A stretch of 48,446 nucleotides of DNA from an uncultured bacterium (GTDB lineage: Bacteria > Bacillota_I > Bacilli_A > RF39 > UBA660), in NCBI GenBank assembly GCA_946643435.1, contig CAMPCD010000006.1, positions 1 to 48,446 of the forward strand. The letters are read 5' to 3'. The stretch's first letter is position 1; each line of letters opens with the position of its first letter. The notes below the pieces were generated by a model. That model did not search any database. It saw only the letters and a list, made by a program, of their open reading frames with translations, and was not told the DNA's origin. Both the position numbers and the translations under genes were made by a program. Positions 1-48,446 of the stretch are shown in pieces.

Positions 1-122
1 GTGGTAGTAGTTGTATTATTATTCTTGCTATTGTTATTATTAATAACTAATGCAATAATAATACAAACTAGTATAGTTGTTATACATGCAATAATAATTA
101 CTTTAAGTTTATTGTCTTTCAT
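1..122 (-). CDS. Partial membrane-anchored protein, N-terminus only
   Basis: Reading the minus strand from an ATG at 122 gives about 40 codons: a short basic start (MKDNKLK), one hydrophobic segment rich in Ile and Val (about residues 8-27), then an Asn/Ser/Lys/Thr-rich stretch that runs off the window. An AAGGAG ribosome site lies about five bases upstream. This is the layout of a protein anchored by its N-terminus with an exported, low-complexity linker. There is no lipobox of the usual L-x-x-C form after the hydrophobic stretch, so a membrane anchor is more likely than a lipoprotein. It is divergent from the CotH-like gene. The function cannot be told from this fragment. Confidence 0.6.
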   Translation of the reverse strand, partial: MKDNKLKVIIIACITTILVCIIIALVINNNNSKNNNTTTT

Positions 123-208
123 ATATTCTCCTTATAATAAAATTATATAATAATCTATTTATTATAAAAACAGTATTTGATAAAATATAAATATTAAGGA
201 ATGATTAG

Positions 209-1810
209 ATGAATAAGATGAGAATGATTAAAATAAGACGTTTATTATATATAATAATTATTATCTTAGAATTATTATTCTTTGGATATTTAAAACTTAA
301 TGAATATTTTTTACATCATTTAAGTAACTATACATCAACAATACCTGATGATGGAATAATATCTTTTTCTATTGAACCAGGTATATATGATCATTCAATA
401 ATCGTTGATTTAAAAAATGAATTAGGATTAATTGATAAGGATGTTAAAATATTATATTCATTAGATGGCAATGATCCTTATTACAATAATTCATATTTAA
501 GTGAAGAAAAAGAAACTATAGTATTTAATCCTTATGAATATAGTGAATCTATTAAAATAGATGTTAAGGAAAAAGATATAGTAGTTGTTCCTATTAAGGC
601 GGTAGTGTATTATAATGGACAATACTCTAAGGTTGTTGAAAAAACATATATAGTATCTGATGGTGATATTAATCAATATACTGATTTACCAATTATATCT
701 ATAACTGCTAATCATCATGATTTATATGACTATTATGATGGTATTATGGTAAAAGGATATTTAGGAGATAAATTTGTTGAAGAAGGAAATGAAGGTATTA
801 ACTGGGGAAACATTGATCTTGAAAGGCAAATTAGTGTTAATGTTTCATTTTTTAAGATTTATGATAATTATAACTATTATTCCAATTCTAATTTTCAAGT
901 AACTGGTGGTACATCTAGATTATCTGCAAATAATAAATCGTTTAAGATTAGTTCTAATGATAATAATTATATGGTCGATTTTAATTATTCAAATATTACG
1001 AATTATAAATCTCTGAAATTGAGGTCTGGTTCTCAAGATTATTGGAATACTAACATTAGAGCTTCCTTAGCAAATCGTATTGGTTATTATTATAATTTTG
1101 ATGGTACTCCAAATTCTAAAAGAACTATTTTATATATAAACGGAAACTTTTATACAATAATAGATTTGATGGATAATAATAGTGATAGTAATTTGAAATC
1201 AAAATATGGTTTGCCTGATAAAAAAATAGAAGAAGTTAGAGAAGTGTGTGATATTTTTATTAATTCTGGATATGATGATTTCAACGCTTATGTTAAAGAA
1301 AATTTTGATGTGGAAAACTTGATACTCTATACTGCAATTGAATTGTATATGGATAATACTGATTGGCCGTTAAATAATGCATATATGTGGAAGTATAATG
1401 GCAAGTCTAATTCAATAAATAAATATACAGATGGAAAATATCGATTTATATTAAAAGACTTGGATATTACATGGAGACCAGAATGGTTTCAATATGAATT
1501 TGATAGTATGGAGAATATTATCACAAAAAGCAACAGAGGTAAATGTGATTTTTTTAATAGGTTATTAGTAGATAGTGAGTACAAACAAGCTGTTATTGAT
1601 AAATTGTATCAAATTATAAGTGAATTGACTGAAAGTGGAATGATATATAACTTTATTGATGAAGAATATAATATTATAAGCAAATCTTCTCGTTTTTATT
1701 TAAAAAACAATGAAAATTTGTTATTAAATATAAATATGTTGAAAGAAAGAATTGCTAATAGAAAAAATACTATAGATGAAGTTATTAATAGATATTATAA
1801 TAATTTGTAA
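209..1810 (+). CDS. CotH-kinase-family membrane protein with chitobiase-like domain
   Basis: This 533-residue protein has a basic N-terminus and one transmembrane segment (about residues 10-30), so the rest is probably outside the cell. Residues about 50-145 (ILYSLDGNDP, then an IKAVVYYNG-like strand) look like the chitobiase/hexosaminidase C-terminal beta-sandwich. Residues about 160-520 match the CotH kinase-like fold: YGLPDKK, then NTDWPLNN around D385, then the DxDxTW motif with D417 and D419, the likely metal-binding aspartates. Bacillus CotH phosphorylates spore-coat proteins, but most family members lie outside spore-coat loci and many sit with surface polymers. AAGGA eight bases upstream supports the start. 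A terminator follows. The substrate is unknown; a surface-polymer or surface-protein role is inferred from position. Confidence 0.7.
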   Translation: MNKMRMIKIRRLLYIIIIILELLFFGYLKLNEYFLHHLSNYTSTIPDDGIISFSIEPGIYDHSIIVDLKNELGLIDKDVKILYSLDGNDPYYNNSYLSEEKETIVFNPYEYSESIKIDVKEKDIVVVPIKAVVYYNGQYSKVVEKTYIVSDGDINQYTDLPIISITANHHDLYDYYDGIMVKGYLGDKFVEEGNEGINWGNIDLERQISVNVSFFKIYDNYNYYSNSNFQVTGGTSRLSANNKSFKISSNDNNYMVDFNYSNITNYKSLKLRSGSQDYWNTNIRASLANRIGYYYNFDGTPNSKRTILYINGNFYTIIDLMDNNSDSNLKSKYGLPDKKIEEVREVCDIFINSGYDDFNAYVKENFDVENLILYTAIELYMDNTDWPLNNAYMWKYNGKSNSINKYTDGKYRFILKDLDITWRPEWFQYEFDSMENIITKSNRGKCDFFNRLLVDSEYKQAVIDKLYQIISELTESGMIYNFIDEEYNIISKSSRFYLKNNENLLLNINMLKERIANRKNTIDEVINRYYNNL

Positions 1811-1836
1811 AAGAAGATGATAAATCTTCTTTTATT
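1809..1836 (+). terminator. Intrinsic terminator after the CotH-like gene
   Basis: A ten-base-pair stem (AAAAGAAGAT / ATCTTCTTTT) with loop GATAA is followed by an A/T tail. It overlaps the stop codon of the CotH-like gene. Confidence 0.75.
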
Positions 1837-1837
1837 A

Positions 1838-1846
1838 TGTTATAAT
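1838..1846 (+). promoter_or_regulatory. Extended -10 promoter for the glycopolymer operon
   Basis: TGTTATAAT fits the extended -10 consensus TGnTATAAT. It lies five bases after the terminator stem and 21 bases before the start codon of the GT2 gene, with no recognisable -35. It probably drives the run of genes up to 9130. Confidence 0.6.
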
Positions 1847-1867
1847 GAATGTATATGATGAGGTGAC

Positions 1868-2596
1868 ATGATGAAAAGTGACAAAGTACTTGTAGTTATA
1901 CCAGCGTATAATGAATCCGAGAATATTGAAAAGGTATTAAAAGAGATTAAAAAAGATATTAATTATGCTGATATATTGGTTATTAACGATTGTTCTAAAG
2001 ATAACACAAAAGAAATAGTTGAAAAGAATGGTGTTAAATGTATTACTAATATATTTAATATGAGATATGCTTGGGCTGTTCAAGTTGGTATTAAATATGC
2101 TAGAGATAATGGATATGACTATGTTATTCAAATGGATGCAGATGGTCAACATATAGCATCTGAGGCTGAAAAGTTATATAAAGAAGCTAAAAATAGTGAA
2201 TCAGATATAGTTATAGGATCAAGGTATTTAGTGGATACTGGTTATCCTTGTCCATTCTTTAGAAGAGTTGGAACTAAGTTCTTTGTAGGAATTATTAAAT
2301 TATTTACTGGTAAGAAAATTGCTGATCCTTTATCAGGATTTCAATGTTTAAACAGAGATGTAATTGAATATTATGCAGGATGTGGAAATTATCCAGAATT
2401 TCCTGATGCTAATTTAGTTATTGAAATGCTATTAAAAGGTTATAAGATTACTGAAGTTCCAGTTAAGATGAGACTTAGAGAAACTGGTGAATCTATGCAT
2501 GGTGGTATTTGGAAACCAATTAAGTATATGATTACTCAATTCTATATATGTATAGTAATGGTTATTAAATATGCAGGTAAGAGGAGGACTAAATAA
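1868..2596 (+). CDS. Glycosyltransferase family 2, DPM1/polyprenyl-phosphate type
   Basis: This 242-residue protein is a single GT2 (GT-A fold) domain. It begins VVIPAYNESENI and contains VINDCSKD and the metal-binding QMDADGQH motif around residue 93, a pattern close to dolichol-phosphate mannosyltransferase-like enzymes. Such enzymes move a sugar from a nucleotide donor to undecaprenyl phosphate or to a lipid-linked glycan. A hydrophobic C-terminal segment (MITQFYICIVMVIKYAG) probably touches the membrane. The start follows GAGGTGAC. Its stop overlaps the start of the DUF2304 gene by one base. GT2 genes of this type are commonly paired with DUF2304 genes in surface-glycan loci, so the two probably work together. 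Confidence 0.85.
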   Translation: MMKSDKVLVVIPAYNESENIEKVLKEIKKDINYADILVINDCSKDNTKEIVEKNGVKCITNIFNMRYAWAVQVGIKYARDNGYDYVIQMDADGQHIASEAEKLYKEAKNSESDIVIGSRYLVDTGYPCPFFRRVGTKFFVGIIKLFTGKKIADPLSGFQCLNRDVIEYYAGCGNYPEFPDANLVIEMLLKGYKITEVPVKMRLRETGESMHGGIWKPIKYMITQFYICIVMVIKYAGKRRTK

Positions 2597-2928
2597 TGAA
2601 GAATATATTTTTTATCATAGCAGCACTAGTAGTAATGCTTTATATGTTTATTTCAATTAGAAAAAATAAATTAGATGTAACTCAATCGTTTATATGGATT
2701 GTATTCTGTATTGTACTATTAATACTATCTATTTGGCCTAAATCTTTAGATTGGCTAGCTGGTATTATTGGTGTTGATTATCCGCCAGCATTATTTTTAA
2801 CTATAGCATGTGTAGTATTATTTGTTATGAATTTTGTTCAATCAAAGAAAATTACAGAATTGCAAAAAAAGGTTATTGACCTAGGTCAAGAACTAAGTGT
2901 AGTTAAGGAAACAAAAAATGACAGGTAA
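2596..2928 (+). CDS. DUF2304 small membrane protein
   Basis: This 110-residue protein has three hydrophobic segments (about 2-20, 30-47 and 62-82) and a charged helical tail (about 85-110) likely to form a coiled coil. The IRKNKLDVTQSFIW segment and the overall size match the DUF2304 family. Family members have no proven activity and usually lie next to GT2 genes in glycopolymer clusters, where an accessory role for the glycosyltransferase is inferred. Its start overlaps the stop of the GT2 gene (TAATG) and its end overlaps the flippase by 11 bases, so it is translationally coupled to both. Confidence 0.8.
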   Translation: MKNIFFIIAALVVMLYMFISIRKNKLDVTQSFIWIVFCIVLLILSIWPKSLDWLAGIIGVDYPPALFLTIACVVLFVMNFVQSKKITELQKKVIDLGQELSVVKETKNDR

Positions 2929-4366
2929 AAAAAGAAGCATTACTGCTAATGTCTTTTTTAATCTTTTATATCAAGTTTTAACTATCTTAATGCCATTAAT
3001 TACTACTCCTTATTTATCTAGAGTAATTGGGGCAGAAGGAATAGGAATTAACGGATATACTCTTTCGATTGTTACATACTTTGTTCTTTTTGGTTCCTTA
3101 GGTACTGCTATGTATGGTCAAAGAGAAATCGCAAAAGTAGAGGACAATCCCGATAAATATTCAAAAAAGTTTTGGGAAATACTAATTATTAGAGTTTTAA
3201 CAACTATTTTATCTATGGCTCTTTATTATTTGTTGTTCTGCATAAACGGCGCTCATAGTTTATATTACAAAATATTCCTTATCTATATGATTGGTTATTC
3301 TTTGAACATATCATGGTTCTTTCAAGGCCTTGAACAATTTGATAAGATTGTTATACGTAATATAATCGTTAAAATTATTAGTATTATAGCAATATTTGCT
3401 TTAGTTAAGGCGCCAACTGATTTATGGAAATATATAGCTATTTTTTCTATATCCGAATTCATTGGAAACATATCTTTATGGTTCTATTTACCTAGAAGGT
3501 TAACAAAAGTTAAAATTAGTGCTAAGGATTTGAAATATCATATTATACCTGCTATTTCATTATTTTTACCTCAAATAGCGGTTCAAATTTACACTGTATT
3601 AGATAAAACTATGGTCGGATTAATCACAAATGATATGAACCAGGTAGGATTTTACGAGCAAGCACAGAATATAGCCAAAGCGGCAGTAATTATTATGAGT
3701 TCCGTTCAGGTTGTTATGAATTCTCGTGTTGCAAACGCATGGGCTAAAAATGATATAGAAGAGGTAAAAGAGTGTCTTAGAAAATCATTTGAATTTGTAT
3801 GGTTAGTTGGAATTCCTTTAATGCTAGGTATTATTGGATGCGCTCATAATATTATTCCTTGGTATTACGGACCTGATTTTAAACCAGTAGAGCCATTATT
3901 AATTGCTTCTAGTTTTCTAATAATTGCTATTGGACTAAATGGTATAACTGGTGTGGTTTATTTAATTCATACAGATCAACAAAAAAAGTTTACTACGTCT
4001 GTTATTCTAGGTGCTTTAGTAAATGTTTTATTTAATTTTATATTAATAAATATTATTGGCACAATTGGAGCGTCAATTGCATCTGTTATTGCCGAATCAT
4101 TTATATTGATATACCAATTTAAATATATTAATAAGACATATAATATTGCAGATATATTTAAATCTTCGATTAAACCTTTAATCGGTGGATTAATAATGTT
4201 TGTAATTATTTTCGTTTATTCAAGATTCTTAGATCCAACTATGATAAATACTATTAAATTATTCGTTCTTGGTGGAATTGTATATTCATTATGTATGTAT
4301 GCTCTAAAAACGAGAATGTTTATGGATGCATTAAACACTATTGTTCGCTTTGTAAAAAGAAAGTAG
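2918..4366 (+). CDS. Oligosaccharide flippase, Wzx/MATE-like
   Basis: This 482-residue multi-pass membrane protein should have about 12-14 helices. The N-terminus FNLLYQVLTILMPLITTPYLSRVIG is cut here to its hallmark ITTPYLSRVIG, followed by YGQREIA, both typical of Wzx-type polysaccharide transporters of the MOP superfamily. It would flip undecaprenyl-linked oligosaccharide units to the outer face of the membrane. The gene overlaps DUF2304 and lies nine bases before the glycyl radical enzyme gene. The locus also has an ABC exporter, so it may make two polymers, or lipid-linked sugar donors may use one route and finished chains the other. Confidence 0.88.
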   Translation: MTGKKRSITANVFFNLLYQVLTILMPLITTPYLSRVIGAEGIGINGYTLSIVTYFVLFGSLGTAMYGQREIAKVEDNPDKYSKKFWEILIIRVLTTILSMALYYLLFCINGAHSLYYKIFLIYMIGYSLNISWFFQGLEQFDKIVIRNIIVKIISIIAIFALVKAPTDLWKYIAIFSISEFIGNISLWFYLPRRLTKVKISAKDLKYHIIPAISLFLPQIAVQIYTVLDKTMVGLITNDMNQVGFYEQAQNIAKAAVIIMSSVQVVMNSRVANAWAKNDIEEVKECLRKSFEFVWLVGIPLMLGIIGCAHNIIPWYYGPDFKPVEPLLIASSFLIIAIGLNGITGVVYLIHTDQQKKFTTSVILGALVNVLFNFILINIIGTIGASIASVIAESFILIYQFKYINKTYNIADIFKSSIKPLIGGLIMFVIIFVYSRFLDPTMINTIKLFVLGGIVYSLCMYALKTRMFMDALNTIVRFVKRK

Positions 4367-4375
4367 GCTGCTAAT

Positions 4376-6406
4376 ATGAAATTATTAAAGAAATTTTTAA
4401 AGTTATTTTTAAAAGATAATCGTGTTATATCAAGATTAGTAAAATTTTATCGATATAATAGAAGTTTCGGTATTTTTAAGACTATCTTTTATATGATTAG
4501 CGATTTATTTCTAAGATATAGGGTAAAGAATAACAAAAACCAAGCGTATAATACTGCACGTATGTTAGGGCAAATAGGTTTTAAAAACTCAAAGATAAAT
4601 TCTTTCTTTTATAATATAGATACTCATAAAGTGTTTTATTCTAAAAAAAGGTATTTAGAAAATTTCACAGTTGACTATAGTGTTATATTAGAAAGTAGTT
4701 TAGAAGAATTAAAACCTAAAAGTGGGTCTCAATATTCTGACGATAAAAATGTTGTAATTGAAGGAATAAATTCATATATAGATCATACTGTTAATTATAT
4801 TTTAAAACTAAATATAGATAATAAAGAAGTTATAATAAAAAATATTCTTTCAATTAAAGATTCTAAAGCAGTTCATTTTGATGAGGCGTTACAAAGAATA
4901 CTATTTTTTAATCAAATAATGTGGCAAACGGGTCATATGCTTGTTGGTCTTGGAAGATTAGATAAAATACTAGCTAAATATTATTATGATGATATTGAAA
5001 ATAAGTATATTACTCAGGAAGAAGCTTCTAAATATATAAAAGATTTCTTATGTATATTGCACGAATACTTTTGGTATAAGAGTAATACTTTACTTGGAGA
5101 TACAGGGCAAATTATTGTATTAGGTGGAAAAGATGAAAAAGGTAATTATTTAGTTAATGATTTAACATATATGTTTATTAACGAATTAAAGAAAATTCAT
5201 TATCCTGATCCTAAAATTTTACTTAGAGTATCGAGAGATATACCAAAAGCGTTGTTAGATGCATCCGTAGATTGCATTAAGACAGGTATAGGGTCTCCTT
5301 TATTTGCAAATGATGATTTGATAATTAACCGCATGATAGAATTTGGATATGATAAGGATGATGCATATAATTATTCGGTTTCTGCCTGTTGGGAACCTTT
5401 AGTTCCTGGTAAAGGAGTAGAACAAAATAACTTAGAAACATTAGTGTTTATGGAACCTTTTAATAGAATGTTAAATAATGAAGAATTAGATTCTATTAAA
5501 AATATTGATGATTTGATAACAAGATACGATAAATATATTGTTGAATATGTCAAAGAAATGGCTGATATGATTAATAACTGGGAATATGAAAAAGAACCAT
5601 ATGTTTCGATTTTTGTAAGTGATTGTGATAAATTAAATGAAGATATTATAGATTGTAGAGGTAAATATAATTATTGTGGATTAACAACCGTATCATTAGG
5701 AAATGTTGTTAATTCAATCTTAAATATTGATAAGTATGTATTTAGAGATAATAAATATACACTTAAAGAATTTAATGAATTAAGAAATAACAATTTTAAC
5801 AACGACAATCATATTTTAAATGATCTTAAGAATAATAGTAAAAGATATGGCCTTGATGATGAAGAAGTTTTAAACTTAAGTAATAGAATTATGAATATGA
5901 TGAGTAAATCAATAAGCAACAATCTAATTAAAGGTGGTAAGGTTAAGATAGGTTATAGTGCACCTTCTTATATTACACATTCTGTTAATCAATATGCATC
6001 TTTTGATGGAAGAAAAAATGGTGAACCATTTATTGTTCATATTTCGTCGGACATAAACGGTTTGCCATATACATCTTTATTTAATTTCGCTAGTCAACTT
6101 GATTATTCAAGTAATAAAATTAATGGTAATGTAATTGATTTTATTGTTAATCCTAGTTTCCTAGAATGTAATTATGATAAGTTTATTGATTTCTTAAGAA
6201 TAAGTATAAGTAATAATTTATTTTATGAGATGCAAATGAATGTTGTAAGTAGTAAAATTTTAATAGCTGCTAAGAAAAATCCAAAATTATATCCAAACTT
6301 AATTGTTAGAGTATGGGGATTTAGTGCGTATTTTAATGATTTACCAGAATCTTATAAGGATGTTTTAATTTTAAGAGCCCAGGAGAGTGAGAAGGGATAT
6401 GAGTAG
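4376..6406 (+). CDS. Glycyl radical enzyme of unknown substrate
   Basis: This 676-residue protein carries the full signature of a glycyl radical enzyme. SACWEPLVPG holds the thiyl-radical Cys338 and, two residues on, Glu340. FDGRKNGEP lies at 543-551. RVWGFSAYFNDL near the C-terminus carries the radical Gly648. A C-x-E site is the dehydratase/C-N lyase/decarboxylase pattern, not the Cys-Cys pair of pyruvate formate-lyase. The protein is shorter than the usual 750-850 residues, and its first 50 residues are basic and hydrophobic (MKLLKKFLKLFLKDNRV), which might bind the membrane. The activase follows at once. Lying between a flippase and a glycosyltransferase, it may act on a glycan building block. 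That is inference; the true substrate is unknown. Confidence 0.85.
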   Translation: MKLLKKFLKLFLKDNRVISRLVKFYRYNRSFGIFKTIFYMISDLFLRYRVKNNKNQAYNTARMLGQIGFKNSKINSFFYNIDTHKVFYSKKRYLENFTVDYSVILESSLEELKPKSGSQYSDDKNVVIEGINSYIDHTVNYILKLNIDNKEVIIKNILSIKDSKAVHFDEALQRILFFNQIMWQTGHMLVGLGRLDKILAKYYYDDIENKYITQEEASKYIKDFLCILHEYFWYKSNTLLGDTGQIIVLGGKDEKGNYLVNDLTYMFINELKKIHYPDPKILLRVSRDIPKALLDASVDCIKTGIGSPLFANDDLIINRMIEFGYDKDDAYNYSVSACWEPLVPGKGVEQNNLETLVFMEPFNRMLNNEELDSIKNIDDLITRYDKYIVEYVKEMADMINNWEYEKEPYVSIFVSDCDKLNEDIIDCRGKYNYCGLTTVSLGNVVNSILNIDKYVFRDNKYTLKEFNELRNNNFNNDNHILNDLKNNSKRYGLDDEEVLNLSNRIMNMMSKSISNNLIKGGKVKIGYSAPSYITHSVNQYASFDGRKNGEPFIVHISSDINGLPYTSLFNFASQLDYSSNKINGNVIDFIVNPSFLECNYDKFIDFLRISISNNLFYEMQMNVVSSKILIAAKKNPKLYPNLIVRVWGFSAYFNDLPESYKDVLILRAQESEKGYE

Positions 6407-7166
6407 TAAAGTTATCGTTTCTAATATCCAACGTTTTTCATTAACAGATGGAGAGGGTATTCGAACTACAGTATTTCTTAAAGGATGTAGTTTAAAATGT
6501 CCTTGGTGTGCAAATCCAGAAAATATAAACCATTCTATAGAAAGGTATCATGATGCGGATAATAATAAAGATGGTGTATTTGGACGTGAAATGACAATAG
6601 ACGAAATATACAGTGAAGTAGTAAAAGATAAAGTATACTATGATAATGGCGGTGTTACATTTTCGGGTGGTGAACCACTTCTATGGATTAATGAATACGA
6701 AGAATTATTAAAAAGATTAAAAGATGAAAATATTAATATATGTTTTGAAACTTCGCTATTTGTAAAAAAAGAATATATGGAATTAGCTTTAAAGTATGCT
6801 GATTCAATGATTGTAGATTTAAAAATATTAGACTCTGATTTAACTAAAAATGTATTAATGAATAATTTGAGTCTCTATTTAGATAATATAGAAACATTAT
6901 TTAAAATTTTTGATCCAAGTAAGATTGTTATTAGAATTCCGGTTTCAAATGAATACGTAATAAGTAATAGTGATAAATATGTAGATTTTATAAAAAAATA
7001 TACACCAAAAAGAGTAGAATTATTTAAACTTCATAATCTTGGTGAAAAGAAGTATCTATTACTTGGCTTAAAGATGAATAAATATGAAGAAGTTTCAGAT
7101 TCTGATTTAGATGATTTTAAAAATAAACTAGAAAGTGTATGTGAAACTGCTTTATTAAAATTTTAG
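6399..7166 (+). CDS. Glycyl radical enzyme activating enzyme (radical SAM)
   Basis: This is a 255-residue radical-SAM activase. It has DGEGIRTTVFLKGC leading into CxxxCxxC (C30, C34, C37) for the 4Fe-4S cluster, followed by ANPEN and the SAM-binding SGGEP at 89-93. It would cut SAM to abstract hydrogen from Gly648 of the preceding enzyme. Only about 25 residues separate the cluster motif from the GREMTIDEIY segment, so the ferredoxin-like insert with two extra clusters, seen in many dehydratase activases, is absent. I start at the ATG preceded by GAAGGG. A GTG twelve bases earlier would have its AGGAG too close. The gene overlaps the radical enzyme by eight bases, indicating coupled translation. 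Confidence 0.88.
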   Translation: MSSKVIVSNIQRFSLTDGEGIRTTVFLKGCSLKCPWCANPENINHSIERYHDADNNKDGVFGREMTIDEIYSEVVKDKVYYDNGGVTFSGGEPLLWINEYEELLKRLKDENINICFETSLFVKKEYMELALKYADSMIVDLKILDSDLTKNVLMNNLSLYLDNIETLFKIFDPSKIVIRIPVSNEYVISNSDKYVDFIKKYTPKRVELFKLHNLGEKKYLLLGLKMNKYEEVSDSDLDDFKNKLESVCETALLKF

Positions 7167-7175
7167 GAGGTTATT

Positions 7176-8222
7176 ATGAAAAAAGAAGAAAAGAAAAAGT
7201 TAAGTATAATCGTTCCTTGTTACAAGGTTGAAAAATATTTGCCTAGATGTCTTGATTCACTAGTTAATCAAACATTAGATGGTGTTGAAGCTATTTGTAT
7301 AAATGATGGTTCTCCAGACAATTGTCTTAAAATATTAAAAGATTATAAGAAGAAGTATGGTGACAAAATTGTTATTATAGATAAGAAAAATGAAGGTGTA
7401 TGGAGAGGAAGAATGGACGGAATCAAAAAAGCTAAAGGAGAATTTATTGGCTTTGTTGATTCTGATGATTATGTTGCTTTAGATTATGCCGAAAAACTAT
7501 ATAAGGCTGCTAAGAAGGAAAAGGCTGATATTTCTTGTTGCGGATTTGACAGAATCGACATGGATACTGAAAAACTATATTCTAGAGAAATGACTAAGTT
7601 TAAACATAAGTCATTTAATATTCAAGAAAATCCTGGATTATTATTAGAGATTAATACAGCTCCATGGAATAAAATATATAAAGCTGAATTATTAAAGAAA
7701 ATGCATGATTTAGAAAACGTACCTAAAGTATTAGATGACATGATGTTCTTACAATTAATTTTTATTAATAGTAAAAAAATTACATTTATCAATGATTCAT
7801 TAGTTTATTATATGGTTAGAAAAGATTCTATTATTAATACAGTTAAGAAAGATTTGATACCTGGTGTATATGAAGCAATGAAAGAAGTAAGATCTATTTA
7901 TCAAAAAGAAAATCCAAAAATGTTAGACTATGTAGATGCTAATGCATTCTTACATTTAGGTATATCTTTTATGTACAGACTATCTGAAGACAAAGAACTT
8001 GATTTTAATAAAGCTCTTAAGGATAATACTGCTTTCTTAAATGAATATTTCCCTGGTTGGAAGAATAATAAGTATATTAAACATTCATATGTTAGAAAAA
8101 ATAACGGTTCTAATAAAAAGGTATGGATTGTTAGATGGATATATAGACTTCATATTTTTAAATTGTTCTTATCAACTTATAAATTTATGATTAATCATTT
8201 AGGAGTAGATATTAAATGGTAA
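7176..8222 (+). CDS. Glycosyltransferase family 2
   Basis: This 348-residue GT2 enzyme has the GT-A start LSIIVPCYKVEKYLPRCLDSL, shown here in part as SIIVPCYKVEKYL, then ICINDGSPDN and the DxD motif FVDSDDY around residue 95, followed by TAPWNKIYK. This set is typical of EpsJ/WaaB-like transferases that extend surface polysaccharide repeats on the cytoplasmic face. The C-terminal third is basic and helical (WIVRWIYRLHIFK) and may bind the membrane. AGGAGG lies eight bases before the ATG. It overlaps the next glycosyltransferase by seven bases. Donor and acceptor sugars cannot be read from the sequence. Confidence 0.88.
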   Translation: MKKEEKKKLSIIVPCYKVEKYLPRCLDSLVNQTLDGVEAICINDGSPDNCLKILKDYKKKYGDKIVIIDKKNEGVWRGRMDGIKKAKGEFIGFVDSDDYVALDYAEKLYKAAKKEKADISCCGFDRIDMDTEKLYSREMTKFKHKSFNIQENPGLLLEINTAPWNKIYKAELLKKMHDLENVPKVLDDMMFLQLIFINSKKITFINDSLVYYMVRKDSIINTVKKDLIPGVYEAMKEVRSIYQKENPKMLDYVDANAFLHLGISFMYRLSEDKELDFNKALKDNTAFLNEYFPGWKNNKYIKHSYVRKNNGSNKKVWIVRWIYRLHIFKLFLSTYKFMINHLGVDIKW

Positions 8223-9130
8223 AAAATACAGATAAAGGTGTAATAGCAATTGTTGTTACATATAATAGAAAAGAATTATTAAAAGAATGTATAAATGCAT
8301 TAAAGAAACAATCATATAAGAATTGTAGAATCCTAGTTGTTGATAACGGAAGTACAGATAATACATATGATTATATTAAAAACTTAATTGATGACAAAAA
8401 AGTCATATATAAAAATACAGGAGAAAATTTAGGTGGCGCTGGAGGATTTAATTTTGGTGTAAAAGAAGCATATAAACTCGGATGCGATTATATGTGGTTA
8501 ATGGATGATGATTCAATTGTTCATAAAGATTCTCTTGAAATGTTACTTAACTATGATAAGAAATTAAAGGGTAAATATGGTTTCCTAGCTAGTAAAGTAT
8601 TATGGAAAGATGAAAGTATTTGCAAAATGAACATGCAAAGAAAGTCTATATTTAAAACTAATGTAGATTATGAATCTAAAATCGTTCCTGTAGTTACTAG
8701 TTCGTTTGTATCTTTTTTTGTTAAAACAACTGTAGTTGAAGAATTGGGACTTCCTATTAAAGAGTTTTTTATTTGGACAGATGACTGGGAATATTCGCGC
8801 AGAATATCAAGAAAATATCCTTCATATTTAATAAATGAAAGCGTTGTAACTCACAAGTGTAATAGTAATTTTGGTTGTGATATTGTTCAAGAAAAGAACG
8901 ATAGATTATGGAGATATAATTATGCTTTCAGAAATGAAGGTTACTATTATAGAAGAGAAGGTATTGTAGGAGTAATTTATATCTTATTAAGACAATTTTA
9001 TTACTTACTAAGAATAGTATTCTCATCAACTAAAGATAAATTAAAAAAAATTAAGATAGTATTTGGTAAAACTTGCGAGGGATTAAAGTTTAATCCACCA
9101 ATCGAATATTTAATAAATAATAATAAATAA
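8216..9130 (+). CDS. Glycosyltransferase family 2, GlfT/rhamnosyltransferase-like
   Basis: This 304-residue GT2 protein begins IAIVVTYNRKELLKECI, has VVDNGSTDNT, and carries NLGGAGGFNFGV followed by YMWLMDDDS. The last two are strongly reminiscent of galactofuranosyltransferases and some rhamnosyltransferases. FFIWTDDWEYSRR later in the chain is the usual GT2 catalytic-base region. It would add a sugar to a lipid-linked acceptor at the inner membrane face. AGGAG lies about ten bases before the ATG, inside the preceding gene. It is the last gene before a strong terminator, so it probably ends the first transcription unit of the locus. Galactofuranose specificity is only suggested by the motif. 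Confidence 0.82.
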   Translation: MVKNTDKGVIAIVVTYNRKELLKECINALKKQSYKNCRILVVDNGSTDNTYDYIKNLIDDKKVIYKNTGENLGGAGGFNFGVKEAYKLGCDYMWLMDDDSIVHKDSLEMLLNYDKKLKGKYGFLASKVLWKDESICKMNMQRKSIFKTNVDYESKIVPVVTSSFVSFFVKTTVVEELGLPIKEFFIWTDDWEYSRRISRKYPSYLINESVVTHKCNSNFGCDIVQEKNDRLWRYNYAFRNEGYYYRREGIVGVIYILLRQFYYLLRIVFSSTKDKLKKIKIVFGKTCEGLKFNPPIEYLINNNK

Positions 9131-9160
9131 TATAAATAATCAATATTATTATTGAAATTT

Positions 9161-9187
9161 AAAACGATGAGTTTTCATCGTTTTTTT
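9161..9187 (+). terminator. Intrinsic terminator
   Basis: A perfect ten-base-pair stem (AAAACGATGA / TCATCGTTTT) with loop GTTT is followed by a run of T. It closes the 1.9-9.1 kb operon. Confidence 0.85.
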
Positions 9188-9197
9188 ATTGCATATA

Positions 9198-9206
9198 TGA
9201 TATAAT
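9198..9206 (+). promoter_or_regulatory. Extended -10 promoter for the ABC exporter unit
   Basis: TGATATAAT fits TGnTATAAT and lies 14 bases after the terminator stem and 19 bases before the ATG of the ABC ATPase. There is no clear -35. Confidence 0.6.
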
Positions 9207-9224
9207 TTTAAAGAGAGTGATGTT

Positions 9225-9962
9225 ATGAAAAAAGATGTTGCAATAAAAGTAACTAATATGACTAAATGGTTTAAGTATTATTCTGATAAGGCTAATACTA
9301 TGAAAGAAAGATTAGTCAGAGGTTGGAAGAAGAATAAAAATGAAGTACACACTGTACTTAAAAGCATTGATTTAGAAATAAAGAAAGGAGAAACTGTTGC
9401 ATTAATAGGTGTTAATGGATCAGGTAAATCTACTTTATTAAAATTAATGACTAAGATTATATTTCCAAATAAGGGTAGAGTTACTACTTATGGTAAGTTA
9501 ACTTCTTTACTTGAATTAGGTGCTGGTTTCCATCCAGATTTTACTGGTAGAGAAAATATTTACTTTAATGCAGCTATATTTGGTTTAACTAAGAAAGAAA
9601 TAGATGAAAGATTGGATAAGATTATTGAATTTAGTGAGTTAGGTGAATTTATTGATTCTCCTGTAAGAACTTATTCATCTGGTATGTATATGCGTTTAGC
9701 ATTTGCTGTAGCAATTAATGTAGATGCAGATATATTATTGATTGATGAAATATTAGCTGTTGGAGATCAACACTTCCAAGATAAGTGTTTTGCTAAACTA
9801 GAAGAATTAGCTAAGTCTGATATGACTATAGTAATAGTTTCACATTCATTAGATGCTGTTAAGAGATTATGCAATAGAGGTATATGGATTCATGAAGGTG
9901 AAGTTCGTATGGATGGAGAATGTGAAAAGGTTATAGATGAATATATTAAGGAGTGTGCTTAA
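9225..9962 (+). CDS. ABC transporter ATP-binding protein, TagH/Wzt type
   Basis: This 245-residue ATPase has Walker A GVNGSGKST (62-70), the polysaccharide-exporter segment LLELGAGFHPDFTGREN, the signature YSSGMYMRL (about 150), Walker B ILLIDE (170-175) and the H-loop His207. These mark the ABC-2 subfamily that exports teichoic acids and O-antigen chains. It stops after the ATPase domain, so it lacks the C-terminal glycan-binding domain of Wzt. The permease gene follows two bases after the stop codon. Together they would export a finished undecaprenyl-linked polymer. The start is supported by AAAGAGAGTGAT upstream. Confidence 0.9.
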   Translation: MKKDVAIKVTNMTKWFKYYSDKANTMKERLVRGWKKNKNEVHTVLKSIDLEIKKGETVALIGVNGSGKSTLLKLMTKIIFPNKGRVTTYGKLTSLLELGAGFHPDFTGRENIYFNAAIFGLTKKEIDERLDKIIEFSELGEFIDSPVRTYSSGMYMRLAFAVAINVDADILLIDEILAVGDQHFQDKCFAKLEELAKSDMTIVIVSHSLDAVKRLCNRGIWIHEGEVRMDGECEKVIDEYIKECA

Positions 9963-9963
9963 T

Positions 9964-10743
9964 ATGAAGGTCTTTAAAGAATTATATCAATATAGAGAGT
10001 TTTTATTTACTAATGTTAAGAAAGATATTAGAGGTAAATATAAAGCATCTTTCCTAGGTGTATTATGGTCATTTATTAATCCATTATTACAAGTTACTGT
10101 ATATGCTATTGTATTCCCATATTTAATGAGAGGACAAACTATTCCTAATTACTTATTATTTATTATATGTGGTATTATTCCATGGACTTGGTTTACTATG
10201 TCTATGATGAATGGTACTACTTGTATAACTAATAATGGAAATTTAATTAAGAAGGTATATTTCCCTAGAGAAATATTACCTATATCATCAGTAACATCTG
10301 GATGTGTTAATTTCTTAATAAGTTGTTTAATTATATTATTATTTGCTATATTTACTGGATCTGGTATTACATGGCATATAATATTCTTGCCATTAATAAT
10401 GATAGTTCAATATATATTCAGTTTAGCTTTGGTGTTCTTAACTAGTGCTATAAATGTATATATTAAAGATGTAGAGTATATGATTAATTTTATTATTAAT
10501 TTATTATTCTATGCTACACCAATTTTATATCCTGCTAGTATGTTTGATGGTACTAAGTTCGCATTTATATTCAAACTTAATCCATTTGCATATTTAGTTG
10601 AAGCATATAGAAATATATTCTATGCTCATGAAATACCTGGTATGAAACAATTATTAGGATTATTAGGTGTAGGATTACTAATATTAATAGTATGCTATAT
10701 GTTATTTAAGAAATTAGAAAAAAGATTTGCTGAGGAAATATAG
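9964..10743 (+). CDS. ABC-2 polysaccharide exporter permease, TagG/Wzm type
   Basis: This 259-residue permease has six predicted helices and the family hallmark KKDIRGKYKASFLGVLW at its start (about 19-35), preceded by an amphipathic helix. LFIICGIIPWTWF and LNPFAYLVEAYRN are also typical of ABC-2 polysaccharide exporters. It pairs with the ATPase upstream. I take the ATG that follows AAGGAG by ten bases and comes just after the ATPase stop. An in-frame ATG 27 bases earlier would overlap the ATPase and lacks a ribosome site. The polymer exported is presumably the one built by this locus. Confidence 0.9.
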   Translation: MKVFKELYQYREFLFTNVKKDIRGKYKASFLGVLWSFINPLLQVTVYAIVFPYLMRGQTIPNYLLFIICGIIPWTWFTMSMMNGTTCITNNGNLIKKVYFPREILPISSVTSGCVNFLISCLIILLFAIFTGSGITWHIIFLPLIMIVQYIFSLALVFLTSAINVYIKDVEYMINFIINLLFYATPILYPASMFDGTKFAFIFKLNPFAYLVEAYRNIFYAHEIPGMKQLLGLLGVGLLILIVCYMLFKKLEKRFAEEI

Positions 10744-10748
10744 GAGAT

Positions 10749-11357
10749 ATGAGTTTGTTTGAGTCAAGAAAAGTTAAAGAATTGTTGGAAGTTAAAAAGA
10801 ACTGGAAAGATCATTATTCTACATATTCGCCTAATGTACATGTAGATGATTATACCTATGGAACATTTAGTGTTATGGAATGGGATAACTTAACTAAGTT
10901 AAATATTGGTAAGTTTTGTTCAATTGCTGAAGGAGTTACATTTGTATTAGGCGGAGAACATAGAAGCGATTTTGTATCTACTTATCCATTTAATGCGTTG
11001 TTAAATAGTTTTAATTATATTAAAGGACATCCTCATACAAAGGGTGATATCAATATAGGTAACGATGTGTGGATTGGTCGTGGAGCTACCATATTATCTG
11101 GTGTGACAGTTGGTGATGGAGCAATTATTGGTGCAAATTCTGTAGTAACAAAAAACATTGAGCCATACTCAATATATGCAGGAAATCCCGCTAAATTTAT
11201 CCGATATAGATTTGAGAAAGAAATTATTGATAAGTTGGAAAATATTAAGTGGTGGAATTGTGATGAAAAGATTATTGCTAAGATTGTTCCACTATTACAA
11301 TCTGATGATATTAACAATAATATTGATAAGATTATAAAAATTGCAAGAAAGAAATAA
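10749..11357 (+). CDS. CatB-like O-acetyltransferase (left-handed beta-helix)
   Basis: This 202-residue protein has hexapeptide-repeat turns (NIGKFCSIAEGVTFVLGG, then INIGNDVWIGRGATILSGV and VGDGAIIGANSVV). They end with IYAGNPAKFIRYRF, the standard tail of CatB/VatD-type xenobiotic or polysaccharide acetyltransferases. The motif GEHRSDFVSTYPF contains the probable catalytic His (about residue 75). It would acetylate a sugar hydroxyl using acetyl-CoA. It is six bases downstream of the permease with AGGAG almost touching the ATG. In this setting it probably decorates the surface polymer or its precursor, although the family also contains antibiotic acetyltransferases. Confidence 0.87.
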   Translation: MSLFESRKVKELLEVKKNWKDHYSTYSPNVHVDDYTYGTFSVMEWDNLTKLNIGKFCSIAEGVTFVLGGEHRSDFVSTYPFNALLNSFNYIKGHPHTKGDINIGNDVWIGRGATILSGVTVGDGAIIGANSVVTKNIEPYSIYAGNPAKFIRYRFEKEIIDKLENIKWWNCDEKIIAKIVPLLQSDDINNNIDKIIKIARKK

Positions 11358-11368
11358 GGTGAATTATC

Positions 11369-12340
11369 ATGAATAAAGATTATTTTGTGCTTGGAAATGC
11401 ATATAAGAATGCTCTTGGTAAAAAGACAATCAATAATGAATACAAGATGGAAATAGTAGATTTAAATAATCTTAATGATTCACATTCTATTATTATTAAT
11501 CATATTATCAAAGATAAAAAACATAAGGATATCCTTGATGTTGGAGCTAATACCGGAGTATTAGGTAATACGTTGGTTGATTATGACTCAACAATTGATG
11601 GAATTGAATATAGTAAATCCTTTTATAAGGAATTAGAAAAAAACAAGTCTTATAGAAAGACTTATAATTTAGATGTTACTGATTTCAATGATGATTTCTA
11701 TAAGAATAAAGATAGATATGATTATATTATTTTTGCTGACGTATTAGAACATTTAGTTAACCCTGATGAAGTAATTTATAATATATCTAAAAAGTTAAAG
11801 AAGGGTGGAAAAATAATTATATCTATTCCTAACATGGCACATTTAGATATTATTATTCAGTTAATAAATGGAAACTTCAATTATAATGATGAAGGAATAC
11901 TAGATAGTACTCATTTAAGATTTTTTACTCATAATTCATTTACTGAAATGATTAGTAATATAGAGGAAAAGAATGGTATATATTATAATTTAAAGAAAAT
12001 TGGTGAAACTAGGGTTTTACCACCATACGCTAATGCCATTGATACTTCATTATTTAACATGAATGATAATTTGTATGATTATTCTATAGTTCAAAATTTA
12101 TATGAATTATCTATATCTGATAAAAAACAAAAGAGAAGTATTAAGAAGATAGATTCTTATAAGGTTATGAATGATTATTATAATAATATATTAGAACAAA
12201 AGTTAAATGTTGAAAAAGAAAACATAAGGCTAAAAGCTGAAAATAATGAGTTAAAGTTGCAACAAGAAAAATTTGATAAAATTAAAAAGACATTAAGATA
12301 TAAAATTTTCTTTAGATTGATAGAAAAAATTAGAAAGTAG
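11369..12340 (+). CDS. Class I SAM-dependent methyltransferase with C-terminal coiled coil
   Basis: This 323-residue protein has a Rossmann-type SAM-binding motif ILDVGANTGVLGNTL (about 53-67) and a post-motif acidic strand (DGIEYS). YIIFADVLEHLVNPDEV and LKKGGKIIISIPN follow, typical of Methyltransf_23/11 enzymes in glycan loci. From about residue 265 a Lys/Glu/Leu-rich helix (LEQKLNVEKENIRLKAEN) predicts a coiled coil, ending in a basic tail. Such enzymes methylate sugars or cap chain ends, and a coiled coil can act as a length-measuring stalk in O-antigen systems. A capping role here is a guess from that precedent. It is spaced 11 bases from the acetyltransferase. Confidence 0.82.
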   Translation: MNKDYFVLGNAYKNALGKKTINNEYKMEIVDLNNLNDSHSIIINHIIKDKKHKDILDVGANTGVLGNTLVDYDSTIDGIEYSKSFYKELEKNKSYRKTYNLDVTDFNDDFYKNKDRYDYIIFADVLEHLVNPDEVIYNISKKLKKGGKIIISIPNMAHLDIIIQLINGNFNYNDEGILDSTHLRFFTHNSFTEMISNIEEKNGIYYNLKKIGETRVLPPYANAIDTSLFNMNDNLYDYSIVQNLYELSISDKKQKRSIKKIDSYKVMNDYYNNILEQKLNVEKENIRLKAENNELKLQQEKFDKIKKTLRYKIFFRLIEKIRK

Positions 12341-12349
12341 TGATTATAC

Positions 12350-14488
12350 ATGTTTAAAGTAGAAAACATCGGATTAATACATCAAAGCATTACTGGTGTT
12401 AAAAATCCAGTATTACAATTAGTTGGTACTAAAAAGAATAAGGCAATTGAAATTGAAATATATTGTGATAACACTAAAGTTGATTACAATTGTTTAAATG
12501 TAGAAAAAGAAGAAGATTTTAATATATCTGCTATTATTCCACGTGGAACTAAATATGTTACTGCGTATGTTATTAATAAAGGAAAAAAAGAAATGTTCTT
12601 TAAACAAAGAATGAGTATTGTTAAAAGAATTCTTCATAAAATTAAATGGACTTTAAAATCTTTTTTATCTCTACTTAAGGCTATATTTGTTACTTTAGGT
12701 AAAGGTATCAGATTTTTTTGGAAGGAATATCATTTTCTTGTTCCACCAAGAATGTGGGGAAAATACTGGAGAGATTTTGTTTCAAGAGTTAAAGTTAGAG
12801 GAACTAAATTATATTTAGAACCAAACAATATTAATGAATATAATCAATGGTTAGAAAAGTATGAACAACCAATAGAATATAAGGAGTTAAAATATAAACC
12901 ATTAATTAGTATTGTTATTCCTGTTTATAATATTGGTAGAGAATATTTAGCTAAGTGTATTGATTCTATACTTAATCAAAAATATGATAATTTTGAAATA
13001 TGCTTGGTAGATGATGCTTCAACAAATGAAGAAACAATTGAAACATTAAGAGAATATGAGGAAAAGGATAAAAGAGTCAGAGTTAAATATAGAAAACAAA
13101 ATGGTCATATTTCTAATGCATCTAATGATGGAATTAAAATGGCAAAAGGTGAATTTATATCATTAGTAGACGATGATGATGAATTAACTGAAGATGCTTT
13201 ATATTCTGTAGTTTATGAGCTTAATAAAAATAAGAAGTTAGATTTCATTTATTCAGATGAAGATAAATTAGATACTACAGGTAGAAGATGTTATCCTAAC
13301 TTTAAACCTGATTGGTCTCCTGATACATTATTATCTTTAAATTATATTTGTCATTTAACAACTATAAGAAAGACTTTAGTTGATAAAGTTGGAGGCTTTA
13401 GAGTTGGATTTGAGGGTGCTCAAGATTTTGATTTATTCTTAAGAGTGACTGAATTAACTGATAAAATCCATCATATACCTAGAATCTTATATCATTGGAG
13501 AATGGTTGAAGGTTCAACTTCAATGGTTATTGATAATAAATCATATGCTGTTGAAAGAGGTAAAAAAGCTATAGAAGATGCTTTAAAGAGAAGAAAAATT
13601 AATGGACATGTAGAAGTTGATGAAAGATCTACATATTATAGAGTTATTTATGATATTAAAAAGGAACCATTAGTTTCTATTATAATTCCTACAAAGGATT
13701 ATGCTGATGTTACAGAAACTTGTTTAAAATCTTTATATGAAAAGACATCATACAAGAATTTTGAAGTTATCTTAATGAATAATAATAGTGAAAAAGAAGA
13801 GACATTTAAATTATTTGATGAATATAAAAAGAAGTATAAGAACTTTAAAGTTATAGATGCTAACTACGAATTTAATTATTCGAAAATAAATAATCAAGCT
13901 GTTAGAGAATCTAAAGGCGAATATATTTGTTTATTAAATAATGATACAGAAATAGTTGAACCTAACTGGTTAACATATATGGTTGGCTATGCTATGCAAG
14001 ATCATGTTGGTACTGTTGGAGCAAAATTATTCTATCCTGATGGAACTGTTCAACATGCTGGTACTATCATGGGCTTAGGTGGTGTTGCATCACATGCTTA
14101 CATAGGTAGAACTAAAGACGACTTAGGAGATTATGGAAGATTATGCGTACCATACAATTATGCTGCAAATACTGCTGCATGCTTAGTAGTTAGTAAAGAT
14201 AAGTTTAATAGTGTAAAAGGATTAGAAGAAGATTTAAAGGTTGCTTATAATGATGTTGATTTTAATATGAAATTACTTGAAAAGGGTTACAAAAATGTAT
14301 TTGTTCCAATGGCTCAATTAACTCACTTTGAATCTAAATCAAGAGGATATGATACTACATCTGAAAAGTATAAGAGATTTAAAGAAGAGGAAAACTATAT
14401 GTATGAAAAATGGGATAAATATATAAAGAAAGATCCTTATTATAATTCAAATTATACATTATCTATGTGGTTTAAACTAAAAAAATGA
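12350..14488 (+). CDS. Tandem GT2 glycosyltransferase
   Basis: This 712-residue protein has two GT2 domains. The first (about residues 183-400) starts LISIVIPVYNIGREYL and has VDDASTNEE and the DxD-like LVDDDDE. The second (about 440-700) starts LVSIIIPTKDYADV and has NNNSEKEE and LLNNDTEI. About 180 N-terminal residues come first, a beta-rich start then a basic hydrophobic stretch around 80-110 that may bind the membrane. Tandem GT2 enzymes of this size are common in O-antigen and rhamnan loci, where each domain adds a different sugar. Nine bases separate it from the next gene. The sugars transferred are unknown. Confidence 0.87.
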   Translation: MFKVENIGLIHQSITGVKNPVLQLVGTKKNKAIEIEIYCDNTKVDYNCLNVEKEEDFNISAIIPRGTKYVTAYVINKGKKEMFFKQRMSIVKRILHKIKWTLKSFLSLLKAIFVTLGKGIRFFWKEYHFLVPPRMWGKYWRDFVSRVKVRGTKLYLEPNNINEYNQWLEKYEQPIEYKELKYKPLISIVIPVYNIGREYLAKCIDSILNQKYDNFEICLVDDASTNEETIETLREYEEKDKRVRVKYRKQNGHISNASNDGIKMAKGEFISLVDDDDELTEDALYSVVYELNKNKKLDFIYSDEDKLDTTGRRCYPNFKPDWSPDTLLSLNYICHLTTIRKTLVDKVGGFRVGFEGAQDFDLFLRVTELTDKIHHIPRILYHWRMVEGSTSMVIDNKSYAVERGKKAIEDALKRRKINGHVEVDERSTYYRVIYDIKKEPLVSIIIPTKDYADVTETCLKSLYEKTSYKNFEVILMNNNSEKEETFKLFDEYKKKYKNFKVIDANYEFNYSKINNQAVRESKGEYICLLNNDTEIVEPNWLTYMVGYAMQDHVGTVGAKLFYPDGTVQHAGTIMGLGGVASHAYIGRTKDDLGDYGRLCVPYNYAANTAACLVVSKDKFNSVKGLEEDLKVAYNDVDFNMKLLEKGYKNVFVPMAQLTHFESKSRGYDTTSEKYKRFKEEENYMYEKWDKYIKKDPYYNSNYTLSMWFKLKK

Positions 14489-14497
14489 GGTGATTAA

Positions 14498-16576
14498 ATG
14501 AGATTATTTCTAAAAAATAAATATCTAATATTGAGTATATTTTTTGCAATATTATCAGTATTAATAATTGCTTTTAAAGTATATTATCCTATAGAAAAGA
14601 GTAACTTTGATTTATCAGTAGATAATATCATAAATGTTAATAGTAATAGTACTATAGAGGGTTTTTTCAAATCTAGTGTTCGAGAATTAGAGAGAACGGA
14701 TTTATTTTTTGTGAATTATAACAAGAGATTATCTCAAGGAACAATTAATATAACCTTATATGATGGTGAAGATGCCATCTATTCAAACAATTATGAATTA
14801 AAAGAATTAAATGATCTAAGTTATGTAAAAATGGATTTTTATGTTCAAAAAGAATCTTATAATAAAAATTATAGATTCGTTATTACTACAAGAGATTTAA
14901 AAAAAGGTGAGTCATTTGGTTTTATTGGTAAACATATCGATGATAGTGATGATGAAAATAATTATATGAGTAACGAGTTTTATGTCAGATATAAAGGCGA
15001 AGATAAAACCTATATGTATTGCGTTTTGTTATTTATTATAAGTTGCATAATGGTTGCATTACATTTTATCTCTAGTAATAAAAAATACAATAATTATAAA
15101 TATAGATTAGTTTTATTATTTTTAGCTTCTCATATAGCGGTATTTAATTCATTTTTTCTACTAAATTGTATTTATAGAAATATTAGTATATCAAAAATGA
15201 TATTAATTGCATCTGCGATTATAGATTATTTAATATTCGTTTATTTAATTAAATGTATAATTTATTATATTAATACAAAAAAGATTGAATATGTATTTTT
15301 ATCGTTAGCTATTCCTATTGGGTTATTCTTCTGGCTTGTAGAAGTTCCAGGTAGCGCACCTGATGAGTGGTTTCATTTTGTATCTATTCATAAATTGTCT
15401 CTGATGAATTTTACAAATATTGCAACATTTCCAAAAGGTGGATTATTAGAATACGATTCTTATCATGCTGCCTATAACAGTATTATTAACGATTATAATA
15501 ATTATGAGTATATGACCATGAGTTTTATCAACTATCCTGGTTTATTATATATATTTAATATATTTGGATACTTACTTGGAAGATTATTACATATACCTTT
15601 ATTATTAAAAATGTATTTAGCTTCTTATTTTAACTATATTCTATATATTGTGGTTGGATACTTTATTATTAAAAAAACTCCAATATTTAAACTGTTGTTT
15701 TTATTAATTATGCTAACTCCAATATTTTTGCAACAATCTACATCAATATCAATTGATTGTGTTGGAAATCTTTCGTCTTTATTATTTATAGCTATTGTTC
15801 TTGATCAAAAATATGGTGATATTGAGTTGAGTATAAAAAGATTCATAGTTATTTGTATATTATGCTTATTGATTTTTATATATAAGTTTGCATATTTTCC
15901 TTTGATATTTATATTATTTATTATTAGAAAAGATATATTTGCTTTTATTAAGGATCACAAAAAAATTGCTATTGTTTCTATTTTTATACTTTTTATACTT
16001 CAATCATGTGAGCTATACTATCATAAAGTATACATGCCAATCAATTTTGATAATAGTAGAATAACATATTCTCAACTTTCGCCAGGGGTTATGGATAATA
16101 AAATGAAATATACTTTATCGTCTCCATATAAGCCACTTGCTGTTGTTTATAATACATTTAAAATAGATTTTAATGATTATATTACAGATTTTGCCGGAGC
16201 TTCTTTAAAATATGACGAGGTTATTTTACCATCTAGAGAACCTATTATTTTTTATATCGGGATGATTATAGCAATTATTTTTTCCGCGTATAGCAATAAG
16301 TTGTCTAAGTCTGATAAAATAGTGATTTCATTTATTTGGTTATTAAATATGGCTGTTATTTTTGGTGGTATATATCTTGATGGATGGATAAGAAATCTTT
16401 TTGTTCAAGGAGTTCAAGGAAGATACTTTATACCAATTTGTATTTTACCATTTTTATTAGTTGATATATCAAAGTTAAAAAATAAAGTGTCCATATATTC
16501 ACAATTGCTTACAATTATATCAATAATAATCATTATTAATTTTATTGCATTAAAGTATTTGTTTATGTCATATTAA
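14498..16576 (+). CDS. DUF2142-like multi-pass membrane protein (GT-C-like)
   Basis: This 692-residue membrane protein has a first helix at about 8-25, an extracytoplasmic region of about 140 residues, then about ten further helices. GSAPDEWFHF, at about residues 286-295 after a hydrophobic stretch, matches the conserved acidic P-D-E-x-x-H element of DUF2142 proteins and the catalytic loop position of GT-C glycosyltransferases. Those enzymes use lipid-linked sugars outside the cell. GAGGTG precedes the ATG. Codon choice in this gene and the next is somewhat less strictly A/T-ending than in the housekeeping genes, a hint of transfer with the locus. The activity is inferred only from topology and motif. 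Confidence 0.65.
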   Translation: MRLFLKNKYLILSIFFAILSVLIIAFKVYYPIEKSNFDLSVDNIINVNSNSTIEGFFKSSVRELERTDLFFVNYNKRLSQGTINITLYDGEDAIYSNNYELKELNDLSYVKMDFYVQKESYNKNYRFVITTRDLKKGESFGFIGKHIDDSDDENNYMSNEFYVRYKGEDKTYMYCVLLFIISCIMVALHFISSNKKYNNYKYRLVLLFLASHIAVFNSFFLLNCIYRNISISKMILIASAIIDYLIFVYLIKCIIYYINTKKIEYVFLSLAIPIGLFFWLVEVPGSAPDEWFHFVSIHKLSLMNFTNIATFPKGGLLEYDSYHAAYNSIINDYNNYEYMTMSFINYPGLLYIFNIFGYLLGRLLHIPLLLKMYLASYFNYILYIVVGYFIIKKTPIFKLLFLLIMLTPIFLQQSTSISIDCVGNLSSLLFIAIVLDQKYGDIELSIKRFIVICILCLLIFIYKFAYFPLIFILFIIRKDIFAFIKDHKKIAIVSIFILFILQSCELYYHKVYMPINFDNSRITYSQLSPGVMDNKMKYTLSSPYKPLAVVYNTFKIDFNDYITDFAGASLKYDEVILPSREPIIFYIGMIIAIIFSAYSNKLSKSDKIVISFIWLLNMAVIFGGIYLDGWIRNLFVQGVQGRYFIPICILPFLLVDISKLKNKVSIYSQLLTIISIIIIINFIALKYLFMSY

Positions 16577-16588
16577 GAGGTGTTTGTT

Positions 16589-18673
16589 ATGTTTAATTTT
16601 ATTAAAAAAAATATTTGTTTTATTCTATTATTACTTGGAGTGTTATTGATATTTTTTGTTAATCTTTTTGAATATGGTTTTAATTTTATTAATTGTGTTT
16701 TGTGTGTATTCTTATTTTTAATTGTTATTACTAATCGTTTTTATGGCGAGTTATTTGATAAAGTTTTAAATTATATTATTAAGTATAGATATATTATTTC
16801 GATTGTTGTATTTGTATTATGTGTATTATTTAAGATTCATGGTTCATCTATAGGGGAGTTTGATAAATATATACCTGATAATGGTAATCAGTCTATAGTT
16901 TACGGTGAATCTAAAAGTATAAGATCTGATGAGTGGTTAGTTATGACCCCGTATTATATGAGTCAGAATTATAATAATTATAATATATATTCAGATAGAG
17001 TTGGTATTACTTCGCAAAATATGATAATCGGATATAATTCGCCGGTTTTAGATATTACAGTTTTATCTAAGCCAATTTGCTGGGGGTATATTCTATTAGG
17101 AAATGAATATGGTTTATCATGGTATTGGTGCGGTAAAACTATTTTATTTATTCTATTCTCATTTGAATTATTTATGATTATTACTAAAGGTAAAAAGAAG
17201 CTAAGTATATTGGGAATGATTTTATTATCGTTCGGTCCATCCACTTTGTGGTGGTTTGCTCCACATATGCCTGATGTTATATTAAATTTCATGGCGATTT
17301 TAGTAATGGCTTATCATGTAGTATCAAATAGGAATCATTTAGTAAAAAACATATTGACTATAATTATTCCATTTGCTATATTGGAATACGTTATTGCTCT
17401 TTTCCCGTCATTTCAAGTTGGATTAGGCTGGCTTCTATTAATGTTATTGATTATTTTATTAGTTAGGGATAAAAATAAGATTATAGATGATAAAAAGAAT
17501 ATTATTCGTTTAATATTTATAGCTATTGTTAGTTTATTATTAGTTGGATATTTTGTCTTAAATAATATCGATGCGTTGCAAGCTACGATGAATACAGTAT
17601 ATCCTGGGGCTAGGATTGAGATTGGTGGTTCATATCAATTTAGAGATTTGTTCACTGACTTGGCTACACCATTTTTGTCATATAGAAATGGTTCACCTTA
17701 TACAAATTCGTGTGAAGATAGTACTTATATTCATTTTGGATTCTTTATTATGTTATTATTTCCTAAAGTTTACTTAAAATTAAAACAAAAGAAAAATAGA
17801 AATAGATTCATAGGTCTAGCTATACTAATAATGCTAGTCGTGTATTCATTATTTATGTTATTTGGATTCCCTTTATGGATGTCAAAACTATTATTTTTTA
17901 ATTATATAAATAGAATGAAAATGATAGTTGGTATAATCTCGGTTATTTTTACAATATGGGGATTAAGTAGTTTAGATGATATAGATTATAATATTAACAA
18001 AGATTATTACTATTTATCAGTTGGAACATACTCAATATTATTGTTATCTTTTATTAATACTTCACTTAAAGATTTTCTTCCATTTTGGGTTTATTTACTA
18101 GAAATCGTTTTTTATAGTGTGATTCTTCTTTTATTAAGAAATAAAAACAAAGATTTTTGCTATATAGCTTTATTCTTGTTAATTGTGTTTTCTGGTTTTA
18201 ATATTAATCCAATTGCAGTTGGTACAAAGTCTATTTCGAATCATAATAGCATAAATAAAGTATCTGAAATAGTATCAAATGATGATAGCTATTGGATGTC
18301 GTATAATTCACTTATTTATCAAGGACTATTAATTGCAAATGGAGCTAAGACTTTAAATGCTGTTAATTTTTATCCTGATTTTGACAAGTGGAAAATAATT
18401 GATAATAATAACAATTATAATGATAACTGGAATAGATATGCTCATATTATCTTAAATATTGTTTCTGGTGATAATTATATCACTAATGAAACGAGCCCGG
18501 ATTCCATAAATGTATATTTAAATAGTGAAACATTATATAGTTTAAACGTTAGGTATATATATGCTGTAAATAGTGATGATTTAACAACTTTTAATAATAA
18601 AAATTATAAATATGATATAATATACAAAGATGAGTATAATACTATATATAAATTAATAAAAGGAAGTGATTAA
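16589..18673 (+). CDS. Large multi-pass membrane protein, GT-C-like
   Basis: This 694-residue protein has about 12 hydrophobic helices. After the first three comes a loop with SKSIRSDEWLVMTPYYMSQ (about 106-125), an element seen in uncharacterised GT-C-like or YfhO-like membrane proteins of Gram-positive glycan loci. The acidic D-E pair would be the catalytic site. GPSTLWWFAPHMPD follows. The last 130 residues look like an extracytoplasmic soluble domain (SYWMSYNSL, YRVNVRYIYAVNS-like strands). I use the ATG preceded by AAGAGGTG. A GTG nine bases upstream overlaps that ribosome site. It lies directly after the DUF2142-like gene, and the two may share a task in polymer modification. The exact family is uncertain. 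Confidence 0.6.
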   Translation: MFNFIKKNICFILLLLGVLLIFFVNLFEYGFNFINCVLCVFLFLIVITNRFYGELFDKVLNYIIKYRYIISIVVFVLCVLFKIHGSSIGEFDKYIPDNGNQSIVYGESKSIRSDEWLVMTPYYMSQNYNNYNIYSDRVGITSQNMIIGYNSPVLDITVLSKPICWGYILLGNEYGLSWYWCGKTILFILFSFELFMIITKGKKKLSILGMILLSFGPSTLWWFAPHMPDVILNFMAILVMAYHVVSNRNHLVKNILTIIIPFAILEYVIALFPSFQVGLGWLLLMLLIILLVRDKNKIIDDKKNIIRLIFIAIVSLLLVGYFVLNNIDALQATMNTVYPGARIEIGGSYQFRDLFTDLATPFLSYRNGSPYTNSCEDSTYIHFGFFIMLLFPKVYLKLKQKKNRNRFIGLAILIMLVVYSLFMLFGFPLWMSKLLFFNYINRMKMIVGIISVIFTIWGLSSLDDIDYNINKDYYYLSVGTYSILLLSFINTSLKDFLPFWVYLLEIVFYSVILLLLRNKNKDFCYIALFLLIVFSGFNINPIAVGTKSISNHNSINKVSEIVSNDDSYWMSYNSLIYQGLLIANGAKTLNAVNFYPDFDKWKIIDNNNNYNDNWNRYAHIILNIVSGDNYITNETSPDSINVYLNSETLYSLNVRYIYAVNSDDLTTFNNKNYKYDIIYKDEYNTIYKLIKGSD

Positions 18674-18676
18674 GCG

Positions 18677-19597
18677 ATGGACAAAAAGAAAATTGCAGTA
18701 TTAATACCGTGTTATAATGAATCTGTAACTATCGAAAAAGTGGTTAAAGATTATAAAAAAGCATTGCCAGATGCTGATATATATGTTTATGATAATAATT
18801 CTAAGGATGGAACTGATAAGATTGCAGACAAAGCAGGTGCTATAGTTCGTTATGAATATAGACAAGGTAAAGGAAATGTAGTTAGATCAATGTTTAGAGA
18901 AATAGATGCTGATTGTTATCTTATGATTGATGGTGACGATACATATCCAGCTGAATCAGCAAAGGAAATGTGTGATTTAGTATTATCAGGAAAAGCAGAT
19001 ATGGTTATAGGTGATAGATTATCATCGACATACTTTAAAGAAAATAAAAGACCATTTCATAATTTGGGAAATGTAATGGTAAGATTCTTCATTAATACAT
19101 TATTTACTGCAAAAGTTAAGGATATAATGACTGGCTATCGAGCTTTTTCGAAAGATTTTGTTAAAGGTTTTCCGGTTCTATCAAAAGGATTTGAGATCGA
19201 AACTGAGATGACAATTCATGCGTTGGATAAAAACTATAAATTAGTTGAAATACCTATAGAATACAGAGATAGACCTGAAGGTTCAGTTAGTAAATTAAAT
19301 ACGTTTAAAGATGGATTTAAAGTGTTGATGATGATAAAAACACTATTTAAAGAATATAAACCAAGAATTTTCTTTAATATATTATCAATAATTGCTTTTG
19401 TAATTGGAATTGTTTTAAATATTCCACCATTCATGGAATATTTTAAAACTGGTTTAGTTTCTAAGTTTCCTTCTTTAATTGTTGGTGGTTTCTTTATAGT
19501 GGTTGGATTGTTGTTAATGATAACAGGAGTCATACTTGAAGTAATTGCAAAAAAACATAAACAATTATATGAATTATATTTAAATACATTAAGATAA
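18677..19597 (+). CDS. GT2 polyprenyl-phosphate glycosyltransferase with two C-terminal helices
   Basis: This 306-residue protein starts IAVLIPCYNESVTIEKVV, has YVYDNNSKDGT and the DxD-like MIDGDDTYPAE (about 83), and KDIMTGYRAFSK. This is the pattern of DPM1/GtrB/ArnC-like enzymes that load a sugar onto undecaprenyl phosphate. Two hydrophobic segments close the protein (about 233-252 and 266-292). Its product is the kind of lipid-linked donor that the two GT-C-like proteins immediately upstream would use, which makes a donor-plus-transferase module plausible. The gene begins four bases after the preceding stop and ends in a terminator. Confidence 0.85.
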   Translation: MDKKKIAVLIPCYNESVTIEKVVKDYKKALPDADIYVYDNNSKDGTDKIADKAGAIVRYEYRQGKGNVVRSMFREIDADCYLMIDGDDTYPAESAKEMCDLVLSGKADMVIGDRLSSTYFKENKRPFHNLGNVMVRFFINTLFTAKVKDIMTGYRAFSKDFVKGFPVLSKGFEIETEMTIHALDKNYKLVEIPIEYRDRPEGSVSKLNTFKDGFKVLMMIKTLFKEYKPRIFFNILSIIAFVIGIVLNIPPFMEYFKTGLVSKFPSLIVGGFFIVVGLLLMITGVILEVIAKKHKQLYELYLNTLR

Positions 19598-19625
19598 AAA
19601 GGTGTAGTAATACATCTTTTTTTGT
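19597..19625 (+). terminator. Intrinsic terminator
   Basis: A ten-base-pair stem with one G-U pair (AAAAGGTGTA / TACATCTTTT) and loop GTAA is followed by T residues. It closes the exporter-to-glycosyltransferase unit. Confidence 0.8.
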
Positions 19626-19627
19626 TT

Positions 19628-19633
19628 TATAAT
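19628..19633 (+). promoter_or_regulatory. -10 box for rmlA
   Basis: TATAAT lies just past the T-run of the preceding terminator and 45 bases before the rmlA start. No convincing -35 was seen. Confidence 0.45.
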
Positions 19634-19678
19634 AAATACATATAGAATAACTTTGGGGTAATTGAAAGGATGTACTTT

Positions 19679-20569
19679 ATGAAAGGAATAGTATTAGCTG
19701 GTGGTTCAGGAACCAGACTTTACCCAATAACTGAAGGAATTAGTAAACAATTAATTCCAATATATGATAAACCAATGATTTATTATCCACTATCAATATT
19801 AATGTTAGCTGGTATAAGAGATATATTATTAATAACTACAAAAGAAGATCAACCAGGATTTATTAGATTATTTGGAGATGGATCTAAATTTGGTATTAAT
19901 ATATCTTATGTTATACAACCATCACCAGATGGATTAGCTCAAGCATTTACTTTGGGTGCTGACTTTATTGGTAATGATGTGTGTGCAATGGTTTTAGGTG
20001 ATAATATATTCTTTGGTAATAATCTAACTGAATTATTACATAATGCTGTTAATAATGCTCAAGATGGTAATGCTACAATCTTTGGATATGAAGTAAAAGA
20101 TCCACAAAGATTTGGTATTATGGAATTAGATAAGAATAATAATGTAATATCAGTAGAAGAAAAACCAGAGCATCCTAAATCAGATTATGCTATAACTGGA
20201 TTATATTTTTATGATAATACAGTAGTAGATAGAGCTAAAGATGTTAAAAAGAGTGCTCGTGGTGAATATGAAATAACTACACTTAATGATATGTATTTAC
20301 AAGATGGTAAATTAAAAGCTGAATTATTAGGTGCTGGATATGCATGGTTTGATACAGGCTTAACTGATTCATTATTAGATGCATCAGCTACTATTAAGAC
20401 TCTTCAAAATTTAAGAGCATCAATTATATCTTGTCCTGAACAAATAGCATATAAACAAGGATGGATGACTGATGAACAACTTGAAGAAAGAGCAGAGTTA
20501 ATGAAAAAGAATGAATATGGTAGATATTTAAGAAAAACATTAGATAAAAGTAGAAATTCTATAAAATAG
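19679..20569 (+). CDS. rmlA: Glucose-1-phosphate thymidylyltransferase
   Basis: This 296-residue enzyme makes dTDP-glucose from glucose-1-phosphate and dTTP, the first step to dTDP-rhamnose and related deoxysugars. The nucleotide-binding start [16 protein letters not shown] and [16 protein letters not shown] are diagnostic. [23 protein letters not shown] and [11 protein letters not shown] also match RmlA/RfbA throughout. I choose the second ATG, eight bases after GAAAGGA; the first ATG overlaps that site. No rmlB, rmlC or rmlD is present in this window, so the rest of the pathway must be encoded elsewhere. It has its own -10 box and stands at the end of the glycopolymer locus. Confidence 0.95.
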
Positions 20570-20597
20570 TTTTTATAATTATTTTAGGAGTATTATT

Positions 20598-21140
20598 ATG
20601 AAACTGTATCATATAGATAGAACAATGACATTAAAAGAAGGAGATATAGTTAATATTAATAAAAATATTGATATAACTGATTCAACATCTGTTGTTGTAT
20701 ATAATAATGTATTAAAGAATTATAAAGATGGTTTATCTTATCATGGTATTGGATATTATTGTAGATCAATTAATGATTGTTCTAGTTTAATTGATGTAAT
20801 ATTTGAATATGAAAGATTATTAAAATATCCTGATAAACTATCTAGATATCAATCATTATTTGCTACTGATAAAGATAATTTATTAAGAATGATAAATAAA
20901 ATAACAGATGGTAGTAATTATAAGATATATGAAATAGATACTGATAATTATGAAAAACATGATATGAATTTATTAAAGGGATGTATACCTGCAGTAATAT
21001 CTGAATTATCTTATTATTATTGGAATAATATTCCTAAAGAATTTTATCCATTAGGATTAATAGATGAAGAACCTCTTTATGAATATTTAATAGCATTGCC
21101 ATGTGTAATTGGTAAGGAAGTTAAGATTGAGGATATATAA
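20598..21140 (+). CDS. Hypothetical protein, possibly DUF2441-like
   Basis: This 180-residue soluble protein begins MKLYHIDRTMTLKEGDIV. It has a central IFEYERLLKYPDKLSRYQSLFA stretch (about residues 75-97), cut here to YPDKLSRYQSLFA. That pattern recalls the DUF2441 family and, more loosely, small ADP-ribosyltransferase-like folds with an N-terminal Y-H strand; this is a weak resemblance from memory. Acidic and aromatic residues dominate the C-terminus. TAGGAG lies ten bases before the ATG, and it follows rmlA by 28 bases, so it may share its transcript. It is immediately upstream of the reverse transcriptase locus but has no visible promoter link to it. The function is unknown. Confidence 0.6.
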   Translation: MKLYHIDRTMTLKEGDIVNINKNIDITDSTSVVVYNNVLKNYKDGLSYHGIGYYCRSINDCSSLIDVIFEYERLLKYPDKLSRYQSLFATDKDNLLRMINKITDGSNYKIYEIDTDNYEKHDMNLLKGCIPAVISELSYYYWNNIPKEFYPLGLIDEEPLYEYLIALPCVIGKEVKIEDI

Positions 21141-21180
21141 TTATAAAGATTATCGTATTGTATTAATAAGTTTATAACAA

Positions 21181-21208
21181 TTGACATTAATAATTTGAAG
21201 AGTATAAT
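21181..21208 (+). promoter_or_regulatory. Consensus promoter of the RT-associated ncRNA
   Basis: TTGACA, a 16-base spacer and TATAAT form one of the best sigma-A-type promoters in the window. Transcription would start near 21215, about 300 bases before the reverse transcriptase ATG. The promoter therefore makes a long structured leader or separate RNA, unlike the near-leaderless promoters used elsewhere here. Confidence 0.8.
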
Positions 21209-21214
21209 AATAAT

Positions 21215-21496
21215 TGCCATGGTAAATTGTACTATGTGTTTACAATGTTAATTGTCAATATTATATTGATAATTATTGTTATGTTAAAGTTAACGTTCAT
21301 ATATGAACCACCTCGCTTTGACAGTATAGTTATTAATGTGAAGAATAATAAATCCTTTACTATATTAATTATATCAAACTTAATAATGAGGTAGCAGCAT
21401 TGCAAAGAACTGAGTATATTTTAATATGAAGAATTGAAAATTGAAAGGTTATTAATGAACACATCTATAAGGGAGGCTGCATCCTAGATGTGTTTC
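21215..21496 (+). ncRNA. Structured ncRNA upstream of the reverse transcriptase (DRT2-like template candidate)
   Basis: This fills most of the 373-base gap between the small protein and the reverse transcriptase. Hairpins visible by eye, in order: ATTGTA/TACAAT (21226-21246); a ten-base stem 21250-21259 with 21265-21274 (one G-U, loop ATTAT); the perfect palindrome GTTCATATATGAAC at 21295-21308; AGTATAGT pairing with ACTATATT at about 21323-21366; a possible long-range pair ACCTC (about 21309-21313) with GAGGT (about 21388-21392); and a terminal nine-base stem AACACATCT/AGATGTGTT (21458-21466 with 21486-21494). The last ends about 20 bases before the RT start. The size, about 280 nt, and the position fit ncRNAs of DRT2-type defence systems. 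The 40 bases before the promoter show nothing clear. Confidence 0.6.
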
Positions 21497-21513
21497 TTTA
21501 AATTGGTGGGATT

Positions 21514-22833
21514 ATGGATAAAATATTTAAAGAAAAGAATTATCAACATATAGACAAAAAAATAAAAATCGATGATGTAATAAATATAGTTAAAAATCCT
21601 AATTTTGTTTTGAAACATGCTTTTTATCCATTTATTAGTTACACAATTACTATGCATAAATATGTTAAACGTAGCAAAAAAACTTATGAAAGGAAAGAAA
21701 AAAGTAGGCCAATAAAGTATGCATCTCATATTGATAGGTATATATACCAATGGTATTCTCATTTACTAAATGATAAGTATAATGATTATGTATTAAAAAA
21801 TGATATTAATAATAGCGTGATTGCATATAGAACATGCCTTAAAGGAAAGACAAATATAGAGTTTTCAAGAAAAGCTTTTGACTATATTAAGAAAACAAAT
21901 GGTTGTTATATTTTAGTTAGTGATTTGTCTAATTTCTTTGATAAAATTGATCATAAAAAATTAAAGAATAATTTATCTATTGTTCTAAATCAAAATCCAC
22001 TACCAGATGACTATTATAAAATCTATAAATCAATGACTAAATATTCTTACATAGAAAAAGCTGATATTATAGCTTATCTATTAGATAATAATATAGAGAG
22101 TGAAAAATCGCTGAAAAAATGTAATAGTTTATTAGATAAAACAGAATGGAAAATAGTAAAGAAAAAGTTAAAAAATAAAATAATAAAAAATGATAAAAGT
22201 TATGGGATTCCACAAGGTTCACCATTGAGTGGAATATTTGCTAATATTTATATGATAGATTTTGATAAGTACATAAGAAATTATGTTGATAATAAACATG
22301 GATTATACATGCGATATTCGGATGATATAATTATCATAATTCCAAGTGATGAAATTGAATCGATTTCTGAAATTTGGAATATAATTCAACATATAAGTAA
22401 GGAGTATAATACAATGGAATTAAACATTGAAAAAACTTCAGGATTTTTATATAATGGAGAATCAATTAAATCACTCCATGAAAATATTTATAATATGCGT
22501 AATGGTAATACCTTTGTAAGTTACTTAGGATTTTCATTTGATGGCAAAAATATAAAATTTAGAGATAAAACTTTGACCAAATTTTATTATAAACTGTATA
22601 GAAAAATAGATGAAATGATAGCTCGTGAAAATTTACGAATAGAAAAAGGAAAAAAGAAACATACGAAAATAGATAAACATCAAATTATTAAGAATGCCAT
22701 TAATAAAAATAATAAAACAAGAAAATTTATTGATTATGTAGATAAAGCTATAAAAGTTTATCCTAATGAAAAGTATATTGTTGAATTTAGAAATAGTGTT
22801 AAATCTAAGATTTTTGACAGATTTAATAAATAA
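21514..22833 (+). CDS. Stand-alone reverse transcriptase, putative DRT2/UG2-like antiphage enzyme
   Basis: This 439-residue protein is a reverse transcriptase with no extra domain. RPIKYASHIDRYIYQW (65-80) is an RT0/1-like element. Motif A SDLSNFFDKID holds Asp137, motif B is GIPQGSPLSG (231-240), motif C is MRYSDD with Asp270 and Asp271, motif D LNIEKTSGF and motif E SYLGFSFDG. A basic helical tail of about 90 residues follows. It lacks the maturase and endonuclease parts of group II intron enzymes and the retron VTG element, and no template/variable repeat pair is visible. It most resembles the 'unknown group' RTs linked to phage defence, with UG2/DRT2 the nearest by size, single-gene layout and upstream ncRNA. 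GGTGGG precedes the ATG. The subclass call is from memory of motifs. Confidence 0.8.
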   Translation: MDKIFKEKNYQHIDKKIKIDDVINIVKNPNFVLKHAFYPFISYTITMHKYVKRSKKTYERKEKSRPIKYASHIDRYIYQWYSHLLNDKYNDYVLKNDINNSVIAYRTCLKGKTNIEFSRKAFDYIKKTNGCYILVSDLSNFFDKIDHKKLKNNLSIVLNQNPLPDDYYKIYKSMTKYSYIEKADIIAYLLDNNIESEKSLKKCNSLLDKTEWKIVKKKLKNKIIKNDKSYGIPQGSPLSGIFANIYMIDFDKYIRNYVDNKHGLYMRYSDDIIIIIPSDEIESISEIWNIIQHISKEYNTMELNIEKTSGFLYNGESIKSLHENIYNMRNGNTFVSYLGFSFDGKNIKFRDKTLTKFYYKLYRKIDEMIARENLRIEKGKKKHTKIDKHQIIKNAINKNNKTRKFIDYVDKAIKVYPNEKYIVEFRNSVKSKIFDRFNK

Positions 22834-22862
22834 GAATATATATAATATTTGTGATATAAATA

Positions 22863-22888
22863 AAATACCTAGGGTAACCTAGGTATTT
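22863..22888. terminator. Bidirectional terminator between the RT and HIT genes
   Basis: A perfect 11-base-pair stem (AAATACCTAGG / CCTAGGTATTT) with loop GTAA has A/T-rich flanks on both sides. It sits between two convergent genes and can serve both. Confidence 0.85.
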
Positions 22889-22892
22889 ATTA

Positions 22893-23264
22893 TTAATTCA
22901 TATATTTATTATACATATCATCTATAGGTATATTCTTACTTGAATTAAATCCATTAGGTAATATATGTAAATGATAATGTTTAACTACTTGGAACTTACC
23001 GTAGTTATTTACTAGTACTAGTCCTTCTACATTATCTAGTTTATTATATATTAATTCTTTCATCTTTTTAGCTATATTATGAATATGTTTAATAGTTTCA
23101 TCATCCATTTCAGTGAAGTCTTCTATATGTTTTTTAGGTATTATTAACATATGACCATCTGCATTAGGATTAGCATCCATAATAACTTTAACTATATCAT
23201 CTTCATATATAGTTTTTGAAGGAATATCTCCTTTAATAATTTTACAAAATATACAATCTTCCAT
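22893..23264 (-). CDS. HIT family hydrolase (HinT-like)
   Basis: This 123-residue protein of the histidine triad superfamily hydrolyses nucleoside phosphoramidates or dinucleoside polyphosphates in the cytoplasm. CIFCKIIKGDIPSKTIYEDD is the standard opening, with Cys4 and Cys7 as in zinc-binding members. ADGHMLIIPKKHIEDF follows. The triad is KHYHLHILPN with His96, His98 and His100. The chain is slightly longer than a minimal HinT because of a short C-terminal helix. I use the ATG preceded by AGGTGAT; a GTG nine bases earlier falls within that ribosome site. It is a single-gene unit facing the reverse transcriptase. The exact substrate is not known. Confidence 0.92.
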   Translation of the reverse strand: MEDCIFCKIIKGDIPSKTIYEDDIVKVIMDANPNADGHMLIIPKKHIEDFTEMDDETIKHIHNIAKKMKELIYNKLDNVEGLVLVNNYGKFQVVKHYHLHILPNGFNSSKNIPIDDMYNKYMN

Positions 23265-23335
23265 TTTAATCACCTAATTTGATTATAACACAAAAATAAT
23301 ATATACTACACTAGGGTTAAAGGAAAAATATATAA

Positions 23336-23364
23336 TTGATTTTATATATAAATAAGTATATAAT
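23336..23364 (+). promoter_or_regulatory. Promoter of the serine T-box operon
   Basis: TTGATT, 17 bases and TATAAT give a good sigma-A-type promoter. Transcription would begin about 23371, at the start of the T-box leader. The bases between the HIT gene start (23264) and this promoter hold only A/T-rich spacer. Confidence 0.65.
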
Positions 23365-23370
23365 TAACTA

Positions 23371-23572
23371 TGTAATGCGATGATATAGGACTAGTAATAT
23401 ATATAAGTATTAAAGAGAATCTATGGTTGGTGAGAATAGATATATAAGTATATATGAATCTACCTATTAGTTGGTATAATAATACCCGGATATACTCCGT
23501 TATAGTAAATAAGTTAAATAAAGAGATGGCACCGTGCTTTAAGCACTTTCTTAAAAGCTATCTCTTTTTTAT
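23371..23572 (+). promoter_or_regulatory. T-box riboswitch, probably serine-specific
   Basis: The leader carries the T-box core TGGCACC (23527-23533). It lies in a terminator/antiterminator pair: AGAGATGGC (23522-23530) pairs with GCTATCTCT (23557-23565), followed by a T-run, and a small GTGCT/AGCAC hairpin sits inside. Upstream are Stem I landmarks: AGTA (23393-23396), AGAGA with GGTTGGTGAGAAT (about 23413-23436), and GAA followed by TCT (23459-23461), the presumed specifier, a Ser codon. The variable base of TGGC would pair with a G discriminator, as tRNA-Ser has. Uncharged tRNA-Ser would favour antitermination and turn on the genes through serS. Confidence 0.82.
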
Positions 23573-23588
23573 TTTTTAGGAGGATAAT

Positions 23589-24014
23589 ATGAATCAAGTA
23601 AGAGTAGGAGTAAGTGCAATTATAATGGATGGTAATAAAATACTACTAGGTCATAGATCAAAGAATAAAAAAGACACTGGTGGTATTGTTGGAAGAGATA
23701 CTTGGTCTTTACCTGGAGGTAAACAAGAGTATGATGAAACAATTATAGAATGTGCTATAAGGGAAACTAAAGAAGAATGTAATTTAGATATAGTAGAACC
23801 TAAAATAATTTATGCAAGTGATGATATAGCTCCTGATAGACATTTTGTTACAATAACTACTATAGCAAGTAATTATTCGGGTGTAGTTAAAGTCATGGAA
23901 CCTGATAAAGAAGATGAATGGAAATGGTTTGATATAAATAATCTACCAGATAATTTATATCCACCATCTAAACAAGGAATAGTTTATTATAAGGAGAATA
24001 TATATGGAAAATAG
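23589..24014 (+). CDS. Nudix hydrolase
   Basis: This 141-residue protein carries the Nudix box at about residues 43-66, read as [20 protein letters not shown] followed by ECNL. This matches G-x5-E-x7-R-E-x2-E-E, with Asn where the last Gly usually is. The family hydrolyses nucleoside diphosphates linked to another group, using Mg bound by the box glutamates. The N-terminal strand [20 protein letters not shown] resembles MutT/NUDT15-like nucleotide-pool enzymes. It is the first gene after the serine T-box, with AGGAGG eight bases before the ATG, and overlaps the DUF1653 gene by 11 bases. The substrate is not evident. Confidence 0.9.
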
Positions 24015-24294
24015 ATTTAAACCAGGTGATATAGTTAAACACTTTAAAAGAGAAACTATAAGTGATGAAGATTTATTAAAAGATCCTATGAAATATTTAT
24101 ATTTAATAATAGGTACTTCAAGACATACTGAAACAGGAGAAGAAATGGTTATATATAAACCATTATATGATGTAGAAACTATGCATGGTGTAGACTTTGC
24201 AGCTAGACCATTAGAGATGTTCTTATCTGAAGTAGATCATGTTAAATATCCAAATATTAAACAAAAGTATAGGTTTGAGTTATATGAAGGATAA
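24004..24294 (+). CDS. DUF1653 domain protein
   Basis: This 96-residue protein opens with [13 protein letters not shown]. It then has [26 protein letters not shown] and [12 protein letters not shown], shown here partly as the key [16 protein letters not shown], which matches the DUF1653 pattern (a small SH3-like or YjhX-like beta domain: HxxTGE...VYxxLY...RPxxMF). Its biochemical role is unknown. The ATG overlaps the end of the Nudix gene and AAGGAG lies just before it. It overlaps the next gene by 11 bases, so the four genes of the T-box operon are tightly coupled. Confidence 0.82.
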
Positions 24295-25012
24295 ATTAGT
24301 AATAGGTATAATACCTGGAATAGAATTATATAAGAATGATGATCCATATGAAGATAAATACTTTATAGTTAATAACTATGCTAAAAGAGTATTTGCATCT
24401 AATGCTATTCCTATTGGATTATTATTAAATGATGGTAAGTTATCATTAGAACAATTATCTTTATGTGATGCATTTATTATTCCTGGTGGAATAAAAATAG
24501 ATCCTAGCATATATCAATTACTTGAATATGCTAAAGATAATAATAAACCTGTATTAGGTGTATGCATGGGAATGCAAGCTATGAGTATTTATTCAGTATT
24601 AAATGATAAAGGTGTTAAACCAACAATACAAGATGAATATAGAGTAGCTTATGATGAAATGAAAAATAATAAACCTGTATTACATAGATTAGATAATAAT
24701 GAAAAACACTTCCATATAGTTACTAGAGATAATATAGATTTTGCAAGACATGAAGTTATAATTGATAATAATAGTTTATTAAATCAATTATATGAAGGAA
24801 ATATTGTAAATGGTGTATCATTACATGGAGTAGTAGTTCAATATGTTGGATCACTATTAAATGTCGTAGGACATACAGATGATGGTATAATAGAAGCTGT
24901 TGAAAATAAAGATTTATTATGGATAGGTGTACAATATCATCCTGAAATAGATGATAATGATATACTTATTAATAATTTTATTAAAGAAATAGAAAGAAGG
25001 AAAAATATATGA
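24284..25012 (+). CDS. Class I glutamine amidotransferase-like peptidase, C26/PuuD-like
   Basis: This 242-residue protein has the alpha/beta fold of gamma-glutamyl hydrolases. FIIPGG (65-70) comes first, then the nucleophile elbow GVCMGMQAM with Cys94, and near the end QYHPE with His219 and Glu221 completing the triad. The family includes gamma-glutamyl-GABA hydrolase (PuuD) and other enzymes that cut gamma-glutamyl amides. Nothing nearby points to putrescine use. I start at the ATG that overlaps the DUF1653 stop. A longer reading begins 45 bases earlier inside that gene, and its extra residues do not match the family. The stop overlaps the serS start by four bases. Confidence 0.85.
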
Positions 25013-26295
25013 TAGATATTAAATTAATAAGAGAAAATAAAGAATTAGTTAAAGAAAATATTAAAAAGAAATATCAAGATGATAAATTACCATTAGTAGA
25101 TGAAGTATATGAAATGGATGAAAAGAATAGAAAGCTTAAGACTGAAGTTGAAAACTTAAAAGCTGAAAAGAATACTATATCTAAATCTATTGGTCAATTA
25201 ATGGGACAAGGTAAAACTGAAGAAGCAGAAGAAGCTAAATTAAAGGTAAAAGAAATAAATGATAAAATACCTGCTTTAGAAGAAGAACAAACTAAATTAG
25301 ATGAAGAAATTAAAAAAAGAATGATGGTAATACCAAATATTATTTCTCCTGATACACCAATTGGTAAAGATGATTCAGAGAATGTAGAAGTACAAAAGTT
25401 TGGTGAACCTGTTGTTCCTCCATATGAGATACCATATCATGCTGATATCTTAGCTACATTTGATGGTTTAGATAAAGATGCATCTGGTAGAACAAGTGGA
25501 AATGGATTCTATTATCTAATGGGTGATGTAGCAAGATTATCAAGTGCTATGTTATCTTATGCTAGAGATTTCATGATTGATAAAGGATTTACTTATTGTA
25601 TACCTCCATTCATGATTAGATCTGATGTAGTAAATGGAGTTATGTCTTTTGCTGAAATGGATGCAATGATGTATAAAATTGAAGGTGAAGATTTATTCTT
25701 AATTGGTACATCAGAACATTCTATGATAGGTAAATTTAAAGATCAAATAATTGATAAAACTAAATTACCTATTACCATGACATCTTATTCACCATGCTTT
25801 AGAAAAGAAGTAGGAGCTCATGGTATTGAAGAAAGAGGTATATATAGAGTTCATCAATTTGAAAAACAAGAGATGATAGTTATATGTGAACCTGAAGAAT
25901 CGGTTGAATGGTATGAAAAGATGTGGAGATTCACAGTTGAATTATTTAGAAGTTTAGATATACCTGTAAGACAACTTGAATGTTGTTCAGGAGATTTAGC
26001 TGATTTAAAGTTTAGATCTTGTGATATTGAAGCATGGTCTCCAAGACAACAACAATACTTTGAAGTTGGTTCTTGTTCAAACTTAACTGATGCTCAAGCT
26101 AGAAGATTAGGTATTAGAGCTAAGAGTGATAAAGGTAATTATTACTTACATACATTAAATAATACTGTATTAGCTTCTACTAGAGCACTAATAGCTTTAA
26201 TTGAAAATAACTATCAAGAAGATGGAAGTGTTAAGATACCTAAAGTATTACAACCTTATATGGGTGGTAAAGAAGTTATTTTACCTAAGAAGTAA
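25009..26295 (+). CDS. serS: Seryl-tRNA synthetase
   Basis: This 428-residue class II synthetase charges tRNA-Ser. The N-terminal arm is a long antiparallel coiled coil (about residues 30-105, Lys/Glu-rich), which grips the tRNA long arm. The catalytic core has LIGTSEHSMIGKF (about 230-242), motif 2 SPCFRKEVGAHGIEERGIYR and motif 3 NNTVLASTRALIALIENN, each quoted only in its core. The TSEHSM segment differs from the TAEVPLTN of most bacterial enzymes, so this is a divergent form, closer in that stretch to archaeal or eukaryotic-like variants. It is the last gene of the serine T-box operon, which agrees with its role. A terminator follows. Confidence 0.96.
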   Translation: MIDIKLIRENKELVKENIKKKYQDDKLPLVDEVYEMDEKNRKLKTEVENLKAEKNTISKSIGQLMGQGKTEEAEEAKLKVKEINDKIPALEEEQTKLDEEIKKRMMVIPNIISPDTPIGKDDSENVEVQKFGEPVVPPYEIPYHADILATFDGLDKDASGRTSGNGFYYLMGDVARLSSAMLSYARDFMIDKGFTYCIPPFMIRSDVVNGVMSFAEMDAMMYKIEGEDLFLIGTSEHSMIGKFKDQIIDKTKLPITMTSYSPCFRKEVGAHGIEERGIYRVHQFEKQEMIVICEPEESVEWYEKMWRFTVELFRSLDIPVRQLECCSGDLADLKFRSCDIEAWSPRQQQYFEVGSCSNLTDAQARRLGIRAKSDKGNYYLHTLNNTVLASTRALIALIENNYQEDGSVKIPKVLQPYMGGKEVILPKK

Positions 26296-26320
26296 AAGTA
26301 TGATTAAATCATACTTTTTT
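26294..26320 (+). terminator. Intrinsic terminator of the serS operon
   Basis: A perfect 11-base-pair stem (AAAAGTATGAT / ATCATACTTTT) with loop TAA is followed by T residues. Confidence 0.87.
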
Positions 26321-26344
26321 ATTTTAAATTATACTCAAATATAA

Positions 26345-26350
26345 TATAAT
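26345..26350 (+). promoter_or_regulatory. -10 box of the large surface protein gene
   Basis: TATAAT lies 24 bases before the start codon of the 912-residue protein. No good -35 was found at 16-18 bases. Confidence 0.4.
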
Positions 26351-26374
26351 TAAATAAGAATAGAGGATGGTAAA

Positions 26375-29113
26375 ATGTTTTGTAAGTCGTGTGGTGCTGG
26401 ATTAACTGGAGAAGAAATTAATTGTCCAATATGTGGTAAACAAGTAAGAGAATTAAAAGAAGGAGAAGAAGTTAAAACAAATACTTTTGATCCACTTTCA
26501 ATTCCTACTACAAGTGAAATCAATAATCAAAATAAATCAAATGTTAATTATTTTAATTTAATAGTTGATTTTATAAAGAAACATAAAAAAATATTTATAA
26601 TATGTTCTTCTTTTATATTTGTATTAATTATAGGAATAATATTATTTAATTGTTTATATGACTTTACAAAATTATCATGGGATGAAGAAAAAGGAGACTA
26701 TAATGTTAATATTACAACTCCTACAACCTTAACACTTGTTGCAAGAGCATTTGATAAGCATGATAATGTAATAGAAAATATTAGATTTGAAGTATCTGAT
26801 GGTAATTTAGCTGTTGATGGTTTAACTGCTACATGGAAATTACCTAATAAAGATGGAAACTATACTATTACAGCAATAGCACCAAGTGGTAAAAAGATAG
26901 AGAAAAAAATAAGTGTATATGACTTAAAAGAATCAAATATACTATATGGTGTTAATAAGGATGAGATAACTGAAGAAACTGATAATGATGCTGATGGTAT
27001 AACTGATTTAAAAGAGAAGGAATTAGGCACTAATCCTTATTCATCTGATACAGATAATGATGGCATACCTGATAAAGTAGAAATAGATAATACTAAAACA
27101 GACCCATTAAAAGCTGATACAGATGAAGATGGTATATTAGATGGTAATGAAATAGATTTAGGATTAGATCCATTAAAGAAGGATTCCAAAGGTGATGGAG
27201 TAAATGATTCTGATAGAGAATTAACATATACTATCAATAATGAATCATTAGGTGTTACTATTACCATAAATGGTAAAGGTAATATAGCATCAACTGGTGT
27301 TGATACTTTAAATAATAATATATTTAATAATATGGATGGTTTATTAGATAAAGTATTTAATTTCTATTCAAATGGAACTTTTACTTCTGCTGAAATAAAG
27401 ATTAAATATAATATAGATGAAATAACTAAAAAAGGATTAAATGAAGATAAATTATCATTATATTATTTTAATGAAGAAACTAAAAAGTTAGATAAAGTTA
27501 ATACTACTGTAGATAAAGAAAATAAAGTATTAATTGTAACCTTAAATCATTTCTCTAAATATGTTATAGGTGATGATACAGTTACAAATGATAATTATAC
27601 TAATGATATATTATTTGTAATAGATAATTCTATATCTATGTATTCATCAAAACAAATGGAAGAAAAGGGATATGATTATTATACAGGTGCTGATGGTAAT
27701 GATTCAGAGTTTAAAAGAATATCATTAACAAATTCTGCTATAGATAAGTTTACTGGTAACTATAGATTCAGTGTAGCTGAGTTTGCTGGTTCTTATAAGA
27801 ATTTACAATCATTTACTACTGATAGAGAAAGTGTTAAAAAAGCATCTAATAGTATTAAAGATGATTGGCATGTATCAACTGATGGTACTGAAATATCTGT
27901 AGCTTTAAATAATGCTATTAATGATTTTAGTGAAGATGAAAATGGACATTTTATTTTATTAATGACTGATGGTAAAGATACGAGCTATTCTTTCTCATCA
28001 TCAAAAGATACAATAATAAAACAAGCTAAGGAAAATGATGTTCATATATGTGTTATTGGATTAGGTAAATCATTAGATGATAATATATTAAAAGAAATAG
28101 CCACATCTACTGGATGTGTATATAATTCAGTAAGTGATGCATCTGGTTTAGATGAAATATATAACATAGTAGGAGCAAAGATTAACTATAATTTAGTTGA
28201 TACTAATAATGATGGTTTAACTGATGGTACTATAATAGCTGATTCAGGATTTATTACTAAAAGAGATGGATTTAGTTTCTCTAATTATAGATCAACATTA
28301 TCTGAAAATGGTCATTGTTATGGTATGGCATTCTTTGTATCATTATACTATCAACATAAATTACCTTTAAAAGAAGATGCTAAACATACTGCTAAATTAG
28401 GTATTATATATCCATATGATTCACAGGGATATAATTTGAAGAATACATATTTTAGTGATCAAACAAAGAATTTGTATGATTATAAAACTGATAATGAAAT
28501 AATGGAAGTATTCCAAGCAGTAGAAAAAGATCCTAACTATCGAGATAGAATTGAAAATAGAGTATGGAAACTTAAAGATGAATATAGAAAACAATATGAA
28601 GAATTAGGATTCAAAATAGTTGAAAAAGAAGTGTCTGGATATGATGACTTTGATAAATATGAATCTGTATTATTAGATGAAAATAGCAGTGACTTTAAAC
28701 TATATGATAATGAAGATTATCAATTATATAATGCTATATGGTATTTATTCATACATCAAAATCAAATGAAGACTACATCATTTAGTACAAAACCAGATCA
28801 AGCCTTTGAAGAATTACAAACTAATTTGTCTAATAATATTCCACAACCTATTAGTATAGGTGATCATGAAATCAATGCTTTAAGATTAATCCAAGATAAT
28901 AATGATTCTAATAAGTTTAAGATAGAAGTATATGATAATAACTATCCAGGTGAAACTAGATATGTTACTATGACTAGAAATAAGTACTCTAAATTAGCAT
29001 TAGATTTTACAGCTTGGACTAATGATTATCATTATGATTTCACATATGATAAAGATAATGATGGTACTGAAGATGATATAAGTTTAGATTTATCATATAT
29101 CGATATAGAATAG
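26375..29113 (+). CDS. Zinc-ribbon, TSP3-repeat, VWA and papain-like peptidase surface protein
   Basis: This 912-residue mosaic protein has, in order: a cytoplasmic zinc ribbon (Cys3, Cys6, Cys17, Cys20); one transmembrane helix (about 72-95); a beta-sandwich (about 110-190); calcium-binding TSP3-like repeats (about 205-285, several DxDxDG units such as DNDADGI and DTDNDGI); a beta region to about 400; and a VWA domain with MIDAS DNSIS (Asp417, Ser419, Ser421) and LMTDGKD. A C-terminal region follows with GHCYGM (Cys648), GDHEINA (His831) and YDNNYP (Asp854), an order fitting a papain-like cysteine peptidase. The bulk should lie outside the cell. It may bind and cut an adhesive or host substrate; the role is unproven. 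Confidence 0.75.
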   Translation: MFCKSCGAGLTGEEINCPICGKQVRELKEGEEVKTNTFDPLSIPTTSEINNQNKSNVNYFNLIVDFIKKHKKIFIICSSFIFVLIIGIILFNCLYDFTKLSWDEEKGDYNVNITTPTTLTLVARAFDKHDNVIENIRFEVSDGNLAVDGLTATWKLPNKDGNYTITAIAPSGKKIEKKISVYDLKESNILYGVNKDEITEETDNDADGITDLKEKELGTNPYSSDTDNDGIPDKVEIDNTKTDPLKADTDEDGILDGNEIDLGLDPLKKDSKGDGVNDSDRELTYTINNESLGVTITINGKGNIASTGVDTLNNNIFNNMDGLLDKVFNFYSNGTFTSAEIKIKYNIDEITKKGLNEDKLSLYYFNEETKKLDKVNTTVDKENKVLIVTLNHFSKYVIGDDTVTNDNYTNDILFVIDNSISMYSSKQMEEKGYDYYTGADGNDSEFKRISLTNSAIDKFTGNYRFSVAEFAGSYKNLQSFTTDRESVKKASNSIKDDWHVSTDGTEISVALNNAINDFSEDENGHFILLMTDGKDTSYSFSSSKDTIIKQAKENDVHICVIGLGKSLDDNILKEIATSTGCVYNSVSDASGLDEIYNIVGAKINYNLVDTNNDGLTDGTIIADSGFITKRDGFSFSNYRSTLSENGHCYGMAFFVSLYYQHKLPLKEDAKHTAKLGIIYPYDSQGYNLKNTYFSDQTKNLYDYKTDNEIMEVFQAVEKDPNYRDRIENRVWKLKDEYRKQYEELGFKIVEKEVSGYDDFDKYESVLLDENSSDFKLYDNEDYQLYNAIWYLFIHQNQMKTTSFSTKPDQAFEELQTNLSNNIPQPISIGDHEINALRLIQDNNDSNKFKIEVYDNNYPGETRYVTMTRNKYSKLALDFTAWTNDYHYDFTYDKDNDGTEDDISLDLSYIDIE

Positions 29114-29133
29114 TCTTATTGACTATTCTTTTA
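29107..29133 (+). terminator. Intrinsic terminator
   Basis: A nine-base-pair stem (AGAATAGTC / GACTATTCT) with loop TTATT is followed by TTTT. It overlaps the stop codon of the large surface protein gene. Confidence 0.82.
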
Positions 29134-29173
29134 TTTATATTTATAATACATACTCAATGGAGGATAGATAGTT

Positions 29174-30082
29174 ATGGGTAGACTACTAACAGATGAGGCA
29201 AAACAAGGAATAACTGTTTATAATAGATTTATTGAAGATGCTAATTATTCCTTTTATCATTCAAATGGAGATGAAGGATATAGAACAAGTGATGTATATG
29301 TAATTAAAGGAGGAAGTTTCCGTTATACTTATACTAGTAATTATTATACTTGCTTTTATCCTGATGTAGATAAAAGAGAAGAATTATTAGAGCTTGTTTA
29401 TAAAGATAAAAGTATAGAATATGCTAGTGATTCAGATAACTATATGATAAGAGCTGAAGATGAATCACATGATAATTATTCTTGTGATGGTCGTGTAATA
29501 TATGGTAAATTTAATAAACCTTTATTTAAAGTAACTGAAGATGGTAAATTATTTATTAGTTGTGATAAAAGAGTAATATATGATCCTACTACTGATAAAG
29601 TTTATTTAAGTAGATTAGGTGGATATGAAATAGACTTTGATAAAGATATATTAGAACAAGTTGATGATTTTATTAATAGTTATTGTCCAGTGGAATACTT
29701 AGGAAAAGAAATTCAAAGGGAAATAGCAAGTATTGCTAGTAAATATGATTATCGTTTAGAAGATATTGGTTCAGATATTGATTCATTACTTTCTAAGTTT
29801 AAACCAATGATTCCAGTTGATAAGAAAATAATTGTATCTAATGCGGTAAAAAACATTAAAGAAGCTTATAGACACTATGTTGAATGTATGGAGTATAAGA
29901 TCGAAGCTGATTCTTTAATAAAACAAATAGATGATGCCTTAAGTACTATTAGTAATATTGTTAATGAAGAGTATAGAAAGATACCTGGTAGTCATATATA
30001 TACTACTGATGAAAAAGTAAAAGTAAATGTTAATTCTAAAGATAAGATTAGAAAGACATTTAATAAAGAACCACAAGAATAG
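29174..30082 (+). CDS. Hypothetical protein
   Basis: This 302-residue soluble protein has no family I recognise. The first 170 residues are rich in Tyr, Asp and Ser and look beta-stranded (YVIKGGSFRYTYTS, LFISCDKRVIYD). Residues about 175-280 are helical and charged (LLSKFKPMIPVDKKIIVSNA, then a long AYRHYVECMEYKIEADSL helix), suggesting a coiled-coil or helical bundle. No signal peptide or transmembrane segment is seen. GGAGG lies about ten bases before the ATG. It has its own terminator, whose stem is nearly the same sequence as that of the gene before it. Confidence 0.6.
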   Translation: MGRLLTDEAKQGITVYNRFIEDANYSFYHSNGDEGYRTSDVYVIKGGSFRYTYTSNYYTCFYPDVDKREELLELVYKDKSIEYASDSDNYMIRAEDESHDNYSCDGRVIYGKFNKPLFKVTEDGKLFISCDKRVIYDPTTDKVYLSRLGGYEIDFDKDILEQVDDFINSYCPVEYLGKEIQREIASIASKYDYRLEDIGSDIDSLLSKFKPMIPVDKKIIVSNAVKNIKEAYRHYVECMEYKIEADSLIKQIDDALSTISNIVNEEYRKIPGSHIYTTDEKVKVNVNSKDKIRKTFNKEPQE

Positions 30083-30102
30083 TCAAATTGACTATTCTTT
30101 TA
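30076..30102 (+). terminator. Intrinsic terminator
   Basis: A nine-base-pair stem (AGAATAGTC / GACTATTCT) with loop AAATT is followed by T residues. The stem is identical to that of the terminator at 29107. Confidence 0.82.
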
Positions 30103-30141
30103 TTTGTAGTATAATATCTCCTTGTAAAGGGGAAATACACA

Positions 30142-30570
30142 ATGTTTTTATATGAAGATATACCCTCAATATATGATTTAATTTCAGCAAATAAAAAAGT
30201 TGATAAAGTTATAGTTGATGAAGAAGTGTATAATTCTAAATTTGAAGAAAAAGATGTTCATATCAATGATGTAGATATAGAATATACTATTTCAAGAGTT
30301 CAATATATATTAAAATTCTTGAGTTGGAAGCATAATTATAATGAATCAACTAAAGAAATAGATGCTATAGTTTATAGAATTGTTAACGGTGAAGAAGCTG
30401 TAGTTGAATTAAGAAGTGCTTTATATAGATATATGTATAGATGCTATCAATCTATATTTAATACAGCTGATATATGTGTATCTGATTTATTTGAGGTATA
30501 TGATATAACACCTATATTTACTAAAGACTTCATAAGAAGAGAAATTGGTACAGTAAAAGTATATAAATAG
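30142..30570 (+). CDS. Hypothetical protein
   Basis: This 142-residue acidic protein is not recognised. It begins MFLYEDIPSIYDLISANKKVD, has a helical middle with many aromatic residues (VQYILKFLSWKHNY, ALYRYMYRCYQSIF), and has neither a signal peptide nor a transmembrane helix. GGGGAAAT stands before the ATG, with a TATAAT box about 30 bases upstream. It is a single-gene unit bounded by terminators on both sides. It could be a small regulatory or structural protein of this lineage, but nothing in the sequence decides that. Confidence 0.55.
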   Translation: MFLYEDIPSIYDLISANKKVDKVIVDEEVYNSKFEEKDVHINDVDIEYTISRVQYILKFLSWKHNYNESTKEIDAIVYRIVNGEEAVVELRSALYRYMYRCYQSIFNTADICVSDLFEVYDITPIFTKDFIRREIGTVKVYK

Positions 30571-30596
30571 TATGTTAAATTAACATACTATTTTAC
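30565..30596 (+). terminator. Intrinsic terminator
   Basis: A perfect 13-base-pair stem (AAATAGTATGTTA / TAACATACTATTT) with loop AAT is followed by T-rich sequence. It includes the stop codon of the preceding gene. Confidence 0.87.
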
Positions 30597-30650
30597 ATTT
30601 TATAAAGTATTATAATCTTATTTTTAGTATAATTATAATAGGTGATAATA

Positions 30651-32930
30651 ATGGGAAGACGTAAGAAAAGTAGTACAGTCTTAAAAAGTTTGAAACCTTC
30701 TGTTCAAGTAACAGGTATTATACTTATACTTATTGGTATAATTGGTTTTGGTGTTTTTGGACCAGTAGGTCGTTATATAAAATCATTTGGAGTATTCCTA
30801 TTTGGTAAATACTTTATTATATTTGATATATTAGTATTTGTATTAGGCTTATATATGTTATTTAAGAAACAATTACCTAACTTTGTTAATATGAAATTAA
30901 TAGGTTTATATTTAACTATATTATCTTTTGTAACTATTATGCATTTAGATTTAATAACATATGGACAATCTTACAGTGAACTTGTTAATATCTTTAAAGA
31001 AAACTATTTAAATACTATAAGCGATGGATTATTCTTTAATATATCTTTAACAGGTGGAGGAATAATAGGTTTATCATTAGCCTTTCTATTTGTTTCTTTA
31101 TTATCTAAGATAGGTGCTTTAATAGTTCAATCAGCTTTAATGGTAATAGGTATAGTATTATTATTTAACCTAGACTTAGGTGCATTATTTGCTAAACTAT
31201 GGGCTAACTTTAAAGAATCTTATCAAGAATATAAGAAAGAAAAAGAAGAAAGACGTATTGAAGAAGAGAAGAAAAGAAGAGAAGAAGAGATTGTTAAGGA
31301 AAGTCAAAGTCCAGTATATGATCAAGAAACAGATAATACAGTCTTTGATAATAAGAAAGTTATACGTTCTATTGATGAATTAAAACATGAAGAGGAAGAA
31401 GTTGTTAAGGAGGAAACTCCTGTAGAACAAGTATCTGAAATTAATCTAGGACAATCATTTAATCAAGTTTATAAATTACCAGCTTTAGATGATGTATTAG
31501 ATAAATTAAAGAAAAAGAAAGATACATCTAATGATGAATTTATTAAACATACTACAATACAATTACAAAATGTATTACAAGACTTTGGTATAACTGGTAA
31601 AGTGGTTGCTATTCATGAAGGACCTACTGTAACTCAATTTGAAGTAGCAGTTAAGAATGGTACAAGAGTAGCACATATTACTTCTATATCTAAAGAAATA
31701 GCTTTAGCATTAGCTGCTAAAGATGTAAGAATTGAAGCACCAATACCTGGTAAAACAACAGTTGGTGTTGAAATACCTAATAAAGATCCTGTTGGTGTAC
31801 CAATAAGAGAAGTATTAGAAGTTAAACGTAAAGATATGGCTAGTATGAAATTACCTGTATGTTTAGGTAAAGATATTATGGGTAATAATATTATTACTGA
31901 CTTATCTAAGATGCCACACTTACTTGTTGCTGGTTCTACTGGTTCAGGTAAATCAGTATGTGTTAACTCTATGATAACTTCATTACTTATTACTAAGAGA
32001 CCTGATGAAGTTAAAATAGTATTAGTTGACCCTAAGAAAGTTGAATTATCAAATTATAATGGTGTTCCACATTTATACTATCCTGTAGTAACTGATCCTA
32101 AACAAGCATCAATTGCATTACAAGCGATGGTTAAAGAGATGGAAGATAGATATCAAATGTTTGCTGATAATAAAGTTAAGAATATAACAGGTTATAATGA
32201 AATGATGGCTAAGGAAATGAAAAAGAATCCTGAAGATACTTCATTACATTTAATGCCATATATCTTAATTATTATTGATGAGTTAGCTGACCTTATGCTA
32301 GTAGCTAAAAAAGAAGTTGAAGACTCAATCATGAGAATTACACAAATGGCAAGAGCTGCAGGTATTCACTTAATAGTTGCAACTCAAAGACCATCTACAG
32401 ATGTTATTACTGGTGTAGTTAAAGCTAATATACCTTCACGTATAGCATTTGCTGTAGCTTCTCAAGTAGATTCAAGAACTATACTTGATGGATCTGGAGC
32501 AGAAAAACTATTAGGTAAAGGTGATATGTTATTTAAACCTATGGGTGAAAATAATGCATTAAGAATTCAAGGTAACTTTATATCTGATGGAGAAATAGAA
32601 AAGGTTATACAATATGTATCTTCTCAAATGGCTCCTCAATATAATGAAATAAGAATCAATAATGAACCACCTGAGGGAACAAACGGTCCTACAGCTGGTC
32701 CTAAGAAAGCATCAGATGATCCATTATATAATGAGATGTTAGATTATGCTATAAGAGCAGGATCTATATCAGCATCTAAACTTCAAAGACAATTTGGAGT
32801 AGGATTTAATAGAGCTTCAAAGATAATTGATGAATTTGAAGCAGATGGAATAGTTGGACCTCAAAAAGGATCTAAACCAAGAGAAGTTTTAATAAAAATG
32901 GAAGGAGCTACTCCTGATTCCGAAGAATAA
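30651..32930 (+). CDS. ftsK: DNA translocase FtsK/SpoIIIE
   Basis: This 759-residue motor pumps chromosome DNA through the closing septum. Four transmembrane helices fill residues 20-165, followed by a short, highly charged linker (Lys/Glu-rich, about 175-260). The alpha-beta motor has Walker A GSTGSGKS, LVDPKKVELSNYNG and Walker B IIIDELADLM, then QMARAAGIHLIVATQRPS. The C-terminal gamma winged helix (LYNEMLDYAIRAG, LQRQFGVGFNRAS) reads polar DNA signals. The linker is far shorter than in E. coli FtsK and close to SpoIIIE/SftA-like proteins. I use the ATG after GGTGAT; a GTG nine bases upstream lies in the ribosome site. Its own TATAAT is at 30628. Confidence 0.95.
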   Translation: MGRRKKSSTVLKSLKPSVQVTGIILILIGIIGFGVFGPVGRYIKSFGVFLFGKYFIIFDILVFVLGLYMLFKKQLPNFVNMKLIGLYLTILSFVTIMHLDLITYGQSYSELVNIFKENYLNTISDGLFFNISLTGGGIIGLSLAFLFVSLLSKIGALIVQSALMVIGIVLLFNLDLGALFAKLWANFKESYQEYKKEKEERRIEEEKKRREEEIVKESQSPVYDQETDNTVFDNKKVIRSIDELKHEEEEVVKEETPVEQVSEINLGQSFNQVYKLPALDDVLDKLKKKKDTSNDEFIKHTTIQLQNVLQDFGITGKVVAIHEGPTVTQFEVAVKNGTRVAHITSISKEIALALAAKDVRIEAPIPGKTTVGVEIPNKDPVGVPIREVLEVKRKDMASMKLPVCLGKDIMGNNIITDLSKMPHLLVAGSTGSGKSVCVNSMITSLLITKRPDEVKIVLVDPKKVELSNYNGVPHLYYPVVTDPKQASIALQAMVKEMEDRYQMFADNKVKNITGYNEMMAKEMKKNPEDTSLHLMPYILIIIDELADLMLVAKKEVEDSIMRITQMARAAGIHLIVATQRPSTDVITGVVKANIPSRIAFAVASQVDSRTILDGSGAEKLLGKGDMLFKPMGENNALRIQGNFISDGEIEKVIQYVSSQMAPQYNEIRINNEPPEGTNGPTAGPKKASDDPLYNEMLDYAIRAGSISASKLQRQFGVGFNRASKIIDEFEADGIVGPQKGSKPREVLIKMEGATPDSEE

Positions 32931-32933
32931 CTA

Positions 32934-32961
32934 TTGACTTATAGTCATATTATGTTAGAAT
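32934..32961 (+). promoter_or_regulatory. Upstream promoter of the 140-residue protein gene, overlapping an inverted repeat
   Basis: TTGACT, 16 bases and TAGAAT form a fair promoter directly after ftsK. The -35 lies in the small inverted repeat TGACTTATAGTCA, which might be an operator or a weak hairpin. Confidence 0.45.
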
Positions 32962-32985
32962 ACTACATGGTAGACTTTACATAAT

Positions 32986-33014
32986 TTGACAAAACATACT
33001 TTGTTTAGTATAAT
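32986..33014 (+). promoter_or_regulatory. Consensus promoter of the 140-residue protein gene
   Basis: TTGACA, 17 bases and TATAAT form a consensus sigma-A-type promoter, 32 bases before the ATG. With the good G-rich ribosome site downstream it suggests strong expression. Confidence 0.75.
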
Positions 33015-33046
33015 AGTACGCAATTAAAGGGGTTAGGGGGATTTTT

Positions 33047-33469
33047 ATGAAAGGATTTATTCTTGATTATATTAATGAAAATGAATACAAGAAGTTAGAG
33101 CGTGCTTTAAAAAAATATAACATGCTTGCTTTCAAAAAATTAAACTTCGAATATTATCCTTCACTAAGAAGTGGTAAGTTTTTAGGTGAACTTGTTGCAT
33201 CTGATAAAACAAAACATACTGAAACTTACGAACTTAAGTTACCAAGCGATACTTTATTCCAACAAGTACATGGTGAAGTCAAGATTAGATATATTGTATA
33301 TAAAGATCAAAACACTGTTATGCTAGAAACAATAATGCCTACAGACATATTACTTGAAGGTCATGTAGCAGAGTTAACTACATATAAAGGTGTAATGATA
33401 TCTAAACAAAATGCTGAAAAAGATAAATTTATGATTAATTTATTCTCAGCATTAGATAATAATAAATAA
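33047..33469 (+). CDS. Hypothetical protein, likely well expressed
   Basis: This 140-residue soluble alpha/beta protein is not recognised. It opens MKGFILDYINENEYKKLERALKK, cut here to its helix ENEYKKLERALKK. Strands follow (FLGELVAS, ETYELKLP, EVKIRYIVY, VMLETIMPTDIL). Length and strand order do not remind me of a named family. It has a consensus promoter, a second promoter further up, and an AGGGGG ribosome site five bases from the ATG, so it should be made in quantity. It ends at a hairpin shared with the convergent glycosyltransferase gene. There is no membrane segment. Confidence 0.65.
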   Translation: MKGFILDYINENEYKKLERALKKYNMLAFKKLNFEYYPSLRSGKFLGELVASDKTKHTETYELKLPSDTLFQQVHGEVKIRYIVYKDQNTVMLETIMPTDILLEGHVAELTTYKGVMISKQNAEKDKFMINLFSALDNNK

Positions 33470-33470
33470 T

Positions 33471-33497
33471 AAAAGTAGATTTAACATCTACTTTTTT
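33471..33497. terminator. Bidirectional terminator
   Basis: A perfect ten-base-pair stem (AAAAGTAGAT / ATCTACTTTT) with loop TTAAC and T-runs lies between convergent genes and includes the stop codon of the minus-strand glycosyltransferase. Confidence 0.83.
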
Positions 33498-34506
33498 TCT
33501 TGCCTACAAGTGTATCAATTACATCTATTGAATCTTCTTCAGATAGAATAGTTATATCATCCATTGATTTAATATATCTTACTGCATTTTGGAATAATGG
33601 ATCTTTTCTTTCATGTATTATATTAGATTCTCTCCAATGAGGACATCTTATATTTAATATATTTAATAAATTACTTAGTAATATTTGTCTTTTTTGATTA
33701 TCTACATTTATCCATGTAAGAACATCACTTATTCTAAATATAATATGTAATGTTTCTAATTCTTCAAAAGCTGATTCATATAATTCGTATAATCCGTCTT
33801 TTATTAATAATTCTTTAACATGATCTAATATTCTAAATACATCTGTTAGTCTTTTATTCATTTTGAATGTATTACGTACTGTTGTATTAAACATCATTTG
33901 ATAATTATATAATTTATCATTTGTATGATAAATAGTATCAGCTTTAGCTAATAGGTAAGGTGTTACTCCTAAATCTTTCCATGAAGGATATAAAGGAAAT
34001 TTAACTCCTTCTAATAAATCATGTTTAGTAAATTTATCCCATATAGTTGATAAACATTCAACCATGTAGTTAGGATTCTTAGTTTTATCTACAATACCAT
34101 CTTCTAGTTTACCTATATAAGTGTAATCTCCTAACTTAATAGGACCAACTCTTGTTTGAGCACCCATCTTAACTATATCTGCATCATGTTTTTTACCTAA
34201 TGTATATAATTTCTTTAATGCACCTGGTTGTAAATAATCATCTGCATCAAGAAATTGAATATATTCTCCTTGTGCTCCTAATAAACCCATGTTTCTTGCA
34301 TATCCAGCTCCATGGTTATTTTGATCAAATACTTTTACATTCTTATTCTCATATTCTCTCATAATACTTAAAGTATTATCAGTAGAGCCATCATTGATAG
34401 CTATTACTTCAATATCATCTAAATCTTGATTAATTGCACTATCTAAACATCTTTTAATATATTTTTCCTCATTATATGCAGGAATAATTACACTTACTTT
34501 TGCCAT
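33481..34506 (-). CDS. Glycosyltransferase family 2
   Basis: This 341-residue GT2 enzyme opens VSVIIPAYNEEKYIKRCLD and has VIAINDGSTDNT and the DxD element FLDADDY around residue 91. Next comes WDKFTKHDLL, then helical segments with LEELETLHIIF-like character. It looks like the EpsJ-type transferases of the glycopolymer locus but stands alone, 13 kb away, in the housekeeping half of the window and on the minus strand. It could act in another glycan, such as a glycolipid or wall polymer. The start has AAGGTGGTAAT on the minus strand just before the ATG. The upstream 118 bases separate it from a divergent gene; no clear promoter was identified there. Confidence 0.87.
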   Translation of the reverse strand: MAKVSVIIPAYNEEKYIKRCLDSAINQDLDDIEVIAINDGSTDNTLSIMREYENKNVKVFDQNNHGAGYARNMGLLGAQGEYIQFLDADDYLQPGALKKLYTLGKKHDADIVKMGAQTRVGPIKLGDYTYIGKLEDGIVDKTKNPNYMVECLSTIWDKFTKHDLLEGVKFPLYPSWKDLGVTPYLLAKADTIYHTNDKLYNYQMMFNTTVRNTFKMNKRLTDVFRILDHVKELLIKDGLYELYESAFEELETLHIIFRISDVLTWINVDNQKRQILLSNLLNILNIRCPHWRESNIIHERKDPLFQNAVRYIKSMDDITILSEEDSIDVIDTLVGKKKSRC

Positions 34507-34624
34507 ATTACCACCTTGTCTTGCTTTATTTTAACGCATATTTCTTTAATAAGCAAAATATATTATTTTATTTTGTTAATATTTTATATATAATAATTAA
34601 TCAAGAAATATTAGGTGAAAATAT

Positions 34625-36571
34625 ATGGATATACGTAATAGATTAAACAATGATGTTAATAATGCAATACTTGAATCACCATACTTTGTAAATGGCTTTA
34701 GAGAAGTTAATAAATTAACTTCAAAAGAAGGTAGAAAAAAGGAAGGCTATAAAGATTTAAGATTTGGTAGAAGATATGTAAATGGTGGAGTAGTAGTAGA
34801 TAATAATCCTAATTTTAATGCATATTATCAATTTGAATTAGCTTATAGAAGTAAATTAAGATATGAATGTGTATATGAAGATTTTGTTGGTAAATCATCA
34901 GATAACTTCAAACAATTTATTGATGATATTATGACATCTCCAAGATTACTTGTTGATGGAAATGATTTAAGTAAAGAATTAGATTATATAAAAAATATAA
35001 GAATAAGACATGCTACTATAGATTATAGATTTGTTAATGATTTAAAAAGATACTTTCATAATCTTGAATCAATTGAATTTATTGAATGTACTATAGCATC
35101 TGATGCAGATTTTTCTAAGGTTAATTCTACTATTGAATTATCAGGTTGTACTGTAGAAGATTTAATATCTTTTAGAGATACTGAATCAATTATAAATATA
35201 TATAAAGCTAATATTAAAAAAATAACTCCATGTACTATAAATACACCTTCCTTACATATTGAACATATAGAAGATGATTTTTATATACCTATTAAAGAAT
35301 TATTCTTAAAAGTTAATTTTCCTAAATTAAAGGAACTACATATATCACCTGGAGCATTTAAGAATTACTCATATGAAAATGATTTAATATTTTTACCTTA
35401 TTCAGCACCTAATTTAGAGAAACTTGATTTAGAAGGTAAAGTAAGAAACTTAGATTTCCTTGAACGTTTATCACATATATATCAATATAGTATACGTTCT
35501 GTATGTGATAATTCATTCTATAGTTTTTCTTATCCTTATGTAACAGATAGAAAAGAAAGAATAAGATTATTAAAGAAGAATAAAGAATTAGCTGAATACT
35601 TAAAAGTATTACATCCATCTATACCTGATAAGGTATTAATGTGTTATGCAGAAACTAGAAGAATAAATGAATTAAAAAATACATTCTATAGAATTAAAGA
35701 ACATTATGATGGCGAATATGAAGACTTAATAAATGGTAGAACTCATGAATTTGCACCTGATCAATTAGTAACTGATGTGTTCATGGCTAGATATGGTCGC
35801 TTAGAACATACTAAATATGAAGAACCTGATTTCTTTTCTAATGGACCAATATACAAAATAAGAAATAATATTATGTATAATGATGCTAAATCATGGGATG
35901 ATAATCATATAGTATATGCTACTAAGTTTATTTATCATCCATCAGGTATTCCTATTATATTTGATAATATGTCTTCATTTAAACCTAAAACTATTGATGA
36001 ATTAAGACAATTAATAAAAGATAATGGTAAAACTGATGAAGAATTAAATAGAGAGTTTTTTCTAGAAAGTTTAGAGGAAAATCAAATAAAGGACTATGGA
36101 GACTTTGATTATGCTATTAAAGATTTACCATTTAGACCAACACCTAAAGAAGTATATGCTATGAATAAAAGAGTGGGTAGGTACATGTATGAAGATTATA
36201 GGTTTTATTATCATAGTCGATATATAAGTGAGAAAAATGATCATTATTTAGATTTATTATTATCTCTTATTGAAGATAACTATGATAAATTTACTGTAGA
36301 AGAAAAAGCATATATGTTACAACATATAGATGACTATGCTATAAGACACCATTTCTATAAAGCAATAGATGATTATTATTTCCATCTATTAGCGTATGAA
36401 CATTATCTAGAAGATGATATAAATGCTAAAACAAATGGTTTATACGGTAAATATAAAGCCTATCTTAAATCTTCATATTTACAAGCAAGAGCTCATAGAC
36501 ATAATGAAGTATATGATAAAAAAATAACACTTGAAGATATCGAAGAGATAAAAAGTCATTTAAGAAAATAA
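34625..36571 (+). CDS. Large hypothetical protein with leucine-rich-repeat-like middle
   Basis: This 648-residue protein has no signal peptide or transmembrane helix. Residues about 110-300 contain repeated strand-turn units (LESIEFIECTI, TIELSGCTVEDL, LKELHISPGAF, LEKLDLEGKV) that look like irregular leucine-rich repeats. The remainder is charged, with many Tyr, Asp and Lys residues (YRFYYHSRYIS, HHFYKAIDDYYFH). This is probably a cytoplasmic lineage-specific protein using the repeats for binding. It is divergent from the glycosyltransferase gene, has AGGTGA about eight bases before the ATG, and ends in its own terminator. I cannot assign a function. Confidence 0.6.
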   Translation: MDIRNRLNNDVNNAILESPYFVNGFREVNKLTSKEGRKKEGYKDLRFGRRYVNGGVVVDNNPNFNAYYQFELAYRSKLRYECVYEDFVGKSSDNFKQFIDDIMTSPRLLVDGNDLSKELDYIKNIRIRHATIDYRFVNDLKRYFHNLESIEFIECTIASDADFSKVNSTIELSGCTVEDLISFRDTESIINIYKANIKKITPCTINTPSLHIEHIEDDFYIPIKELFLKVNFPKLKELHISPGAFKNYSYENDLIFLPYSAPNLEKLDLEGKVRNLDFLERLSHIYQYSIRSVCDNSFYSFSYPYVTDRKERIRLLKKNKELAEYLKVLHPSIPDKVLMCYAETRRINELKNTFYRIKEHYDGEYEDLINGRTHEFAPDQLVTDVFMARYGRLEHTKYEEPDFFSNGPIYKIRNNIMYNDAKSWDDNHIVYATKFIYHPSGIPIIFDNMSSFKPKTIDELRQLIKDNGKTDEELNREFFLESLEENQIKDYGDFDYAIKDLPFRPTPKEVYAMNKRVGRYMYEDYRFYYHSRYISEKNDHYLDLLLSLIEDNYDKFTVEEKAYMLQHIDDYAIRHHFYKAIDDYYFHLLAYEHYLEDDINAKTNGLYGKYKAYLKSSYLQARAHRHNEVYDKKITLEDIEEIKSHLRK

Positions 36572-36596
36572 TACACATATAATATGTGTATTTTTT
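36570..36596 (+). terminator. Intrinsic terminator
   Basis: A perfect ten-base-pair stem (AATACACATA / TATGTGTATT) with loop TAA is followed by T residues. Confidence 0.85.
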
Positions 36597-36650
36597 ATTT
36601 ATTACTTTTAATAAATCATAATAAATGTTATTATATCCTTGGTGATTTCT

Positions 36651-37556
36651 ATGGCATCATTTACACAAGATATAAAAGATGAAGTAACTAAAATAGAAAA
36701 TAATAAATTAGAATCAATAGCAGAAGTAGATGCATATCTATTATTAAATAGTAATGTTATTGATAATAAAATATGTTTATATATAGAAAATAATTCAGTA
36801 GCTAGAAGAATGTTTAGTTTACTTAAAAGAATATATAATATAAATATTAATTTAACTATAAGAACATATAAAAGATTTAATATAAAGACTATATATATAC
36901 TTGAAATAAAAGATAAAACAGATTTTATTCTTAAAGATATAGAAGATATGAAAAACCATATCTTAGAATATTCAGATGAAGAAAGAGCTTCTTTCTTAAA
37001 AGGATGTTTCTTAGCTAATGGTTCTATAAATGATCCTTCTAAATCTAAATATCATTTAGAGATATTCTCTAAAGATGAAGAATTAGCTAATATTATTAAT
37101 GATATATTTCATTCATTTGATTTATCATCTAAGATATTGAAAAGAACTAATGAATATATGGTATATGTTAAATCAGCTGAAGAAATATCAGATTTTATTA
37201 AATTATTAGGAGCAGTTAATTCTTTATTCTATTATGAAGATATAAGAATATATCGTGACCATAAAAACATGGTAAATAGATTAAATAACTGTGAACAAGC
37301 TAATGTAGAGAAGAGTATGAAGACTTGTAGAGAACAAGTTGATAATATTAATTATTTAAAAGAAAGAGATTTAATGGATTTACTTGATGATAAAGTAAAA
37401 CTAGTAGCAGAGTATAGATTAAAATATCCTGAAACAACTATGAGTGAATTATCTGCTATTATTTCTATGGAAACTGACTATGAAATAACTAAGTCAGGTA
37501 TTAATCATCATTTTAGAAAGATTAAAGATTTAGTAGCAAAGGACAAGGAAAAGTAA
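36651..37556 (+). CDS. whiA: WhiA, DNA-binding protein of cell division and sporulation
   Basis: This 301-residue protein matches WhiA from end to end. MASFTQDIKDEVTKIE opens an N-terminal LAGLIDADG-homing-endonuclease-like region (about 1-190, with FLKGCFLANGSINDP). A C-terminal helix-turn-helix follows (LMDLLDDKVKLVAEYR, then TMSELSAIISM and KSGINHHFRKIKDL). It lacks nuclease activity in known members. In Bacillus it affects division and chromosome segregation, and in Streptomyces it activates sporulation genes. Usually whiA lies next to yvcK and rapZ; here it stands alone. The ATG with GGTGAT upstream is chosen over a TTG twelve bases before. Confidence 0.93.
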   Translation: MASFTQDIKDEVTKIENNKLESIAEVDAYLLLNSNVIDNKICLYIENNSVARRMFSLLKRIYNININLTIRTYKRFNIKTIYILEIKDKTDFILKDIEDMKNHILEYSDEERASFLKGCFLANGSINDPSKSKYHLEIFSKDEELANIINDIFHSFDLSSKILKRTNEYMVYVKSAEEISDFIKLLGAVNSLFYYEDIRIYRDHKNMVNRLNNCEQANVEKSMKTCREQVDNINYLKERDLMDLLDDKVKLVAEYRLKYPETTMSELSAIISMETDYEITKSGINHHFRKIKDLVAKDKEK

Positions 37557-37571
37557 AAGCCTTGTCTTTTT
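37538..37571 (+). terminator. Intrinsic terminator of whiA
   Basis: GACAAGG (37542-37548) pairs with CCTTGTC (37560-37566), extended by A-T and G-U pairs, and is followed by T residues. It contains the whiA stop codon in its loop. Confidence 0.75.
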
Positions 37572-37637
37572 ACTTTTCTCTTATTGAAAATAATACATTG
37601 TTTAAGTATAATTATTAATAGAATAGGAAGGTCTGTT

Positions 37638-39638
37638 ATGAAGAAAAACAAAGGATTTACACTTGTAGAATTACTTGCTGTTATTGTTGTATTAGCTTTA
37701 ATAATGGTTATAGCTATTCCAGCTATTTTAAGAATAATGGAAAGTTCAAGAAAAGAAGCATTTTATCTGTATGCTAATAGTGTATATCAAAAAGCTTATA
37801 ATAAATATGTAAATGATACTAATAGAATCGGCCAGATGGATTGCTCTGTATTTAGTATTCCAAAAGACTTAGATATACCTAATAGTGGAGATTACCAAGG
37901 ATGGGTTAAAGTAGTTAGACAACCTGAAGCAAGTGGTAATGTAGCATTTAATGAAGTTGTATCTAATGCTAATGGTATATATTATTTGAAATACTGTACA
38001 TCAGCTAAAGCATCGTGTGATCCTGAAAACTTCCCAGCTAATGATCCAACATATCAAAATGGAACATGGAATGTACCTGAAGGACCTGATGGTAAAAATG
38101 AAACTAGTACAAAAATAAAAGTTACTGCTCCAAGTGGATATAAAATGTGTTATAGATACTCATATCCTCAAAATGGTGTATTAAAAAAATCTGGAATAAC
38201 TTGTAAAAATGGTACTGCTATTCAAGGTGATACCTATAAATATGTTATTACATTAACTATGAAGGATAGAGAAAGAGCTGTTGAAAATGTAATCATGGAA
38301 AACGGTGATGAAAATAAAGATTTTAAAAACACTTTCTATGGATATTTTGATAAATATAAAGCTGCTCATGAAAATGAAATGAGATCACTTCCAGTTACTG
38401 AATTAACTTGTAGTGGAACTGGTCAAGTAGTAACAAATCCTGAATTAGATCCTAATAGTACTACAATAGTAACTAATACTAATGGACAAGCAGTAATAAC
38501 TACAGAAGTTACTACTACAGCTAATCAAGGAAATACTACGACAGTAGTTACTAATAATGCACAAGAAGAAAGATCTACAACTAGAATAAATAATAATTCA
38601 GTAGGTGAAAGACAAACTAGAACTGTTAATTCAACAACAACTACTGTAAGAGATAATAGTTCAGTAAATGGAACTACTACCACATCTAGACAAAATGGTT
38701 CAGTAAACGGACCAACAACAACTACAAGACAAAATGGTGAAGTAAGTACAAGAGTAGTAACTACTAGAGAAGTATTAGAAGTATCTACTAAGACTACTGA
38801 TGTAGTTGATGATAGTATTTTATTAAATAACTTAAGTGTTGCTGGATATAATATTAATTTCTTACCAGCTCAACTAAACTATGGTGTAACAGTTCCTTAT
38901 GGTACTGAAAAATTAGGTATTGATTATAGTACTAAACATCCTGATTCAAAAGTACAAATTATTGGTGCTGATGAATTAAAGGTTGGTAGAAATGAAGTTT
39001 TAGTTCATGTTTATAATGAAACAACTGGTAAAGAAATAAATTATAATATTTCAGTTCTTAGATTATCTGAACCTACAAGCTCTGGTGGAGGAACAGTAAG
39101 AGAAGATAATCCTAACTACAATCAAGAAGATGGTAAACCAGATCCTACATTAGAAGATTCTAATGCTAAGTTATCTAGATTAGTAGTTCCTGGTCGTGAT
39201 TTTGAAGAACCATTCAGTTCTGATATGTATGAATATGATTTAGAAATAGAAAAAGAAACAAATTCCTTAACAATTGTTGCTGTTCCACAAAATAATAAAG
39301 CTGATTACTTTATAAGTGGAAATGAAAATATTAAAGATGGTTCAGTTATAACAGTAACAGTTAGATCTGGAAATGGTTATTATACTAATGTTTATAAAAT
39401 AAATGTTCATGTAAAGAAAACTAAAAATGGAATGGCTGCCGTAACAAGGACAATTCTAGTAGGCTTAGTTGCAGTAGCAGCAGTATTATTCTTAATTATT
39501 AATAGACAAAAACGTGCTAATAGCGTAATTGCTAATAATGATAATAAAGATAATTTAATAAATAATGGTGGTTATGTTCAACCAACACAAATGAATCAAA
39601 ATAATAATATTAATAATAACAACCAAGGTGGTGTATAA
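37638..39638 (+). CDS. Prepilin-like protein with cadherin-like domains and C-terminal membrane anchor
   Basis: This 666-residue protein starts with a type IV prepilin signal: MKKNKGFTLVELLAVIV, with Gly6 before the mature Phe, Glu at mature position 5 and a long hydrophobic helix to about residue 30. A pilin-like domain with several Cys follows (to about 260). Then comes a Thr/Asn/Ser-rich low-complexity linker (about 285-395, with TTTT and RQNG repeats), and two cadherin-like beta-sandwich repeats (about 405-480 and 515-600, each opening L-x-x-L-x-V-x-G and ending in YxxxV). A second membrane helix near 608-628 and an Asn-rich tail close it. Two membrane anchors are odd for a pilin. I start at the ATG after AGGAAGG. 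Confidence 0.78.
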   Translation: MKKNKGFTLVELLAVIVVLALIMVIAIPAILRIMESSRKEAFYLYANSVYQKAYNKYVNDTNRIGQMDCSVFSIPKDLDIPNSGDYQGWVKVVRQPEASGNVAFNEVVSNANGIYYLKYCTSAKASCDPENFPANDPTYQNGTWNVPEGPDGKNETSTKIKVTAPSGYKMCYRYSYPQNGVLKKSGITCKNGTAIQGDTYKYVITLTMKDRERAVENVIMENGDENKDFKNTFYGYFDKYKAAHENEMRSLPVTELTCSGTGQVVTNPELDPNSTTIVTNTNGQAVITTEVTTTANQGNTTTVVTNNAQEERSTTRINNNSVGERQTRTVNSTTTTVRDNSSVNGTTTTSRQNGSVNGPTTTTRQNGEVSTRVVTTREVLEVSTKTTDVVDDSILLNNLSVAGYNINFLPAQLNYGVTVPYGTEKLGIDYSTKHPDSKVQIIGADELKVGRNEVLVHVYNETTGKEINYNISVLRLSEPTSSGGGTVREDNPNYNQEDGKPDPTLEDSNAKLSRLVVPGRDFEEPFSSDMYEYDLEIEKETNSLTIVAVPQNNKADYFISGNENIKDGSVITVTVRSGNGYYTNVYKINVHVKKTKNGMAAVTRTILVGLVAVAAVLFLIINRQKRANSVIANNDNKDNLINNGGYVQPTQMNQNNNINNNNQGGV

Positions 39639-39685
39639 TTACACCCTTTGGTGGTTAAATTTTACTAAATATAGTATTAAATATA

Positions 39686-39714
39686 TTGATAATAGAAATT
39701 AAATATATTATAAT
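39686..39714 (+). promoter_or_regulatory. Promoter of the second prepilin gene
   Basis: TTGATA, 17 bases and TATAAT form a good promoter, with the start codon 31 bases after the -10. The segment before it (39639-39685) has a bulged hairpin but no T-run. Confidence 0.6.
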
Positions 39715-39744
39715 AAATGTAATAATAGGAAGAGGTTAATTAAT

Positions 39745-40278
39745 ATGAAAAAAAGAAACGGTTTTACTTTGGTTGAATTACTAGCGGTTATCGTTGTATT
39801 GGCAATTATTATGATTATAGCTATACCTGCAGTATTAGATATAATGAATAATGCCAGAAGAAAATCATTTGCATTATCTATTGATAAGTATGTTACAGCT
39901 GTACAATCTAAATACATAACAGATGCAAACTTTGGTAATCTAAAGGGTGCTGGTATTTATGTATACAATATTAAATCTGATTTAGGTTTACAATCTGTAG
40001 GTGATAATGAAGGATACATCGTAGTTAATGCTACTAATGTAGATGATCCTGTATATGTTATTTACTTACATGATAGTAACTACATGATTGCTGATTATGC
40101 TGTTGGTACAAGTAAAAATGCAAACAAATTACCTGATAAAGATAGCGAAGATATTCATGATTTCAATGCAACTTTCTGGAATGAACATGCTGGTAATGAA
40201 TTATTAGCTTGCCATAGTTTATATCCTGATGCTACATGTATAAGTGCTGATGGATACCAATTATCTGCTGGTAACTAA
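39745..40278 (+). CDS. Type IV prepilin-like protein (pseudopilin)
   Basis: This 177-residue protein carries a clean prepilin leader, MKKRNGFTLVELLAVIVVLA. It would be cleaved after Gly6 by a prepilin peptidase, leaving Phe1 and Glu5 in the mature protein. A hydrophobic helix runs to about residue 30. The globular domain (30-177) is small and has two Cys near the C-terminus that could form the usual disulfide loop (LLACHSLYPDATC). Such proteins build type IV pili, competence pseudopili or Tad-like fibres. No assembly ATPase, platform or peptidase gene is in the window. AGGAAGAGG precedes the ATG. It shares its leader almost exactly with the preceding gene. Confidence 0.85.
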   Translation: MKKRNGFTLVELLAVIVVLAIIMIIAIPAVLDIMNNARRKSFALSIDKYVTAVQSKYITDANFGNLKGAGIYVYNIKSDLGLQSVGDNEGYIVVNATNVDDPVYVIYLHDSNYMIADYAVGTSKNANKLPDKDSEDIHDFNATFWNEHAGNELLACHSLYPDATCISADGYQLSAGN

Positions 40279-40305
40279 AATCGATTATTATAAATTATAA
40301 ATAAT

Positions 40306-40330
40306 AAACTCGTTTAATACGAGTTTTTAT
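40306..40330 (+). terminator. Intrinsic terminator
   Basis: An eight-base-pair stem (AAACTCGT / ACGAGTTT) with loop TTAAT, extended by A-T pairs, is followed by TTATT. Confidence 0.75.
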
Positions 40331-40332
40331 TA

Positions 40333-40341
40333 TGCTATAAT
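40333..40341 (+). promoter_or_regulatory. Extended -10 promoter of the nfo operon
   Basis: TGCTATAAT fits TGnTATAAT and lies seven bases after the terminator stem and 17 bases before the nfo ATG. Confidence 0.6.
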
Positions 40342-40357
40342 ATATGTGGTGATAAAA

Positions 40358-41245
40358 ATGTTATATATAGGTTCACATGTATCTTATAAAAAGGATACTC
40401 AATTATTAGGCTCATTAAATGAAGCACTATCATATGGATCAAATGCTTTCATGTTTTATACAGGTGCTCCACAAAATACATTAAGAGATAAAATAAATGA
40501 TATGTTAACTATTGAAGCACTAACTAAAATGAAGGAAAATAACATGCTACTAGAGAATGTTATAGTACATGCTCCATATATTGTAAATTTAGCTAATAAT
40601 AAAGAATTAGAGAAGTATGAGTTTGCTCAAAACTTCTTAAGACAAGAAATAGAAAGATGTATGTTATTAGGTATTAAATACATAGTATTACATCCTGGAT
40701 CATCTGTAGGAATAGATGAGAAAGTAGCTTTAAATAATATTATTAAAGGTTTAAATAATATATTATTAAAAGAAGATAATATATGTATATTATTAGAATC
40801 TATGGCTGGTAAAGGTACTGAATTAGGTAAAAATATAGATGAATTAAAATATATAATTGATAATATTGAATTAAAAGATAAAGTAGGTGTATGTTTAGAT
40901 ACATGTCACCTTAATGATTCAGGAATAGACCTTAATGAATTTGATAAATACTTAGATGAATTTGATGAAAAGATAGGTATAGATAAAATTCATTGTATAC
41001 ATATAAATGATTCTAAAAATATATTAGGGTCACATAAAGATAGACATGAAAACATTGGACTAGGTACAATAGGATTTGATACTTTAATAAATGTTATTTA
41101 TAATCCTAGATTAGATAATATACCTAAGATATTAGAAACTCCATATGTAGATAAGGAGTATGCTCCTTATAAATATGAGATTGAAATGATTAGAAATAAG
41201 AAGTTCAATCCTAATTTATACCATGATATAATAAACAATAAATAA
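40358..41245 (+). CDS. nfo: Endonuclease IV
   Basis: This 295-residue AP endonuclease cuts DNA 5' of abasic sites in base-excision repair. It shows the zinc-ligand motifs of the TIM-barrel family in order: GSHVS at the start, VIVHAPYIVNLAN, YIVLHPGS, LLESMAGKGTELG, GVCLDTCHL, IHINDSK and HKDRHENIG, then LETP. Length is normal for the family. The ATG preceded by GGTGAT is used; two in-frame GTG codons upstream fall in the ribosome site. It is followed 15 bases later by the RnfC-like gene, so this repair gene appears to head a three-gene operon with redox proteins. Confidence 0.95.
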   Translation: MLYIGSHVSYKKDTQLLGSLNEALSYGSNAFMFYTGAPQNTLRDKINDMLTIEALTKMKENNMLLENVIVHAPYIVNLANNKELEKYEFAQNFLRQEIERCMLLGIKYIVLHPGSSVGIDEKVALNNIIKGLNNILLKEDNICILLESMAGKGTELGKNIDELKYIIDNIELKDKVGVCLDTCHLNDSGIDLNEFDKYLDEFDEKIGIDKIHCIHINDSKNILGSHKDRHENIGLGTIGFDTLINVIYNPRLDNIPKILETPYVDKEYAPYKYEIEMIRNKKFNPNLYHDIINNK

Positions 41246-41260
41246 AGGAAGTGAATAATC

Positions 41261-42412
41261 ATGAAGAATATTAAAAACAACATAAAAGATACACAGATAC
41301 ATGATTATTTAAATCCTGAATTTATTTATATTCCTATAGAACCTGGTTATAGGATAGAAGTAAAAGAAAACCAACACATAAGAAAAGAAGATGTATTATT
41401 ATCAAGTGAAAAAAATAATATATATTCACCTATATCAGGAACTATAATAGGTAAATCTAATAGTTTATTATTAAATAATAAACAAATGGACTTCTTAGTT
41501 ATAGAAAATGACTATAAAGAAGAAGTGAAAAAGCCTAAAGGGGCTAAAAGATATATAAGTGATTATAGTAAAAAAGAGATAATTGAACTTGTTAATAAGT
41601 ATCAAGCTACATCAATTAATTTAAATAAAAAAGTTAAAAGAATATTAATAAATGGATTAGATAAAGATCCTTATGAAAAGACAAGGAGTTATTTAATTAA
41701 TCATTCATCTGATAAAATACTTGAAACAATAGATTCTTTAATGAATGTATTAGGTATAGAAGATGCATTATTTGCTATAAATAATAATGATACAGATAAT
41801 GTTATTAATTTATCTTCTCATATTGGTACATATCCTAATATTAAGTTAAAATTAATGCCTGATATATATCCTATGGGCTTTAAAAGTATATTATTAAGAA
41901 ATGTATTATCTAAGAAACAAATAGATGAAGGTGTAATGGTTCTTAATGTAGAAGATGTATATAATATTTATACAGTCTTAAAGAGAAGAAAACCTATACT
42001 AGAAAAGTTAGTAACTATATCTGGTAAATCAGTAGATAATAGTATGGTAGTTAATGTTAAGATAGGTACTTCTATGCAAGATATTATTAAACATGTTTGT
42101 AAGGTTAATGATGATAAATATTTTGTTGTAGTAAATGGATTAATAAGTGGAACTACTTTAGAGAACTTAAATACAGTAATTACTAAAGATATTAGATCTA
42201 TATTCTTAAGTCCTATTGATGAACAAAAAGAAGTAGCATGTATTAACTGTGGTTTATGTAATTTAAAGTGTCCTATGCACTTAAATCCTAAATACATAAA
42301 AGAACATAAGAAAGCTGATAAATCTAAGTGTATTCACTGTGGACTATGTACATATATATGTCCTTCTAAGATTAATTTTAAACCTTATGTAGGAGGGTCT
42401 AATGAAGAATAA
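41261..42412 (+). CDS. RnfC-like iron-sulfur protein with degenerate NADH/flavin site
   Basis: This 383-residue protein follows the plan of RnfC. An N-terminal lipoyl-like beta domain (about 15-80) comes first. A Nqo1-like middle has INGLDKDPY where RnfC has N-G-A-E-x-E-P-Y, and IYPMGFKSILLRNVL where it has Y-P-x-G-x-E-x-x-L. Two 4Fe-4S motifs close it, at Cys327, 330, 333, 337 and Cys357, 360, 363, 367 (CxxCxxCxxxCP). The glycine-rich G-x-G-G-A-G-F-P-T stretch that binds NADH and FMN in RnfC is missing. Electron transfer through the clusters is likely, NADH oxidation doubtful. AGGAAGTG precedes the ATG. It overlaps the RnfD-like gene. Confidence 0.75.
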   Translation: MKNIKNNIKDTQIHDYLNPEFIYIPIEPGYRIEVKENQHIRKEDVLLSSEKNNIYSPISGTIIGKSNSLLLNNKQMDFLVIENDYKEEVKKPKGAKRYISDYSKKEIIELVNKYQATSINLNKKVKRILINGLDKDPYEKTRSYLINHSSDKILETIDSLMNVLGIEDALFAINNNDTDNVINLSSHIGTYPNIKLKLMPDIYPMGFKSILLRNVLSKKQIDEGVMVLNVEDVYNIYTVLKRRKPILEKLVTISGKSVDNSMVVNVKIGTSMQDIIKHVCKVNDDKYFVVVNGLISGTTLENLNTVITKDIRSIFLSPIDEQKEVACINCGLCNLKCPMHLNPKYIKEHKKADKSKCIHCGLCTYICPSKINFKPYVGGSNEE

Positions 42413-43313
42413 TGTATATGTAAGAAGTAAAAAGTCTATAGCTAGTATGTCTATAACAAGAATAATATTATTAATACCATTAATAATATTTGGATTATAT
42501 AAGAATGGTGTATATTTATATCTAAATAAATACACTAATATAGGTGGTTTATTTAAACCAATGATGTTTATAATATTAGGTGCTTTAATAGGTGCATTAG
42601 TTAATATCATATATGAATATATATTTAAGAGGAATAAAGATAATATAATAAGCGTATTATTTTCATCATTCCATATTGAATATGGTATATTACTAGCTTG
42701 TATTACAAGTATTAATACTAATGTATTTGTATTTATGTCTGTAGTATTTATTATGTTATTTATATCTAAAATATTAAAGAATAGAATAAATATTATGTCT
42801 ATTACATTTATTGTAATATATTTTATCCAACAACAATTATTTGGTGGATATACTTATTTAAATGCCTATGATACATCAAGAGTGTTTTCTTTAGATTTTA
42901 TGGATTTTATGATTGGTAGAGGATATGGTGGTATTGCTACTACTCATATAATATTACTGATAATAGCTTTAATAGGTATTACAGTAACAAATAATAATAA
43001 AAGTAATATATCTATTTCATCAGCTATAACTATATTCTTATTATTTGGCATATATTCTATAGCTAATCATATGGATATAGGTAAATTAATATTAAATAAC
43101 AGTTATATGTTTGCATGTGTATATATCATGACAGACTATGTAACATCATCATATACTAAAAATGGTGAAATAATATTTGGTGTATTATGTGGATTACTTA
43201 CATTTGGTTTCTATTTTATTAATCCGATTATAGCTCCTTATATAGCTATAACAATTGTTAGTTTATTTAATAATCTAATTGATAGATTATGCAATAAAAC
43301 AACATATAAATAA
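42402..43313 (+). CDS. RnfD-like membrane protein
   Basis: This 303-residue protein has about nine hydrophobic helices and the general arrangement of RnfD/NqrB, including a helix pair before GRGYGGIATTH (about 170-180). That stretch lies where RnfD carries the flavin-binding S-G-A-T threonine, and TT could supply it, although the motif is altered. AGGAGGG stands four bases before the ATG and the gene overlaps the RnfC-like gene by 11 bases, so the two proteins are surely partners. No RnfA, B, E or G gene is adjacent. The pair may be a reduced electron-transfer module or part of a complex encoded at two sites. The assignment rests mainly on the partner. Confidence 0.65.
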   Translation: MKNNVYVRSKKSIASMSITRIILLIPLIIFGLYKNGVYLYLNKYTNIGGLFKPMMFIILGALIGALVNIIYEYIFKRNKDNIISVLFSSFHIEYGILLACITSINTNVFVFMSVVFIMLFISKILKNRINIMSITFIVIYFIQQQLFGGYTYLNAYDTSRVFSLDFMDFMIGRGYGGIATTHIILLIIALIGITVTNNNKSNISISSAITIFLLFGIYSIANHMDIGKLILNNSYMFACVYIMTDYVTSSYTKNGEIIFGVLCGLLTFGFYFINPIIAPYIAITIVSLFNNLIDRLCNKTTYK

Positions 43314-43360
43314 ATTGTAAATAATTGCTAATTATATACATCATATTTACGAAAAATGTA

Positions 43361-43386
43361 AAGCATATTCTTAGGAATATGTTTTT
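43361..43386 (+). terminator. Intrinsic terminator of the nfo operon
   Basis: AAGCATATTC pairs with GAATATGTTT (one G-U) around loop TTAG, followed by T residues. The 47 bases between the RnfD-like gene and the stem hold nothing else visible. Confidence 0.75.
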
Positions 43387-43389
43387 TAA

Positions 43390-43398
43390 TGTTATAAT
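43390..43398 (+). promoter_or_regulatory. Extended -10 promoter of ftsW
   Basis: TGTTATAAT fits TGnTATAAT and lies immediately after the T-run of the terminator, 17 bases before the ATG. Confidence 0.6.
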
Positions 43399-43415
43399 TA
43401 TAATAGGATGATAAT

Positions 43416-44600
43416 ATGAAAAGAATAATGAAGGATACAATTAAAAATCTTAGATTCAATATTCGTAATATGGATATGATATTATTCTTAGCTGTCTTGA
43501 TATTTGCGGCTTTTGGACTAGTTGTAGTCTTTTCGTCTTCAAATATTACAGCAGTTTCATTTTATCATGTAGAACCAACATTCTTTTTTAAGAAACAATT
43601 GATGTTTACTATAGGTGGTATAATTGCAATGCTTGCACTTACTACCATAATACCTGAAAGATGGTATTTTCCTACATCTGTTCTTGGAATAGGGGTTCTT
43701 ATATTAATGTTTATAGCTATGAAAGCAATGGGAGCTATAAATGATTCTCAATCATGGTATTCAATTGGATCAAGTGCTATCCAACCATCAGAATTCGCTA
43801 AACCAGTTATTATTATGTTTTTAGCAGGATGGTATCATTACTTTAAAAAGTATGATAAGTTTTGGAAAACATTTATTCCAGTTGGGGTAGTGGCTATATT
43901 ATGTATATTTATAGCTAAAGAACCAGATTTAGGTACTGCTGGTGTAATAGCAATAATAACTATGTTAATTTACTTTACTTTACCTGCAAAGAGTGTATAT
44001 CTATCTACTTTAAGATATCTTGCAATACTTGGAGCAATAATAGGTATTATAGTTCTATATGTTATGCAACCATATTTTATTAATAGGGAGAATACATCAA
44101 GACAAGAATCACGTTTAGCTTTTACACAACCATGCTCAAGAAGTTTAGCTAAAACAGGTTATCAAGTATGTAATGCTTATATAGCAATTAATAATGGTGG
44201 ATTATTTGGTAGAGGATTTGGACAAAGTACACAAAAGTTCTTATATTTACCAGAAGCTTATACAGATTTTGTATTCCCAATTGTAGTTGAAGAAATAGGT
44301 GTAATAGGTGCAAGTGCTGTACTTGTAGCATACTTGTTATTATTATTTAGAATATTAATGATAGCAAGACATGCGACATGCCTACAAGATTCTATTATTG
44401 CATTTGGTACATTTGCCTATTTACTTACACATATAATAATTAATTTAATGGGTGTTCTTGCTATAACACCAATGACAGGTATTCCTTTACCATTCTTATC
44501 TTATGGTGGTTCTTTCTTACTTAATATGTTTATTCTATTAGGTATGACTTTAAGGGTATCAATTAACAACAAGAAAAATAGAAAGAAAGAAGTTTTATAG
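43416..44600 (+). CDS. ftsW: FtsW/RodA/SpoVE peptidoglycan glycosyltransferase
   Basis: This 394-residue SEDS protein has about ten transmembrane helices and polymerises lipid II in the membrane. The family marks are all present: QPSEFAKP after the first helices, KEPDLGTAGV with the catalytic-region Asp, FGRGFGQS, and YLPEAYTDFVFPIVVEEIG. NLMGVLAITPMTGIPLPFLSYGGS follows, quoted here by its core GIPLPFLSYGGS. The P-E-A-Y-T-D form and length favour FtsW (division) over RodA, but I cannot separate FtsW from SpoVE. A large extracytoplasmic loop (NRENTSRQESRL) lies where FtsW proteins have one. AGGATGAT precedes the ATG. Confidence 0.9.
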   Translation: MKRIMKDTIKNLRFNIRNMDMILFLAVLIFAAFGLVVVFSSSNITAVSFYHVEPTFFFKKQLMFTIGGIIAMLALTTIIPERWYFPTSVLGIGVLILMFIAMKAMGAINDSQSWYSIGSSAIQPSEFAKPVIIMFLAGWYHYFKKYDKFWKTFIPVGVVAILCIFIAKEPDLGTAGVIAIITMLIYFTLPAKSVYLSTLRYLAILGAIIGIIVLYVMQPYFINRENTSRQESRLAFTQPCSRSLAKTGYQVCNAYIAINNGGLFGRGFGQSTQKFLYLPEAYTDFVFPIVVEEIGVIGASAVLVAYLLLLFRILMIARHATCLQDSIIAFGTFAYLLTHIIINLMGVLAITPMTGIPLPFLSYGGSFLLNMFILLGMTLRVSINNKKNRKKEVL

Positions 44601-44601
44601 T

Positions 44602-45597
44602 ATGTCTTCAAATTTTAGAGATTTTAAAATTGAAAGTGTAGGAGGAAAGATACAAAATGTATCTTCTTTATGCAGTTATATAAAGAATACAAATATCTTA
44701 CCTGAAGACATTGCGTATTTAGAGAGTCTAAGAAATAAATTAGCTAATGATGATTTATATAAAGATGTATATACTAATGAATATCCAATAGTAGATGTAT
44801 TACAAGAAAAATTATTAGTTTATTATATAACTAAAGAAAACTTTGAATTAAGTGAAATAATATCTATACTTGAAGTATATAATAAATCATTTTCTTCTAT
44901 TGATGTAGTTAATCATGATGGACTAACATACTTTGTATTTGACTATGATACAGATATAGAAGTTGTATGTTTAAATGATCCTAAAAGATTTATTGAATTA
45001 GTTAAAAATAATGCTAATACATTTGCTAATAAAAACATTAGTAGTGCATTCTCAATAATGAGAGATGCTTTATATGAATGTGTATTTAAAGAAGATATAG
45101 ATGATGTCTTAAGTGACTATGCGAATAGATTCAATATAGATTATCCTATTTATTCAGCTAAGGATATGAATGGTAATAAGATATATAAATTAAAGAATGG
45201 ACTATTTACTAAAAATGGAAATGAATTATTTACTTTAATTACTCCTACATTAGTTGATAAAAAAGACAATGAACAAATGAAAGTAGTTAATAAGAATAAA
45301 AAATATAAATCATTTGATTTAAATGAATTTATATCATTAAGAGATAAAATGTTAGATTCTGAACTTGTTGAAGAACAAGATATAGAACAATTATATTATC
45401 AAGTTAGATATTTAATTAATACTATGAATAGAAGAACAAATGGAGAAGATGAAGAATATTCTGAAGCATTAGATGTATATATGAATAGATTAGCTCAAAT
45501 AAATGATATTCAACCTGATATGCTATCTGATGCTGATAAAAGCCTATTAAATGACTATAATAAAAATCTACAAAAAATAGTTACTAGGGCTGCATAA
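44602..45597 (+). CDS. Hypothetical protein downstream of ftsW
   Basis: This 331-residue soluble, acidic protein is not recognised. It has a helical N-terminus (LCSYIKNTNILPEDIAYLES-like), a beta stretch near 105-125 (LTYFVFDYDTDIEVVCL), and a charged helical C-terminus (about 245-331). There is no signal peptide or membrane helix. It begins one base after the ftsW stop with no good ribosome site, so its translation is probably coupled to ftsW; a division-related or simply co-transcribed role is possible. No terminator is seen between it and the frr promoter. Confidence 0.6.
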   Translation: MSSNFRDFKIESVGGKIQNVSSLCSYIKNTNILPEDIAYLESLRNKLANDDLYKDVYTNEYPIVDVLQEKLLVYYITKENFELSEIISILEVYNKSFSSIDVVNHDGLTYFVFDYDTDIEVVCLNDPKRFIELVKNNANTFANKNISSAFSIMRDALYECVFKEDIDDVLSDYANRFNIDYPIYSAKDMNGNKIYKLKNGLFTKNGNELFTLITPTLVDKKDNEQMKVVNKNKKYKSFDLNEFISLRDKMLDSELVEEQDIEQLYYQVRYLINTMNRRTNGEDEEYSEALDVYMNRLAQINDIQPDMLSDADKSLLNDYNKNLQKIVTRAA

Positions 45598-45599
45598 TT

Positions 45600-45608
45600 T
45601 GGTATAAT
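45600..45608 (+). promoter_or_regulatory. Extended -10 promoter of frr
   Basis: TGGTATAAT fits TGnTATAAT and lies two bases past the preceding stop codon and 21 bases before the frr ATG. Confidence 0.6.
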
Positions 45609-45629
45609 ACCTATAGAGAAGGAGATAAT

Positions 45630-46172
45630 ATGGATTATATAGAAGAAACAGAACTTGAAATGATTGAAGCTCTTGAAACATTAGATAAAAGATTAATAAC
45701 TATTAGAGCAGGTAGAGCAAATCCTGCTATGGTAGCTAATATAAAAGTAGATTATTATGGATCAATGACTCCTATTAAAGAATTAGCTAATATTACAGTC
45801 CCTGAAGCAAGAGAATTATTTATTAAACCATTTGATAAATCTTGTTTAAAGGCAATGGAAAGAGCTATTAATGAAGCTAATTTAGGTATTAATCCAACTA
45901 ATAATGGTGAAATGATTATCATGACAGTTCCTGCTTTAACTGAAGATACAAGAAGAAAGTATGTTAAAGATGCTAATACTATGGGTGAAGATGCTAAAGT
46001 AGCTCTAAGAAAAGTTAGACAAAACTCAAATGATAAGATTAAAAAAGATGAAACTATTTCTGAAGATGAACAAAAAAGATTATTAGATGAAGTTCAAAAG
46101 TTAATTGAAAAATATAACAAAGAAGTAGATGCTAAAATTGAAGAAAAAGAAAAAGAATTAATGCAAGTTTAA
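45630..46172 (+). CDS. frr: Ribosome recycling factor
   Basis: This 180-residue protein releases post-termination ribosomes together with EF-G. It matches RRF throughout: LITIRAGRANPAMV, VDYYGSMTPIKELANITVPEARE in shortened form YYGSMTPIKELANI, IKPFDKSCLKAMERAI, LGINPTNNGE, and the long C-terminal helix of the three-helix bundle (KYVKDANTMGEDAKVALRKVR). Length is a few residues below the usual 185. AAGGAGAT gives a strong ribosome site. In many bacteria frr follows pyrH and tsf; here it stands alone with its own promoter and ends in a terminator shared with the convergent tmcAL gene. Confidence 0.96.
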   Translation: MDYIEETELEMIEALETLDKRLITIRAGRANPAMVANIKVDYYGSMTPIKELANITVPEARELFIKPFDKSCLKAMERAINEANLGINPTNNGEMIIMTVPALTEDTRRKYVKDANTMGEDAKVALRKVRQNSNDKIKKDETISEDEQKRLLDEVQKLIEKYNKEVDAKIEEKEKELMQV

Positions 46173-46182
46173 TTCTTTTTTT
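46151..46182. terminator. Terminator between frr and tmcAL
   Basis: AAAAGAATTA pairs with TAATTCTTTT around a nine-base loop, followed by a T-run. It begins inside the frr coding end and reaches the tmcAL stop region. Confidence 0.7.
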
Positions 46183-47281
46183 ATTCTTTAATAATAGGTT
46201 TATTATTATTTTCAAATATTAATACATCATCATTAGTTAATAGTTTATATATTGATGCACCAATATCTTCATAATGTTTGCTTAAAGATATGACATCTCT
46301 ATATTTAGTTATAATAGGTGTGTTTATATCTTTCTTAATACTATTAATATATTTTTTACCTTTAGTATTTATGCCTAATAATCTAATATATTCTAATTCA
46401 TTCTTGTTATCATCTTTTTTAATGTCTAATAAAATATTAATAAGCATTCTATTTAATCTATTATAAGTATATCTTTTAGATTTAATACTATCTATTAATT
46501 CATCATATGAATTAACTTTATTGATAACTTTCTTAAGTTTATTATCTATTCCTTCATCAACTGTTTGATATATAGATAAGTTATCATCTGTAGTTATTTT
46601 ATATTTAAGCAAGTTAAATAATAATTCATGATTAACTGTATTTATTTTACCTTCAGGTATATATTTATCTATATTTTGATTATTTAATAATTTAGTTCTA
46701 ATATTAGATGCTGATATTATATCTTCATTAGAAGTATTATCATGATAATCATTTGTTCTTTTTATTGTAATAGGCTCTATATTAAATTTATTACTAATAA
46801 TAGATTTAATATATGCTATACCTAATAAATCATTAGGAGTAGATATATTTGTACCAATAGCTTTAGCTAAAGCAGTAGGATAGTTTAGTCCTTCATCTAA
46901 GTACTTTTTAATATCTAAATCATTAGTTATTTGTTTACTAGCTATATTCTTTAATAATTCTATATCATTAGATTCCGAACCAAATACTATTTTATTTACT
47001 CCTAAGTTATTTAATATTTTAATACTTGTATCAGCAAATATATCAGCTGAATTAGTACCATATAGAAGTGGAAGTTCTACTACTATATCAATACCATATT
47101 TTAATGCTAATCTTGTTTTTTCTTCCTTTGACTCAATAGATATTTCACCACGTTCTAGGAAATATCCATTTAGACATAATACAAGTATTGAATTAGGATA
47201 TAATTCTTTTACTTTATTTATCATATATACATGTCCATTGTGGAATGGATTATATTCAGCAATTATACCTATAATATCCAT
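46181..47281 (-). CDS. tmcAL: tRNA(Met) cytidine acetate ligase
   Basis: This 366-residue enzyme matches TmcAL (YlbM), which uses acetate and ATP to make N4-acetylcytidine at the wobble base of elongator tRNA-Met. The N-terminus GIIAEYNPFHNGHVYM has the nucleotidyltransferase HxGH motif (HNGH). FLERGEIS, VVELPLLYGTNSADIFA (here core LPLLYGTNSAD) and FGSESND follow, and ITIKRTNDYHD with SASNIR mark the family's middle. I use the ATG with AAGGGATG upstream. A longer reading of 14 residues lacks a ribosome site and family similarity. The length is a little under the usual 390-400. Confidence 0.93.
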   Translation of the reverse strand: MDIIGIIAEYNPFHNGHVYMINKVKELYPNSILVLCLNGYFLERGEISIESKEEKTRLALKYGIDIVVELPLLYGTNSADIFADTSIKILNNLGVNKIVFGSESNDIELLKNIASKQITNDLDIKKYLDEGLNYPTALAKAIGTNISTPNDLLGIAYIKSIISNKFNIEPITIKRTNDYHDNTSNEDIISASNIRTKLLNNQNIDKYIPEGKINTVNHELLFNLLKYKITTDDNLSIYQTVDEGIDNKLKKVINKVNSYDELIDSIKSKRYTYNRLNRMLINILLDIKKDDNKNELEYIRLLGINTKGKKYINSIKKDINTPIITKYRDVISLSKHYEDIGASIYKLLTNDDVLIFENNNKPIIKE

Positions 47282-47341
47282 GTAAAACATCCCTTTCATA
47301 TGTATAATATTACCATATAACACTTACTTTTAACAAATATT

Positions 47342-47350
47342 TGCTATAAT
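47342..47350 (+). promoter_or_regulatory. Extended -10 promoter
   Basis: TGCTATAAT fits TGnTATAAT and lies 18 bases before the ATG of the deoxyribosyltransferase-like gene. Confidence 0.6.
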
Positions 47351-47368
47351 TATAATAGGTGAAGGTAT

Positions 47369-47824
47369 ATGGAAAAACCAAAGTTATATATATATTTTAT
47401 TCATTCTTCACAAGTGAATGCTAATGAAACAATATATTTACCTTGTTTAAGATCAGAACAACTATCACATGATAAATTAATATTTCCTTTATCAAAAGAA
47501 AATAATGATAGATATTATAAGGATATGATAGATAGATCTAATGTATGTGTAGTTGAATTAACTAAACCTGATACAGGATTAAATATGGAATTAAAATATG
47601 CTATTACAACTAAGAAACCAATATTAGCATTAGCTAATAAGAATATTGGATATGATGCTAAATATGATAAATTATTAAAGAATGTAATAGGATATACTAA
47701 TGAAGCTGAATTTAGATATTTTGTAGAAACATTTGCTAAAAACTATGAAGGTAGAGTTTACAATGGAGTTGTTGATTCTACTATAGTTGTAGGTATGTTA
47801 AGAGATAAAGAGGATGTTGTTTAA
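47369..47824 (+). CDS. Nucleoside 2-deoxyribosyltransferase-like protein
   Basis: This 151-residue protein has the plan of the nucleoside 2-deoxyribosyltransferase family. IYFIHSSQVNANE forms the first strand and loop. YYKDMIDRSNVCVVELTKP then supplies the acidic residues, shown here as core DMIDRSNVCVVELTKP, and GLNMELKYAITTKKPILAL contains the conserved Glu that is the nucleophile in the family. Members swap or remove bases on 2-deoxynucleosides or related compounds. The first motif is not the classic G-G-P/Y-F form, so a distant member is likely. GGTGAAGG precedes the ATG. The gene ends at a hairpin that includes part of its coding end. Confidence 0.68.
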   Translation: MEKPKLYIYFIHSSQVNANETIYLPCLRSEQLSHDKLIFPLSKENNDRYYKDMIDRSNVCVVELTKPDTGLNMELKYAITTKKPILALANKNIGYDAKYDKLLKNVIGYTNEAEFRYFVETFAKNYEGRVYNGVVDSTIVVGMLRDKEDVV

Positions 47825-47840
47825 GTTGACAACATCTTTT
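47813..47840 (+). terminator. Intrinsic terminator
   Basis: GATGTTGT pairs with ACAACATC around loop TTAAGTTG and is followed by TTTTTATTTT. Its 3' arm overlaps the -35 of the next promoter. Confidence 0.78.
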
Positions 47841-47854
47841 TATTTTGTTAGAAT
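47826..47854 (+). promoter_or_regulatory. Promoter overlapping a terminator
   Basis: TTGACA, 17 bases and TAGAAT lie inside and just after the preceding hairpin, 31 bases before the next ATG. Confidence 0.6.
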
Positions 47855-47885
47855 ATGTCCCGTTTTGTGAAGGAGGGAATATTCT

Positions 47886-48296
47886 ATGACAAAAGATGCT
47901 AATAAAATCATTAGTATTAGACGTAGTGCAGCTTTTAACACTAGAGTATTTTACTGTATTAAATGTGATAATATGAATGATTACTATAAAGGTAGTCAAT
48001 TAATTAATATATTTGATTTAGATCATGATGGAATATTAAGAGTAGGTTTTCCATGCAATCCATATTTAACTAATATGTATTTTAATAAAGAAAAAATGGA
48101 AAAAGCTCAAGAAGTGGAAAGAACTATAACTGGATACTATCATGCATTTAATAAATTTAATGATGCACAAAAAACAATTCCTAATGGTAATATAATAAGA
48201 GTAGAAATCAATAAAGATACTCAAATAATTAGAAGTTATCGTAAGGTAGTTGAAGCAGTAAAAGAAGAACAAGCTGTTAAAGTTAAAACTAAATAA
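47886..48296 (+). CDS. Hypothetical protein
   Basis: This 136-residue protein is not recognised. It starts MTKDANKIISIRRSAAFNTR and has a CIKCDN pair of Cys near residue 25. It also has LINIFDLDHDGILRVGFPCN and a charged C-terminal half with a strand (IIRVEINKDTQIIRSYRKV) and a Lys-rich tail. The DLDHDG segment resembles a single EF-hand-like calcium loop but is too isolated to count as evidence. AAGGAGGGAAT gives a strong ribosome site, and a near-consensus promoter lies upstream, so it should be well expressed. A clean terminator closes it. Confidence 0.65.
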   Translation: MTKDANKIISIRRSAAFNTRVFYCIKCDNMNDYYKGSQLINIFDLDHDGILRVGFPCNPYLTNMYFNKEKMEKAQEVERTITGYYHAFNKFNDAQKTIPNGNIIRVEINKDTQIIRSYRKVVEAVKEEQAVKVKTK

Positions 48297-48320
48297 AAAG
48301 AGACCAAAGTCTCTTTTATT
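48296..48320. terminator. Bidirectional terminator
   Basis: A perfect nine-base-pair stem (AAAAGAGAC / GTCTCTTTT) with loop CAAA lies between convergent genes and includes the minus-strand stop codon in its 3' arm region. Confidence 0.82.
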
Positions 48321-48446
48321 TTGTATAAAATCTAAATACACTTATTGATGGTTTATTAAAAAATCTTAATTTCATCGAAGAAGTTCCAACTCCACCAGAT
48401 ATATATAAATCTTTATTATCTCCTAATTTATAATGTTCATCATAAT
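48316..48446 (-). CDS. Metallophosphoesterase, C-terminal fragment
   Basis: The minus strand is open from the window edge to a TAA at 48318-48316. The last residues read LYISGGVGTSSMKLRFFNKP followed by SISVFRFYTK. This G-x-G-S/T-x-x-x-x-R-F-x-x-P-x-I-x-x-F ending is typical of the calcineurin-like phosphoesterases of the YkuE type, some of which act on UDP-diacylglucosamine or other surface lipids. Only about 43 residues are present, so the catalytic motifs are out of view. Confidence 0.65.
   Translation of the reverse strand, partial: YDEHYKLGDNKDLYISGGVGTSSMKLRFFNKPSISVFRFYTK

What the first reader, a model, noticed from the sequence alone, without database searches (positions are those of the whole stretch)
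21181..22888. Candidate DRT2-like antiphage reverse transcriptase with its own ncRNA
A lone 439-residue reverse transcriptase with intact catalytic Asp137 and YSDD is preceded by a consensus promoter and about 280 nt of structured non-coding DNA, and is closed by a strong terminator. Established knowledge: DRT2 (UG2) systems consist of one RT and an upstream ncRNA that is copied by rolling-circle reverse transcription to protect against phage. The layout here is the same, but the organism is a very AT-rich Bacillota-like bacterium and the sequences look divergent. Subclass assignment is inference.
Basis: partly seen in the sequence, partly recalled or inferred. Interest (0 to 1): 0.85.

Follow-up and report, generated by a model that had tools for sequence, protein, structure and literature searches.

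The report
DRT2 antiphage system with hidden neo gene
A gut Bacillota bacterium carries a known type of anti-phage reverse transcriptase (DRT2) whose upstream RNA appears to hold a scrambled gene that would become readable only after the enzyme copies the RNA into tandem repeats; almost all the recognised hallmarks are present, in a branch where the discoverers may have found that gene hard to identify.

Summary
Window 21514-22833 encodes an intact 439-aa reverse transcriptase, preceded by a promoter and a structured non-coding region and closed by a terminator. By profile, tree and predicted fold it is a DRT2 (UG2) enzyme, in a Bacillota branch that is sister to the Klebsiella type system. 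On the strand antisense to the RNA, a perfect -35 (21258-21253) and a perfect -10 (21373-21368) lie in the wrong order. Joining copies of a 138-nt unit (46 codons) brings them together with exactly 17 bp between them and leaves a stop-free frame with an ATG behind a ribosome-binding site. The full signature appeared in 0 of 20,000 shuffles. The same split promoter is perfect in 46 distinct homologous loci; the unit is divisible by three in 44 and stop-free in 40. The RNA also has a terminal hairpin and a covarying pseudoknot, as in KpDRT2. Differences from the type system: the ACA...ACA jump repeats are not met (AAT here, AATGT in sisters), the unit is longer, and the start codon lies 67 nt past the -10. 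It is a new, divergent member of a known kind. Nothing was tested in cells.

The parts
21181..21208 (+). promoter of ncRNA and RT (TTGACA, 16 bp, TATAAT)
   Evidence: 12/12 consensus; -10 aligned and kept in L030-L032
21215..21513 (+). ncRNA region (5' end inferred from the promoter; 3' end not mapped)
   Evidence: conserved and alignable in sister loci; covarying pairs
21217..21239 (+). 5' handle hairpin of the ncRNA
   Evidence: predicted consensus helix, one compensatory pair among three sequences
21244..21381 (-). predicted template / neo repeat unit, 138 nt (junction placed at the shared AAT)
   Evidence: stop-free across the junction, 46 codons; 17-bp promoter spacing fixes the length
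21253..21258 (-). -35 of the split neo promoter (TTGACA, antisense)
21368..21373 (-). -10 of the split neo promoter (TATAAT, antisense)
21298..21300 (-). predicted neo start codon ATG, 7 nt after GAGGTGG
   Evidence: SD and ATG aligned in L030-L032
21308..21314 (-). predicted neo ribosome-binding site GAGGTGG
21394..21398 (+). pseudoknot 5' strand GCAGC (pairs with 21476-21480)
   Evidence: GCGGA:TCCGC in L031 keeps the pairing; same pseudoknot in 29 relatives
21458..21494 (+). terminal hairpin of the ncRNA; its loop holds the pseudoknot 3' strand GCTGC 21476-21480
21514..22833 (+). DRT2 reverse transcriptase, 439 aa, D137 and YSDD intact
22863..22888 (.). bidirectional intrinsic terminator between RT and HIT gene

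Best explanation
This is a DRT2 antiphage system. One promoter makes a roughly 300-nt pseudoknotted ncRNA and the RT mRNA (shown as sequence; expression inferred). The RT binds the ncRNA and copies its central template (about 21242-21381) again and again, jumping from the template's 5' end back to its 3' end (inferred by homology). The antisense repeat cDNA, once double-stranded, carries a promoter absent from the genome: the -35 of one copy and the -10 of the next, 17 bp apart. That promoter would transcribe neo, a stop-free frame of 46 codons per repeat that starts at an ATG behind GAGGTGG (shown as sequence). The hydrophobic repeat protein Neo would stop growth of infected cells (inferred from KpDRT2).
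For: RT: Drt2 at E 5e-121; PDB KpDRT2 9c0i at E 1e-59 over residues 5-415; predicted fold (pLDDT 89) matches 9c0i at TM 0.83/0.85; the tree puts it in the Bacillota branch beside the KpDRT2 branch. Neo: a 12/12 split promoter with 17-bp spacing, 138 nt = 46 codons, stop-free, with SD and in-frame ATG; 0 of 20,000 shuffles give all of it. Across homologues, 46 distinct loci have the perfect split promoter, 44 divisible by three and 40 stop-free, against 0.3 loci per shuffled set. At the promoter-defined unit length the two flanks share 3.8 nt on average against 1.8-2.7 at other offsets, and Kp-branch loci L112-L115 give 117 nt and ACA as published, a positive control. RNA: 19 of 22 pairs covary in 29 relatives, including all 7 pseudoknot pairs; the window clade keeps hairpin and pseudoknot with compensatory changes; a model trained without the window clade finds 21368-21516 as its best place. 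Published mechanism: PMC12039810, PMC11100668.
Against: The window's own jump repeat is only AAT (3 nt, near chance), not ACA. The NCBIfam score is below its equivalog cut-off. Sister L032 has a 152-nt unit whose frame ends after one repeat, so endlessness is not universal in this clade. The covariance model hit in the window is weak (20.5 bits, filters off) and is missed with default filters. In pairs of related units, third-codon changes exceed second-codon ones only mildly (300/255/340). No expression or defence data exist.
Confidence: 0.88

Rival explanations
1. A DRT2 RT with its ncRNA that makes repeat cDNA, but whose effector is the DNA itself (as poly-dA in DRT9), the open frame being incidental.
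For: Related class 2 RTs act through DNA products (PMC12483538). Open frames come easily here: 1741 of 2750 in-frame unit choices leave some frame stop-free.
Against: Divisibility by three, stop-free frames and SD-ATG recur with the split promoter across 46 distinct loci, and the full signature is absent from 20,000 shuffles of this region.
Confidence: 0.07
2. Discrete-ORF version: Neo acts as a single-repeat peptide of about 46-51 aa in this clade, and endlessness is incidental. This is a variant of the best explanation, not exclusive of it.
For: In L032 the frame is exactly one unit (50 aa) and ends in TAATG overlapping the next start; the peptides align end to end with the window's.
Against: Rests on one metagenome-derived sequence that may be an error or decay; window and L030/L031 are stop-free.
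Confidence: 0.15
3. Degenerate or silent DRT2 remnant.
For: Patchy: only 3 of 288 order-level genomes carry one with a full-length match.
Against: RT intact with all catalytic residues; promoter, RNA pairs, neo frame and terminator all intact.
Confidence: 0.04
4. The RT is a group II intron, retron or DGR enzyme.
For: All share the RT core; group II RTs are the nearest non-UG fold.
Against: The Drt2 model outscores every family of another name by more than 300 bits; the Rfam scan found no intron or other known RNA part; fold and tree agree with DRT2.
Confidence: 0.01

Closest known systems
KpDRT2 (Klebsiella pneumoniae DRT2/UG2; PDB 9c0i, PMC12039810, PMC11100668)
   Same: RT fold over full length; ncRNA directly upstream, about 280-300 nt; pseudoknot; antisense split TTGACA/TATAAT joined at 17 bp; unit divisible by three and stop-free; SD and ATG downstream; hydrophobic product
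   Different: RT about 30% identical; YSDD not YCDD; unit 138 nt not 120; jump repeat AAT (AATGT in sisters) not ACA; start codon 67 nt after the -10 rather than about 13
L030/L031 and L032 (Tenericutes / Clostridia / Candidatus Faecimonas MAG loci, RT 56-61% identical)
   Same: same ncRNA layout, SD-ATG, SKRGGS motif in Neo
   Different: unit 153 nt (L030/L031, stop-free); unit 152 nt with a one-repeat ORF (L032)
DRT9 (UG28)
   Same: class 2 UG RT with upstream structured ncRNA
   Different: makes poly-dA from a U-rich template as a hexamer (PMC12483538); fold TM only 0.42 to the window model

Membership tests
DRT2 (UG2) | RT of the UG2 clade | tested here: met
   PADLOC Drt2 E 5e-121; tree with KpDRT2 branch; NCBIfam best hit but below its cut-off
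DRT2 (UG2) | RT-only protein with the DRT2 fold (straight extended thumb, finger insertion) | tested here: met
   AF2 model matches 9c0i over full length, TM 0.83/0.85; the individual insertion was not inspected
DRT2 (UG2) | ncRNA immediately upstream, sharing the promoter | tested here: met
   (sequence level; transcription not shown)
DRT2 (UG2) | pseudoknotted 3' scaffold | tested here: met
DRT2 (UG2) | ACA repeats flanking the template (seen in close KpDRT2 relatives; not clearly a family-wide criterion) | tested here: not met
   AAT shared in the window, AATGT in L030/L031, mostly ATTG in other Bacillota; ACA only in the Kp branch
DRT2 (UG2) | split antisense promoter restored at the repeat junction, 17 bp | tested here: met
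DRT2 (UG2) | repeat unit divisible by three with stop-free frame | tested here: met
   138 nt, 46 codons
DRT2 (UG2) | tandem repeat cDNA made on infection; Neo arrests growth; phage defence | not testable with these tools
   needs wet-lab work

The most novel reading that the evidence does not exclude
The neo mechanism runs through the whole divergent Bacillota DRT2 branch; the discoverers reported that Neo was hard to annotate in divergent clades and suspected other mechanisms. What changed is the jump signal (clade-specific 3-6 nt repeats such as ATTG, GTATT, GATTG, AATGT in place of ACA), unit length (up to about 170 nt) and start position; in at least one window-clade relative the product may be discrete tandem ORFs joined by TAATG rather than an endless chain.
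Probability: 0.65. Interest if true: 0.65.

Novelty: new member of a known kind. Interest (0 to 1): 0.5.

Why it matters
Tang et al. [quoted passage not shown] Defining the unit by the 17-bp promoter spacing instead of the ACA motif gives a concrete neo prediction for this locus and dozens of Bacillota homologues. That makes two questions directly testable: which sequence guides template jumping, and whether an endless frame is needed. Whether their divergent clades include this one could not be checked, because their supplementary figures and the final journal version were not held.

Tried and rejected
(1) Viral-contig scan with the single protein: nothing; the alignment-based scan worked. 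(2) First alignment of the window with L002 used the wrong strand and is void. (3) Unit of 141 nt (AATG shared, 4 nt) rejected: it gives 20-bp promoter spacing. (4) An automatic scoring run preferred a 176-nt unit for the window (promoter 10/12, not divisible by three); rejected in favour of the 12/12, 138-nt unit. (5) L032 first looked broken because the junction was not placed at its own flanking repeat; with the AATGT junction it reads as a one-unit ORF. (6) L037/L040/L064 (171 nt) remain unresolved. (8) The ThsC2-like PADLOC hit of the neighbouring HIT protein is a generic HIT-family match, not taken as Thoeris.

Full report
OBSERVATION. The ORF 21514-22833 (+) encodes 439 aa. The promoter at 21181-21208 is a perfect TTGACA-16-TATAAT and a bidirectional terminator stands at 22863-22888. 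D137 and Y268-S-D-D271 are intact, and D137, Y268, D270 and D271 are invariant in an alignment of 36 relatives. Promoter-like matches are common by chance in this AT-rich DNA (24 found, 23.7 expected), but this one is 12/12 and its -10 is kept in sister loci. Rfam has nothing here.

THE ENZYME. PADLOC gives Drt2 at E 5e-121 and 403 bits; the best family of another name scores about 75 bits. NCBIfam gives Drt2 at 353 bits, below its equivalog cut-off of 390, as one would expect for a divergent member. By sequence the closest solved structure is KpDRT2 (E 1e-59). An AlphaFold2 model built from 36 family members (mean pLDDT 89) matches 9c0i over the whole chain (TM 0.83/0.85), and the next family, DRT9, only at 0.42. 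In a tree of 95 RTs (quick search, SH-aLRT support) the window forms a fully supported group with L030, L031 and L032 (56-61% identical) inside a large, mostly Bacillota branch; KpDRT2 sits in the neighbouring, mostly proteobacterial branch.

THE HIDDEN GENE. In KpDRT2 a 120-nt template in the ncRNA is copied into tandem repeats. Joining the repeats brings an antisense -35 and -10 together at 17 bp and opens an endless frame, neo (PMC12039810; PMC11100668). The window has the same arrangement. Antisense TTGACA lies at 21258-21253 and antisense TATAAT at 21373-21368, out of order. A unit of 138 nt joins them at 17 bp. The unit is 46 codons, and one frame has no stop across the junction. The joined promoter reads TTGACA-ATTAACATTAAGTTTGA-TATAAT, and the repeat protein is (MNVNFNITIIINIILTINIKFDIINIVKDLLFFTLITILSKRGGSY)n. 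Its ATG (21300-21298) follows GAGGTGG by 7 nt. The unit is hydrophobic (GRAVY 1.05), as reported for Kp Neo. In 20,000 dinucleotide shuffles of this 330-nt region, 265 had the split promoter, 95 also had a length divisible by three, 15 also had an open frame, and none had the SD-ATG as well.

HOMOLOGUES. The same test was run on the 330 nt upstream of 95 DRT2 genes. A perfect split promoter occurs in 49 loci, against 0.3 per shuffled set. After removing identical units there are 46; 44 are divisible by three and 40 stop-free under a fixed junction, and L062 and L058 also become stop-free when the junction follows their own flanking repeat (for L058 with a -10 of 5/6 and a 156-nt unit). Unit lengths run from 111 to 171 nt. 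At the promoter-defined length, the two flanks share a run of 3.8 nt on average, against 1.8-2.7 at sixteen neighbouring offsets. In the Kp branch (L112-L115) that shared run is ACA and the unit is 117 nt, exactly as published, which validates the method. In the Bacillota branch it is mostly ATTG, GTATT or GATTG, in L030/L031 AATGT, and in the window only AAT. Loci are related to one another, so these counts are not independent events.

THE RNA. In 29 Bacillota ncRNA 3' domains that exclude the window clade, a terminal hairpin and a 7-bp pseudoknot are 97.5% paired. Nineteen of 22 pairs show changes on both sides, including all seven pseudoknot pairs, and sliding the partner by 1-3 columns destroys the signal. 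The window has the equivalent parts: hairpin arms 21458-21467 / 21485-21494 and pseudoknot GCAGC 21394-21398 with GCTGC 21476-21480. L031 has GCGGA:TCCGC at the same places. A covariance model from those 29 sequences, none from this clade, picks 21368-21516 as the best place in 2.8 kb (20.5 bits, E 0.0026; next 7.3 bits), although the hit is too weak for the default filters over the whole window.

CONTEXT. The locus lies between a polysaccharide cluster and a HIT gene followed by NUDIX and serS. In a relative of the same genus (G633) the HIT gene is preceded by ftsA-like and ftsZ-like genes (read by eye), and no DRT2 or polysaccharide genes of the window are present there. Only 3 of 288 genomes of the order carry a DRT2 with a full-length match. 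This is the patchy pattern of an accessory defence gene.

MECHANISM AND ITS LIMITS. Shown here by sequence: an intact DRT2 RT, a conserved pseudoknotted RNA, the split promoter, the open frame and the translation start. Inferred from KpDRT2: RNA binding, priming, jumping, second-strand synthesis, Neo expression on infection and growth arrest. The weakest link in the window is the jump signal. Sister L032 is an instructive exception: with the AATGT junction its unit is 152 nt and its ORF is one repeat long, ending in TAATG at the next start. It may be real translational coupling, a sequencing error or decay.

NOVELTY. The kind of system is known. The locus itself, and a neo prediction for this branch, extend it; the discoverers said Neo annotation was difficult in divergent clades and suspected other mechanisms. 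I rate it a new member of a known kind, with variant features stated in the novel case.

Noticed in passing
L032:2670-2997: Sister DRT2 locus whose neo unit is 152 nt; the ORF spans exactly one repeat (50 aa) and ends in TAATG overlapping the next start codon, suggesting discrete tandem ORFs rather than an endless one.
   Followed up: partly
L037, L040, L064 upstream regions: Perfect split promoter with a 171-nt unit but no stop-free frame; unit or junction probably not yet rightly placed.
   Followed up: no
L060, L075 upstream regions: Strong SD-ATG antisense to the ncRNA but no convincing consensus -35/-10 pair; may use another junction promoter.
   Followed up: no
20598-21140: 180-aa protein with only a sub-threshold DUF2441 match (E 0.051), found at low similarity in one of ten congeners; unknown function just upstream of the DRT2 promoter.
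   Followed up: partly
4376-7166: By eye, a glycyl-radical (pyruvate formate-lyase-like) enzyme and its activating enzyme in the middle of a polysaccharide gene cluster; unusual company, not searched.
   Followed up: no
26375-29113: 912-aa protein with a zinc-ribbon-like start, thrombospondin-type-3-like repeats and a vWA-like region, read by eye; no PADLOC match.
   Followed up: partly
L028 (Clostridioides phage HGP05), L027, L029: DRT2 RTs with neo-type split promoters on phage or prophage records.
   Followed up: partly

What the first reader, a model, noticed from the sequence alone, without database searches (positions are those of the whole stretch)
21194..21391. Stop-free frame through the presumed ncRNA, as expected of a neo-type template
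In the RNA-sense frame beginning at 21194 there is no stop codon until TAG at 21392, about 195 nt, although the DNA is strongly AT-rich and the other two forward frames are full of stops. No ribosome site precedes the internal ATG at 21245, so an ordinary small gene is unlikely. The antisense frame is also free of stops from about 21234 to 21420. TTGACA -35 hexamers occur inside the RNA in both orientations (21318-21323 forward; 21253-21258 reverse) without a well-placed consensus -10 in the single copy. In DRT2 the promoter and endless frame appear only when template copies are joined. One illustrative solution is a 111-nt unit from 21223 to 21333 (37 codons, TAA microhomology at both ends), which would put the forward TTGACA 17 nt before TACTAT and encode a hydrophobic repeat. 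This unit is a guess.
Basis: partly seen in the sequence, partly recalled or inferred. Interest (0 to 1): 0.72.

Follow-up and report, generated by a model that had tools for sequence, protein, structure and literature searches.

The report
Hidden repeat gene on antisense strand

Summary
The stop-free sense frame (21194-21391) is real, but by itself it means little: P 0.022 on that strand, 0.16 on either strand. It begins inside the RNA's own promoter, and the nearest relative (G634, RT 61% identical) has stops in it. The neighbour at 21514-22833 is a DRT2-type reverse transcriptase. In published DRT2 systems neo is read antisense to the RNA. On that strand the window has a perfect TTGACA (21258-21253) and a perfect TATAAT (21373-21368). 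Joining copies at 17-bp spacing fixes the unit at 138 nt (46 codons). The unit is stop-free, begins and ends at a repeated AAT, and carries GAGGTG-N8-ATG in frame. G634 gives a 153-nt unit by the same rule, with a 5-nt junction match, the same ribosome site and ATG, and only in-frame indels. All eight members of the window's RT clade have such a unit, as do three of four members of the neighbouring Photobacterium-type subclade; a sense-strand control gave none. Differences from the described DRT2: the junction repeat is not ACA, the unit is longer, translation starts mid-repeat, and the RT scores below NCBIfam's Drt2 cut-off. No cDNA, transcript or protein was observed; the mechanism is inferred. 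Best reading: a divergent DRT2-type system with an antisense neo.

The parts
21181..21208 (+). Likely promoter of the ncRNA: TTGACA 21181-21186, N16, TATAAT 21203-21208; expected start near 21215
   Evidence: Sequence; same layout in G634 (TTGACA-N17-TATAAT)
21216..21238 (+). 5' handle hairpin of the ncRNA (GCCAUGGUA-AAUUG-UACUAUGUG)
   Evidence: Folds at -6.0 kcal/mol; G634 keeps it with compensatory changes (U-A to C-G, G-U to G-C); a hairpin occurs at the same place in other DRT2 loci. Not better than shuffles on its own in the window (z -1.5)
21244..21381 (-). Predicted template/repeat unit, 138 nt = 46 codons, read antisense: KFDIINIVKDLLFFTLITILSKRGGSYMNVNFNITIIINIILTINI, endless when concatenated
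   Evidence: homologous 153-nt unit in G634 and in-frame indels
21244..21246 (+). Junction repeat copy 1 (AAT), counterpart of ACA-1
   Evidence: Matches 21382-21384 at exactly 138 nt; G634 has AATGT at the aligned place, offset 153
21382..21384 (+). Junction repeat copy 2 (AAT), counterpart of ACA-2
   Evidence: As above; the 3-nt match alone is not significant in the window (27% of shifted offsets do as well)
21253..21258 (-). neo -35 element TTGACA (antisense)
   Evidence: Perfect; no consensus -10 within promoter distance in the single copy; conserved in G634 and in the other hit loci
21368..21373 (-). neo -10 element TATAAT (antisense), 17 bp after the -35 once copies are joined
   Evidence: Perfect; no -35 upstream in the single copy (at most 3/6); conserved in G634
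21309..21314 (-). Shine-Dalgarno site GAGGTG of neo
   Evidence: 8 nt before ATG; identical in G634
21298..21300 (-). Predicted neo start codon ATG, in the endless frame
   Evidence: conserved in G634
21385..21500 (+). 3' scaffold of the ncRNA, with GTAGCAG motif (21391-21397) and a terminal hairpin at 21457-21496
   Evidence: Hairpin -15.1 kcal/mol, z -3.1; equivalent hairpins in G634 (z -3.0) and G648 (z -3.6); GTAGCAG also in L028 and L041
21514..22833 (+). DRT2-type reverse transcriptase, 439 aa, catalytic YSDD intact
   Evidence: PADLOC Drt2 5e-121, NCBIfam Drt2 353 bits, cut-off 390, KpDRT2 structure 9c0i 1e-59 over 5-415

Best explanation
A DRT2-type antiviral system of a divergent, Bacillota/gut-phage-rich clade. 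The ncRNA (about 21215 to 21500) binds the reverse transcriptase. The enzyme copies the template (about 21244-21381) and, at its 5' end, shifts the nascent cDNA end back to the matching repeat at 21382-21384 and copies again. The concatemeric cDNA, once double-stranded, carries TTGACA-N17-TATAAT at every junction. It is transcribed antisense to the ncRNA into a repetitive mRNA with GAGGTG-N8-ATG and an endless 46-codon hydrophobic repeat (Neo), which arrests the infected cell. Shown by sequence: RT family, motifs, 138-nt spacing, endless frame, conservation in relatives. Inferred from experiments on Klebsiella DRT2: cDNA synthesis, template jumping, second strand, expression, toxicity, phage trigger.
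For: RT is Drt2 by PADLOC (5e-121) and aligns over its length to KpDRT2 9c0i (1e-59). Perfect antisense TTGACA and TATAAT imply a 138-nt unit at 17-bp spacing, a multiple of three and endless. G634 gives 153 nt, 5-nt junction match, conserved SD/ATG; indels of 15, 6, 3 and 3 nt and all 132 aligned columns in register in the antisense frame, while all sense frames have stops. G648 gives 153 nt with a 7-nt junction match. Rule scan: hits in all 8 members of the window's RT clade (tree support 97/96) and 3 of 4 of the neighbouring subclade with Photobacterium, L026, L027 and Psychrobacter; no hit on the sense strand. The rule was shaped on the window and G634; the other loci are the test. With no filter on frame or junction, all 8 perfect -35/-10 wrap pairs in 7 DRT2 loci have lengths divisible by three (5 of 5 loci without the window and G634), against 6 of 16 pairs in the host genome (Fisher 0.006). 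The window's perfect unit arises in 0.1% of shuffles and in 1 of 1672 host strand-tiles. Junction matches summed over the hit loci exceed all 20,000 shifted-offset draws, although junctions were chosen for a match of 3 or more.
Against: The window's own junction match is only AAT (3 nt), not significant alone, so the exact junction is uncertain. No ACA motif pair. The RT falls below NCBIfam's Drt2 cut-off. The open antisense frame alone is expected in 19% of shuffles. Substitutions between the window and G634 show no protein-level constraint (2 synonymous, 12 nonsynonymous codons). No template stem equivalent to SL2 was established. The looser rule (11 of 12 promoter bases) hits 4.2% of host tiles, so L021, L025, L026 and L042 are individually weaker.
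Confidence: 0.82

Rival explanations
1. Sense-strand neo: a 111-nt unit 21223-21333 (or similar) read in the RNA sense.
For: The sense frame is open for 66 codons (P 0.022 on that strand); the 111-nt unit is endless and puts TTGACA 17 nt before TACTAT.
Against: All sense frames of the G634 template contain stops; the forward TTGACA is TTGACT there; TACTAT is 3/6; the unit would take in the 5' handle hairpin and leave out half of the conserved template; 0 sense hits in 18 loci; KpDRT2 transcripts are antisense to the ncRNA (PMC11100668).
Confidence: 0.03
2. The RT makes concatemeric cDNA, but the product acts otherwise (as DNA, or through another product), and the endless antisense frame is a by-product of composition.
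For: Tang et al. report that Neo was hard to annotate in more divergent DRT2 clades and suggest alternative mechanisms (PMC11100668); other DRTs act through non-coding DNA; codon substitutions show no protein constraint.
Against: Lengths divisible by three in all perfect wrap pairs against 6 of 16 in the host genome; in-frame indels only between the window and G634; SD plus in-frame start conserved.
Confidence: 0.09
3. Ordinary small antisense gene: a 22-aa hydrophobic peptide from ATG 21300 to the stop near 21232, with the ncRNA as its antisense regulator (type I toxin-antitoxin-like).
For: GAGGTG-N8-ATG precedes a short hydrophobic frame.
Against: No antisense promoter in the single copy: the TATAAT has at most 3/6 bases of a -35 upstream. 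The RT neighbour, the unit length divisible by three and the in-frame indels outside that short frame are unexplained by it.
Confidence: 0.03
4. A decayed DRT2 locus with no function.
For: DRT2 is rare in the host family (3 of 386 genomes).
Against: RT open over 439 aa with YSDD intact; perfect promoter motifs, structured RNA (z -3.4) and conserved start site.
Confidence: 0.03

Closest known systems
DRT2 (UG2) of Klebsiella pneumoniae with neo (PMC12039810, PMC11100668; structures 9c0i, 9lv5)
   Same: Single RT gene with upstream structured ncRNA; antisense -35/-10 that pair only across a repeat junction at 17 bp; unit divisible by three; endless hydrophobic frame; SD and start inside the unit; 5' handle hairpin and 3' hairpin next to the RT.
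   Different: Junction repeat AAT (AATGT in G634) instead of ACA; unit 138 nt against 111-129 nt in the 42 closest Klebsiella relatives; SD/ATG begins about 50 nt after the -10 rather than about 13 nt; RT only 30-35% identical to the Photobacterium- and Psychrobacter-type relatives and below NCBIfam's cut-off.
DRT2-like locus of Clostridioides phage HGP05 (L041) and gut viral contigs L028, L040
   Same: Same RT clade; units of 132, 150 and 135 nt, perfect -35/-10 at 17 bp, strong SD, GTAGCAG scaffold motif (L028, L041).
   Different: Junction repeat GTAT or AGTATTA; no evident similarity of the Neo sequences to the window's by eye (not tested).
Telomerase and DRT10
   Same: Template with a short alignment repeat that allows repeat addition (analogy drawn for DRT2 and telomerase in PMC12039810; DRT10 makes tandem repeats from an ncRNA, PMC12632851 abstract).
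   Different: Much shorter repeats in telomerase; no coding role.

Membership tests
DRT2 (UG2) defence system | RT of the Drt2 family | tested here: met
   PADLOC Drt2 best, 5e-121, next families at 1e-21; best PDB match KpDRT2
DRT2 (UG2) defence system | NCBIfam Drt2 equivalog cut-off (390 bits) | tested here: not met
   353 bits; G634 333, G648 358; Photobacterium 567 passes
DRT2 (UG2) defence system | Structured ncRNA directly upstream of the RT | tested here: met
   21213-21500 folds with z -3.4; hairpins conserved with compensatory changes; promoter at 21181-21208. Expression not tested
DRT2 (UG2) defence system | Antisense -35/-10 reconstituted across the repeat junction at 17 bp | tested here: met
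   TTGACA 21258-21253, TATAAT 21373-21368, unit 138 nt
DRT2 (UG2) defence system | Repeat unit divisible by three with one endless antisense frame | tested here: met
   138 = 46 codons; 153 in G634 and G648
DRT2 (UG2) defence system | ACA-1/ACA-2 flanking the template | tested here: not met
   AAT repeat instead; no ACA pair at the needed offset
DRT2 (UG2) defence system | Template-bordering stem SL2 and 3' pseudoknot | tested here: inconclusive
   Terminal hairpin and 5' handle seen; SL2 and pseudoknot not resolved
DRT2 (UG2) defence system | Concatemeric cDNA, neo mRNA, Neo toxicity, phage defence | not testable with these tools
   Needs experiments

The most novel reading that the evidence does not exclude
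The template-jump signal of DRT2 is not the ACA sequence but any short repeat flanking the template. Each lineage keeps its own matching pair (ACA, GTAT, AGTATTA, TAATATT, AATGT/AAT) at exactly the offset that keeps promoter spacing and reading frame, so neo exists well beyond the clade where it was annotated, with Neo proteins of very different sequence.
Probability: 0.5. Interest if true: 0.62.

Novelty: new variant of a known kind. Interest (0 to 1): 0.5.

Why it matters
It gives a testable, numerical prediction (138 nt, antisense, start at 21300) for a DRT2 clade with a non-ACA junction. Tang et al. say that Neo could not easily be annotated in more divergent DRT2 clades; whether theirs include this one could not be checked. 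The rule used here (two promoter halves that fix the unit length, then a check of divisibility by three and of a matching junction repeat) needs no sequence similarity and could find such hidden genes elsewhere. The variety of junction repeats bears on how the enzyme jumps back, the step it shares in concept with telomerase.

Tried and rejected
Rfam at gathering threshold (no match) and at E up to 1 for the ncRNA region (only a chance CRISPR-repeat match). Protein-pattern search of viral contigs with the window RT alone (none), and repeat scans with clade alignments, which gave only one further, distant relative (L068, not analysed). Wider genome sampling: 3 DRT2 in 386 family genomes, none elsewhere in the class and phylum samples. 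The rule fails in L019, L032 (Psychrobacter), L038 (Calothrix) and all four Lactobacillales RTs (L035, L036, L037, L039); relaxing it gave only two weak matches in L038 and none in the rest. L033 is truncated upstream. Codon-position substitution test between window and G634: not informative (9, 4, 6 of 44 each). Hydrophobicity of the unit: GRAVY 1.05 against 0.22 +/- 0.40 for shuffles, suggestive only. Folding of the whole RNA did not give a consistent SL2. Empty-site comparison: HIT-gene neighbours differ in congeners, so no clean empty site. Neo structure prediction not run: the concatemer is not a sequence of the window.

Full report
What was checked. The sense frame from 21194 to the TAG at 21392 is open for 66 codons, as stated, and the antisense frame is open from 21420 down to 21235. 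Neither is remarkable alone: shuffles that keep dinucleotide content reach them in 2.2% and 19% of cases on the given strand. The frame also begins upstream of the RNA: TTGACA 21181-21186 and TATAAT 21203-21208 form a promoter that is conserved in a relative, so the RNA should begin near 21215.

What the neighbour is. The gene at 21514-22833 encodes a reverse transcriptase whose best match in PADLOC is Drt2 (5e-121; the next family 1e-21). Its best solved relative is Klebsiella DRT2, aligned over residues 5-415. NCBIfam's Drt2 model also ranks first but at 353 bits, under the curated 390; Photobacterium, Psychrobacter and Calothrix DRT2 pass that cut-off and the window's relatives G634 and G648 do not. 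In a tree of 19 RTs the window sits in a clade of eight (support 97/96) made of three genomes of its own family and gut or Clostridioides phage contigs, apart from the Photobacterium-type clade and from a Lactobacillales clade.

What the literature requires. In Klebsiella DRT2 the RT copies a 120-nt template into tandem repeats. The junction joins a -35 and a -10 at 17 bp, and the gene neo lies on the strand opposite to the ncRNA, with units divisible by three, flanked by two ACA motifs (PMC12039810; PMC11100668). Insertions of 3, 6 or 9 nt in template loops are tolerated and 1-nt insertions are not.

The antisense unit. On the antisense strand the window has TTGACA at 21258-21253 and TATAAT at 21373-21368. 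In the single copy neither has a partner: the best -35 upstream of the TATAAT is 3/6, and the best -10 after the TTGACA is 4/6 at 16-bp spacing and 0/6 at 17. Joined copies with 17-bp spacing need a unit of exactly 138 nt. That is 46 codons and endless for every register tested between 21234 and 21255, and the register starting at 21244 has an AAT match at both ends. GAGGTG lies 8 nt before an in-frame ATG at 21300.

The nearest relative. G634 (RT 61% identical) has a perfect -35/-10 pair that fixes a 153-nt unit, endless when joined at an AATGT match at offset 153, the first base again 9 nt before TGTCAA. The alignment of the two units has gaps of 15, 6, 3 and 3 nt; all 132 aligned columns stay in antisense register, and GAGGTG-N8-ATG is kept. 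All three sense frames of G634 contain stops. G648, more distant, gives 153 nt with a 7-nt match, TTGACA-N17-TATATT and GGAGGT-N7-ATG.

Wider test and chance. The rule was shaped on the window and G634, so other loci are the test. Scanning up to 410 nt upstream of 19 RTs (the window and 18 relatives), hits at exactly 17 bp came from L025 (117 nt), L026 (132), L027 (117), L028 (150), L034 Photobacterium (111), L040 (135), L041 Clostridioides phage HGP05 (132) and L042 (165), besides the three family members. The same scan on the sense strand gave none. With no filter on frame or junction, every perfect -35/-10 wrap pair at 17 bp in DRT2 loci (8 pairs in 7 loci) has a length divisible by three, including 5 of 5 loci after leaving out the window and G634. 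In 15 stretches of the host genome plus the rest of the window, 6 of 16 such pairs do (Fisher 0.006). Of the 8 DRT2 pairs, 7 are endless even without choosing the junction, against 3 of 16; the eighth (G634) is endless with the junction at its match. The Fisher value of 2e-4 printed for endlessness counts G634 as endless. The full rule with a perfect promoter occurs in 0.1% of window shuffles and in 1 of 1672 host strand-tiles; the looser rule in 2.6% and 4.2%, so loci that pass only the looser rule are individually weak.

Junction repeats. The matching repeats differ between lineages: ACA in L027, AGTATTA in L028, GTAT in L040 and L041, TAATATT in G648, AATGT in G634, AAT in the window. Against shifted offsets in the same loci the summed match lengths are never equalled in 20,000 draws. 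That test is inflated because junctions with a match of 3 or more were selected, but the 7-nt matches in G648 and L028 and the 4- and 5-nt matches in L034, L041 and L042 are not reached by any of their shifted offsets (26 per locus). In the window itself the match is only 3 nt and not significant alone, so the junction there rests on alignment with G634.

RNA anatomy. A small hairpin follows the promoter (21216-21238), with compensatory changes in G634, and a strong hairpin precedes the RT (21457-21496, z -3.1; G634 -3.0; G648 -3.6). These resemble the 5' handle and 3' elements of the Klebsiella RNA. The template-bordering stem and the pseudoknot were not resolved.

Verdict. Works like DRT2 with neo: likely (0.82). 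Member of the named Drt2 equivalog: two features tested and not met (ACA motifs, NCBIfam cut-off), hence filed as a variant. cDNA synthesis, jumping, transcription, translation and toxicity are inferred from the Klebsiella system and untested here. The published journal version of Tang et al. and the supplements of both papers could not be read, so an earlier listing of some of these units cannot be excluded.

Noticed in passing
window 23371-23553 (+): T-box leader (Rfam RF00230, 91.4 bits, E 8.6e-21), just below the gathering score of 93 and therefore missed by a default scan; it precedes a NUDIX gene, a glutamine amidotransferase and serS, so probably serine-responsive.
   Followed up: partly
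window 20598-21140 (+): A 180-aa gene directly before the DRT2 locus with no Pfam, NCBIfam or PADLOC match and no homologue in ten congeneric genomes; perhaps part of the same acquired stretch.
   Followed up: partly
L023 2127-3146 (-): In G634 an Abi_2 (PF07751) gene and a metallophosphoesterase lie next to the DRT2 locus, suggesting a small defence island.
   Followed up: yes
L035, L036, L037, L039 upstream regions: The Lactobacillales DRT2-like RTs (about 500 aa in three of the four) show no neo unit by the promoter-wrap rule even when relaxed; they may use another product.
   Followed up: partly
L041 (Clostridioides phage HGP05): A predicted neo unit of 132 nt whose only start with a Shine-Dalgarno site is TTG (GGAGGT-N8-TTG), carried by a Clostridioides phage.
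   Followed up: no
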